A stretch of DNA of 61,246 bases from positions 1 through 61,246 of the forward strand of contig JAKSYS010000363.1 in the NCBI GenBank assembly GCA_022925895.1, in the 5' to 3' direction. Within the stretch, counting starts at the first letter, position 1, and each line of letters opens with the position of its first letter. The notes below the pieces were generated by a model. That model saw nothing but the letters and a program-made list of their open reading frames with translations. It ran no database searches and was not told the origin of the DNA. The position numbers were made by a program, and so were the translations under genes. The DNA is from Fragilaria crotonensis (Eukaryota; Bacillariophyta; Fragilariophyceae; Fragilariales; Fragilariaceae). This document shows, in pieces, positions 1-61,246 of this stretch.

Positions 1-2600
1 CCGTACCCGACCATTCTAAATAAATCGACTTCCTGAAATTAAATGTAAGTGTGTACGGCTAGACGGCTACTTGTACCTGGAACTTGTATGACATAGGATC
101 TGCTCTCTGCTGTATCATACGTCGGATGTTATGACATGTGCATAAGCCGAGTCTCCGAGACCTTGTACCAGGTACCTGGTACTACAATATTCATCCAGGT
201 GTATATTGCATGTAGGTCATATCGTTCGAATTTCGAATACGGACGGCACCGTACGCTTTACGTAGAGTACGCAACATCCGGATCTTGGGGAGTGTCTTCA
301 TATAATTTTCCCTCTCACTCGGAGTCTCGGAGAAGAGTACAAGTACTCAGTTTGCCGTCTTGTGTGTAAAGGTAAGAGTACCACTGGTACCTGGTACTCG
401 TTACGTACGAATTCATTCTTCGGTTCATCAGACCCAATACGATGCCCCGATGGGGCGGAATGGCGATTGCAACCTGCCATTCGCAAGTGTGAACAATGAG
501 ATAAATGCTGTGAAATGGAATTTTGTGGAATAACAATACACAATTCTCCACGGCGTACCGTGGCGTCGCACTGTCCTTTGGGTCCGGAACTTGATGGTCA
601 GCAGGTTGTTGTGCGTAACTCTGTGTTAGGCCCAGGCTGGCATCAACGGCTGGCATCACTGCACACGTTTGAGAATTGGCCTATGACCACCATGTCGCAC
701 ACTTTAATTGAGGTCGAGACTCGGGACTGATCACCCCTTACCGCCCGGAACGCGACCCCGCCTTGCAGGCTGCCTGCTTGTCGTATAGCATGGTCCGGTG
801 GAAAATACCAAACCCAGGCAGTAGTTGCAATGGACTAGCCACTCATTTGTTCAGTATGGTACAAGTTACAATGGACAAAGTTGTTGATCCCGTGATGCCA
901 TCCAAAGTGCCTGCACCTCCAGTAGTGGAGAACCCTGTTCATGGCGTTACATCTTTCTGCTGCGTTACCTCTCTTACCTCTGCTGCTACTCATCAGACCT
1001 TCATGACCATCATTGAGGGACTGGATACCATCAATGCATGACTGCAATTGGGGCATGTTTTTTGTTGGCCAATAGTATAAAATGCACAGAAAAGCGTCTT
1101 GCACAAGTACAAAAATGATGTCCTGAATAAAGACACAGATGGCATTAATTAAGGCAAGTGGTCCGGGAACATACTAGGCACAAGTAATACAACAGCAATG
1201 AGCAATAATGAAAATGCTACTACCCAGGCTGGAGCAAGAAAAAAGTGTATTATCTGAGATTATGGAGCAGGGATCTCAGAATGGCCATAGCATTTGTTGC
1301 GGTGCATATACTACCTGACAGACAGATGGCACTGGTGATTGACAGCAACAAAACATGATGCCTGTAATATTGAGTACACATGTGGTTGCAAGTGCCAATC
1401 TGCAAACCTTTGACAATACTACTGAAGGAACACCCGGTAAGAACAAGATTGATAATCATGCTGCAACAATTTGTGCTGGACCAAATTGGAAAGTGCTTAA
1501 TTTATTGGCTGGGATGCCTTTTTTATGACTATCAAACCAAGGTTAATATGCCTATTGCCAAATGTGCAACAACATACACTTGTCCAGGTTTGGGGCAATC
1601 CTTTCTCCTTCTTATTGCTGACCAAGTTCTTTGCTTTGGTTTGGATTTGTATTGTTCCCTCAATAACGCACATCAAATTTTGTGCTCTGACTGGAAGAGC
1701 CATTGTGATGACCTGTGGAACCCTAATTGTGAGCTGGGCTTGTGTGTCAGCCAGGGACTTATTTCTACCCTTCCTGGCATCCGGTCCAAACCTTTTTTTG
1801 AGACATGCGTGCCAAGCAATTGGGAATGTCACACTTAGTAGTAGCTATTATGGATAGAGTTGAACCACAGGGAGAACCTGAATGCACCACAGGCAGCACT
1901 TTTAGGAAGTAAGCAATATGAGCAACACGTGTCCTCCACCATGGGCACCAGCAATGATACGGTGATGATCACACAGAGCTGCGGAGAATTCGAGCTGACG
2001 CAGCTTGACGCAGTACGAGAATTGGAACAGGAGGAAGGACAGTCGTGACTGGCATAACCACAGCTGCAGAATCCAGATTGACTCCATTAGCAAAATGGAG
2101 CAAAGCTGTTTTGAGTTCATTATCTCAAAACAATCCTGTGAACTAGAACAAGGTTGGTTGCGTTCCTTTTTGTTCTCAACGAAAACGAACATCTGGTCCG
2201 ACCTGCAGTGAAATACTAGGATAAAGGCCGTAATAGGACGTTGGGAGAAATCGGTATTTTTTACAACAGGTTGCACCCTCAGTTTCATGTAGACCTACTC
2301 CGAGTACTTTCACAATATGTTTGTACTTACCGTATATTATCGCCCAAGTGGTTTTGTTGCGTGCTGGGTTGTTGTGGAGGCGTTCAATTTATACTGTAGT
2401 ACGGTATAGCATCCGGAGCGTAGATTTAATACCTATAGTATGCACCCCTTATGCACGTAGGGTCATAATTTCATATCCAAATTTGCATTGGATGCAACCA
2501 GGCATCGCGTGTAGAATCGTAGAATGTGTACCAGAAAAGAAGTAAACGATGGTTTGATATTGAATGCGTGATTTCTTGTTATTTTTACACCGTTCAAGAC
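1..2600. other. No gene recognised; AT-rich intergenic or decayed DNA
   Basis: Only short open frames of 60-150 codons occur here, they overlap on both strands, and none shows a recognisable domain. The left 450 bp carry GTAC-centred palindromic motifs such as ACCAGGTACCTGGT (about 168-181), of the type found in other intergenic stretches of this window. The segment directly precedes a Crypton-like relic, so part of it may be decayed transposon sequence, but I cannot align it to anything. Confidence 0.5.
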
Positions 2601-2628
2601 AGAGATCACCATGTCCAGCATCCATTAG

Positions 2629-4684
2629 TTGGGTCCAGGAGAGCAATATGACTTTGGGCGTGTGTATACTGAAAACAAGAAGAGGCAGGTAACTCCAGCA
2701 GAAGAACTGATGAGATGGTTGAGCATTAGAACTGTCGGTGTTCCTGACCCCGGGCCACAGATGACAATTCAACTCTATGTGCTAACACAATTACCTTTTG
2801 GAAAAAGCAATTTCATTCTATATGCCAGATTGTTTGCATAGTTGGAGAACAGGTTCAAATGATGGAAATCCTACAAAGTGTGCCAAAGTCAATGACTTTG
2901 TTAAGTATCTTAGGAAGCTGGAAGCAAGGAAACAAGGAGCGGAATCAAAGACGCGGCCTCCATTGGATGAAAGGGATTTTCGAGGTTTGAATGACGTTTT
3001 CGAGACTTTTGGTGGTGCTCATACTTCAGGGATTTGGACGCTTGTCAACTTTCAATTTCACATGATTATCAGAATTGATGATACTAGACAGGAGGTTGTT
3101 ATGGAGCACATTTGCGTTCACGACCATTTTGAGAATGCATTGAAAACAAGGTTGAAATGGAGTTAGAATGTACAGAATGAAAGGAATGCACTGTGGCAGA
3201 TTGTGCTTGGGATTATCAACCCCCAATTTCTGCATATTCATCAGTTTAGGGTTGTGGCTTGAATCCAACTTGAGATCCAATGTGACCGCAATGGCCTCAC
3301 CTTACGATTTTGCATTCTCGTCTGATGATATCACGGTAGCTGGTGGCGGGCTCAAAGCAAAGGAAACTGCACAGAATATCTTCGGTCAGAAGCAAAGTAT
3401 TGCGAATGGAGGAGTTCTGGTCTGGAGGTCTTCTTGGAAGTCACTCTATTTGCAAGTTTGCTTCCACTCACGCTCGTCGATGCGGAATCTTCAATGACAA
3501 CAAGAACACCAGAGGCCCTTGGAAAGGGAGGGGATGGGTTTCGGATCGAAAAAATGATGTTGAAGTTTCCTATACAGATTGCAAGATGGCTGAGAAACTT
3601 TGTATGGGCGGAGCTCGCTACTAATTGATCAACAATTCTATTTGCAACTCCTCGCATGTCCTGACAACATTCATACTTACTAAAATTGTTCCTAACATTT
3701 GGCAATGATTTCCGGATTCAACAGCAATTGTGCTTGGTAAGCAAGGCTGCTGTGCTTTGGCTTGTTTTTTGTGTGTTGCTTCTGATTTGATTTCATTTTA
3801 ACAGGAGACACAGGTCGAGTGAAAAGGGAATTGTCGGAAACTGGAATTTTTATGGCCAAAGGTCAGAATCCGAATTAAAAGGTGCCGGTTTTAGTGAGCG
3901 GAAAGGTACAGCCTTCATTGATGAGATTCCAACAGCAAGTATCAAAGTTCATGATGTGGGAGCTGAGAACAAGAATGGTGAAGAACCTGCAGGCAAGACA
4001 ATCAATTGTATGCAAAGACTGAACCAGAGACTTCTACAGAACAATCAAGCAAGTGGCAACCAACTTCCAAACTGGATGCTTCAGTTGCAAAGCGGGTTTT
4101 TGAGTCCACGACGCGAGAACGTTAAAATTCAAAACAACATTGCTTGCTGGAATACTGCAAGCAATGGAACAAGGATTCAACATAATCAATGGACGAAATG
4201 TCAGGAGCAAGGGCTGCACTGCAGCCAGCACGATGTATGCCCAGACCACCAGGGGAGCAGCAGCAACGGCAGCTACTGCAGCTGCAATTGCTGCTGCAGC
4301 TGGTGCTGGTGCTGACAATCAGGGTGCCAACTTGGATGCCCTCTTGATGACTAATCCCGTAACCCTGATGCCGAATCCACGAAGTCGTTATCATGACTTG
4401 TGGAACGAGCATCTACATGGGGTCGGGGGGGGGAGAAAGCCTGCAAGGCTTTTCTCCGAAACCGAGCAAGTGCAGGTGAAGTATAAGAAATTGAGACAGA
4501 TGGTGATCTGTGATGTGATTCGCAACCTTGTGAGCTTGGGGCACAGTTTGCAATGGGCCATAGGCATGAACCACAATGTCTATGGCCCTCAAACAAGTGT
4601 GACACTGATTATTACTACTAGGCTCTGGAGAGACAAAGACAATGGGACTCTCAATCCCAATCTTCAAATTAAGGTGATTAGATA
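2629..4684 (+). mobile_element. Crypton-like tyrosine recombinase element, copy A (degenerate)
   Basis: This is a diverged, broken relative of copy B at 5267-7374. Collinear homologous blocks occur in several frames: an N-terminal block (about 2690-2760), the block around GNPTKCAKVNDFVKYLRK with Arg I (IIRIDDT, about 3064-3085), the catalytic block (3440-3620), an Ala/Gly-rich linker, and a GCR1_C-like DNA-binding block (DLWNEH..GGRKPA, about 4390-4550) ending near NPNLQ (about 4665). In-frame stops and frameshifts interrupt it. Two active-site residues are substituted compared with copy B: the HxxR motif reads HSIC (3442-3453), and the position of the Tyr nucleophile reads Lys (SDRKND, near 3550). 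Those are base substitutions rather than indels, so this copy is a true relic and not only a sequencing problem. The family assignment rests on motif order; the link to fungal Crypton/Ndc10-type proteins is from general knowledge. Confidence 0.6.
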
Positions 4685-4759
4685 TAATGCAAATGATGCA
4701 TGTGATGGGTTTTGCGACTTAGGAATTTTGAATGTCGCAGCAATCTCTCTACCATAGTG

Positions 4760-5266
4760 TTGCTACGACAGTACAAAGTTTTGGTATGCATAATTCTAGT
4801 GGACTCTCCATATTGTTTCAACGTATCTTGGTCTCCACGTACCCCTTCCTATGGTGTTGCATATTGTGGAGCATGAATTCGGTATACTTACGTAGAGTCT
4901 ACGAAATACAACTGGCATTGTATTGTCACTGTAGAAAATCGTGGGTCTCCTATTTATACCTTGCTCTAGAAAATGGGGGTATGGTCCTTGCAGATGACGT
5001 AGATGTATAACAGATTCTTGCTCTCTGGAGCATAGTATGGAAAATCGACTCCTATCGTACGGAGGGTAGGTTTTCTACGGCAAATAATGCGACAGAATTC
5101 GACTCTCCCCGGAAGTAATCACGGATACTTCTTGAAGTAATCATGGTATTGAAACGTACTCCGAGTTCTGATGGTGTTCGTGCTAATTTGTTGCAATTTC
5201 AACGTTCCTTGCTCTTTCAACAAAGAACAAAAATAGGTTGAAGCACTGAAGCAAGTATAGTGTATC
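4760..5266. other. Spacer between the two Crypton-like elements
   Basis: About 500 bp with no gene-like frame. It presumably holds the 3' end of copy A and the promoter and 5' end of copy B. Cryptons lack terminal inverted repeats, and I see no convincing element boundary here. Confidence 0.4.
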
Positions 5267-7374
5267 ATGGATGTTGCCCAACTGGAAGCCCAACGTGCCC
5301 AGCGTTTCCTTGGTGGCACTGGCAAACTGTACAAACCTTCACTTGACCACCTGATGTCGTTCATTGTGGGTCGGCCCTTTGCTCGGAACTACATATACAG
5401 TGATGATGAGCTCAATGCTATCACGCCTGCTCACGTACTACAGTGGATGAATTTCAGGACGTTTGGCACCATTAACCCTGCTGTCGATGCTAACCCATTT
5501 CTGCAAGATCAAGCTCTCTGTACTGGAAGAAAGCCGTATCGTTCTTTCATCCCAACAGATTAATGGTTTGGAGTGCTGGTCGCAATGAAGGGAACCCAAC
5601 GCGAAGCGTAGAGATCAACAATCTGATTAAAAGAGTGAAGAAGAAAGAGGTAAGGAAACAGGGCGTGGCATCGCAGACTCGAAGGGCGATTACAGAATTG
5701 GAATTTCGTACATTGCATTCAGTTTTTCGTGATGCAAGTAATAGTATGCTGTGGAGGTACGGTATGAGTGCTTTGATCAATTTCCAGTTTCATGTTATTG
5801 CAAGGATTGATGATACAACGCAGGTATTGATTGATCACATTCGCGTCCATGATTCGTTTCCAAATTGCTTGAAAACCAAGTTAAATTGGTCCAAGAATGT
5901 TGGGGATGAGCGAGATGCACCATGGCAAATTGTTATGGGATCTATGGACACAACGTACTGTGTCCTGGTAAGTATGGCTGTATGGATGGAGATGAATATG
6001 CGTACCAATGCAAATGCTGCAAATTCGCCGTATGTATTCTCGTTCAGTGATGACGTCGCTGTTCCAAGCGGTGGACTGAAGGCAAAATGTATCGCACAAA
6101 CTATCTTCGGTCAGAAAGTCTTCAAGATGGAACAGTTTCGTAACACTGCTGACAGTGGGTCATTGCTCGGAAGTCACAGTATTCGGAAATACGCAGCTAC
6201 CCATGCAAGGAAGTGTGGCTGCAACAAGGATGAGAAGGATATTCGGGGTAGGTGGAAATCGAAAGGACGAGTTTCTGACGTGTACGATGATGTTGAGCTT
6301 CCATATCCAGATGCCAAAGTTGCCGAAAAAACTGTCCATCGGAGGTGCTTGTTTTTACTTGTTTCCTAACGAAGATGCGAATGTCAATGGTGGTGTGGTT
6401 GACGCGACAATTGGGAACAACATTGAAATGCTGAGGACGTTCGTTCTGACTCAAGTTGTGCCTAACATCAGACGTCGCGTACCCGAATCATGTGCTTTGG
6501 TTCTTTGGAAAGGCTTTTCTGTGGTTCATTTATTCTGACGATGCTGTTTCGGAGAACTTTCTTCCCGAAGAATTCAAGAACCGAATCAAACTGGAGTTGA
6601 ATGAAATACTGACGGCCTCAGGTGTGGATGTGGAAATCAACAACTTCAATCCAATTCGTCGAGTGCCAGTGATAGTGAGTGGCGACCAAGGAAGTGTTTT
6701 TATCGATTGCATTGAAACAGAAGATCAGGGAGGAGAACAACAAGTCAGAGGCGGTGGTGCAGTTCTTGTTGGTGGCATTCTTGGTGCAGCAGGAGGGAGG
6801 CCGGCCGGAGGTGGGATGAGTGCACAACTGATGGCAGTTCACTCATTGGCGACACAACTTCGTCGCGAGATCCATGAAATCAAGTTGGCACAGGTGGCAG
6901 ATCGAGCGGCAATGCAGAGGTGCTTCGGAATTGTGAACACGGGTCTGAGGAGGATTGGTATGGCACCAGCTTTCAGGGTTGTTCAAGGAGTGGGTGGCGT
7001 TGGTGCAGGCCATGATGACAACAACATATTGGCCGCGGCAGGTTTACAAAACCTTGCGAGAGCTGCTAATGCAAGTCTGAGCCCGTGCCCTCGCAACCTG
7101 TATGATCTGTGGACTGAGTACACAGTTGGTTTAGGAGGGAGGAAGCCCGCATCTCAGTTTTCACACTGTGAACGCGGAAAATCGAAACACAAGTTTTTTC
7201 GTCGCAACGTAATTTGGAAAATGGTGAAGCACTTAGTGGATTGGGGATTACATCTGACATGGCAATTGACCGAATCTACTCAGTATACGGTGCTCAAACA
7301 AGTGTTACAAAAATCATCAATGCTATCATTGATGACAAGAAAAGGGGCAGGTTGAATCCAAATCTAGTTATGTA
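5267..7374 (+). mobile_element. Crypton-like tyrosine recombinase with GCR1_C-like domain, copy B
   Basis: Reads as one protein of about 700 residues from the ATG at 5267 to the TAA at 7372, with apparent single-base indels near 5517, 6325 (a six-A run), 6490 and 7258. In order: an N-terminal helical domain; WKKAVSFFHPNRLM (about 5524-5565); a basic segment (KKKEVRKQG); Arg I in IARIDDT (5803); the HxxR motif HSIR (6175-6186); RGRWK; the candidate Tyr nucleophile in DVYDDV (6283); a Gly/Ala-rich and coiled-coil linker; and a GCR1_C-like DNA-binding domain (LYDLWTEY.VGLGGRKP, about 7098-7150) ending LNPNLVM. This is the layout of Crypton and Ndc10-like proteins, which cut and rejoin DNA through a 3'-phosphotyrosine and move as circular DNA. 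Unlike copy A, all three signature residues (R, HxxR, Y) are present. If the indels are assembly errors, the element may encode a full recombinase. Confidence 0.65.
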
Positions 7375-7709
7375 ATTGTTCTTTGTTTTGAACTCCTGGA
7401 CGAGTAGTTACATGTTACATGCACTTCTTCGCTTCGTAATCGTACTCGAGTATACACACATGCACTCTATTCGTTTGTACACGAGTACTCGTGCACTGAA
7501 ATAGGATACTTGTATGACACTTCTACATACACTTAAGCAATACGAAGTCCTACCTAGTTGTATTCCAAATTGCACTAAAATCAAATACGTTCGTAGTACA
7601 CTACAGTGATATCATTGACACAATTTCTAGTATCTAGTTTTTGCAACTACGTTCCGTCCGTCGTCCGTTCCCAGTACACCACCTACGAAGCCTCTCTCTA
7701 AGTGACACC
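7375..7709. other. Spacer and 5' flank of the LINE-like element
   Basis: AT-rich, with GTAC-type palindromes such as CACGAGTACTCGTG (about 7482-7495). The 5' end of the retrotransposon must lie at or upstream of the ORF1 ATG at 7710, but no boundary or target-site duplication is evident. Confidence 0.35.
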
Positions 7710-10654
7710 ATGTCCGAAGGAGCGGCATCTTCCCCTTTTCCCACCATGACATCCCTCCCTCCAGACGAAGACCCCATCTTTGGATTCCGCATCTCAAAGT
7801 GGTTCGAACCGTCTGAGTTTACTCCAAATCCGCCTGAAACCAGTGAAGAACGCTACAAACGTCTTCATGACGAAGCAGAATACCGCCATTCTACTAATCA
7901 AACCCTCTGGCATCGATACGCCACACTCGGAAGATATGTTGTTGACGGCAATACCTTTGATCTCATCTGCAAGGAATATGAAGACAATCCGATCCGTCTT
8001 CATCTCGTCATCTGGTTCCAATACATGTACCATGTAGATCGAAAAATGGACATCCCGGACAAACTTGATGACTGGGCGACAAAACGCTCCCAAGCCTACT
8101 TGGCGATTCATGCACCTGGCGCCCTTCATTTGGACACTTTCAAAGTATCTTGGAAGAATTTTTCAAATACGAAACCAGTATTCAATCCGTGGAAAACTGT
8201 GGGCTCCAAATCTCGTCAGAAAACCAAGCAGAAGTCTATTACTATATCGGCGAACATTCCTAAAGCTATCCAGAAACAATCGGTCACACCAACTATTGTG
8301 GAAGAAATGGAAGAAGAAACCCAAGGGCCAGTTGAACCGCCTCTACCACCATCACAAGGAAAAAATCTCCAGCCTCAGAAAACCTTGATCGACAACGACT
8401 CTACTGCTTCGTCAGACGGCAAGGTGTCAGCACTCATCCCAAATCTAAATGTCCCGGTAAACGACGGCACAATGCGTATTACTCTCAGGTGGCATACAAA
8501 GTGGAAGTATCTCGCCTATCGAAAACTCATCTCAGATGACAGCTTCGATCTACGATCTTCTTACTGAACTTTTCAAGGACGAGGATGGTCTTCTCTACAA
8601 ATGGGACGACGAGGGTATGGAGCACTTCAATTCCATCTCTACAATGTCACCAGCTGAAGTAAGATCCTTTATATCTCCTTCGATCACAATTATTCCGAGC
8701 CAGTCGATGGTCATTGTCCCATTAAGATTTGGGTTCACGGGAAAAAATTCTTCAAGCTGGAGGAATCACCAAAGGACCAAGGCAGCTCTTGCTCGAAACA
8801 ACGTTACCGTGGGTATGTCTAATTCCAAAAGCACGAGCGGGAAGTTAGTCATCGCGGGATACATTCTTTTGAAAGCTCCTCGAACTACCCATCGACTCAG
8901 GTATCTTCAAAGTCTTCGAAGCAAACTTCCAGACACGACACCAGCATTCGATATTTTACTCTACCGCCGAACACCCTTGGAACAGGATATAAACCATCTC
9001 GTGGTCCAATGTGGAGAACATCATGTACACCCGTTGAGCCAAGCTTTACTTACATCCTTAGATGGATCAGGCGCAGGTGTCTACATACCAAGATTCGCTT
9101 TTGCCAGTATGTCGAGAGAAAAGCAATGATTCTCTTCGAAAAACATGACTCGTATATTAAAGCACTTCGATTCATCCCTCTATCTCCGATGATCAACAAT
9201 CTTGATACTATTCGCACAGAACATTTTCCAGACGGGACAACCATTGAGAGGTCAGTCAGAGATTGGGCATCTACTATCCTATCAGCCGATGGCAAGGAAT
9301 CAGCACACTGTGACGTGGTCAACGGAGGTTACGACCAAAGTCTTTTCTGTTGATGGCACCCCAGCACGAAGCTACTGTCAAGGCAGCATTTGAGGATTAT
9401 CGCCGCAGAGTGTTTCCATTTACACTACGTGAGGAACGTTTCCGAGAGACAATCGGCCCCCCTCCGTCAGTCATACATGTAGATCTAAAAGTCCGGGCAA
9501 ATCTTCAATTCGTTGACAAGCTATCATCTGTAACTACAAACTGGAAGCCATCGGATGATACATCTTACTCTGAAGCAGAAGAAGAGTCAAGCAATGTTTC
9601 TAACATCTCCCAAGAGCAACAACGACAAGAAAGCGACCGACTCAACACGGACACTGGCACTCAGAAGGACCCCAACGGAGCGAAGATGCCCCCAACCCCA
9701 CTCGAGTCCTTACAACGAATGTACGAACAGCGTTCAACTGACAATACGTTAGCATCCAGTACGTCATTGCACAGTGGATCAGACAGATCTCGCCAGTCGA
9801 TGTTATCAACATCCAGCGCAAGATTCATCGAACTTGAGGCAAGGATTACCCGTCAACAAACTGACTTTGATCGAAAGGACAAGATATCTTCGGAACGTTT
9901 GTCGCAAATTGAGAGGCAGCTACACCGATTTGACGAAGTCGATACAAAACTAGACACGATGAAAAGTGATATAGACAGAAAAATCGACGGGTCGCAAAAG
10001 GCTCAGACAGCGGAAATTCAAATCATGAGTGGGCAAATCTTAACAGTCATGGAAAAGCAAGTGGGGTTTGGAGCGTCAATAAACATTTTGAGTGACAAGA
10101 TCAGCTTGCTAATGGGCCTGATTACCGAGAAGAATCAATCAGAGAACCCAGACGACAACGTCAAACTTCGGAGATCTTCGCCAAACGCATCTCGGAGTGT
10201 TCAGCTAAACGACATAACTGCTGGAAAGGGACCATCTCAACTGAGACACACCAATGTAATGTCGCACCAAAACCCAAGACACGCGAGTGATGCCAGGGAA
10301 GAAGAAAGAAGTGTATTATCTCATCAGTCATCGGCAACAAAATCCTCATCCACATCCTCCACCGGATCTGAAAAATTACGATCTCCAGAGAAGAAAAAGC
10401 AGCGCCCTGTCACGTTTGATAAAGACGAGGAATATGATAATGATGAAATAGAGGATGACATCGACATGGAGGAACTACAAGAGGAACCCGAAGAAATGAT
10501 TAATTACAACAGTGATACCGTCGATCAAGGGGAGGATCCCACCTCAACACTACATGACGAAACAAACACCCAACCTGATTTGGACATTATTCCTACTGAT
10601 CTGGAGAGCCGATACAAAAACCAGCACTCTTCTGATCAGTGCGAAGAATCATGA
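7710..10654 (+). CDS. LINE ORF1, gag-like protein (frameshifted)
   Basis: The ATG at 7710 sits in a good context (ACACCATG) and opens MSEGAASSPF. The frame then runs through four blocks (7710-8567, 8536-9129, 9009-9353, 9350-10654) joined by apparent 1-2 bp shifts, for about 980 residues. The N-terminal half is globular and aromatic-rich (WHRYATLGRYVVDG). The middle block carries LRYLQSLRSKLPDTTPAFD and resembles a conserved protist retroelement ORF1 core. The C-terminal third holds a likely coiled coil (about 9830-10120), a Ser-rich segment, and a strongly acidic tail with repeated Glu/Asp. I see no CCHC zinc knuckle. The likely role is RNA binding and RNP assembly, inferred only from its position upstream of ORF2. 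Confidence 0.65.
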
Positions 10655-13600
10655 TTCGAGATCTTGAAAGTGTAAGGGGGGATGAATATGATGATTCCTC
10701 TCCGATCGTCTACAGAAATCAACCGCTAAACATGTCAACTCCACGTATTCCAATATCCAGACTTCTGCTTGTGCCAAAGGCTAGACCAGGCAGAAAATGC
10801 AGAGATACGCCCTTAGATCCATATCCGACCAAGTACTACGGTGACGCCATTATACAGAAAAACAGCTCATCAACAAGAATTTTCTTCCACAACGTGAAAG
10901 GACTAACCTATTCTACTGCAGGAGAAGATTACCGCTACTACTTATCATGCCTTCAAGCATACGATATAGATATAGCAGGTCTCTCAGAAACAAACACGTG
11001 TTGGTCTCACCAACATCTGGCGGCGGAGTTCCGTGCAACTGTGCGACGCTATTATCCGCAGAACAAAGTCACGTTCGGTTGTGTTTCACCACTGATAGAC
11101 AAATGTCTCGAACGAGAGTCTTATCAGTCGGGCGGAAATCTCACACTAATAACGGAGCCCTCGTAGCTCAGGCTACCGCATCAAAGGTTTCAGACGATCC
11201 CAAGGGCTCGGCAGATGGAACAGCGTGACTCTGGAAGGAAAAAGCGACTCGAGAATTTCTATTATTACGGCATATCGATCATGCCCAGGATCTATAAAAA
11301 CGTCTCCAATCGGAAGCGTTTTTTCTAGAGAGTACACATATCTCAAAGATCAAGGTCATTCATCTTTAAATCCCCGCACAGTCTTTCTTGCAGATCTCCA
11401 TGAATTTATAAGGCCAATGCAAGAACAAGGAAACGCCATTATCCTTATGATGGACGCCAACGCAACAATTGAGAGTGACCAGAGGTTAGCATCCTTCATT
11501 CAATCATGTTCTCTACATGATCTTCACGCAAACGATCCAGCCACATCTACATACATTGGTGCAGCAGCGAGGCGCATCGATTATATCTTCGGATGTCAGA
11601 AGATTCGAGAGGTTATGTCACGCTCGGGAACTTTATCGTACTCAGAAGGCCCTCAATCCGATCACCGCGGCTTATACGTCGATCTCGAGTTAGGTTCTTA
11701 TCTTCAAAGTACAAAGATGAAGATATCTCAACCAACACATCGTTCGCTCCAGACTGGGAATCCCGAGCTGGTATCATCTTATCATTCGAGTATGCTCCAA
11801 TACTATTCGCAACATAACATGGAAAAACGCATTGATGATCTGTTCGATAATCATCAATCTCTGTCGAGAGAGGAAGTACGTAGGATTCTGACATCTTGGG
11901 ACAATGACCAAGGACGAGCTATGCTACATTCAGAACGCCTGCTAAGACGTCCTCCAAAAAAGTACCAATGGTCTCCCACACTACGGAATGCAGCAATTGT
12001 ATGTCGTTATTGGAAGTTGAGGCTTAGAGAAAGTTTGAACGGGGAAGATTACCAATGTACGTTTGCAAGGTGGCAAGCTCAAGTTCAAGTACACGATCCG
12101 GAGTTTATCCTTCCCCATTTAGGGGAAGTCCTACCAATAGCACGCATCCGGGAACGATTCAACCAAGCTACTCGGTTCTTTCGTAAGTGTCAACGCTCCT
12201 CGACAGATCTTCGTTTGAAAACATACCAGGATTTGCTGGACTCATACGAGGAAGACACTAATCCAAATACACAAAGTGAATCAAAAAGGAAGGCAAAGAT
12301 AGTTCAGAAAACTATTTCAGGCGAGATATGCAAAACCACCTTTCGGAACATTGGTCAAGTTGTCAAACCGTCAACATACGCCAGTATATCAAAATTACTC
12401 ATTCCTCGTCGACGAGCTGACGCAAACACGCCATTGCAATCAACGGAAATCTACTCCTTTCTACAGACAACGGATCAGTCCGACTTACTATGGGAAACAA
12501 TCTTGGACAGATCGGAAATCGAAAAACATCTTCTCGATTATAACAGGGAATCTTTTCGTGCGGCAGCGGAATCACCATGTGGACACGGAGTCGTACATGA
12601 CGCCATAACTTTTTCGAGTCTATCGCACGAAGCCTCTGAGCTCCTATCAGGAACAGTACCATCCGAATGGCATGGAGACGATGATATTCTTCGCGAGTTC
12701 CTCGCATCTTTCACGATCCCACCAACGGTAAAAGATCACGGTGACATATTGACTGAAGTCTCAGAAGCTGATATCTGCCGAGGTTTTAAAACATGGTCGG
12801 AAACAACTTCAACGTCTCCTTCTGGCCGTCATTTAGGACATTATAAAGCCCTCGTTCAAGAACCTACCTTGCTTCGATGTTTCAGTAGATTCATTAATAT
12901 TGCGATCTCAAGAGGGATTGCAATACCAAGATGGTGCAACGCAACAAATGTCCTAATCGAGAAGGATCCCGGCTACCCTCGGATTAACCGACTTCGAATC
13001 ATTCACCTTTTTGAAGCAGATTTCAATTTCTACCTAAAACTTCAATGGGGTCACAGGTTGGTTCGACAAGCATGCGATTTAGACCTTCTCCATTCTGGGC
13101 AACATGGATCAGTCCCCCGCCGAACATCGTTGGATCCCATAATGCTTACACAGCTAACAACGGACTTGTGTCGCATTCTCAAACATGACTTCGCTCGATT
13201 TGACAACGACGCTTCATCATGCTACGACAGAATTATCGTGGCACTGGGGATGCTTGCAGCAAGACGCTGCGGAATGCCTACTAATGCTATTCGTCTTCAT
13301 GCAGATGCTTTACAATTTATGAAGTACACTGTAAAGACCATACACGGCATATCAGAGGAAAATTACCATGGCACAGCATATGCTCCGCTATTTGGAACAG
13401 GACAAGGAAGTGGAGCATCACCTTCCGTATGGTTGACTTTGGTGGTCATAATGCTCAATACATTGGATCGCATAGTACCGGATCGTATAAACTTCGTGCC
13501 AGTCCAAGGAAAAGAAATCATTCAAGGCTAGTTGACGCTTTCGTAGACGACACATCACTGGGCTTTACATCAGCGGGGAACATGGACTATGATCAACTCA

Positions 13601-16359
13601 TTCAACGCCTTCAAGACATCGCGCAGACGTGGAGCATATTCTATTTCTCTCGGGCGGAAAACTGAATCTTTCAAAATGTTCGTGGTATGTCCTCTCTTGG
13701 GAGTGGAAAAGTGGCAGACCAACTCTTCGACCAATCACCCCGCAAGACAAAAGATACATCTCAAACAAGGTGACCAAACGCAAGAACTCGAGATAAGACG
13801 AACTGCTCTAACTGAATCAACAAGGATGCTGGGCGTGTATATCAACCCATTGGGTGATTTCTCCGATCATCTAGAGAACTTACGGAAAAAAGCACATACA
13901 TACGCATCACGTCTTATGTCGCCTCGTCTCACGGCAGCTCAAATACGCATTTTCCATAGGTCCATATACATACCATCAATGCGCTACAGTTTACCAGTCC
14001 TGGCAGTGGATGAAGAAGAACTTGCAACAGTACAATCACGAGTGGTACAGGTAATGTTACAACGAATGCATGTTAGTAGCACGATACCGACTTCGATCCG
14101 TCACGGACCGCTTGAACTCGGCGGACTCGGGATATACGATCTTAGGACAGAAGCAGGATTGGAGGCATTGAAATTTTTCGAAATGCGATTTACGCAGATT
14201 CGGAAGTGGGAAATCTGCTTGAATTAACCTGCAATACTCCCAACTGGAATCGGGCATCGGAGAACCAATATTAACACATCCGAACATATGTCTGCCATAC
14301 CTCACGCCGTCATGGATATTGTCTCTTCGACAATACCTATCATGCCACAACATGACAGTGACTATCACCGACTCCTACACCGTACCTCTTCAGAGTGGCC
14401 TCGATCAGTACATTATGCAACGTGAACACCTTCAACGATACACGCCGAGGCAGCAACGCGACTTAAATTTGGTAAGATTGTATTTACAAGTCACAACATT
14501 ATCGGAGATGTCAGATCCGGAACGTCAGCAAGCAATCCATCTGGATTACCTTGACGCAAAACGGCCCGTCAATTGGATAAGTGATCCTCGATGGCCTCGA
14601 CAACCAAACATATCGGCGTCACAACGTCGCTTATGGAAAAGATATATCACGTCTGTTTTTCTTCGCTACATTCCCTACTGGAAGGTCTCACCTTCACATC
14701 ATCAAGACAAAGTATCGGACCATCGGCAACTCAAGATTCTATACCTACGTCTTTCGCGTCGCTCCAAGAGTACCTACGTACGTTACCAAGGACTCAACGT
14801 CGATTAATTTCGGACTGGACGCAACACGCATCAGACCTGCAAGTATGGAGAGCCATGCGATCTCGAGAAAAACTACACTTGGCAACCGATGGAGGACTAC
14901 TTGGATCATCAAGTACTCACGGTTGGGTTTTAGCTACAAGCAAACTCGTTCTTTTTACTGGAGCAGGCCCAGTTGATGGTCCTTTTGATTTAGCATCATC
15001 AACTAGGAGTGAACTCGGCGGGCTAGCAGCATCTCTCGTGTTCATCGTGGCCATCTCTCGACATTGGGGACTGCGCCATAATGCATCATTCAAATGGTAC
15101 GCTGACAGCAAGGCAGCAATTTCGAGGGTTAACAAATTTGCTCGTTCACAAAAACACGCCACAAGAATGCCATATGATGCAGACCTTTTTATCTCTTATA
15201 CGAAGCCTGCTCAAAGAACTTCGACGTCCATTCAAACCGCTATGGGTGAAAGGTCATCAGGATAAAACACGGTCATACGACACCCTACCCCGTTCAGTAC
15301 GAATGAATATCGACGCTGACGTTCTGGCCACGCAATATCGCACTCACGGGCGTTTTCAATCATCACAGTCTGTGGATCATCAGCAGTGCCAACAAGTCTC
15401 CTTCACCATTAACGGTCGACGTATAAACAGTCACTTTGACGAAAGTATAAGGTACCATATTAATGGATACCACTTGAGACGATACTTACAGCATAAGAAC
15501 TCTTGGAGTGACGAAACCTGGAATGAAATTGACCTCGCTACGTTTGGAAAATCTTTTTGTCGATTAAGCCCAACAAAGCAGGTCCGACAAACAAAATTTG
15601 TACACGGCTATCTCCCGATCGGAACGAGAAGGTACAAGCAGGCTCGGATAAAGGATGAGAAACTGAAAGTGTGTCCGTGTTGCAAACTTCCACGAGGAAA
15701 CGGAAACGCATCTTCTCAGGTGTTCAAAAAATCCAGCTCAAGCATCGAGTTTACGTGAACTAGCTCGCTGTATTCACGGAGGAGATACTCACGCGGTGAA
15801 GTACTTGATCTCTGGGGCAATCCGACACTGGTCGACACAGGATGATCCGTATAACCCTGACATATCCGAATATCCGTCACATCTGCATTCATTAATAACT
15901 TCCGCACTTGATTCACAAGCAAAGATTGGTTGGGAACAGATGATGAAGGGTTTTCTAAGCACGACGTGGCGAACGCTCGCATCAAAGGATATGTTTGCTG
16001 AAAAGCCGACAAATGATGATCGACAAGGAGAATCTACGATTAAGACAACAATGAAAGGATTAGCAGAGCATTTTTCACGGCTTTGGGAGGCACGCAACAA
16101 AGTCCTACACGATACAAAGGATGAGGAAATGCGCGATGTCAGATCGATGGAAATCGCAGAAATCAAGTATTACTTCAGTCGACCTCATTTGCTTCGTTTC
16201 GACGATCGACACTATTGTGAAGGTTCTTTGGCAAAACTGTTGAATGGACGATCATCTAATAGACGCAGGTGGTTACGACGAGTGAAGACATCAATTGAGA
16301 TTCAGAAGGTACAAGGATCGCGACAAACACGAATCACTTCATTTTTCAGTCCCACATGA
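10639..16359 (+). CDS. LINE ORF2: APE endonuclease, reverse transcriptase, RNase H
   Basis: APE/EEP endonuclease: FFHNVKGL, the metal-binding Glu in LSETN (about 10986), GGNLTLI, DANA (about 11454), IDYIFG and SDHRG (about 11660). Reverse transcriptase: the block SPSGRHLGHYK (about 12820), motif A FDNDASSCYDRI (about 13200), motif B GQGSGASPS (about 13403) and catalytic motif C FVDDTS (about 13541), with FVDD instead of the common YxDD. A thumb region follows (RMLGVYINP, then LGGLGIYDLRTE). RNase H: Asp in ATDGG (about 14884), Glu in RSELGG (about 15004), Asp in YADSKA (about 15099) and KGHQD (about 15249). The protein ends with QTRITSFF, which fits a PIP box. Frameshifts lie near 11155, 13530, 14230, 14600, 15250 and 15760. 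If read through, the protein is about 1,900 residues, long for a LINE ORF2. Confidence 0.8.
16324..16347 (+). other. PIP-box-like motif at the C-terminus of LINE ORF2
   Basis: The last residues before the stop at 16357 include Q-T-R-I-T-S-F-F, an exact match to the PCNA-interaction consensus Q-x-x-(I/L/M)-x-x-(F/Y)-(F/Y), four residues from the end and preceded by a basic stretch. A terminal location is typical of functional PIP boxes. That it binds PCNA is inference. Confidence 0.55.
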
Positions 16360-17004
16360 GTATTAGTTAAAAACACACAAGTCCTCGCGAGGAAACTCGC
16401 CAGGATGGGGTACACAGGTCTGGCCTCACGGCCGGAGCATGGTGAAAACCCTATAATTAGTTATGTTATATACAGTGATATCATTGTCGACATCCTGTTT
16501 GTCAATGGAGTGAGCTAGTAGGTTTGTGTAGTACAACTCTGAGTATCTGGTCCTGTAGTTCATTATGAGGTGCACTGAAATTGGGAGCTCCTGCACATTC
16601 TTGATGAGTTGTGGTTCTCCACGCCAGCGCATATAGGAAATGTTATGATCAACCTGTCTAATTTGTCGTATGGAAGTTGGACTTCCACTGACCCAGCATT
16701 AGCACCAGGTCTCGTTTCGTGACGCAGCGACGCAGCCCAATGCACAAAACAGTTCGCGGATGTAAGGACAAAATCGCATTTGTGCGTTGTGCGCCATCCA
16801 AATGTGCGAAGCGTCTGAGGCCTGTGATGGACGTGCTCGACTCATATGCTGCTGGGGCATAATGATTCGAGAGAACGCAGGAGGAAAACGCAAATGCAAT
16901 ATGCACTATGAACAACTTCATGGAGAAGATCTCATAAAACGCAAAATTGTTTGCGCCAAATGCCAAAGGTTGAGTGTTGACCTGAATTTTTCCCGTCACC
17001 CATT
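16360..17004. other. 3' flank of the LINE and upstream region of a secreted-protein gene
   Basis: No gene-like frame. About 16376-16450 is GC-rich and hairpin-prone and may be the retrotransposon 3' UTR. From about 16930 to 17004 the sequence resembles the region just upstream of the paralogous gene at 20425 (shared CCAAAGGTTG.G.GTTGA and CGTTACCCAT-like blocks), so the duplicated unit includes proximal promoter sequence. Confidence 0.4.
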
Positions 17005-17389
17005 ATGACGAAAGCCTGTTCCCTCGTTCGTTTTGCCCTCCTTTTCTATGTAATCATGGTTCACATGAGCCCTCAAGTGAATGCTAAAATCTAACAATGT
17101 CATCAAGAAAGGTCGCTGCACCGGTGCGTCCACCTACAAGCTCAAGCTCAGCCCAGAGAATGGTAAAGTGGAGGTGGAATTTGAAGTGGACCAGAACAAG
17201 AACGGCGTCAATTGGGCCATCAAATTCTTTAGCAACAATGTTCAGTTTGCTTCGGGTACGTACATGACGGCGGCGACAAGCGGTTCCTTCTCCGCCGATC
17301 AGTTGAGCAGCTTTAGGTCTGGCACATTCAAGGTTGTTGCCACGCGTCCGGGCGAAACGTGCAATGCGTCCGCGGCTGCCAGCTTCTAA
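17005..17389 (+). CDS. Small secreted protein, paralogue A (one-base frameshift)
   Basis: The ATG at 17005 opens a hydrophobic signal peptide closely matching that of the intact paralogue at 20425. Just after the predicted cleavage site the sequence has GCTAAAATCTAA where the paralogue has GCTAAATCT, so one extra A in an A-run creates a stop. Reading past it restores the mature domain from about 17095: K-G-R-C near the start, KLKLSPENGKVEVEFEVDQ, and GETCNASA at the end. That is a roughly 100-residue beta-rich domain bracketed by two cysteines that could pair. Function is unknown. Either the insertion is a homopolymer sequencing error or this copy is freshly disabled; the mature domain shows no other damage. 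Confidence 0.55.
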
Positions 17390-20300
17390 GCACGAAACTG
17401 TGACAGACGGCTCATCGACTGGAGTTTTCAACAATACCACGAACTTCGGCTCATGGCCGCAACTTTTGAGTTGAAGGACTACTTAATTTGATCAACGCTA
17501 AATGCAAACTACCATTAATGTGCGGCTCAGTCGCCGTCTGTGCGGGATACTTGTACTCGGAGTGTGGTGGAGTACAATGATAGCAGCGGTGTTGCGCCGT
17601 TGCCCCTACGAGTTCGAGTGTAGGGTGTAGGGCCGCAATCAGTGAGAACGTAATTAGACATTCTCAACGGCAAAAAAGTAGTCTAAAATTGTGTCGTTGA
17701 CGCGGTACGCGGTCCGTTGTTGGGGTTAAGTAGAGCAAAAATATAAGTGTATACATATATGTATGGTCGACTGTCGACATCCTGATTTGTCGTTTGAGCG
17801 ACCTAGTGTAAGTCCATATTCCCTACGTATTCCTCCTATGTACGAGTAGTTGACAACTCTACAGTAGTGAGTATTTATACCAGGGATTGGAAAAATAATA
17901 CTGTCCCACGTTGAATCTGGTATTACAGTCCTCCAGTAGGTAGAATGGTATTGTGCTGTTGCACTGGGAGGTATTTTGGTATTGAAAAATCCTTCAGTCC
18001 GGTATGAATATAACTTCTCTTCATTTTTTCGAATCGCAGTACTTACTCGGTTCCATTGGTTTCGTCCGGTAGGTATGGCTGGTTTCACGAGTTGAGAACA
18101 TGTAGTAGAAATTGTGTAGGGATGGTACAACATTAAGTGACATCACGGAGTGATTTCTGATCTGGCATACTCGTTCATTCGAACAACACGATCGGCATCG
18201 CACAAAAAACAGGGCTGCTGACCATGATAATCGAATGACTATTTCATCATCTTCCAGTCATCATCAGCCCCGCCTCTTTTGACATAACTTCAATAAACCA
18301 AGCAAGGAAGGCACTTGCCGAAAAAGGCGGGGCTGATTGGCCGTCATGAAGACGCTACAGGTGTTTTACCAGGACCAGAGGTTATGACCTACAAAGCGCA
18401 CGTAAACGATCCTGAACATTGATCATCCCAGATTTCAAGGGTACAGTTGTTGGTTTCGGATTAACAGAGCTAGGAAGTATGAAATTAGAATTAATAGTAT
18501 GTAGTGATATAACAGTACGCTGTACGTAAATGTCCGCACCGGAGCGCTTTTCAGAGTCCAGCATCAATGGGGAAATGTGAGTTGATACACATCAAATCTG
18601 GAAGAGCTTGCGTGTAGAACAATCTTGAGATCGCTGATTTCCTTTGCTGCCAAGTTAGCAGCCGGCAACATTGTTGAGAAAGCCGCCCGTGTTGCCGGCA
18701 ACCACCGTGAGGTCCGTTTCCTGTTGTTAGCAGCACTGACGACTGCTGGCAACAAAATTACCATCATTTCAACGACAGACAACTGGGCTAGTAAGAGAGG
18801 TAACAAGAATACCGGTCAAATTGAACCCACGTCAATCATAATCACTCGTGCCATTCCTGGTGCACCCAAGGAAGTGATGCTGATCGACTGCTGGGGTTGT
18901 GCACAACCCACAACAAGGGATTCGTTGGCTGTCGGCCTTAGTACGCTCACAATATTCTCTTTGGTCAGACAAAAGAGTGGAAGCCTTGTCTTGACCACAA
19001 TGTAGCATCACTCGCGCACTCAATGGCAAACCTTTCCCAGGGCTGTATCCCCTGCTGGACAGGTTTTTTAAACCGCTATGCAGTGTTGGATGAGGTCAAA
19101 AACAGCGGATTCACGACGACTAAAAACGGCGTTGATGGCGCTCTTTGAACCATGGAAGCTTCCTTCTGAAGTCAAGGAGGCGCTCCTCAGTGCCATTCCG
19201 CGCCCACTGACAACGCCACGCCAATGGGAATGGGAGGTATTCCAGTCGGGAAGATGCCCACTGATGATTCCGCATTACCACTCCATACGAACGACGACAT
19301 GTGTAGATGCAAGGCAACCCTTGAATTCAGCCCAACTACGCTTACGCTTCCACTGATTGAGCGTCTTGTTAAGGCGTTCAAAACCCAGTGAATGCTTTTG
19401 CACCGACGCTTGAGAGGTGTGTCTTCGTAAGGAATGACACAAATGAAGCAGCGCAAGAAGAATAACAGGTTGTGGTATGGATTATGGAGATGTGATGTAC
19501 GTGTGAGAGGTCCATTTTGGGGCTTCAACTAAATTTTTAGATTACGGAGTCTACGTGCATCTATGCATAGGATTTGCAGGCGCAGGATGAACCCAGCCAT
19601 ATAATGGTAGTAAAAACACTACAGTAACAGTAAACTTCAGTACTACAGTACAGAAATGAACCGTAAACACACTGATGCAGGACAGAACATTTATGGAAAT
19701 TCCGACTGGTATTCCCGAACACCGGAATTCAAAATACTACCGACTAAACTCAGTAGAAAATAACCAAGGGTCTTGGTTACTGGTTGGTATATTGCAACTC
19801 GCAGGTAACCAGTTATTGGGCATTCTAAAAATCACAGTAGTGGTACAGTATAATACCATCGGTATTTGGTTACCGGTACCGGTGGTTATTTACTTCCAAT
19901 CCCTGATTTATACAGAGGTGAAATATGGAATCCATACCAATATGTCATAGTACTAGTACCTGGTACTCCAGTTCTGTTTCGCGGTACGGAACATACCAGG
20001 CAGCCCTATTATTGTAGTTGCATGATAAATACTTTATGACATACGTACGCATACTTGTACCTATTATGGAATTCGGAGCGTCTGCATATCCGTGAATCTG
20101 TGTCGAGTCGTGGTTCTTGGCTTCTGCGAATCATTATCATGAACCAGTCTGATTGACCGTCATCAGTGACCTAGTAGAATAATTAGTAATATGCGATCTG
20201 GTACTCCAGTTCATCTCGTGACGTATCCCAACATGCTTGTACAAACCGGTGTGTGACGAGCCCGCACTTTTTACGCCTGGTGTACCCAGTCAAACTGATG

Positions 20301-20424
20301 GATGTCAAGGATTCTTGCTGCGTTACGAAAAATCAGTTCATCTTCGCTCTCATAAAAAAAAGCAAATTGGTTGTGCCGAAGACCAAAGGTTGTGCGTTGA
20401 AATAAATTATTTCCGTTACCCATC
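17390..20424. other. Long intergenic region
   Basis: About 3 kb with no gene I can support. An open frame at 18625-19005 (126 codons) shows no recognisable motif and is matched by a comparable frame on the other strand. A spaced inverted repeat at 18263-18337 is listed separately. GTAC-type palindromes cluster around 19,960-20,000. The last 120 bp resemble the upstream region of the 17005 gene. Confidence 0.4.
18263..18337. repeat. 13-bp spaced inverted repeat, GC-rich arms
   Basis: ATCAGCCCCGCCT at 18263-18275 is exactly complementary to AGGCGGGGCTGAT at 18325-18337, with a 49-bp spacer. The arms are far more GC-rich than the surroundings. It could be a decayed MITE, a terminator-like hairpin or a regulatory palindrome; no coding gene is adjacent. 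Confidence 0.5.
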
Positions 20425-20808
20425 ATGACTAACGCCCGCTCCCTCATTCGTTTTGCCCTCTTCTTCCTGGCAATCATGGTTCACATGAGCCCTCAAGTGA
20501 ATGCTAAATCTTCGGTTATCATCAAGAAAGGTAAATGCACCGGTGCGTCCACCTACAAGCTCAAGCTCAGCCCAGAGAATGGTAAAGTGGAGGTTGAATT
20601 TGAAGTGGACCAGAACAAGAACGGCGTCAATTGGGACGTCAAATTCTTTCGCAACGATGTTCAGTTCGCTTCTGGTACATACACGACCGCGGCGCCAAGC
20701 GGCTCCTTCTCCGCCGAGAAGTTGAGCAGCTTTAGGTCTGGCACATTCAAGGTTGTTGCCACGCGCACCGGCGAAACGTGCACTGCGTCCGCGGCTGCCA
20801 GTTTCTAA
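20425..20808 (+). CDS. Small secreted protein, paralogue B (intact)
   Basis: 127 residues. A classic signal peptide (MTNARSLIRFALFFLAI..., ending VNA) is followed by a mature domain of about 100 residues: SSVIIKKGKC, KLKLSPENGKVEVEFEVDQ, NGVNWDVKFF, SGSFSAEKL, FKVVATRTGETC. It has two cysteines about 80 residues apart, likely a disulfide, and alternating hydrophobic strands suggesting a small beta-sandwich. From memory the pattern C-S/T-x-S-x-W/Y-K-L-K...EVEFEVD...SGSF resembles secreted proteins of unknown function in bacteria, especially actinobacteria, which would suggest horizontal transfer; this was not checked. It forms a diverged duplicate pair with 17005-17389, about 3.4 kb upstream on the same strand. 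Confidence 0.75.
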   Translation: MTNARSLIRFALFFLAIMVHMSPQVNAKSSVIIKKGKCTGASTYKLKLSPENGKVEVEFEVDQNKNGVNWDVKFFRNDVQFASGTYTTAAPSGSFSAEKLSSFRSGTFKVVATRTGETCTASAAASF

Positions 20809-21886
20809 GCATGAAGGTACGGCAGCAAGCTCATCGATGGGAGATTTCAGGAACCGGATCCTCAAGGAGTGCTTATGGATGCATCCATCCATCATGTAGG
20901 TAATGTGATATGTGATAAACGCAAAGGCATACTAGTATTCATTTTCGACAAAGTGATCTTCTCTTCAGTGCATTTGCGCTAGTGTGTGTGTTAATATGGG
21001 ATCAATATGGTACTAGTCGGGGATATTGTTAGTACTACCGGTAGTACGAGTTTCTGTGCATACAGCAGAGATTGACGATGCATTTCTACATTGCTAGGAG
21101 TAATATCGTAACTGGGAGTGGCGTTTCTGCATAGCCTCAGCACATGAAATCGTCATCGGCATTTACCAGGAATAATGCGGTACACGCAGGTGGGAGAGGG
21201 TGCATAGTGGTACATGATTTCGCTATCCGGACTGCTATGATATCACCTGCGTTCTCCGAAGACAACAGCTCCGGTGACTTGAAAGGAGGGCTCATTGTTA
21301 ACAGGCAAAGAAGAGAATAATGTCCTGGCAGTCTTTCATGAAAGCCATTGAGCCGATGAGCAAGTGAGCCCGTGAGCCCGGGTGAGCCCGGGTGAGCCCG
21401 GGTGAGCCCGGGTGAGCCTGAGCCGTGACGTATGTCGGCCGTACAAGTACTGGCGAAGTATGAATAAGCACGCACACGATGAGACAAGGCAGCGTGAGCA
21501 TGTCCCAAGTCCCACGATGTGTGCAGTGTGCATTGTGCATGGTTCAAACTTGGACGGTTTGCTACTTACTACGTGTACGTGGTATTCATACATACCTGGT
21601 ATGTACTACAACTGACTTGTGTATGAAATACGTCGTGGGAGCCCTACAGCTATATGTTTACACGAGTTTTTGTATCTAACGGTAGTATCTACCGGTGTAA
21701 CGGTAGACCAGGATCCGATATAGGACATATAGTGCTTTCATGTCCCTCCCCTTGCTGCACCAACACCCTCACGGAGTGGATGTAGGAACTGAGCTATCGT
21801 CATCAAAACCCGATGCCATGCATTCGGAGCTATATAGGCGCATTCTCACCTTTGATGCTTTCGGTAGTGTCTGGTGAGCGGTTGAC
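20809..21886. other. Intergenic region upstream of the lipoyltransferase gene
   Basis: No gene-like frame. It holds the perfect palindrome GTACTACCGGTAGTAC (21032-21047), which recurs at 53365-53380, and a short GC-rich tandem repeat (21364-21420). Confidence 0.45.
21364..21420. repeat. Tandem repeat, 10-bp unit GGTGAGCCCG
   Basis: About five near-perfect copies of GGTGAGCCCG, preceded by one shortened copy. The unit contains CCCGGGTGAGC junctions that are much more GC-rich than the flanks. It is a plausible minisatellite with copy-number polymorphism. Confidence 0.8.
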
Positions 21887-22948
21887 ATGTTCATGATGCG
21901 CCAAGCAGCTGCCGCTCGCCATTCGAATACTGCTATTGCAGTCTGGAGACCTTCCCAACGATTCTTGAGTACTAGTATCGAGCATGAATTCGGTGAGGAA
22001 CCTATAAGCAAAACGACACAATCTACCACCGTCCATTCCTCTCTCTCCTACGGTCCGATTGACTATGCTCGGGGCTGGGCATGGCAGCAAACACTGTTGC
22101 ATCAGCGACTCTTGCGTCGTGCAAAACTACTTCAACAGCCACAAGAAAGCGTTGATGATGATCTACAGGACGACACAATACTTTTGTTCGAACACCTGCC
22201 TGTCTATACGTTGGGACGTGGTGCCGATGAATCTCACATAACAGTCGAAATTCCGGACCGTGATCGTCTTTCACGGACCTGTCGGCGACAGCGGGGCTCA
22301 GGGTCGGCGCGACTATCCATGGACAAGAGTCCGTTGTCCTCGACGACCATGACGACTGCCGACTCGGTCCAACATCTGTCGGAGATGGCAACGCCCGTTA
22401 TAGCACCAAATGGAGTACCAATCTATCGCATTGATCGAGGTGGTGAAGTAACATTCCATGGTCCTGGACAATTAGTCGTTTATCCCTTGCTAGATCTGAA
22501 ACGCTGTCCCATGCAGCAGGATCTACATTGGTATCTACGTCAAATCGAACAAGTGATCATCGATACACTGCACGACTATGACATTCCAACCACACGCGAT
22601 TCTGACCATACCGGAGTTTGGTATCAATCGCCAAACCACAGGAACAACAAGGGTGACAATGGTCGTTTTGCCAAGGTTGCTGCCGTGGGAGTGTCGGCAT
22701 CAAGATGGATCACCACGCACGGCTTTGCACTCAATGTTCGACCAACATTGCAGTATTTCGATGCATCCTACATTGTTCCCTGCGGAATCCATGACAAAGA
22801 TGTGACAAGTATGGAACAAATCTGGAGAGAAGAAGGTAGGGAAACCGAACTTCCGACAGTCGACCAAGTGGCCGCGAGTGTCTTGAACAAAATGGAATCT
22901 GTTTTTGGAATAACGGTAGAGAAGAATGCAATCATTAAAATACATTAG
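21887..22948 (+). CDS. LIPT2: Lipoyl(octanoyl) transferase, LipB/LIPT2 family
   Basis: 353 residues, intact. It transfers octanoate from acyl-carrier protein to a lysine of lipoyl domains, the first step of lipoic acid assembly for pyruvate dehydrogenase, 2-oxoglutarate dehydrogenase and glycine cleavage H protein. Family signatures: LPVYTLGRG, RGGEVTFHGPGQLVVYPL (from R184), KVAAVGVSASRW with the catalytic lysine K263, THGFALNV, and IVPCGI with the catalytic cysteine C299. The first 30-40 residues (MRQAAAARHSNTAIAVWR...) are basic, hydroxylated and acid-free, like a mitochondrial presequence. A Ser/Arg-rich insertion of about 55 residues (roughly 118-175) separates the first two motifs, which are close together in bacterial LipB; it looks like a low-complexity loop rather than an unspliced intron, since the frame stays open and no clear splice sites are present. 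Confidence 0.93.
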   Translation: MFMMRQAAAARHSNTAIAVWRPSQRFLSTSIEHEFGEEPISKTTQSTTVHSSLSYGPIDYARGWAWQQTLLHQRLLRRAKLLQQPQESVDDDLQDDTILLFEHLPVYTLGRGADESHITVEIPDRDRLSRTCRRQRGSGSARLSMDKSPLSSTTMTTADSVQHLSEMATPVIAPNGVPIYRIDRGGEVTFHGPGQLVVYPLLDLKRCPMQQDLHWYLRQIEQVIIDTLHDYDIPTTRDSDHTGVWYQSPNHRNNKGDNGRFAKVAAVGVSASRWITTHGFALNVRPTLQYFDASYIVPCGIHDKDVTSMEQIWREEGRETELPTVDQVAASVLNKMESVFGITVEKNAIIKIH

Positions 22949-23610
22949 CGTAAAAAAATGGCTACCATTATCAATGATGGTCGCCCGAGGAGGATTGGAA
23001 CCATTTGACCTCGACGATCCAGCCGCCGGATCCTTGAGTACCGTCACACACAGTCTCAGGCGATTGCGCTATAGGGTACAGTACTACAAGTACCGTAAAA
23101 CTCTCTGGTTACAAGACCCCTCGGAGGATAAGACCCACCCCCGCCAAAAAAGGTCATTTCCCAGACATGTGCATGCCAACCCAGCTGTACGTCGTTCTCT
23201 CTAGAATGGACAACCTGACCAGAAAGAGGACAACAAGGGCTTCAATTCCATATATAACACTTACATAATCAGATGACGTTACGAATGATTTCTAGTCGAA
23301 TATACAGGTGGATGGACAACAGTTTTGACGGATTCCTCAGGGTGCCAACAGACGTTTTCGGGTTTTCGGCCCATAAAACAGACATTGCTGTGTGAGATTC
23401 ACGGGTTTCGCGTTGTCCAATTACAGGGATAATCTGCAACCGCACGACCCTGCGGCATCCCGTCATTCCAACCTTAAACTCAAGGGTATCGATTGAATAC
23501 CTATTCATCCCGTCAATTTTTGAATTCGATCTCGCCCAGGCTTGTGGGTTTTGCATCGCGGCGTGTCGAACAGTCACAATTTGCAGGGAGCTGCTCGCAC
23601 GGCAAGCACA
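22949..23610. other. Intergenic region between LIPT2 and the EF-hand membrane protein gene
   Basis: About 660 bp that must hold the 3' UTR of the lipoyltransferase gene and the promoter and 5' UTR of the next. No supported gene. Confidence 0.45.
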
Positions 23611-26600
23611 ATGACCCTCATGTTCCGATTCCAATCGATTATACTTCTCTTGATTGATGGCATCGTTGCAAACAGATTATTTCTCATGGCCGATGCGGCA
23701 CCGTCAATGCAATATTGTACTAAAATACTGGTCTCGGCTGATTCGAACGGAGACGGAAGATTAAGTCGAAACGAATATGGGGACGCTCTACGAACTTTTT
23801 TGAGACGCGACATAATATCGGACGTGTTCGATGATGCTTCTGACGACGGGGTTTCGCAGAGACTGCAACTTATCTTCGACGACTTTCGCGGTCCAGATGA
23901 TTCTCTTGATATAGTGGGGGCGCTCTCATTGGATTGGACATGTCGAGCGATTGTCAAAGCGTTTGACGAACCCATTGTGACGGGGAGGACTTCGAGCAGC
24001 GTTGTAACTCAGCAGGATGAAGAACGCGAAATTTCTCTAGAGTATTGCTTCGTGGCAATGACTATCAATGACAGCGAAGGAGATGGATATTTGGACTCGA
24101 CGGAGTATCTACGCTTTGCTAAACTTTTGGCATTAGAGGACTTGGATTGCGCAACAAAATTCGAAGATCTTCCACAACAGCTCCAGGATAGTTTCGATGC
24201 CAGAAGTTCAAATGAGCTTGTTTCAATCGTTGGAGCAAAGCCAACCGACGTTGCATCGAATGAGCAGGTACAATTTCTGACGAACTGGTGTATTGAAACA
24301 ATCTCCCTGGTTGGAGAAGCAAGCGGACTTTGTGGTGTACCGACCTTGGCACCAAACACTGAGTTGCTACCGGTTGCCTCGAGTGTCCTGGAGTGCTTTT
24401 ACAGTTACGCCCAGGCAAACGAGAACGAGGACGCTTGGCTAAGCCGTCTGGAATACATCATTTTTGTGCAGAGGCTATCCGGTAACGACACTTCGCTTGC
24501 CAACCTAAGTTTCAATGAGCTGCCCTATGTTTTACAGAATAATTTTAATGATCTTGCGGTGGATGATGCTGAGATTGACATCTCAGGTTCAGAGGCAGGA
24601 TCAACGCCGACTACGGAAGAGCTTGAATATCTGACGCGAGTTTGTTATAACACCACCACCGCAATACAATTGGCTTTGTCACCGGGTTCTACCATGCCAA
24701 TACCGGCCCCGAGTGCGATTCCCACAATAGAGACATCAACGCCGTCAATTCAGCCCACATCAGAAAGTCCAAGTAGAATAAGTCTACCAACAGAAAGTCC
24801 CTCTTTCAACACAGACGGCCCAACAGAGCACGCTGAAGTTGAGACCCTTGAACCAACTGAGGCTCCCAGTGACACAACCCCTCGACCCACAATCACGCCG
24901 AGTATAATGTCCTTCGACCCCAGCGGGTCAAGTCAGGCTCCACCCACAAGTGCTCCAAATATAATATCCTTGGAACCTAGTGGATCGACTCAGGCTCCAA
25001 CCAACGCATCCCCTCAACCCACAAAATTACCGAGTACAATATCCTTGAAACCCAGTCGGTTAAGTGCGACCCCTTCTTCGTCAAACACCATCCCATCACT
25101 GTCTCCTACTGGATCGACAGGCGTATTCGAAGTGAGAAGCACATTTGTTATCTCCAACATAGTCGGAATATCAGCAAGCGACCTGAGTCCAGTGGCGGAG
25201 GAACGATTACGGCTAGACGCCAGCTACAGCCGGCTAGTACAACTAGTAACAAATAAGGAGTTCGGAGTCGAAGGATCGCGTCGACAAGCTCGACTCCTGA
25301 GAAGACGACTGCTGGTTCAATACATCTCGCAAAGTGCCCAAACCGTGAATCTTACTGATGTTTCATGCCCTCTTGCATCTGCGAACAACACGTTGTGTCA
25401 GACTGTTGAGGCATCATTCAACATCAACGCTACAAGTGATGAGAACCTTGTGACAGTTTTGGCTGACGCCAAAGCTGCTGTGGACGCCGGGATTCAAGAG
25501 GGACAACTGCAGTCCTTGTTGGATGAGCTGAATACGCCCCTCCGCATTGTGGTACCGTCAAATTCTGGAAATGAGACAATGTTCACGATATCTGCCTCCT
25601 TTGTCATCGCAAACCGCATGGGCTTCAGTGCTGTTGCATTCTCGGAAGGATCAAAAGGGTATACTGATATCAGGGCTGCTTTTGGTAACCTTTGTTCTTA
25701 CGTCGTCCAGGTCAACGGGACTGGAGCTCAGTACGTCGCCAACAGTTATCGAATTTTGGACGTCTGCGACATAAAATGTCCCAAATCACCCGCAGGCGTC
25801 TTTTGTCAATCCGTATTTGCAACGAGCCAAGTCGAAATTGAGGCGACTAATCCAGAATATATGGCCAATTCCATCACATCTGCTGTGGAACATGAGATCG
25901 AGATTGGCACGCTACAGACTCAGTTGGATTTCATCAATCCATGGTCGTCATACAGCATTGAGGAAGGATATGTTCCCACTTGTCCTGAAACCACTCAACA
26001 GTAAGCCCCATGAACGAGACCAGTCAGAAGGAAAGTCCAGCAAGTGACGGGAGTGGCACTAATTCCACCAACTTGACCTCAAACGTCGCCATTGGGGTGG
26101 GAGTTACTGTTGGTGTATGTATTCTTCTCGTTTTCTGTTATCTTGCAAGACCAAGACAACCGGCGAAGCCTTTAACAACCTTCACACGCGGTGATTACAT
26201 TGATGAATTCGGCACCACCGGACCAGGAAGGGCAAACAATGCACAAGATAACCTGGACGATGATGATGGATACTACGAAGAGGAATATCGATACGCACCA
26301 GTTCAAACCCGTATCCCGATATCACCCTACAAAGTCGAGGATCAACGCTTTTCGCAAGTATTTGGTCCTCCCAAGGTCTCACCCACGCCACTCCTAGGTC
26401 GCTCTTCTACCACTCCGCCAACGACGACGGGTTCTTCCGCATATGCATCCCATGGTTCGGAACAGGCTTTCCGACGAGGTGCAAATTCCTCTAGTGACAG
26501 CAACGCCTCAACTCCGCCTGCTTCCATGCCTCGCGTACCAATGGGCGCGCTTCGCGCGCCAATTGCAGAAGAGGAGGAGGATAGCGAATCGGACGATAGC

Positions 26601-26762
26601 AGCAGTGGTAGCAGTGGAAGTGGCAGCAGTGGAAGTGGTAGCAGTGATAGCAGTGACGATGATTCGGACAGCAGTGGCTCCAGTTCCGACGGCAGCGACG
26701 GAAGTTCTTCTTCGTCTGACGACGACGACAGCGACTCGGGGTCCGAGTCCGACGAGGATTAG
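23611..26762 (+). CDS. EF-hand, PTS-rich single-pass membrane protein with acidic Ser tail
   Basis: The ATG at 23611 opens a signal peptide (MTLMFRFQSIILLLIDG...). Three EF-hand-like loops follow: DSNGDGRLSRNE (residues 44-55, canonical), DSEGDGYLDSTE (154-165, canonical) and NENEDAWLSRLE (270-281, degenerate). Next comes a Pro/Thr/Ser-rich linker with repeats such as PTESPS and SGSTQAPT (about 355-515), then two related globular repeats, each with FTISASFVIANRMG-like or FEVRSTFVISNIVG-like starts and paired cysteines (about 515-790). The frame stops at 26002, but a one-base shift just before it enters a frame with a transmembrane helix (26085-26144, VAIGVGVTVGVCILLVFCYL) and a cytoplasmic tail ending in about 60 Ser/Asp/Glu/Gly residues (26565-26759). 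I treat both as one gene because the helix and tail lack their own signal peptide. Calcium binding and an extracytoplasmic location are inferred; function is unknown. Confidence 0.7.
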
Positions 26763-26924
26763 TCCAGGTTGGAGGGTTTAAAGACATGATGATTTGGGGC
26801 GAGTGTTCTCGTGGTGTCATTGTGTCACCGACGAACAAAGTTGATCGAGAGGGGAAGTTAAACTTTTGTACGTATCTAGTTGTTTCTAGTAGAGGCTTCC
26901 CTATGTAAATTCGTTCTGTTTCTA

Positions 26925-28336
26925 CTAGTAGCCACCATATGGATTCGCGCCAGTTGACTGCATTGTGTTGTATGGAGCAGAGGGCACACCGAACTGGCTG
27001 AATGGATCCGCAGCAGCGCCATTGTTGGTAGTGCTGTTGCTTTCAAACGGATTGGCAGCCGGGTATGCATCATTATTATTAAAACCCGATAATGGGCTAT
27101 TTGGTGGTTGTTGCACTCCACCAAATGCATTTGATTGTGTTTGTGCATCGTAACCGCTGTAGTTGTTACTGTAGTTGGCAACAGGCTGCATCGATGGTTG
27201 TCCAACCCCAAAGGGATTCGCAGCATCAGTTGCCTGTTGTGGCGGCGCGTTATAGGAGTAGTGATTGGTAGATGTCTGCACGGTTGGCGAGCCTCCAAAT
27301 AGATCGGATGCGTCATTCGCAGAGGTCGGAGGAGGACCGTAAGTATTGGCCATGGTCATTTGACCTCCAAATAGGTTCGATGCGTCATTCGCAGTGGTCG
27401 GAGGAGGACCATAGCTGTTGGCCATTGTCATTTGACCTCCAAATGGGTTGGACGAGTCATTCGTAGTTGTCGGAGGAGGACCGTAGCCATTGGCGACGGT
27501 CATTTGTCCTCCATATGGGTTGGATGCGTCATGCACAGTGGTCGGAGACGTACTGTAGGTATTGGTCGTTGTCATTAGTCCACCAAATAGGTTAGCCGTA
27601 TCAGATGTTGGTGCACCACTTCCATAAGTCTGAGCAACTTGCATCTGACCTCCAAATGCATAGGAGGCATCAGTCTGAGGTTGGCTGAACATGTTGTAGT
27701 TGTTGTATGTCGACTGTTCCGTTGGGACAAGCAAATCGGTCGAAGGGGCGGGGGTAGACGCAACGGGATTGAAGTCCAGCAAAAGGTCTGGAGTAGAGTT
27801 TGTCACTGGGGGATCCACTGGGGTAGGCATTGTCGAAACATCGACCGGAGCCCGACTGCTGTTGCACACCAGAGTACATGTGGCCCTTGGGTTCCGACGC
27901 AGGCAAAGCTTTTCGCTTCCTACAGGGATGGTTAGGGTACAAAAGATCGAGGATCGAGTTACCTTGAGTCGATGGCGGAACATGAGCACTTCCTTCCCTA
28001 GGGCAGTCGGAAAGAAGAATTCCATCAATCAACAACTCGAAGCACTTGTAATCGTACGATTCTCCCTTTGGTCTAGTGCGTGTTCCAATTAACTGAAAGT
28101 TCGATCCATCGTGCTGGAATTTAGTATCGATGAGGCTTGCACCACTATTCCTGGTGAAGACTTCTTCGATTCCATTGACAAAGATGCTTTGCTTTCCTGA
28201 GGTGAAAGACCAAACGAGGAGGAGATCGTATTCCTTGCCGTTGATCGAGAGCGCATGGCGACTTCCTCTTGCTTTCAGGGTTCATCTTGCCGACATCGCG
28301 TTCGGAGTAGTCAATCTGATTAATGACAGTCGCCAT
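26925..28336 (-). CDS. Conserved stramenopile protein, FAIM-like head with NPF-rich repeat tail
   Basis: Reads from the ATG at 28336 down to the stop at 26925 with two apparent one-base shifts (near 28260 and 27850). The head has NQIDYSERDVGKMNPESKRK, then EYDLLLVWSFTSGKQSIFVNG (positions about 28240-28180) and FELLIDG. This matches from memory a diatom family with DYxERDVGKMNP and W-S-x-T-S-G-K-R-x-V-x-x-D-G, whose beta-sandwich resembles FAIM proteins. The tail is Asn/Pro/Gly-rich with a 24-residue tandem repeat (NPFGGQMTMANSYGPPP...NDAS) and scattered NPF, NPY and DLF tripeptides ending ANPYGGY. NPF and DLF/DPF motifs bind EH domains and adaptor ears in endocytosis, so a trafficking role is conceivable. 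An alternative upstream ATG lies at 28438. The frameshifts may be assembly errors. Confidence 0.6.
27290..27665 (-). repeat. 72-bp coding tandem repeat (24-residue NPF/NPY/NLF repeat)
   Basis: About five in-frame copies of a 72-bp unit encode the (N/D)-(P/L)-(F/Y)-G-G-Q-M-T repeat of the 26925-28336 gene. The central copies are nearly identical at the DNA level, implying recent expansion or gene conversion, while the outer copies have diverged. Confidence 0.85.
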
Positions 28337-29443
28337 GATACTGATTGTGATTTTGATGATGCACTCGGAGCGCAGTGATTTGTGGTGAGGATCAAGGAGT
28401 GCTCGGAGTAGAAGCTCAAGGTTTGTGGATGTGACCACGTAGTTGTATACAATCTGATTGATTTGTGATCAATCGTACGTCGTTGTAACAATTGCTGCAC
28501 TACTTGCCTTGCATGCATACCAAGTGCCAAGTTGTGCAACAAATTGACGTTGGAGGAATTTCGTGAGATCGTGTTTCGTCCACGACGAATGGCGTCGCTA
28601 TAGTACTGCTGTGCGCTTCGGTGTGCGTCGTACATTGTCGCATAGGTATTTACGTCCTGATATGCACAATGCTCTCTTTCGATGGAGGCGGAGAACCAAC
28701 ACTGGATGGTGGGGAAGTAATATATGTGTATGTGTGTCACTCATCTATTTCGCGCCGCACATCTTGACAAGAACCCATAGTTCGATCGTGGATTTGGCCA
28801 AAAATCTGAAATCTATCCGTTGGAAGCGCACAGGTGCGCCGGTGCTCCACCTACCACCTCTCCACCACCTCGATCTTTTTCCAAAGACTGTTGCATCCAT
28901 TCACGAAGAAATGTTTATCTTCGCCATGCTGTGCGGGAGTATCACATGGAAGTCGGAACGGTACTGTATGATATGCACGGTAGCAAAGTATGAACATATT
29001 CATACATCCGATCAATGCTGTGCATTGTACAGCATCTATGTCATATGACATATGACATATATATATTGCGTATATAATTAGTACGACAGTACCCCATACT
29101 CTAGTACCACGGTTTAGTTGGAGTACACTTGCAGAGAACACCCGAGCATCAAAGATGACAGTACTCCAGTACCTGGTACGAAACATCAACAACAAAAAAC
29201 AAAAAAACTACCTAGCCACAACGTGGAGTACAGATCCCATCATTGTCTGCATCACAGTACCAGGTAGTTCGGGGTGGCAGGTAGGGATACGACTCGGAGG
29301 GACCATAGGGACCCTGTCCCTACTCTAGAGCGTAGCTGGCATGCGACTTCTGTAGTATTGGAAGTAGATTGGTACTCGGAGTACAATTGCACGATCTACC
29401 TGTAGGTTATAAACACTACGCTACTGTACATCCCTTGTCTTTA
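28337..29443. other. Intergenic region between two minus-strand genes
   Basis: Expected to hold the promoter of the 26925-28336 gene and the 3' UTR of the HIR-like gene. Open frames up to about 160 codons occur on both strands without recognisable domains. A CATATGACATATGACATATATATAT run lies near 29040, and GTAC palindromes occur at 29158-29180. Confidence 0.4.
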
Positions 29444-30736
29444 TCATAATAACTCCCTAGCCTCAAATTCATCGCCGTCCTCGACGACCTCCTCATCCAT
29501 CGATTGAGCACTGCTGTCAACGTCGGAATCGCCGTCGTCAGATCCACCGGCCGTCAAACCCTGCCTCATATTCATTACTTCCCCCGGTGATGCACGCACA
29601 ATCAAGCTACCGGCATCAACGTGCGTCAACAAATCCATGTATTGTGTCACAAGCAAGACATCCATAACATGCGAAAAATCCTGATTCCATCCCGACGCAG
29701 CACTCTCCTTCATTCCCGCGGCAAGACATTTGCGTTGTTGTGCAGTTCCCATTCCATGCAAATACGCCACTTCCACACCCGCTTCCGCTCGTTTCACTCG
29801 AATCACCTTATCTGCTTCACCACGATGCACCATTGCCTCCTTCCTTCTCCGACATGCTTCCACTTCGTTCATGGCACGCACCACGGACGGCTGTGCGGGT
29901 CGTACATTGGTGCAGAGGGTTTGGACCACATGGTAGCCAAAGTCGTATTGGCTCAGGACGAGGCACAATCGCGTGTGCACCGCGTTTGCAATATCACCAC
30001 GACGACCACCAAGGACGTCATCCAGAGTCATGGCGGGAACTTGGGCGCGGACAACATCAAAGATATAGGATCGGATTTGGATGTGAGGGTCGGTCAATTG
30101 ATAGTAGGCTAAGTACGCCATTTCAGGTATCACCTTGTACTGGACCGAAACTTCAATGTGTACAAAGACATGGTCCTTTGTTTTTGTCTCACAGGCCACG
30201 TCAAGTTGTTGAATACGAAGCGATATCCGCGATGCTATGGTTGAGTAGGGCCAGCACATCAGGTGCAAACCAGGGCCAAGTAAATCAAATCTTCCGAAGT
30301 TCTCAGTTAGTCCAATCTCTTGAGTACGGACACATTGACAACATAGTCCTCCATGACTGAATAGTGGAATTGACAAATCCTTTGCAGGATTGTGATGGTT
30401 CAAAAGATTATGGTGAATATGGTGGATCAAAGAGTGACCTTGCGCGTCATCGAGGCTAGGAAATTCAGGAATAGGTTCTTGATTTTGCTGCTCGTGTTGA
30501 GTCTGTGGTATCCCAACCACCAAGGGGACTTCATAGTACAGAGATGGTGATACAACCAGATCACGCTCTGGACGATGGTATTGATTCTGGCGCCGTCGTC
30601 GTCGATTGTTCGTTTCCGAGTACCATTCGTCGCGAAACGCATCGGCACCGCTGTTCGCCACATTCTCCGAAAGCAATGGTTCACGCCCAAATTTCGAGGA
30701 TTGCTTCCTTCTCATTCGAAGCGGTACCATCTCCAT
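29444..30736 (-). CDS. SPFH/Band-7 protein, hypersensitive-induced-reaction (HIR) type
   Basis: 430 residues, intact. The SPFH core runs from about residue 130 to 370. Its signatures are characteristic of plant and protist HIR proteins: ETKTKDHVFVHIEVSVQYKV, IFDVVRAQVPAMTLDDV, RAMNEVEACRRRKEA, IRVKRAEAGVEVAYLHGMG and DVLLVTQYMDLL. HIR proteins oligomerise in membrane microdomains, and in plants scaffold immune or stress signalling. The core opens GGLCCQCVRTQEIGL, whose Cys cluster may be palmitoylated. Unusual features are a roughly 130-residue basic, His/Asn-rich N-terminal extension that replaces the short myristoylated MGN start of plant HIRs, and an acidic C-terminal tail (DDGDSDVDSS...EEVVEDGDE). 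No hydrophobic hairpin is evident, so membrane attachment would be through lipidation or oligomerisation. Confidence 0.88.
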   Translation of the reverse strand: MEMVPLRMRRKQSSKFGREPLLSENVANSGADAFRDEWYSETNNRRRRRQNQYHRPERDLVVSPSLYYEVPLVVGIPQTQHEQQNQEPIPEFPSLDDAQGHSLIHHIHHNLLNHHNPAKDLSIPLFSHGGLCCQCVRTQEIGLTENFGRFDLLGPGLHLMCWPYSTIASRISLRIQQLDVACETKTKDHVFVHIEVSVQYKVIPEMAYLAYYQLTDPHIQIRSYIFDVVRAQVPAMTLDDVLGGRRGDIANAVHTRLCLVLSQYDFGYHVVQTLCTNVRPAQPSVVRAMNEVEACRRRKEAMVHRGEADKVIRVKRAEAGVEVAYLHGMGTAQQRKCLAAGMKESAASGWNQDFSHVMDVLLVTQYMDLLTHVDAGSLIVRASPGEVMNMRQGLTAGGSDDGDSDVDSSAQSMDEEVVEDGDEFEARELL

Positions 30737-31190
30737 CTTGTTAAAGTGCTTGTGGCTTTACTGTGGGTATGGAGTTGGATGGTTGGCTCTTGGTATGCAT
30801 GGCGACGACGACGACGACCACGACGACGATTGACATTAATGGCGTACTCCGAGTAGACTCCTTTACCAAGGATTCAGCAATCCGGATTCTTGTCTCTGGA
30901 CTCTGCTACTGGTACATACCAGTCGTACAGATCCGTGTGACAGCATTGGCGAAGCTTCAGTCATGGTTTTGGGAAAAGTACTGGTACAAGTTTTTTACTC
31001 CGGATAGCATATTATCATACTATCATAGAAGGTACAGTACCAGGTAACGCGCTGGCGCCGTGGATCATGTTTTGTGTCATGGGGTCATGGATCCTACATC
31101 ATCGCCCACACGACTTAACGGGTGTGCTACAGACGACCGACGGAGTACAAGTGTACTACACTGACCTTGGATGGTGAGCAGTGAGCACTG
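30737..31190. other. Promoter-side intergenic region of the HIR-like gene
   Basis: No gene. It contains a short (GAC)n/(ACG)n tract at about 30803-30830 and GTAC motifs. It ends at the TIR-bearing element starting at 31191. Confidence 0.4.
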
Positions 31191-31972
31191 AGAGCATTCT
31201 CTATGGAGGGGTATATTTGAGTAAATTTCAACTTTTTTTCCAAAAAGCATTCTCTATGAGGGGGTATATTTGACATTTAGGGGGGGTCACAAATATACCC
31301 CCCCTGGTCAGATTTCGAAAATCTGGCCAGATTTTCGAAATCTGACCCCTAGGTATATTTGGGGGGTACATCGTTGCATTTCTCATTCCTCGTGTCAAAC
31401 TGCGCGTCATCCACTCGAAACCCTCCTAGTCACACTTCATACTCCTGTTGATACCAGCCAAATCACCACGCCTGGAACTCCGACATCACCTTCGTCTCGA
31501 CGCTCTCCCGAAGCAACAAGACGAAGGCATGTAACTACTAGTATTACTATCATACTACCGGTAGCGCCAACAGCAAATCGGATGCTGTCGGATGAACTCC
31601 GACGACACATCCGCCTCGACGCTCTCCCGAAACAAGAAGACGGCACGTACCAGTGAAAACAGCGCATCAGACGCTGACGAACGAACTCCGACATAAAGTC
31701 GTCTGCCTCAACGCGCTCCCCGAAGCAAAAAAAGGCACGTAGCCACTGTATGTGTTGTTTTTGTTGTCGGCTCTACGACTTCTCGTCACTTCAATGATGA
31801 GATGATGAGACTCGAGAAGTCTGCCGGGTAGTGTAGGAAAAGACCAGTACGTCAGTAGAAAAGGGGGTCAACGATAGAGAATGCTCAATTTTTCATTTTT
31901 AAAAAAGGGTATATTCATCTGACCCTAGGGTCAGATTTTTGACGTACCCCCCTCAACCATAGAGAATGCTCT
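31191..31972. mobile_element. MITE/foldback-like element with nested terminal inverted repeats
   Basis: The outer ends AGAGCATTCTCTATGG (31191-31206) and CCATAGAGAATGCTCT (about 31957-31972) are exact inverted repeats. A second, inner copy of the same terminal motif lies at each end in the same orientation as its outer partner (left, GCATTCTCTATG at 31247; right, ATAGAGAATGC ending 31884), giving doubled nested TIRs. Sub-terminal parts are strongly palindromic (31306-31347 and 31918-31935). The middle carries degenerate repeats around GAACTCCGAC and CTCTCCCGAA (about 31470-31740). No transposase is present, so it would be non-autonomous. I cannot identify a target-site duplication. No superfamily is assigned. 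Confidence 0.65.
31306..31347. repeat. Perfect 42-bp palindrome
   Basis: Two 21-bp half-sites, GGTCAGATTTCGAAAATCTG plus one G and its exact complement, meet at 31326/31327 with no spacer. The symmetry continues imperfectly outward (AAATATACC on the left, GGTATATTT on the right), so the full hairpin could exceed 75 bp. A second perfect palindrome, TCTGACCCTAGGGTCAGA, lies at 31918-31935 and shares the TCTGACC half-site. Confidence 0.95.
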
Positions 31973-34831
31973 GATGAGCACCAACAACTTTTTCAGGATG
32001 AAGGCAGAATTGGAGTTGTGCTTCTGGCAGGAATCATACAAGGTGCTGAAGTTGAACAACTACATACAATATAAGAAAAGGTCAGGCTATTGAATTGTTC
32101 CCAACCTAGTAGTACCAAAAAATTCACACATGCAATCTGTGTAAAAGGTAACTAAAATGTGCTTTGACATTGAATATGCTTCACCATGACAAGGCTGAAA
32201 GCCATGAGATAAAGGAGAATCAAAGTTGTGATTCTTGTTATCTTGTTGCGGTTTCTCACAAGTTGAGCCTTGGAGTCCAGATTATGTCCTTTTTGCTTGA
32301 CTATGCTGCAGTGATTACTACTAGTTGCCTGTGGTGCAGCAGGGCGGCAGAACATCATAAACAATTACAACACCAAGAGCATCATGGCATGGCAACTAGT
32401 GTAAGATATTCAATGACAACAATATCGTTGAGGTCTCCTTGTCTCCTCACAAGTTGGAGTTCAGATTATACACCTAAATCATGCTTCATCAAACAGGACT
32501 ACTACAAAGTGGTGCAGAGCACAGCCAAGATCACTGCTACTTATGGCAAAATGAACATGCTATGGCAATCAGATGAAAGGCATGAATAGGTCTTTTCAAT
32601 ACTACATCAATGAGACAACCTGACAACATTGTTAAGGTCTTTCGTCTCACACAATAGTATCTTGCTTGAGGTGGACCAGAATGCTTGTCTTCTTGCCTGT
32701 GACCTCCTGTCTGGCCTTCTTGCTTGTCAATGAACATGGGTGCTGGTTGGCAACCTGGGTGGAATTGGGGTCTGCTTTCCATGCAACAGGATGGGACATG
32801 GATCATGGGCTCAAGTCTTCATCTGACTCGTTGATGTGCAATGTGAGGGTATACTAAGTCATCTCACCAATGGGCGATGGACATTGTTTCATTTGCAGCC
32901 TTTTTTGTTGAAAGATATGTAGGGAGAATACAATGTGTACATCGTTCACTCACTTTCCTTCATGCTTGTTCTGCTTCAAAACACATTCAGTGCGCCTAAA
33001 TATGTCCTCATTAATGTGCATGGTGCACAGCAGTTCTGGTACCGGTACAGCACTACAGCACCAAATCCTGTCCTTAGTATACTTAGGGTTCGCGTTTCGG
33101 CCAGGACAGTTTGGAGCTTGGACAATACCGGCGGGTGGCTAACGCATCCCGCTTGTTACAACAGCTTTGTTACCATGGCTCGGCGTTCTGTAGTGTATGT
33201 TTGAACTAAAGTACAAGGTGATGGCAATGATGGCATTCTTTACTAGGTGCCATCAGCGGCCTTCACCAGTAGAATTCCTTGCCCTGCTCGAAAAGGCATG
33301 GGATACCAAACCGGCGCAGGCGGGCGGTGTTGATGAACTCGGTGCTGTGGCTTGACAAGATGTTGCCAGAGACGCAGCGGAGGACGAGGGTGTGAAGGTA
33401 TCACGGCCTGGGGACTGCTGGGTAGTGGGTAGTGAGGAGTTACCAACAATGACGCCTGCGCACTCAACTTCTACTTATATATTATTCCGAGTACAGTACT
33501 GCAGTTCTCCAGTACCTGGTAATACTCCAGTAGTACCAGGTGCCACGTAGTTTCTTGTAGATTGCACTGTAGTACGAGTACGAGTACTCGTACAAATCAT
33601 TCATAGTTCATAGTTCATAGTTCATATCATATCATACTCCGAGTATGTATGTACAAGTGCGAACCTGGTACCAGGTACTAGTACTAGAGTACTCGTACTC
33701 TTGAACCAGGTACTCTACTAGAGTATTCATACCAGGTACAAGGGTACAAGTACTTGTAGTTCATTGTTTACCATTGTTGTCCACTACAGAACATTCGGCC
33801 TCTGGAGCAGTGGACAAGTGAACACGGATTGACGTTTTCCGCCGTTTTTTACTATCGGCGTTTATGCAAGTATATAAATTATTCTTTATTTCAGAGTCTT
33901 TAACGGCTTTTTTGGATGGTTTTTACTCAATAACTTCACCAATTCCTGAAACGACGATGAGATCGTGCAACTTTGACTTCCTTGTATATGTAGGTCTCAT
34001 GGGTTGCACGTTCGCATCGAACTTTCGATTTTCAAGATCGTCGACTTTGAGCATGATCATCGACTTCCACGTGGCATGCAAAAAATACCTGTACTGATTC
34101 CGACGTAGACTTCTACAGAAGAAAATCTTATCTTCAAAACTCGCGTTCAGGCACGTTGTGAAACACCGTGTTGTGAACACGATGTTGCTTTGGACCGACA
34201 ACAATCTCATTGTCATGCGTCAAAACACAATTTACACGGATAATCAGCAGTCAAATAACTTGTATAATGTTACACTTGATAATGTTATAGTCAACGTTTC
34301 TCTTGTTGTTGCTTGAAGAAAGATTGTGGAGGCATTTTAGGGATGATGGCATGGTGACACACAACATCTCTCGCGACGTCAACACGAAGCATAAATACTG
34401 GGGCACTCCAGTACAAGTAAATTCACGAAAGAAGAGCAAGAAAAAATTTAACGTCTGATCTAAAAAACTCGATGCTGTCTTCGTCATTATATAAATACAT
34501 ACGGTGAAAGGCGTTGATTGAAAGTTAAACAAGGGACATTTTTTATATAAAGTTGCGGCACATAACCAGTCACTTGTCCACCTCTCCAGAGGCCGAATGT
34601 TCTGTAGTGTCGGTGTTCAATGTCCAGTCCTACATGGTCGTCACATCGTTTCGCCGATATGCGAAGCCCTCTGTCACACGTTTCAATATGGAGGGACATG
34701 TGCTCCTTGGGCTGCGGCAGTGATGTGACATATGATAGAAGGAGTGAGATTTCCATTCTGGAAAATCTTCCACAACACTCTTGTGCCGACTGCGAACAAC
34801 TTGAGTAACTTCGGCATCCTTCTATCGTTGC
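31973..34831. other. Long intergenic region
   Basis: About 2.9 kb with no gene I can support. A minus-strand open frame at 33923-34216 (97 codons, ending DLIVVSGIGEVIE) looks mildly protein-like but matches nothing I know. About 33480-33760 is saturated with GTAC-type palindromes, listed separately. Confidence 0.4.
33485..33765. repeat. Dense cluster of GTAC-centred short palindromes
   Basis: Within about 280 bp there are many overlapping units such as CTCCAGTACCTGG, AGTACGAGTACTCGTAC, GGTACCAGGTACTAGTACTAG and GAGTACTCGTACTC, plus three TCATAGT direct repeats (about 33598-33625). The same vocabulary recurs in most intergenic regions of the window but not in the long coding exons. Confidence 0.8.
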
Positions 34832-36019
34832 ATGCGCCGCTCCAAGCCATATTGCTGGTCGGTTCTCTCCCTTTCAACGGTATTGGGCATTCGACAATCG
34901 GCTCCTCCGCGATTTTCTCTCAGTCGAAGACTCCCATACTGTTCACATACCGCAGTCATGGACCGAGCCGAAGATCTCGACGATGCACCTATTCTCATGA
35001 TCGAAGGGGATGAATTCTACGTGAATCACGACGCAATATGCCGAAGCTTCTACGAACTTGAACAATGGAACAATGGGATATTGCAGCCTCTAAGTCTTGA
35101 AGAGGAGTACGACCTACGCAGAGCCCACAAGACATTTTCTTTGCGTCACAAGATGAGAACCCTGATCTCGACGCAACTCTTGGATCCAACCAACTCCACA
35201 TCTAAAAATAGCAAGGACGACGACGAAGCAACGCAAGTGCCTCGCATCTCTGTACTTCCTCACAATGCTCGCGGGATCGTCAACCTTGGTACAGTGCAAC
35301 GTCGGGTTTGCATTCAAGAAATTGATCAAGGTGTCTTCGGATCTGCTGGGACAGGCGCGACCACTTGGGAGTCGTCCATTGCCATGGCCTTGCTCGTATC
35401 GTCACAACCCAATCTTCTTAATGGTCACGTCCTTGAATTGGGATCGGGGGTCGGGTTGGGAGGCATTCTCACGGGAATGATGGTGATGCCATCGTCCGTA
35501 TTGTCACTCACTTTGACGGATGGGAATGATGAAGTTTTGGAAGCGTGCCGCGACAACTGCCAGCGCGCAAAACTTGACCATCCCAATCTACGCATTCTGC
35601 GATTGGATTGGAATGATTTGCCAAAACCATCACTGAAGTATGATACAATTCTGGTCAGTGATTGCGCTTACAAGTACCCTGATGTTTTCGCTCTTGCTGC
35701 GGCGTGCAAGGATTCACTGCAGGAACCAGACGGGAAAGCTCACATTTTTGGCCCCTACAACCGCGGGGGGCTACACGATTTACTTCGTGAATTGAAAGAG
35801 CGTCAAGATATGGACGTCGAAGTTAGCAGTATTGAGATGAGTCGGTACCGACTGCAATCGTCATTCGCTACTGGCAATGCCTGCAGCCGGAACGAAGACG
35901 AAGCCATGTATGCATCGCGGCACGTGGTCAAGTTCCTACACATCACCGCAATGCATAAGAATCGACAGCAAGAATTGCTATCTCATCTGCATTCATCGAG
36001 TATGGATGCTATCGATTAG
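34832..36019 (+). CDS. METTL21-like (Methyltransf_16 family) lysine methyltransferase
   Basis: 395 residues, intact and intronless. Class I SAM-dependent methyltransferase of the family that modifies lysines in translation factors and chaperones. Signatures: GATTWESSIAMALLV (from about residue 175), the SAM-binding motif VLELGSGVGLGG (200-211), the acidic residue ending motif II (LTLTDGNDEVLEACRDN), LDWND, and the family-specific motif YDTILVSDCAYK (D277), which corresponds to the (D/E)xxY motif of METTL21 enzymes. The first 40 residues are basic and Ser-rich and may be a targeting peptide; an alternative in-frame start is MDRAEDLDD at about 34958, just after this stretch. The substrate cannot be deduced. 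It precedes the kinase pair on the same strand by about 1.3 kb. Confidence 0.85.
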   Translation: MRRSKPYCWSVLSLSTVLGIRQSAPPRFSLSRRLPYCSHTAVMDRAEDLDDAPILMIEGDEFYVNHDAICRSFYELEQWNNGILQPLSLEEEYDLRRAHKTFSLRHKMRTLISTQLLDPTNSTSKNSKDDDEATQVPRISVLPHNARGIVNLGTVQRRVCIQEIDQGVFGSAGTGATTWESSIAMALLVSSQPNLLNGHVLELGSGVGLGGILTGMMVMPSSVLSLTLTDGNDEVLEACRDNCQRAKLDHPNLRILRLDWNDLPKPSLKYDTILVSDCAYKYPDVFALAAACKDSLQEPDGKAHIFGPYNRGGLHDLLRELKERQDMDVEVSSIEMSRYRLQSSFATGNACSRNEDEAMYASRHVVKFLHITAMHKNRQQELLSHLHSSSMDAID

Positions 36020-37314
36020 TGATGTACGTAGAAGCCGTGATGCAATCGTGAAGCAAAGCACACCAGATAGACTTTTCCTCACACTAGGTAACAACTCATC
36101 GTTCCGTAACGCTCAATTCCATACCTTCGGAAATGCCAGTCAATCATACATTCATTGATTACGAGCTTCGACTGAATTTCACCGAATCCGACGTCCTATC
36201 ATCATTATTGGCTTAGAACTCCTTAACTCTAGCATAGTGCTGGGGTACAATACTACGTAGAGGATAGCGTCGACAGGAATGAAGAATGTGTGATGAGGTG
36301 ATGAGTGAGGAGTGAGGAGACAGTAAGAAATGAGAACCCTACGAGTAGTGTAAACTTCAATGTGATTATGTTGAGGAGTCCTATTGGTCAACTTGCGCTC
36401 GACGTGCTTCGGGAGTGCTACGTAGAACTCAGTACTACCGTAGGGCTGTTCCATGTTCGGTACATGTACAGTACTGCCTCTGCATCCAGGACATACAGTA
36501 CCTTGACTCAAATTCTGCAGTACCTGGTACTACAGTACAAGTACTCCGCACAAAGCACTACTCGAGTATGATACCACGTTCCACCCCGTATGACATATGC
36601 ATACACCTCCCAACGTAGTACACGTACATGTACTGTTTCATTTAGTCATTTTCAGTGGGCTCTGGGATCCGATTTAAATGGCCGCTTTGTGTATGATGTA
36701 TGATGAAGTCGAAGTAGTATCAAAATTATAGAACACATTATGACCGAAACATGAGAACACCAGCCACGTCATAATCTGTGTTAAACGAATTCTAAGTTAG
36801 TGCTACTGGAGTACTGGACTCCTGCTTCATAACAAATACTACAGTACGACGAGTTACGTAAAATGTTTGACAAGGAGGTTTAAGCGACTCGAAATGTCGA
36901 TGCGTACGCAAATAGATGCAGATGCTCCAGCGTCAGAAAGGGAGCGAAATAAATGTTGTTGATATTCCGACGTGAATACGAATGAACTGATCTGGCAGAT
37001 TCATGCGTGGCCATTTACTACCCAACCGAAATGCCGACGCAGGAACACGTACACTCTATGTATACGGGACCAGCAGTAGGCATCTACGGGTTGTTTGGCA
37101 TTTGGCATCCTGAAACGAGTGTGTGGTGAGGTTGATACTGCAGCTATTCCATATTGCATTATTCCGATCTGTCAAGACACTCTCCTTACCATACCTGTCT
37201 AGTTCAGTGCCGAGGTCAGTCATATTCCTTTGGGACCGACTTGTTGAGACTTGGACTTCCACATCAGATTATAACACCGACACCCAACAGTCCTCACCTC
37301 GACGACGGCTTACC
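36020..37314. other. Intergenic region upstream of the sensor kinase pair
   Basis: About 1.3 kb with no gene. GTAC-type palindromes cluster at about 36450-36570. The final 190 bp stay open in the kinase frame back to about 37123, but the first plausible start, with an ACCATGACT context, is the ATG at 37315. Confidence 0.45.
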
Positions 37315-40300
37315 ATGACTGTACGTTACATTCAAGGCAAGACGAAGGGCCCTGGTGGCTCATATCCGTCAAAGCAATCGAAGCATGGTTCCGACGTGGA
37401 ATCGCATACCGAGTTTTCTGTTCTCGCAGCCGACGACGCTGCGAGCATTGTGTCGCAGCTAGAGAATCCGAGATCCTTTTTACGTGGTGGAACGGATGAT
37501 GATAAAATCAAGTTGGTCGAAGAACTCTTTCACAAGGGAGCAGCGATTGGAGTCGGTGTCTGGGTCATTTTGATGATTATGGTGTACTTGTTCTCTCCTT
37601 ATGAGCTTTACGAGGAGCCTTCAGGATTCGAGCAGCTCTGCCATATTGTTGGAGGCACTCTTCTGATCGTCTCGAATGGTGCCAGACTTCTTCCCTTGCT
37701 CATGAAAGATAAGGGCTACAAGATTCTGAAGAGTGGCTTCATTGTTGGGTCATTAGCTGTGCAGTTGGTGGCGTTGGCATCTAACTACATCATGGCCTTC
37801 AGACCAACACCAGTTATGTACGATGAAATTAGTGGGCTACGCTTTCATCTCGTTCGATGGGCAGAGTGGATTCCCCTGGCCTTCTCATGGCCTTTCTCAC
37901 CATTAACGTCGACGCACCTTTCCGAGGGCCCACTAAGGTTGACTTTGTATTCCCTACCATGATGGCACTGAGTACCTCCGCCGGATTGCTCTTCCCACTT
38001 TGCCCCGATGAATACACATGGTGGGGTGTCATGGGCACCTCTTGGTCATTGTTCAGTATGATCTACGTTGTAACCTATCAGAAGGGTGTTGACTACTTGG
38101 AATTGAAGGGTGAAATCAAGGCCGGCGCCTCCAGGTCCAAAGCAAATGCTCAACAGGCTGAGCGGCTTGATCTTACCAAGTCCAGTTTCTCGTTGTGCAT
38201 TGCCATTAGTGTCACCTGGACTTTCCTTGCTCTCATGTTCACCTTTTTCAGTGTTGTGACCAAGCTTGCCAGGAAGGATAGTTGGCTCAGCAACCCATCT
38301 ATCCCAGTGGCCTTGACCTGCACCTTCGAAGTTATGTCCAAGGTATGGTACCTTGGGGCCCTGTTTGAAGCATACGGCAAGGTCTTTGACGAACAGGTCA
38401 GGGGTCATCGCCGACTTGAGGAATTGCGAAGCTTCATGTCCGCGGTGTGGGCATCATCCTCTGACGTGATCGTGTTCTGCTCGAAGAACAACGATATCGT
38501 CAGCGCTCGGATCAGTCCATCGTTTCTCAAAATCCTTGGAAGTTCAGCCGACACTCTAGGCTTTGACATCACAAACGAAGTCTCACTTGTCCTTGAGATC
38601 GATCAAAGTCAGGATTTGTTCTCCGTTGTCGCCATGGATCTTGATAGACCGGTGATGAGAAGTGATCTTTCTAGTGTGTCCTATGACTTGAATACCAGAT
38701 CGTTCAGGATCTCCAAGGCGGATGATCTTAGTGCTCCTGAAGTTAACCTTGCACGCATGGCGAAGCTTGCGATTGACGCTGTCACTCTAGCGCCGGCGTT
38801 ACTAGAAAGGATTAATCCAACTAAGTTCGTCGCTGAAGTCGGCAGGAAAGGAGATCTCTCGAGCGAGATGTCTTGCGAGGTTAACATTTCGCTATTGGAA
38901 GGAAGGTCATGCGTCTTGACTCTGCGTGATATCTCCGAGCGTCTTCATCGCTTCCAAATTGAGAAGAAGCTTGTCAAGGAAGTCACCTCCAGAAAGAAGG
39001 ACGAGGAAGCCAACAGATTCACTCGCCATGAGGTGAAGAATGCTCTCTTGGCTGCGATGGGGATTCTGGACCACCTGAAGGAGTTGATGCAGCGCAGTAA
39101 TGTGTTACCAAAGAGAAACACGGACGAAAAGAGTATGTTTCTCCTTTCTGACAATGCCCCTATGGTATTCATGGACATGGGCGGCGACGACGACACCACG
39201 TCTCCTCAGACTAAAGAAGTGGAAGAAGCTTTCAACGAGCTCGATACTACTCTCAAGGATGTTATGGACACAATTTTGGACGAAGCAATGGCGCGCGAGG
39301 TAAGAACTGTTACCGGCGATGATCGATTGACTATTCTCGATCCTTTCTCTAACTTTCCTTGTTTTCCTCTAGATTATTTACGGCGATTACACACCGCGCA
39401 AGGAGCGCATGAATGTTCCTGATGTCCTCGACTCTCTCCGCCGACGCGCCTCTCGCAGATTTCCGATGGATATCGTGCCTGCCGGTCCTCTTTTCCCCGT
39501 CCTTGAAATGGATCGTCAGTTGCTACGATACATTTACCGAAATGCCGTATCGAATGCTTGCAAGTATGGAAAGAAGGATGGCGTTGTCAGTACTCGCGTT
39601 ACGTACGAACGGAATTTGCAGGTCCTGACGATGCAAGTCATCAACCTGCCAGGTGTAGGTCACGATAAGCTTTGCCAGCTCTCAGCCTCAGAGGCAGCGA
39701 AAGTGTTTGAGCAGGATACTCAGCTGAAGGCTACGCAAGAGGGCACCGGAAGAGAGGCCGAATCGATTCGCAATGAATCATCTGGAAACGGTGCCTGGAT
39801 CATGAAGAAGGTGCGCTTGCTTGTTTTGTTGTTGTTGTACTTTTGTTTTCGCCCCCTTTGGTGACGCTAACAATTTTGCTTCGACAGTGCGCCGAATCAA
39901 TGAATGGAAAAGTTGATATCAAATTCGAGAAGACGAGAACTGTTTTTACTTTCTCGTGTGCTGTCACCCCAGTTTACATGCCAGAACGAAGCATGAGGAT
40001 CTCAACCCCAAGTGTATCCAACGAGGAGTTCGCCATCCCAGAAGGTACTTGGGGTGTTGTGATTGACGACTCGAGGATCCAGCGTAAAGTGTTGGGAACG
40101 TTCATGCAGTTGATTGGTATTGACAAGTCAAGGCAAGTGGGTTGAACTCCTCGAACGTTTGTGTAGCTGCCTCTACTAATACTTTCTTTCCATTTCACGC
40201 AGACAAGTTATCCTTGGGGCCACGATGGAAGAGATTCACGGCTTTGGCGATGCTGTTCAAAAGCTTTTGAGGCAAAATCCTCGTGACAAGTTCCTGTTAA

Positions 40301-40872
40301 TCGTGGATGAGAATCTGGATATTGTCGATGGCGGAACTCGTCACGAAACGGTATCCGGTTCTATAGCGACACAGAACCTTTTGTCTCAACTCGACAATAA
40401 CACCAAATCGCGTGTGTTGGCATTGATTCGCAGTGCAAACGATTCGGACATGGACATTCAAGTGTATAGAAAGAGAGCCCACGGGCATTTGCGCAAGGAG
40501 CCTCTCAAAAAGACTGGCAATCTTGAGCTAATCAAGCCTTGGTGGATCGAGCGGTTTGCCTCCAACCATGACCAGGACATGGACGATTCCAGTGGAAACA
40601 ACACACTTGATTTTGCTGTCGCGGATGATGTTCGCGAGTCACTAGGAGTGATCAACGCGTTGTCGGCAGTGGCGAGTGAGGCTCGATGGCAGGCAATTCG
40701 CGAGAAACTGCATGCTCTCAAGGGTGACTTGAAAGCAACGATTCCTATGGGAATCATTGGGAAGGTCGTAACCCAGATCGATCAACTCATGGCGAGTGAT
40801 AGGCTACCACGAGATTTCAGCAACAAATGGATCCGACTTCAGGGTGAAATAGAGACAATTCTCGCTACCTAG
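37315..40872 (+). CDS. Rhodopsin-type hybrid histidine kinase 1 (7/8TM-PAS-HisKA-HATPase-REC-HPt)
   Basis: About 1,112 residues over four exons, with one apparent missing base near 37884 (CCTTC-TCATGG; copy 2 has CCTTCCTCATGG). The membrane domain (about residues 80-355) has roughly eight helices. Helix C carries R181-W-A-E-W, helix E has EYTWW, and helix G has EVMSK with K343. The Arg-to-WW spacing of 55 residues equals R82-W137 of bacteriorhodopsin; K343 and E339 match K216 and D212. These are microbial rhodopsin features, with Glu as candidate counterion as in channelrhodopsins. Next come a PAS-like domain (about 370-540), HisKA with H572 (RHEVKNALLAAMG), HATPase (N719/N723; G2 box GNGAWI), a receiver (VIDDS; D925 in IVDENLD; Ser in LIRSAN) and HPt (LHALKGD, H1060). 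This is a complete one-polypeptide phosphorelay, likely light-gated. The HATPase G1 box is NLPGVG rather than DxGxG. Confidence 0.8.
39300..39372 (+). other. Intron 1 of kinase 1 (73 bp, phase 0)
   Basis: Donor GAG|GTAAGA, acceptor TTTTCCTCTAG|ATT. The join gives ...AMARE|IIYGDY..., collinear with kinase 2 (intron 44158-44236). Confidence 0.9.
39811..39887 (+). other. Intron 2 of kinase 1 (77 bp, phase 0)
   Basis: Donor AAGAAG|GTGCGC, acceptor CTTCGACAG|TGC. The join gives ...WIMKK|CAESMNG..., within the HATPase G2 box; same site and phase as 44672-44748 in kinase 2. Confidence 0.9.
40133..40202 (+). other. Intron 3 of kinase 1 (70 bp, phase 2, GC-AG)
   Basis: The donor is TCAAG|GCAAGT and the acceptor CACGCAG|ACAAG. 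It splits an Arg codon (AG|A) to give DKSR|QVILGA. The paralogous intron at 45008-45101 uses the standard donor GCTAG|GTACGT at the same codon and phase, which supports a genuine GC-AG intron here. Confidence 0.8.
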
Positions 40873-42507
40873 TGTTCATGGAATTTTGAAAGATGCGGGT
40901 TTGAATTAAAATAGGAAGGCGCTGTGCATGCATGAGCAGTGTTTGTACTACCTCGTGCATGTTATCCCAGTATTTAATCAGTGCGGCAGTGTCATTAGGC
41001 GAGTTGTTGAATCGGGCCATTATTTGCTGCGGAAGTCGGATCGCACCTGTAACTTACTATAGGAACTTGGAAACCCTGTGTAGTGTATAGATTGTATGTT
41101 ATGTTTGAGTATAAAATAGTATATATGTAATTCACAATGCAAAATTGGGTTCCACGTAAACTCTCTATAGACAAACACCAAAACGAAGATCGTCAAAGCT
41201 AGGTGGTCGACGCTCATAGCGATAGAGCTTTGAGCTAGCTGATTAAGTTACGCTTGCAATAGCTCCTCGACCCGCAATCAGCCGAGATGCACTCATCTAC
41301 CTGACATACCAATGTGAATTCAACAGAATCGTCAATCAGACGAGCAGCGGCACTTGCTTGAAAGTACCTCGACTATCCCACTTCACAATCATCTAACTCA
41401 AGAGATTATTCTGGTATTGTTTCTTCTGGTTCTTTGGAAATTCTTTTTGGACAGCGTATCTGTCATGTGGCCATGAGTAACTCCTTGGTTGTCTTTCCCC
41501 CTTGCTTGACCAATGCTTGAAATGCAAGTTCGAACCCTTACTCATGAATTTGTCTCCAACTACCACCCTCAACGTGGTCAACGTTAATCGGATGCAGTGT
41601 GGATCTAAAGGAGGAAATAGTTAAACACGTGGAAGGGGATTTCCTTTATGTTGCCCTCTCTTCTCTCTGGGTCTACTCTCGCTACTATGCACTCCGGAGT
41701 ACTACCGGTGCACGGTGTAGCTACTCTCTCTCTCTATTGAGATAAAGAGGGTGGTGGCAAATCTTATCCAGCTTATGTCATAAACTCAAGACAGAATTGA
41801 GAGGGGGTCCCGTTTCAAAATTCCAGTGTACAAGTACTGTAGTACAAGTACTGGGCTCAGGGATGGTTGTTCTTTTTTTTTAAGGACACCCAGAGTACTT
41901 GCACATTTACTCCTTCACAAATGTGCGGGTAGACACTAGATGACTCCATGACCCAACACTTCCTGGTCGCAGATTCGCCAGAACGGCTGAGCTACTGTAC
42001 ATTTCGGTATGCTACTGAGAGAGTGTCATACTCTGAGTGCTGTACAGCACTACGGCCTATATTTCGATACAAATGTATTCGGATTAATTGTTTTGTCGAA
42101 ATTGTTCCGAATCATAGGGTCATCGGTTCCCATAAATGATCGTGCTCATCAACAATCAGCTTGCGACGTGGCAAGGAGGGGCAGTGCCATAAAATTCTCG
42201 TAGAACGCAGTTAACGGACATATTTAATCGGGATTTATCCAGTGTCGAAATGGAAAGTTGTGTGACTATGCAGAATGTGATATGACAGGACGTCATCAGA
42301 GCATGTTTCATGGGCAGTGGATATCGATTAAATGTAAAATGTGGTCATCTGCGTGGACTTCGTTGCGTGTGCAGAAGTTGCTGATACGGGCGGGCTGGTT
42401 GAATTTTGATCTTCGTTAAACATACTCCGTACAGAAACCTTTCACAACAAGCTGGAAAAAGCTTTGGGTGACCGATCGAGCCGAAGTTATTCAGCGTCGC
42501 GGTGCCC
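40873..42507. other. Intergenic region between the two kinase genes
   Basis: About 1.6 kb with no supported gene. It includes a short (CT)n tract near 41723 and GTAC motifs near 41827-41850. I found no trace of the missing helices A-C of kinase 2 here. Confidence 0.45.
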
Positions 42508-45500
42508 ATGTCTTACAGTCAGCGATCGCAGAGCATGTCGAAGGTCCACAGATCCCCCCAAATGCCGAAGCGAGAATCTCACTCCAAGAATGAATCGGAG
42601 ACGACGAACCCGAGATACAAAGAGTTCACATTTATGGCCCCTGACGATGCTGCGAGTCTTGTCTCCCGTCTCGAGAATCCCCGTTCCTTTCTCAATGCAG
42701 CGGCCGATACTGACACTGCCCTCGCCTTCCTCATGGCCTTTCTCACCGTTAACGTCGATGCGTCATTCAAGGGTAACGGCTCCCAATCACCTAAGGTGAA
42801 CTTCATTTTCCCCTCCATGATGGCTCTGAGCACCTCCGCTGGAATGATATTCCCATTTTGCCCGAACGAATATCTATGGTGGACTGTCATGGCCATCTCG
42901 TGGTCTCTTTTCTTTACTATCTATGTTGTAACCTTCCAAAAGGTAGTCGACTACTTGGAGTTGAAAGGAGAACTCAAGGCCGGCAGCGCACAGGCCAAAG
43001 CGAACGCTCAGCAAGCCGAACGTCTTGAAATAACCAAGTCCAGCTTCAATTTATGCCTATCAATCAGCATATCCTGGACTATGTTGGCTCTCATCTTCAC
43101 ATTTCTCGGTGTCGTCACCAAGCTTGCCAGAAAGGATAGCTGGGTCAGTAATCCGCATCTCCTCGTCGCAGTGACGTGCGTCTTTGAAGTCATATCCAAG
43201 ATCTGGTACCTCGGCGCACTCTTTGAAGCCTACCGCAAGGTCTTTGACGAGCAGGTTAGGGGGCGCCGCAGGCTAGAGGAGCTTCGTAGCTTCATGTCGG
43301 CGGTGTGGCTGTCATCGTCAGATGTCATCGTTTTCTGCTCAAAGAACGGTGGTATTGTAAGCGCCAAGGTCAGCCCAGCCTTCATCAATACCCTCGGTGG
43401 TTCTGCTGAGGCCCTCGGCTTGGACGCTGATGATCCGGCATCATTGATGCTTGAGATCGACGCAAGTCAAGATATATTTTCTGTTAGTTGCATGGACCTC
43501 GATCAAGCTATCGTTCAAAGTGACATTTCCAGCGTTCACACCGAGAATCTCAACTTGAGGACTTACCGGATCTCCAAGGCAGAGGACATCAACGCCCCTG
43601 AAGTCAATCTCGCACGCATGGCGAAGCTTGCTCTTGACGCTGTTACTCTGGCTCCAACGTTGCTGGACAGTAGGATCAACCCCACCAAGTTCGTGGCTGA
43701 ATCGGGCAGGAAAGGGTTCGCTGCGACTGAAATGTCTTGCGAGGTTCACATTTCACTTTTGGAAAGCAGGTCTTGCGTCTTGACTTTGCGCGATATCTCC
43801 GAACGTCTTCATCGCTTCCAAGTGGAGAAGAAGCTCGTTGAGGAAGTTACTTCCAGAAAAAAGGATGAGGAAGCCAATCGATTCACTCGCCATGAGGTGA
43901 AGAATGCTCTCCTGGCTGCCATGGGAATCCTTGACCACTTGAGGGATCTGATGCAGCGCAGTAATGTGTTACCCAAGAGAAACACGGAGGGTTTGGTTGT
44001 CGTCTCCGAAACTGCTTCGATGTCATTCTTGGACATCGGTGGAGATGACGACAGTGTGTCTCCTCAGACCAAGGAAGTCGAAGCTACTTTCAACGAGCTT
44101 GACGCCACTCTTAAGGACGTTATGGACACTATTTTGGACGAAGCGATGGCTCGCGAGGTAAGTCATTTGATGTTTTGCATTCGGGATTGCGCCGCCCTCC
44201 AACGGGTATCTCAATAAACACTATCTGTTCCTACAGATTATTTATGGGCATTATACCCCAAGGAAGGAACGCATCAACGTCCCTGATGTTCTCGCCTCGC
44301 TTCGGAGAGGAGCATCGCGCAGATTTCCATTGGATGTGGTTCCTTCTGGTCCTTTGTTCCCTGTCCTTGACATGGATCGTCAATTGCTGCGGTACATCTA
44401 CCGAAATGCGATATCGAATGCCTGCAAGTTCGGTCGAAAAGATGGCGTTGTCAATACTCGTGTCAACTACGATAGTCACTTGCAACTGCTGACGATGCAA
44501 ATCATTAACTTACCTGGAGTTGGCCATGAGAAGCTCTGCAAGCTTTCTGCCGCTGAAGCGGAAAAGATCTTTGAAAAGAACACTAAACTCAAGGCCACGC
44601 AAGAAAGCGAAACGGATGGAGCCGCGTCCAATGATGACTCGACCGGCAATGGCGCGTGGATCATGAAGAAGGTACGAATGCGCTGCCTCGGGTTCACATC
44701 CTTATTTATCCGGTGTGACGATGACTTACAATTGTTTCTTTGTATCAGTGCGCGGAGGCCATGAACGGACGGCTGGATATCAAGTTTGAGAAGACGAAAC
44801 GGTATTTTCGTTCTCATGTGCATGTTCTCCAGTGTTTATGCCAGAACGGCAAACACTGCATCAACGGCCTGTCGGCTCCGTCAACATGTCAACCTCCGAA
44901 GAATTTGTCATTCCCGATGGCACGTGGGGCGTTGTGATTGACGACTCAAGAATCCAAAGGAAGGTTTTGGGCACATTCATGCAGCTTATTGGAATTGATA
45001 GAGCTAGGTACGTGCGGTGATCACTAATACATGTCTTCCTCATGTTTTGAAATGATGCGACTCATATGGTGTTTCATTCCCTCTGTTGCGAAAAACTACA
45101 GGCAAGTCGTCCTTGGAGCTTCGAAGGACGAGATTCACGGCTTTGGCAAGGAGGTTCAAAGGCTGCTGAAGGAAAATCCGAATGATAAATTCATTTTGAT
45201 CGTCGATGAGAATCTTGACATTGTGGATGGAGGAACTCGTCACGAAACGGTATCTGGTTCCATTTCGGTTCAAAACCTGCTGTCAGAACTTGACCAAAAT
45301 TCGAAGTCTCGTGTCTTGGCGTTGATTCGCAGTGCCAACGACTCGGACATGGACATTCAGGTGTACAAGAAGAGAGCTCATGGACATTTGCGAAAGGAAC
45401 CGCTCCAAAAGACTGGTAATCTCGAATTGATCAAGCCATGGTGGATCGAACGTTTTGGGGTGGAAGTCCCATGATGGATGATTCTAGTTTGAACAATTCG

Positions 45501-45767
45501 TTGGAATTCGGAGTGGCCGATGACGTTCGGGAATCGCTTAGCGTTATCAGCGCCCTCGCCGTCGTGGCGAGCGATGCTCGTTGGCAGGCCATTCGTGAGA
45601 AATTGCACGGCCTCAAGGGCGATTTAAAGGCAACTATGCCAATGGCCACTGTGGGCTCGATCGTTGCCGAGCTGGATCGACTCATGGGCCAAGAAAAGGT
45701 ACCTCGGGATTTCAGCAACAAGTGGCTCCGTCTCGAAAGTGAGATAGAGTGCATTCTTGCCGTGTGA
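42508..45767 (+). CDS. Rhodopsin-type hybrid histidine kinase 2 (N-terminal helices deleted)
   Basis: Tandem paralogue of kinase 1, about 1,003 residues in four exons at matching sites. From the ATG at 42508 the cytosolic N-terminus matches (PDDAASLVSRLENPRSFL), then jumps through NAAADTDTALAFLMAFL directly into the end of helix C. Helices A to most of C, including RWAEW, are absent: about 400 bp of kinase 1 have no counterpart. Helices D-G remain, with EYLWW and EVISK (K231). PAS, HisKA (H462), HATPase, receiver (Asp codon at 45205) and HPt (LHGLKGD, His codon at 45606) are all conserved. Two one-base gaps occur, both at homopolymers: AAA near 44797 and TTTTGGGG near 45456-45463. Reading past them restores MPERQTLHQ...VIDDSRIQRK and the HPt domain. 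Without helices A-C retinal binding is doubtful; it may be a light-insensitive or heteromeric partner, or the deletion may be an assembly or annotation problem. Confidence 0.75.
44158..44236 (+). other. Intron 1 of kinase 2 (79 bp, phase 0)
   Basis: Donor GCGAG|GTAAGT, acceptor TTCCTACAG|ATT; same position as kinase 1 intron 1. The exon before it is exactly 550 codons from the ATG at 42508. Confidence 0.9.
44672..44748 (+). other. Intron 2 of kinase 2 (77 bp, phase 0)
   Basis: Donor AAGAAG|GTACGA, acceptor TTTGTATCAG|TGC; same position and length as kinase 1 intron 2. Confidence 0.9.
45008..45101 (+). other. Intron 3 of kinase 2 (94 bp, phase 2, GT-AG)
   Basis: Donor GCTAG|GTACGT, acceptor AAACTACAG|GCAAG, giving DRAR|QVVLGA. 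It is orthologous in position to the GC-AG intron of kinase 1. Confidence 0.9.
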
Positions 45768-46162
45768 AAAGTATTCGGGTAAGTAAAAGTACAACTCTGT
45801 TACATGATAAATAGTTATGAACCATTGAAAGCTGTCAAAATCTCGTGATAGTCCTAAACCCACCCGGGCTGTAGCTTGCCTCAGAATTTGCGCACTGGAT
45901 AGGAAATGCTTTCTCCAGCTCGGTAAACGCACCAGGGACCGCATCTTGAGAATGATAGGTTGGGATCGAATTCTATGTATGGATTCAGATCGAGGAACAA
46001 TTCACTGAGTCATGTGAAAAGGCTGAACAATATTAAATTTGATTATGGGCTGCGGTGTGTTTAAGCCTCTCATCTCCCTATTCTATATGCATTCGTAATA
46101 TATTTTCTTCAATAAAAAGTATGCACCGAGTTCCGAATCTGGTTTGGGTTTCTCGCTCATTC
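45768..46162. other. Short region between convergent genes
   Basis: The 3' flanks of kinase 2 (plus strand) and of the secreted protein gene (minus strand) meet here. An AATAAA lies at 46112-46117 on the plus strand. No other feature seen. Confidence 0.45.
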
Positions 46163-47359
46163 CTACTGTCCACTCTCCACCGCTCCTTCGTCCTCCTCCT
46201 CCTCATAGTTGACCTCTTCGGCAATCTCAGAAGTCTCGTCTTCATAGGAAACTCTACCTTCAAAAATTTCAGGAGCCTCATCTTCGTAGGCAGCTTCAGC
46301 ACCATAAATATCAGGAGCCTCCTCTTCGAAAATCATTTCAATTTCGGCCTCGTCAGCCTCATCAGCGGCATCTCCAGTTTCTTCGGCATCGTAAATCTCA
46401 TAGGTGGTATCTTCAGATGAGCCATCTTCAGTTCCGTCCTGTTCTCCAAAATCATAATCTTCTCCGTTACCCATGGCGAGACCAGGTTCACCTCCCATCA
46501 TACTCATTGGACTGGTGATTCCCATCTGACCCATCTGATCCACGATATAGTCAAGAACGGACTTTTGGGTATCCGTCACACACACGTCAATCATGCCAAA
46601 GAGGTTGGCAATGACACACGGGTTACCCTGAGCATCCTTTGTTTGGGAGCAGACTCCAGCCAAGGCGTCAACATCGTAGTCATCTCCAGGATTGCCATCG
46701 GTCATGCAGTGCATGTCCGCAATAGCACCAACCTCCTTTGGCGCTTCTGGAGAGCAGTCCACGACGGAGGACAGCATGTCCGTGGCAGCATCAAGTTCCT
46801 TGGCTTCACTCACAAAGGCTTCCGAGAAGCATGATGCAAAGTAGGGTTCGTTGACGGTGACACACCAGTTACAGGCCGTTCCATCGGCGGTTACGGATGG
46901 TCCGAGACATGCGTCGGAAGTGTCACCCTTGGTGACGCAGGACTTGAGGTCGTCGAAAAAGGTTTCGTCTTCGTCCGAAAGGGTCTTGATGCCGCAATGA
47001 AGGTGAGGAATTTCAGCAGAATTGACGATATCGGCAATATCGCTTCCAACACATCCTCCAAAATCACCACCCATAGCACACCAGACACAGTTCAAGCCGT
47101 TAGAGTCGACGGCTGCAGAACAGGAGTCGAAATCCGTCGCCATGGACAGCACACAAGACATGTCTGGAGAATCCATACCACTTCCAAATGGCGAGATACC
47201 GCTTGTGGTGGTGGTGGTGGTGCTGCTGCTGGACATTCCAGCGATAGAATTGCTAAGGAAGATGGGGGCATTGGATTCCAGGTATCGACGAATGGAAGTA
47301 CGAGCGGAAGCCGACGCTAGGAGGAGCGGCAAGAGGAGAGAAAGGCGATGCATCATCAT
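46163..47359 (-). CDS. Secreted Cys-rich protein with CxWC repeats and acidic tail
   Basis: 398 residues, intact. Residues 1-19 form a signal peptide (MMMHRLSLLLPLLLASASA). A short Ser/Thr linker (43-60) precedes three related Cys modules of about 80 residues: CVWC...GGC (91-103), CNWC...ASC (163-177) and CVIA...DVC (248-260), each preceded by a C-x(9-10)-C pair and a DxxGxxC turn. From about residue 300 the tail is very acidic (Glu/Asp with Ala and Tyr), including three degenerate repeats around (Y/S)EDE(A/T)(P/S)EI. The domain organisation suggests an extracellular or vesicular calcium- or cation-binding protein. I do not recognise the family; CxWC modules of this kind occur in stramenopile secreted proteins. 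Confidence 0.8.
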   Translation of the reverse strand: MMMHRLSLLLPLLLASASARTSIRRYLESNAPIFLSNSIAGMSSSSTTTTTTSGISPFGSGMDSPDMSCVLSMATDFDSCSAAVDSNGLNCVWCAMGGDFGGCVGSDIADIVNSAEIPHLHCGIKTLSDEDETFFDDLKSCVTKGDTSDACLGPSVTADGTACNWCVTVNEPYFASCFSEAFVSEAKELDAATDMLSSVVDCSPEAPKEVGAIADMHCMTDGNPGDDYDVDALAGVCSQTKDAQGNPCVIANLFGMIDVCVTDTQKSVLDYIVDQMGQMGITSPMSMMGGEPGLAMGNGEDYDFGEQDGTEDGSSEDTTYEIYDAEETGDAADEADEAEIEMIFEEEAPDIYGAEAAYEDEAPEIFEGRVSYEDETSEIAEEVNYEEEEDEGAVESGQ

Positions 47360-48640
47360 GGCGTATCAAGTGTCAGAAATAAGAACAACGAAACAGGTTG
47401 TGAACGTGTGCGTAGCATCCGCACGAGGAATGTAGTACTACCTGGTACTTGAATCGATCGCAAATTTAGACTACTACATCAACTCAAGTCGTGTTCTCAC
47501 TTCGCACTGTCACATCGTACGGACGACGTAGTACAACTAACTTCGTACACTTTGCAAATGTAGCGCTGAAAGCCGGAATATCGTTGTGGACCTGTACCAC
47601 GCCGAGTAGAATTTAACACAAGCACGTCTCGATCTTGTCGACCGAACGGCTTTCTGCGCGAAATAAAGATGTCCGCATGCCTTTGTACTGTACCTGGTAC
47701 CTGGTATATCCGAAATCGAGTCACGCTCCTCTCTAGTAGTAGACCTTGTACATATGCATATGGAAGCACAGAATCGACACGGTTGTGCGGCTTGGACATG
47801 ACTTTGAATTCCGACGTGTCCGGCAGAGAAAGACAGTAAGACATACTAGTATGTATGAGCATTACGTCCCCACTACATCATTGTACCAGGTATGGTACTA
47901 AAAAAAATGCGGCGATAGATACGTCTCTATCCTACGTCGTATAGCCATTATATAGGCTAAAGAGAGATGTACGGTTGGCTGCGTAATAATCAAGTTTGTT
48001 TAGTTCTCGTGCTTTCATCCGCGACAGATCAAATTCTGTTCTCTCGTCCAGGATGTCCGCACCACAGACAGGCGAGGACCTCTCGACTCCCGCCTCCCGC
48101 CGGGCCTCTTTATTTTCAGGTAAATCCGAATATAACGAAAACAGCTAAATTCGGGAAGTAGTTGTTTCTCGCCTTTAAGTATCTTAAAATGCTATGTTCT
48201 TTCTTTCCGTTAATGAACTTATAATTATGTATACAGACCCTCCAAGGTTTTGGATTGTTTGCAATGTAGAATTGCTTCCAAGGAGAGTCTGTTAATGACT
48301 TTGAGTGTGGATCCTTGGTCCAGTTGGTGAGGGACAAGTCAGATTCCACTGAGCTTGTCCCCGGCATCACAGAAGCAAGGCCCCCACAAAATTCTTTCAG
48401 GATAATCAAAATCCTTTCCCCAATGGGCTCCAGCTAGTAGTATCTTTGAAGGGCTGGACTTTACTTGCTGAGTGATTTGCATCCAATCGTAGCTTCATTC
48501 CTTCATCTTCCTCAGAAACCTTTTCAAGGAGGCAATTCCTTTGCTGTTGCAATATTGCTGAGAATGGACGTGGTAACATAGAACACAGATCAACGGGTAC
48601 TAGAATAGGGGGATCTCATTGACCACCCGCCCAGCAGAAG
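47360..48640. other. Intergenic region
   Basis: No supported gene. GTAC-type motifs occur at 47441-47460 and 47690-47710 (GTACTGTACCTGGTACCTGG). The right part may belong to the 3' flank of the hAT-like relic. Confidence 0.4.
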
Positions 48641-50700
48641 CATCATCATCCTCAACTAGTAGCTACACCTTGCTCAGCCACAATCTTTGACACACCATCA
48701 ACAACGGTGAGGGCAAACGTTGACACAGCTTTTAGAACACCAAGGTATGGACTGCCAGTTGCAATACCACCGTCCTCCTTCAGTTTATCAAGCTCTGTCT
48801 GTACCATCATTCCAGCCTTCTCTATGGCCTCAGCTGTCTTGATGCGAGTAACATAGTAGGAGTTATAAAAGAAGAACTCGCTAACAAGTGCTTGTTCTTC
48901 TACTGTTGGTGGGAAAGACGAGCATGACCTTCAGCAGCCATGGGCCCTTCAACATTGGTCCGCGCTTGATTATCATAAAGACGAAGTCTGGACAGTTGCA
49001 ATTTTTGCTCACACTCAAGAGTATTCATACCTTGAATTTTTACAAACGTTGTTTCAACACGTTGCACCAGTGGGTAAATAATGATGGCAACAACAATCCA
49101 CCAATCAATGGATGGGTGCATGCAGCAGGTTTTTTCATTGAAGTGCTGGAGCAATCGCAATCACTCGTCAATTAACCACTTCAATAGCTTCCCCATCGAG
49201 AGTCACTGTGTTGACACAAACACAGGACACGACGGTGATTTCATGTCACCAATCAAGTTCTGCTTCTTGTTGCACAATCTATTGAATGCTCGCTTCATTA
49301 CAAGATCAAGTTGGTGTGCCCCACACCAGATTCAAAACACTCGTGAATGGCATTCATTTGACAAACGAGTGCATGTACCTTTGATGAAAACCGTCGTGGT
49401 TGACGCACCATCTGTTGCAATCCCAACAAGCTGATGCCTCCAATTCGGAGCGAGGACATCCAAAACAGAAACCACTAGATTGGCCTGATACTCACTAGCA
49501 GCAGTGTGTGGCTCACGCATAGGGATAGCCAATAAGTGCAGATTCTGAATGTCACCTTTGAATCAACATTGCATACGGATGTCAAGGTACAACAATCCTG
49601 CAATGTTCCCAGCATCAAGCCCAATGGAGAACGCCCATACCTTCTAGAACAGCTCCTTTAGATACTGAAGATTGATAGCACACACAATACGACAAAGCTG
49701 CGCAACTTTGCCATCGGAGACTGACTTTTTGATGTTGTTGAAGCACATTGTCATCAAAACGCCTATAGCCAGCCTTGTATACTGATGGGAATCTCAACAT
49801 ATTTCTCATACTACCTGCCAACAGCACAGATTTTAGCCCTTTTTGATTGTCTTTGATTGTTGGTGCGCTCCACAGCAAGATTGCAGGTATGCCAAAAAAA
49901 CTTACAATTGTCATTGAAAGTCAGGTAACAATTTCACCAATTGTGAGGACGACATCAACCTGTTCTGCTCTGAGTGCCATGATGTTGTTGTTTCCTAACA
50001 TGAACAGCAGAGGCAGATCATCATGGTAGAGCATGATGTGTTCATTGCAGACAGCATGTAGTAGTAGTACAGCATGTACTACACTAGGTGCTCATCAAGC
50101 AAAGTGACAACATGTTGTCTGCTGCTGGAGTAGCGCGTGTCCTGCATCATCCCAGAGCGAGCAAAACAAGGGTCAGATCACAACAACATCTTGAGGGAGA
50201 TGCTGTAAAGGATAACTTCACTTTCACCAGCACATGCATGGCTTTGTTGCGCACCATGTTGTTCAACCGTGTGGTCTAGCTACTAGTAGCAAAAAATAAT
50301 GTGAAAAAGATTCACATTATGGGGGGCTTGATTTAGTGATCTTTCTGGCTGAACCAGAAACCCATGGACCATCCTCATCAATGAATTTTTCTTGTTGTTA
50401 ATATAATTTCTGGGAGGTTGGTGAAGGTCTCAACAAACAAGTCATTATCCAACCTTGAGCAACCATGTCATGGCAAGCTTTTGCCATCATGCTAGCTTCT
50501 TCACACCCAAGCAAGTTACAAGAAGGGTCACCACACATTGTTGGGTCTGCTGGTGTTGGTACAATCACATTCCTGTTATTGTCAAACACAACGGGCGGGA
50601 CCACAACACTCTGCGACCCAATTCTGTTCCTCTTTGTGTACGGATTGTAACTCAATACCGCAGGATCATTCAAAATTTATTTTAAGGGTCATCATACCTG
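48640..50700 (-). mobile_element. Degenerate hAT-like transposase
   Basis: On the minus strand, broken frames read in order, from high to low coordinate: a segment with CGDPSCNLLGCEEASMMAKAC (about 50560-50470); FDDNVLQQHQKVSLRWQSC (about 49770-49700); LDAGNIAGLLYLDIRM (about 49620-49565); NLHLLAIPMREPHTA (about 49540-49500); WRHQLVGIATDGAST (49450-49400); remnants of a CGAHQLDLV-like motif (about 49320); and an open segment with IKTAEAIEKAGMMVQTELDKL (about 48850-48790). The sequence (Y/F)xDxR...G.I.NLHLLAIPM...HTA...WR..L(V/I)G..(S/T)DGAST is the RNase-H-like core of hAT/ZBED-type transposases. Multiple stops and frameshifts make it a relic. Terminal repeats were not found. Confidence 0.55.
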
Positions 50701-51667
50701 CATTTGTTGCATGGATAGCATCAAAGGTTTGAGTTGCAATTTTGATGACGTTGTTGCTCAGTTGCTTGTGATGGACTGTGGTCTCACCAGCAGCAGCCTA
50801 AAATGATCTCTTGAATTCTGTTGAGCTCACTTGATAGAAGAACCACGTAGTCTTTAGTTGGCCACAATGAATGTCTGGGACCAAAGCATCCGCAACAACC
50901 ACCTTGCTTGTGCACAAACCCTCATTTCACGGTACGCACTGCCATTGAGACAGTGATACTTGACAACAGCCAGAGGTCACATTACACCCTCTCCCATCCA
51001 CCTATGTTGCAATAGCATTGCAATCATAACCATCATCTTTGCTGCTCCTTGACTCAATTGGGAAAGATATCAATGAGCTGTGAATGATGCGATGTCATGG
51101 TCAAGAATTCCCGGAAATAACCGAAAAATTTCAGCCCCAGAATTTTTTTATGACACAATTCTTACAAACACCATTGAGCAATCCCATATTTAAGCCATGC
51201 TGCAACCTGTTTCTGTTCCAAGGAGACTGGCGAGGTTGGAAATCCAACTGACATTGTCCTAGGTAAGGAGAAGCAAATTGGAGGTTGGCAAACACGGGGT
51301 AAATAAACCCCGTCAGCCTACGTAAAAGAAATCATAGCAGTATTGGTAAGTACGTGGCACTAATACGCCACTGTACAGTACACTGTACCGAAGGAGTACA
51401 TCAGTTGTTACTACTGGTACATAGGGTATACTGGACTACGGGTAGCTCTACTACTAGGAGTACGAAAACGTTACCACTCAATTTAGTACTCCAGTACTAC
51501 TCTACTAGAGTGGAGTTTTCACTCTATCATATCCTACTAATGTTGTTCTTGTTGTTGCTTCTGTATGAATTACTAAATAACAACGCTACGTGAGAGAGGG
51601 AGAGCGAGAGGAGCCAGATATCTATTTCATTTCCATTGGTCAAGTAAGATCGATTTTGCTTCATTTT
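50701..51667. other. Intergenic region downstream of the aldolase gene
   Basis: Possibly includes the 5' end of the hAT-like relic. No other gene-like frame. GTAC-type motifs occur at 51350-51500. Confidence 0.4.
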
Positions 51668-52865
51668 TAGTTGAGAACATTGACACAGTTCAAGTCCTCT
51701 GCTGCCTGGACCAAACGTGCGGCCATGGCCTCTTCACCCGCACGAAGGGCCATGCGAGGTCGTAGTACTTCTTGTTAGGCTTCTCTGGACCATCGGGGTT
51801 GCCGATCTGGCCCTGGAGGTAGTCGTGGTACTTGGCTTCATAAGCGCGAATGCCGTCCCAGAATGCCCACTGGGTGTCGGTATCAATGTTCATCTTGACG
51901 ACACCGGCCTCGATGGCGTACTGAATATCTTCTCTGGAGGAACCCGATCCACCGTGGAAGACGAAGAGCATGGGCTTGGTGTCGTCGGTGCCGAGCTTCT
52001 CTTGGATGTACTTCTGGGTGTTGTGGAGGATTTCTGGCTTCAATTCCACGTTACCAGGGGCGTAAACTCCGTGGACATTTCCGAAAGACGCAGCGCAAGT
52101 AAATGCGGCGTTTGGAACCTGGGAAAGCTGCTCGTAGGAGTACCAGACTTCCTCGGGTTGGGTGTAGAGACGGGATGAGTCAACATCGGAGTTGTCGACA
52201 CCATCTTCCTCACCTCCGGTGACACCGAGTTCGAACTCGAGGAGGCAATCAATCTTGGCCATGCGCTCAAGGTACTTCTTGCAGATGGCAATGTTCTCTT
52301 CGAGTGGTTCCTCGGACAAGTCAAGCATGTGGGAGGAGAAAAGAGGCTCACCGAATTGTGCGAAGTGTTCCTCGTTGGCTTCAATGAGGCCATCGAACCA
52401 TTGCAACCAAGACTTTTGGCAGTGATCAGTGTGGAGGATCACAGGAACGCCGTAAAGGGCAGCAACCTCACGGACGTGCTTGGCTCCAGCGATGCACCCA
52501 GCAATGGAAGCAACATCATCAGTGTTGTCGACAGTCTTACCGGCGATGAACTGTCCACCTCCCTTGGAAGGTGACCATGATTGGTCCACCGTACTTGGCA
52601 GCGGCCTCCATACAGGCATTGATGGAGTTGGTTCCAACAATGTTGACTCCAGGGATGGCGAACTTCTCCTTCTTGGCGTGTTGAAGGAGATCGACAAGTG
52701 CCTTCCAGTCACAACACCAGGCTTAACCGATGCTGGGAGCTTGGTAAAGGTAACTTCCTTGACGGCGCTCATGTCAAGAGCCGTGGTGCGAACACCGTTG
52801 ATGCTAGCACCTGGGGCGAACGCACCAGTTGAAGCGATGAGAAGAGCGGCGATGCAGAACTTCAT
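51668..52865 (-). CDS. FBA: Class II fructose-bisphosphate aldolase, plastid-targeted
   Basis: Start ATG at 52865, stop at 51668-51670. The presequence MKFCIAALLIASTGAFAPGA is a signal peptide with the GAFAP-type motif whose Phe marks complex-plastid import in diatoms. The enzyme cleaves fructose-1,6-bisphosphate, or condenses the trioses in the Calvin cycle. Class II-A signatures: HTDHC (catalytic Asp and Zn ligand), GGEEDGVDNS, YTQPE, SFGNVHGVY and FVFHGGSGS (Zn ligands), and MNIDTDTQWAFWDG. Three apparent indels occur. One near 52704 and one near 52566 together misread about 45 residues (the correct frame gives ALVDLLQHAKKEKFAIPGVN and NSINACMEAAAKYGGPIM); one near 51758 scrambles the C-terminus, which in the correct frame reads KKYYDPRMALRAGEEAM and ends at 51668. 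Since this is a core plastid enzyme with every motif preserved, assembly error is the likelier cause. Confidence 0.92.
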
Positions 52866-53807
52866 GGTGTAAGTTACAAGACAGTTTAACAAATGCGATG
52901 AAATTATGGATGGTGTTGTCGCCACAGATCGTGCGCAAGTGACATACTCGAGTACGTTGTTTTTCACCAAGATCTGGAATCTGCGGAACCCCATTGTCGT
53001 ACGTCACCCTCGACCCTCGTATGTATTGAACACGCCTGAGTACGTTCACGTACGAGTCTTGCGGCTATGCCCTAGTTTGTCGTGTATCGTAGAGATTCTT
53101 AAAATTTGAATGCCAGGTGCCAGGTGCAACAGTGCTGGAGAATGAGCAGTAGATCGCAGACTCGCAATAAGCAGTACAAGTACATACGTACTCGAGTACA
53201 AGGTGAAAAAGAAGCATGCCAGTATTACTTGTACTAGTACTGGTGTAGGACAGAAACACAGTGCGCCGATTCACGGATACACCGCCCGTACTCGGTACTG
53301 AATGTGATACTGTAGTACAGTTTAGTACTCGAGTAGTGCGAAATACTGTAAGTACGAGTACAGTGTACTACCGGTAGTACTCGTACCTTGCGTCGCGATT
53401 TGGTCGGAGACAATCTGACCGTACAGCGGTCGGACCACACTGTCAGGTGTATTTGGCAAAGTGCGGGGCACGGAACGTTCCTTCCAAGTACACAGAAACC
53501 CATACAAAGATCAAGCGAAGAACACGTTGCACTGCTAGACTACGCCATTCTTGAGCCATTATGGCATCATTGCCCGTTACTCGTCAGCCGGCAGTTGGGC
53601 GTGACGTAGGTTGGGTAGGATCGTACTGGGAACATCGACGGAAAAGAACAGCGTCACCCAGTTTGCGAACAAGCCCTGCCAGTGGCAGGCCATCTGGACA
53701 ACGGGATTCGCTGGCCTTCGAACACGCAGTGCAAGTCGCAAACATATGAATATTGAACATATTGAACATTTTGTACACACACATCTTAAAATTACGAATC
53801 TTCAACC
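52866..53807. other. Intergenic region between divergent genes
   Basis: Probable promoter region of the aldolase gene and of the small gene at 53808. About 53170-53390 is rich in GTAC-type palindromes, including the perfect GTACTACCGGTAGTAC (53365-53380). No other gene supported. Confidence 0.4.
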
Positions 53808-54311
53808 ATGAGGCAGGTAAGAAAGGAAATACGGAACAGCGAGACTATCTTCCGCACACCCTGGACTCTAGACTGTAGCCGTGTGCCGGTCGCATCCTCG
53901 ATAATGATCATTTTGGAGGAATGCCGTCGTATGCCTCCTTCCAATCGAGAAATCGCCGAAGTCAATCCCATGCCAATACTCCGTCATTGATAATCCGATT
54001 TGCTCACTCATTTCCTTCCTCTCCTTGCAGATGATGGCATATTCACTCTCCTCTTCTTTGTGTCATCATGCCTGATTACTCCCTTTGCTTCTGCCGCCTT
54101 TCATCAAACACCGCGGCCTGCAATTGTTCGAATTGTGGCCCTCCCGATGAGCGAGGAGCAGCAGCAACAACAACAACATGTCTCGGTGGCAAAGACTTTT
54201 GACTATCATTTCGAGTCAAGTCAGCCTGATCATGACGATGATGATCGCAAATCCATATCCGCAGCGCCGTCCTTTGATGAGTACATGAAGCAGCGAGCTG
54301 GAGATTTGTAA
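53808..54311 (+). CDS. Putative small targeted protein, two exons (tentative)
   Basis: A proposed first exon encodes only MRQ (53808-53816, ATGAGGCAG|GTAAGA). A 214-bp intron ends in CTCTCCTTGCAG (acceptor at 54030), and exon 2 opens MMAYSLSSSLCHHA. A one-base gap near 54074 would then join it to LITPFASAAFHQTPRP and the rest (...KTFDYHFESS...SFDEYMKQRAGDL, stop at 54309). The joined N-terminus is a plausible signal or transit sequence with an ASAAF cleavage motif, followed by a Gln run (six) and an acidic stretch. About 95 residues in all. No family recognised. The splice sites look good, but the need for a frameshift keeps confidence modest. Confidence 0.4.
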
Positions 54312-55016
54312 CAACGGAGTTTTTTTTTGTTAACACTCGAAGAAAAGGAGGGAAGTTTGGATTGAGGAGGTCACGAGGTAATGACGTTGCGTGCGCTTTT
54401 CCAATCTGGCACGCAACGAGTTGGTCTCTCTTGCTAGCTTGGAGCTACAGTATCGGATTATAGGAGGAATATGGAAACTCTGTGCGGTGGGGCAAAAGGC
54501 AATGGTAACAGCTATACAATGCAAATGAACAGCACATGGGTGTGTGGTGGAGATGGTGGTCGTGTGTCTACTATATGTGTTCTTTTTCTTATTAAGGAAC
54601 TTTTGACAATGCAAGTGCTTGCTGTTGTCATGCAGCAGATATCATACTTCTGTCGCATTGACTAGTGATGTGGGTGGGATTGGAAATGTGTCAGCGTACT
54701 TGTCGGTTAAGATAATGTCGCGGTGGGTCATGAAAGGGCGACCCTCGGCCGAAAACTCTGCTCGAAGGCCGTGACCTTTTTCAGCTCTGGTTCGAGAAAT
54801 CCTACGCTCTGATACTGTGTACTCGTACAGCAGTATTGCCGAAACCCGGAGCCGTGTCCTGTATGTCATGCTACTGGAACTGCAAAAATGAATACTTGGA
54901 GTCTATCTTAGTGTTGCATAGAAAGTAGTACTAGCTAGTATGCAGTAGTATGCATAGTGTCCCGTACATTATCCTATTGTAACCCGATTTGTAGTCGGGG
55001 TATGAGTGGATACAGT
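54312..55016. other. Intergenic region
   Basis: Downstream of the small gene, with no supported feature. It ends at the left arm of the foldback element. Confidence 0.4.
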
Positions 55017-56191
55017 CCTGCAAGTTGCGGTCATTCTCTTTAAACACAAAACTTGTTGACAGATGGAAGCGGCAACGTAAAGGAAAAGAAATTTATTCTG
55101 AAAGGACGATCTGTAGTATATGTGAAACCTAATAGAATCGATGTTCTGAAACGTCATAGATACCATATGAGACAAAGGAATAATTTCCCCGTATATACGA
55201 AACAACGAATGATTAACAATAAATGTCGAATTTCAGTTTACTTAAGGATACAGCCTAAAATCTCCATGTACAAGACGACTGCAATCAAACGTACGAGAAA
55301 TAGATTCAGCAAAAGATATGTCTGAATCCGAAGTTGTAGAGACGGAATCTGTCTAATCTCTTAAGTGAAACCTCTAAAGTTTTGTCTAATGTCTAAAGTG
55401 TTATACGGAATCTCTCTAATGTCTAAAGTCTTTAGAGAGAATGAGACTTTAGACAAAACTTTAGAGGTTTCAAGAAATGTTTAGAGATTCTGCAGATTCC
55501 GTCATGACCACGGACGAGTTTCCACGATTCCAACTTAACCAGGTTTCAGTACAAAGTGACCATGGTGCGGTAATTCTCTCTAAACATAAATTTCGTCTCG
55601 TGGCTTCTACATACAATCAATACTACGAAGAGATGCCTAGACAGAAATTACCGCACCTTCCACGGTCATTTCGTGCTAACTTGGTTAAGTTAACATCGTG
55701 GAAACTTGTCCGGGTCATGACGGAATCTCTAAACTCTTAAGTGAAACCTCTAAAGTTTTGTCTAATGTCTAAAGTGTTCCACGGAATCTCTCTAATGTCT
55801 AAAGTCTTTAGAGAATGAGATTTAGACAAACTTTAGATTTCAAAAATGTTTAGAGTTCCGAAGATTCCGTCATGACCATGGACGAGTTTCCACGATTTCA
55901 AAAGACCAATGCCTGTCGTACTTAGGTTTCCCAACAGCTTCCACGGAAGTTTTAGGTGTCATCCCTTGTAAACCGAAATAGACTTTTAATCATTCGTTGT
56001 ATGAACAACCCGTAGAAATTGTTCCTTTGTCTCATAATGATAGTAGTTGTGACATTGCAGACATGAAATTTAATTTCTTTTCTCTGATATGACAGATCGT
56101 CCTTTCAGAACAAATGTCGTTTTCTTTTCGGATGTCGCTTCCATCTGCGAACAAGTTTTGTGTTTAAAAGAGAATGACCGCAGCTTGCTGG
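55017..56191. mobile_element. Foldback element: about 1.2-kb nested inverted repeat
   Basis: The left arm from 55017 (CCTGCAAGTTGCGGTCATTC...) is matched in reverse complement by the right arm ending at 56191 (...GACCGCAGCTTGCTGG). The pairing continues inward with mismatches for at least 250 bp, for example ACACAAAACTTGTT, CAGATGGAAGCG, CTGAAAGGACGATCTGT, ATGAGACAAAGGAA and CAACGAATGATTAA. Inside are two hairpins, 55341-55503 and 55719-55871, which are near copies of each other (AAACCTCTAAAGTTTTGTCT). Between them is a palindromic core with arms TGCGGTAATT and AATTACCGCA around 55565 and 55650. No transposase is evident. Open frames inside (for example 55053-55325) look like by-products of the arms. 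Confidence 0.75.
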
Positions 56192-56432
56192 AGTACAGTG
56201 GTTCCGTAGTACTGTAATCAATACACAGTACTCCAGTACAAGGGCGCACCTGTCGTATTTGACTTCCAGTCTATTCAGTGATGGAGAGGGGTGCACGGAG
56301 AATGACATGCATAGCTACGTCCGGAAAAGCATCTACAACTATTCAACAACTGACAAATCCCAATTGAAACTAACAATTCCTTGTGACGACAAACCACAAC
56401 GTAGACCCTCGAACATATCGGTGTTCTAATAT

Positions 56433-57035
56433 TTAATCCTTCTTTCGGTTGAGAACCGCAACACGAAGACCTGCAACCTTGGTTTCCTGCTTGGCGATGC
56501 GCATTGCCGTGTATGCACTGTACGATTTCATTTCCTCCGTCACATCCTGCATCACCACAACTCCCTTCGTAGGCGCTGGGACAATTGGTTGGATGGTTCC
56601 CGTCAACTGAGCAGGTGTTGTCTCCACAGGGACCTTCTTTTTGTACACGACGAGATTCTTCTTGTACTCTTCCAATCGTGCCACATTAAGCGCCAGGGAT
56701 TCCTCGGACTTGTTGACACGACGGGAATCCACGCTGATTCCAACCGTCTGGGCATACGCAGGGACAAGGCCGGCAGCCTTGAGCTCCGCAAGCGTAAATC
56801 CTCGGCCGAGACGAACCTTGGCAGAATAACGCTGGGTTGGGCAGTGCACAATGGGGCGGAGCTTTTGAAGAGGACGAGGGGCAATGGCGGCGGCCTTGGC
56901 AGCACGCTTCAATCGGCGGGACTTCTTTTTGGTGGCCTGGTCAAGGCTGAGCTTGACGTGGAGAGGACCACGGGAAGACTGCGCGTACTTCTTGTGGAAA
57001 TGCTGGTTGGGGATGACATTATTATGCTTCACCAT
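56433..57035 (-). CDS. RPL13: 60S ribosomal protein eL13
   Basis: 200 residues, intact, close to the usual 205-210. Structural protein of the large ribosomal subunit. Signatures: VIPNQHFHKKYAQ near the N-terminus, KKKSRRLKRAAKAAAIAPRP, LRPIVHCPTQRYSAKVRLGRG, FTLAELKAAGL, TVGISVDSRRVNKSEESL, QLTGTIQPI, and the C-terminal TEEMKSYSAYTAMRIAKQE. A very basic protein with no targeting peptide, as expected for a cytosolic ribosomal protein. The ATG at 57035 aligns with the family start. Confidence 0.95.
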   Translation of the reverse strand: MVKHNNVIPNQHFHKKYAQSSRGPLHVKLSLDQATKKKSRRLKRAAKAAAIAPRPLQKLRPIVHCPTQRYSAKVRLGRGFTLAELKAAGLVPAYAQTVGISVDSRRVNKSEESLALNVARLEEYKKNLVVYKKKVPVETTPAQLTGTIQPIVPAPTKGVVVMQDVTEEMKSYSAYTAMRIAKQETKVAGLRVAVLNRKKD

Positions 57036-58021
57036 GGTTGCTGTTTATTGAAGGAGAGTAAAACTACAAGAAGAGAGAAAGAGACAGAGATGTGGTGAGT
57101 CAAAAGGTAATGCCAATCAAAACTGAACCACTGGACGAGGACACGCTCTTGTCGCAACATGCCACTCCTACACTACAGTCTCAACGATTTTCAACTACAT
57201 GACCATTGCAAATAGAAGTTCCAAAGAGTTGTCAAGTGTATTCAGGAGTCCACAGCGTATATTGTCATCATGATTGGAAGCGCAAGGAACGAGGCGTCAT
57301 CATCGTCGTACCTTCCTGAAAGAAAAACAGTTCACTAAGGTAAGGGCGACAGGGATCGGCTGTCGTAGATTACACGTTCACGGCGTACGATCAAGTTTTC
57401 AGTAAGAAGTAAACCCTACACAGACTTGCGTGAATTTTCGAAGGATAAGGCTTTCGAGCTCGCGCTCTTGAAATGCCAGTGGAAAAGGTCGTGGTCGGTG
57501 GTCGGTACTGTTGTGATTCATCCAGTAGTCAGAACTAGTGCAACAGTGGTCATGACGTACGACGTACCGTCCCCAAATTCCGTATTGCAACTTGCAGACA
57601 CTGTGTATCATGTACGGTTCAACGTGGTTTCAATACTACAGTACACGAGAAGATATGTTTCATACGCAGACAGAGCGGGGCTGGCGCTTCCCGAAATCGT
57701 TCCGTTGGGTCTCGTACATCGATGGTGTAGAATGTAGATCCTTGTGAAATCTATGAAATGCGCGAGACATGCATGATACAGCTGGTTTTCTGTTCTAAAA
57801 TCCGGGCGCACGTCCCAGTATTAATTCTACGCTAGACCGATTTCACTGCCAATATGACGTCACGAGGGCGGGACTTTGTCGTGTTGGAAGCAAGGCTTCC
57901 ACAATGAGATTTTCAAGCCGTCGTTTGCAACATTTCCATTCTAATCTATAGATTTACCTCCTGCAGTCACCTTCCTATGTAACTCAGTGAACCTACTGTT
58001 GGTGATAAATCTATAGATACA
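57036..58021. other. Region upstream of RPL13 and of the DDE transposon
   Basis: The RPL13 promoter lies here, and the left boundary of the transposon unit is probably between about 57900 and 58020. An inverted repeat, TCTATAGATTTA (57945-57956) against TAAATCTATAGA (58006-58017), with a 49-bp loop, sits immediately before the ATG at 58022. Confidence 0.4.
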
Positions 58022-58372
58022 ATGGTTGACAAAGGTAAATATGCTATTTTGACTGATGCCGTCATGCTACTTCGAACAGACATCACGTATGGTCCGAGAT
58101 TGTCAAATTGCTGGCTTCCTGCATCAACTTGGGCTGAAGCTTTAGGGAGATTTGATGTCAATGCGTCCCTTGGCGTCATTGATGTAAGAAGGTTCAATAC
58201 AGGGATGTCCAAGTCGGCTTCTTTCGGAGAATTGATGCACCGATTTGATGGATCAAACACAACAGGAGTGTTCAGAGTCACATACAAGAACACATTCTAT
58301 TACTACTTCACAGAGAAATCAAGGCAGATACGGTACCCATGTCCACTTAACAGTGCATGGAACGAAAAGTAA
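58022..58372 (+). CDS. Hypothetical protein, 116 residues, upstream of the DDE transposase
   Basis: Intact frame starting MVDKGKYAILTDAVMLLRT, mixed alpha/beta composition, with SNCWLPASTWAEALGRFDVN and VFRVTYKNTFYYYF. It overlaps the start of the next frame by about 16 bp (58357-58372), so it may be an accessory ORF of the transposon. I do not recognise a family. Confidence 0.45.
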   Translation: MVDKGKYAILTDAVMLLRTDITYGPRLSNCWLPASTWAEALGRFDVNASLGVIDVRRFNTGMSKSASFGELMHRFDGSNTTGVFRVTYKNTFYYYFTEKSRQIRYPCPLNSAWNEK

Positions 58373-61187
58373 TGGAAGCAGCCGCAAATGTGCTAGTCAT
58401 TCCAAGCACAAGATCAAGACCCGCTCTCGACACAATGATAACTACACCTGTCAACACGGAGGCTACAACGGGAGGAAGGATCGGAGACATTGTTGAGCAA
58501 TCACCGAGCAAACGAGCAAGGATAGGAGATACTGGTGCGGCCGCTGTAATGATTGCTGCTGATGCTTCTAGCTCAAGTTACTGGCCATGTAGCCCAGAGG
58601 CATACCGAGTGTTCAAACCACCAAAGAAACATGGGACAACGAATTGCGAGGATGGGAATGATACTGATTTCGATTCTGAAACTCCAATGGAAGCACTTCA
58701 GAGAAGGATTGTACTGCTTCAAAGCGTTCATGAGGAAGAAAATAATTGGAGGAATGTTGTGCAAGGTAGAGATATCGACAACGTGTGTACCAAAGCTGAG
58801 ATATGCGCTGTCAGGCAAAGGGCGACGTTTCTTTGTTATGCGTACCGATTGGCTCTTGCAAAAATGAATGAATGGACGTGGCAAGACTGTTGCACTGAAT
58901 CTTGTAAGGTATTGAACACTGTTGGTATGACGCAAGCAACCTTCTATAAAACCATCGCAAATTGGAACATTGTGTTCCGTAATTTTGAATGCTTCCCAAA
59001 CCCAAACTTGTCTGTTCAGTGTGGGAAACGACCTCTTCCTCGAGTTCTCGAAGTGTTTCCATGCGCAAAGGAGCAGATTGTTGCATTTGGCGTCGAGAAC
59101 TTGTCACATCTTTCAATTGAAGCAGTCTATCAATTCGTTCATTCGTCTGTAATCCCAAGGCTGGCTGCGTTGTGGAAACGTGAATCGGTAGTAGACGAAG
59201 ATACTGCAGAAACGTCAACATTGAGTACAAGTACTACAGCCATTAATCCTACTAGCAATCCTGTCGATGTCGATCAAGATGAGGATGATATTGCGCTATT
59301 CCTTCGCGCACATAGACTTAAAAACATGAGCTTCACAACAGCATGGCGCTGGATGCGATTACTCGGATTCAAGTATGATACGAGAAGGAAGAGCTTCTAC
59401 GTCGATGGCCATGAACGTGAAGATGTTGTCGCACATCGAAATGCATTCTGCAAGAACTACCTTACCGTGCTTGAGCCACGTTGTCGGCGTTGGATTCAGC
59501 TTCCACTCAGTGAAGCTGCTACGATCAAGACCTTAGACACAGATTTCGGACATCATTACTATGATATTATATCTGATGAGACTCGGGTTGAGTTTCACGT
59601 TGACTATTGGAAGAATTGCATATCAAGAATCAAAAGGGAGAAGAGGCAGCGCGAGATGTTGAAGCAAAAACAAGCAGAGTGTCATCATCAGTCAGGCCCT
59701 TGATGATTATTGGTCAAGATGAGTCTGTCTTCGCGCAGTATCTACTGTCCTCAAACAATGGGTTGGGCCAAAGGACAAGTGCCACTTCTGCCCAAGTCGG
59801 AGGGCGATGGGTATATGCTTTCTGCGTTCGTGTCACGCGAATTCGGCTTTGGGCAGATGACAGAGGATGAGTTACAAAGAGTGAATATGGCAAGGCAAAC
59901 AGCAGCTCTCGGCGGTGGAAATTACCTCGATACAACAGCTGCGATGGAAATCTTGGGAACAACGAGGAAGCCGATTTTGTTGGAATCCCCTTCGTAAAAT
60001 ACTTGTTCATCGGAATCAATAATCAGGGTTATTAGATTCATACCACATGAGTCTTCAGCTTGAGGATGTGGTTGATTGCCTACGAATCCTATATCCAAGC
60101 TTCGATTTTGTATTTTGTTCGATCATTCTCAGGGACACGCTCGCAAACGTGATGGTGCACTCAGTGCGATCAACATGCAAAAGAACTTTGGAGGATCAAA
60201 ACAGCAGATGAGAGACACAGTCATAATGTCACAAGAGGGTTATCTGGGCACACACTCACCAACCCTGGGCATCGGAGACACACAGTCAATGGTATTCAAT
60301 ACTGACGACTGTGGCCCATGGTATTTGACACCAGAGCAACGTGACTTACAACGTCATGATCGAATAATGGGAAAAGAAGCAAGCCAATTGAAAAAAACAA
60401 GAAGACCCTTCTTGAAGAGCTCAACGAAAAGGGTGTGACGCTCCAACAAAAACTTGGGTACACTAAAGCCGAACTTCAGGAATTGGCAAGAAACAATTCA
60501 ATCAGAAACTCACAAAGAAGTCGACAAAATCCTATCTGGATGGGAAGGAAAATCTAAAGGCATGCTACAAGTTCTGTGGGAAAGAGGACTGATTGATCCA
60601 AGTGAGTTAGATAAATACACTGTCGACGGAAAGAAAGACACAATTTCAGGGAAGATTGACTTACGGTATTCCCTACGCCATCTCATCGCAGAGTGTGCTG
60701 ATTTCAAGGATGAGAAACGGCACTTCAGTACCTTGGATCTCAGCTGGGCATCACGGTACTTCTAACACAAAGTTCCATGCCGAATTAGCAGGGGGCATTG
60801 AATTTTGCTGGGGTCACCGCAAGGCTTTCTACCGACGGGTTCCTGTATCTCAAAAGGGGACGAGAGAATTTCAAACAACTTGTGAGAGATTCAACGTGTT
60901 CAATCAAGGAGTTGACCAAAGAAAGGATGGGAAAGTTTGCTTCGAGCACGCGCATATATTTGTACTTACCATCATCTTTTGAGAGTCAGCAGAGAATGAG
61001 GCAGCAAGGTCGTACCCACAACTTCATCGCCACAAGTATAACAGAAGATCAAGGACTTCTGTACTCGAGAAATCAACGCCTGATGAAATTGTTCAAGTCT
61101 CACAGGTGTGCATTGGACTTCGATCGTGGCTTCGTCAACAGTGCACTCAAAGAAGCAAAGACAAGAAACGAGGAGGACGAGGTGTGA
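58357..61187 (+). mobile_element. IS630/Zator-like DDE transposase (frameshifted)
   Basis: Starts at about 58357 (MERKVMEAAANVL). A first block of about 440 residues has nuclear-type basic and Ser/Thr-rich stretches and a helical DNA-binding region with TTAWRWMRLLGFKYDTRRKSFYVDG. The catalytic core then runs through shifted frames: first Asp in IIGQDESVFAQY (59718), PLLPKSEGDGYMLSAFVSREFGF, second Asp in LFDHSQGHARKRDGAL (60121), GIGDTQSMVF...CGPWYLTPEQRDLQ, and third acidic residue in KFHAEL(x)GGIEFCWGHRK (Glu codon at 60782), equivalent to the PKFHxELNPIE motif of this superfamily. The last frame ends at 61187. At least four frameshifts were seen (near 59700, 59760, 60010 and 60440-60780). 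The right terminus is probably outside or at the edge of the window. Confidence 0.7.
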
Positions 61188-61246
61188 TCATCATGTCGAC
61201 AGAGATGGATTTTGCGCAGGAGACAGCTGCTACTAAAACTTGATAA

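Follow-up and report, generated by a model that had tools for sequence, protein, structure and literature searches.

Enzymerhodopsins, for which a 2025 review gives examples from fungi, green algae, and choanoflagellates, include Rh-PDE of Salpingoeca rosetta (PDB 7cj3, 7d7q), whose residues E164, D292, and K296 are described in PMC7644710. We compared this and other described systems with a gene (gene A) on the forward strand of the window, by which we mean the whole stretch of DNA analysed, 61,246 nucleotides of the diatom Fragilaria crotonensis (contig JAKSYS010000363.1). Rh-PDE is the best match of the gene A membrane domain in both fold and profile, and shares with it eight transmembrane (TM) helices including an additional first helix (TM0), both ends on the cytosolic side (by prediction in gene A), an Arg-x-x-Glu-Trp motif in helix C, and an acidic residue four positions before the Schiff-base lysine. 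The two differ in that Rh-PDE has a phosphodiesterase output, whereas gene A is predicted to continue into PAS, kinase, receiver, and HPt domains, and they are ~15% identical. The histidine-kinase rhodopsins (HKRs), such as Chlamydomonas Cop5/HKR1 and Ostreococcus OtHKR, are described as combining, as predicted for gene A, a rhodopsin, a histidine kinase, and a response-regulator domain on one chain (PMC7693036), and the 2025 review reports that light inhibits their kinase. Some HKRs end in a guanylyl cyclase, whereas gene A ends in a putative HPt; this comparison draws on published descriptions of HKRs. ArcB-type hybrid kinases are built as HK-REC-HPt, an arrangement that gene A is predicted to share within a single chain, but its sensor is a rhodopsin with PAS, and its receiver and HPt are too divergent for Pfam.

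Diatom xanthorhodopsins are known, among them FcR1 of Fragilariopsis, presented as a plastid proton pump (PMC10627834). FcR1 resembles gene A as a diatom rhodopsin with a Schiff-base lysine; however, it is described with an acidic acceptor and donor and without a kinase, whereas the donor site in the gene A family is Leu, Met, or Phe. A 2018 genome paper described three Hyphochytrium proteins as putative rhodopsins, the first for any stramenopile (PMC5795050), and in a 2019 review of eukaryotic histidine kinases diatoms are associated with the ethylene, cytokinin, and phytochrome types (PMC6944256). The words diatom and HPt are both absent from the main text of the 2020 paper on modular green-algal rhodopsins (PMC7693036), passages of PMC6798134 and PMC8163842 hold no mention of a diatom rhodopsin kinase, and no description of one was found by title or abstract in one open-licence library. 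New here are the diatom lineage, the divergence, and the putative HPt ending.

Gene A and its proposed cytosolic relay

Gene A runs from an ATG at 37315 to a stop codon ending at 40872, the same bounds as in the original prediction, which had also flagged a frameshift and called for joining exons. Three introns were found (39300-39372, 39811-39887, and 40133-40202, the last of GC-AG type), the later exons join in frame, and the single loss of frame in the window copy was placed within helix C, near 37881-37890. Residue numbers K344, H573, D926, and H1061 are those of the spliced allele/window reading, numbers in the window copy being lower by one. Homologues with the same domain order are present. 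The features of the locus are listed below.

37315..40872, + strand: gene A, 8-TM rhodopsin-type domain with PAS, histidine kinase, receiver, and HPt
37315-39299, 39373-39810, 39888-40132, 40203-40872, + strand: gene A exons
37492..38384, + strand: membrane domain (TM0 and helices A-G), with the frame break near 37881-37890 inside it (P0001 model, fold; coordinates converted by hand)
37855..37869, + strand: RWAEW of helix C, equivalents of R82, D85, and W86 of bacteriorhodopsin (alignment register, conservation)
38340..38342, + strand: codon of the candidate Schiff-base lysine, K343 in the window and K344 in the allele and P0001 (conserved in 49/49)
38466..38930 (approximate), + strand: PAS-like domain (strand pattern, PAS-kinase fold matches of the P0010 model; no Pfam match)
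38934..39299 (approximate, running into exon 2), + strand: kinase dimerisation helices, phospho-acceptor His at 39027-39029
39415..39959 (approximate, across intron 2), + strand: ATP-binding domain (PF02518 E 0.0012, WalK match, fold)
40044..40557 (approximate, across intron 3), + strand: receiver domain, phospho-Asp codon 40306-40308 (12/12 homologues, model topology; weak profile support)
40609..40869 (approximate), + strand: HPt-like helical domain, His codon 40711-40713 (10/12 homologues, model, hhalign)
about 42508..45767, + strand: gene B, tandem paralogue with first helices missing and a frame break before the HPt

The predicted order of PAS, HisKA, HATPase, receiver, and HPt is supported by the full-length model of a homologue (P0010), most weakly for the receiver and HPt, but not by Pfam. 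In a scan of the window protein that left out exon 3, Pfam recognised HATPase_c alone, whose score of 19.7 bits is under the cut-off of 26.4, and the other four domains were below recognition. Among 29 homologues, HATPase_c was detected in 14 (E <=1; best E 1.1e-6), and neither receiver nor HPt was among the 25 of 32 Pfam families listed for these proteins. The P0010 model matched WalK (E 2.5e-12), LOV-histidine kinases, and the hybrid kinase ShkA, and hence the PAS, DHp, and ATP domains are supported. No stand-alone receiver or HPt chain occurred among the best 50 fold matches per search, which kinases and rhodopsins filled in both searches, and this does not count against such domains being present. 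In the receiver model strands and helices alternate, interrupted behind the Asp by a small strand insert; in the HPt model helices fall within 1030-1113. Profile support for both domains was weak. After a length and stop filter, 18 of 30 receiver loci and 15 of 30 HPt loci remained, and hhalign scored the receiver at 19.1 vs 19.7 for a reversed control and the HPt at 15.8 vs 11.0 and 9.9 in two controls; for the receiver, CheY was second of 11 weak matches (E 0.2).

Gene A holds the DHp histidine, the receiver aspartate, and the HPt histidine. Of the 20 rows in alignment A3, 18 kept the first of these, the exceptions being P0026 (E) and P0027 (R). All 12 homologues extending into the receiver, eight of which form alignment A4 together with gene A, retained the receiver Asp pair, phospho-Asp, Ser, and Lys as well as the N-box Asn and the first G2 glycine, and 10 of them retained the HPt His, which is replaced by V in P0017 and by Q in P0020. 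Judged by eye, the 13 sequences of alignment A1 that include the G1 box have N-x-P-G there, and since WalK has Asp at the place of this Asn, there is some doubt about the predicted catalysis. This substitution, the weak recognition of HATPase_c, and the two homologues without the HPt His would all fit a protein whose rhodopsin is functional while its ATP domain is inactive, the output being allosteric or phosphatase-like. We consider such a pseudokinase unlikely, as the DHp His, N-box Asn, first G2 glycine, and receiver Asp and Lys are kept throughout these 12 homologues.

The membrane domain and its candidate pocket residues

About eight helices had been predicted for this domain, and the AlphaFold2 model of P0001, a 674-residue public protein 98% identical to gene A, gave TM0 plus seven, at residues 60-93, 104-130, 141-162, 179-197, 213-230, 234-248 with 250-273, 280-319, and 330-358. 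Between residues 61 and 360, pLDDT was >=75 in 26 of the 30 ten-residue blocks (minimum 59). The B-C loop of this model holds a beta hairpin (165-169/176-178), and a cytosolic helix (361-382) follows helix G. The topology deduced from eight helices would place the N-terminus in the cytosol; K and R residues in the loops numbered 12 inside vs 6 outside, with helix limits set by hand. Rather than pointing to another 7TM family, fold comparison placed the membrane domain among the microbial rhodopsins, at ~15% identity to those of known structure, with the 8-TM enzymerhodopsin Rh-PDE nearest and the extra helix aligned with its TM0. A reading as some other 7TM kinase, already disfavoured, was set aside on this basis. 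With the register of the structural alignment judged from its end points, K344 fell on K205 of NpSRII (rows 3qap, 1h68, and 1jgj), one to two residues off in the bacteriorhodopsin rows, and two off in 7cj3_A.

The motifs on which the original prediction relied were largely located as described. R181 and RWAEW lie in helix C of the window copy, EVMSK ends at the candidate lysine (343 by window numbering, 344 by that of the allele and P0001), this lysine sits within the last membrane helix of the P0001 model (330-358), as proposed for helix G, and E340 stands opposite D212, where a Glu had been expected. Counted from R181, the WW pair begins at +55 in the window copy, as predicted, but at +56 in the allele, whose loop is longer by one residue.

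Profile searches were run against 177,635 PDB sequences. At E <=10, a profile built from 15 membrane domains of subfamily 1 (alignment A2, 15 of 29 proteins) matched only the two Rh-PDE chains (2.2 and 3.3), and one of 17 subfamily-2 proteins, with no row in common with the former, returned the same two chains only (E 0.30 and 0.41). When 14 membrane domains from both subfamilies were used (A7, 14 of 53 proteins), Rh-PDE was matched at E 0.0067 and 0.0095, and nothing else. Animal (type 2) opsins were matched weakly by full-length protein profiles, at E 0.27-0.4 and 0.77-1.4, the latter profile also matching Rh-PDE at E 1.1-1.2; a type-2 opsin identity was set aside, as the fold searches list microbial rhodopsins. 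Searching PDB with the single membrane-domain sequence yielded one irrelevant match (E 1.3), and Foldseek against viral models yielded none at E <=0.001.

The bacteriorhodopsin-like family PF01036 was treated as a detection rule, not as the defining trait of type 1 rhodopsins. It was absent in the whole genome in a search that also returned zero in its own 14 control genomes, and was positive in 7/7 genomes picked for holding a bacteriorhodopsin relative. It had no match in five window segments or in 17 further homologues, and was not among the 25 of 32 Pfam families listed for 29 homologues. Against 17 prokaryotic rhodopsins, reference rows picked by motif and thus favouring those with R and K motifs, hhalign probabilities were 0.5-1.7%; one score of 20.2 (probability 0.9%) compared with 12.0-16.1 in seven reversed or shuffled controls, and two other row sets scored 22.3 and 18.5, without controls. 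In the permissive full-length setting, which is control-free, R82-D85-W86 stood opposite R181-E184-W185, and W182, D212, and K216 opposite W303, E340, and K344; the helix E tryptophan pair stood opposite W237-W238 in one permissive alignment and out of register in the other. In global mode, the alignment shrank to 3-5 columns.

Conservation was counted over 49 rows out of 53 proteins found, leaving out P0024, which has a long insertion but retains its Glu and Lys; P0034, which stops short of helix G; P0037, which is the broken piece from the window itself; and P0038, whose frame is lost ahead of helix G. R181 was kept in all 48 rows having a residue there, E184 in 46/47, and W303 in 49/49, while the lysine originally proposed to form the Schiff base proved invariant (49/49). 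The D212 site, four before this lysine, was acidic in 48/49 (E 31, D 17, Q 1). The W189 site held F, W, or Y with a single L exception, the D96 proton-donor site L in 44/48 and otherwise M or F, and the Y185 site Leu in 46/49; P186 of helix F was absent in 49/49. Two of the homologues are named as Nitzschia inconspicua proteins (IV203_032926, IV203_020514). A second subfamily (P0035, P0036, P0039-P0053), 25-30% identical to gene A, has Asp in place of Glu at the D212 site and, following the lysine, an IVDVH stretch that is mostly conserved; one query of this genome found no separate member of it.

The natural reading of these pocket residues would be a non-pumping sensor, and Rh-PDE, which has Glu at the D85 site, is likewise argued by its authors not to pump (PMC7644710). 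The exchange of E and D only, beside an invariant lysine, is the pattern that a need to retain a protonated Schiff base would produce. Divergence to ~15% identity with rhodopsins of known structure, the lost helix F Pro and replaced Tyr, and the missing canonical profile match could instead indicate a rhodopsin-derived sensor that uses the same helices to sense something else without retinal. We regard this as quite unlikely given the invariant lysine and its acidic partner, and given that carotenoid-oxygenase genes occur in the genome (nine matches, some being exons or alleles of one gene). Carotenoid oxygenases include retinal-forming enzymes.

Gene copies and the integrity of the locus

That the window copy of gene A is frame-broken counts against the enzymerhodopsin reading. 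Another contig of the assembly, C384, carries an allele with 15 mismatches in 3,562 aligned columns; it is open across all eight helices, without the helix-C break, and has one-base breaks at three other sites in its coding exons. P0001 shows no break in the membrane domain, the PAS, or the first kinase helices, its C-terminal end being a read-through into intron 1 (judged by eye). Because the break sites differ between nearly identical copies, consensus errors look more likely than decay. Decay of gene A in this strain, with the window as a relic, would account for the four breaks in the two copies and for a paralogue damaged on both contigs, but is very improbable given these differing sites, the unbroken exon 1 of P0001, and an exon-1 dN/dS of 0.12 between A and B.

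Three queries of the assembly (62.1 Mb, 881 contigs) found only A and B as family members, on two contigs. In the window, the first helices of gene B are missing as far as the middle of helix C, and its copy on C384 (L008) retains a further ~270 bases of this part, which are incomplete and do not keep the frame, whereas P0006, from public data, has a B-like first exon without the gap. As the frame breaks before the HPt on both contigs (predicted protein end ...WWIERFGVEVP), gene B may lack the HPt or be decaying, despite constraint on exon 1 (dN/dS 0.08 between B and its allele; 466 codons in each of the two comparisons). Between the window and C384 (L007, L008), B differs at ~17% of synonymous sites and A is nearly identical, a contrast that could reflect recent conversion or uneven haplotype divergence. 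Where intron 3 of gene A begins with GC, B has GT. Elsewhere in the window, long open frames at 11153-16359 appear retroelement-like (endonuclease- and reverse-transcriptase-like) and one at 21878-22948 lipoyl/octanoyl transferase-like, all judged by eye. The genome gave 61 light-harvesting matches, one closest to the fucoxanthin chlorophyll proteins Fcpb7 and FCPI-17, whose structures come from the diatom Chaetoceros; together with the Nitzschia-named homologues, this makes a diatom source likely.

Proposed mechanism and significance

We consider it probable that the gene A product is an enzymerhodopsin, in which a type 1 rhodopsin, preceded by an additional helix, is fused to a hybrid histidine kinase. 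Computation supports the rhodopsin fold, the lysine and counterion sites, the kinase fold, the conservation of His and Asp, and, for most homologues, the HPt His; retinal binding, the sign of light control, catalysis, and the relay are inferred for the gene A protein. Light would be absorbed by retinal on K344, which would isomerise, and the resulting change at helix G would pass through the cytosolic helix 361-382 to the PAS domain and kinase helices; as helix G leads to them by this path, the rhodopsin could alter kinase activity. The kinase would phosphorylate H573, from which the phosphate would move to receiver D926 and on to HPt H1061, which would hand it to soluble response regulators. 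That the kinase is instead joined to an unrelated seven-helix receptor domain of chance likeness, for which the missing Pfam rhodopsin match and the weak type-2 opsin matches could be cited, is scarcely credible beside fold matches that include TM0, a profile match (E 0.0067) to Rh-PDE only, and invariant Arg, Trp, and Lys at rhodopsin sites.

Beyond this gene, we moderately favour the view that diatoms hold an unrecognised clade of 8-TM enzymerhodopsins, in two subfamilies missed by the standard profile, at least one of which would run a four-step phosphorelay, gated by light, within a single chain. Optogenetics would gain a new module from a kinase that is controlled by light and ends in an HPt. 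On this reading, the standard profile misses a branch of the microbial rhodopsins, and counts of algal light sensors may therefore be too low. If retinal is bound, diatoms would join the lineages with enzymerhodopsins, and the enzymerhodopsin proposed here would be a candidate for a diatom light sensor that uses retinal and is coupled to two-component signalling.
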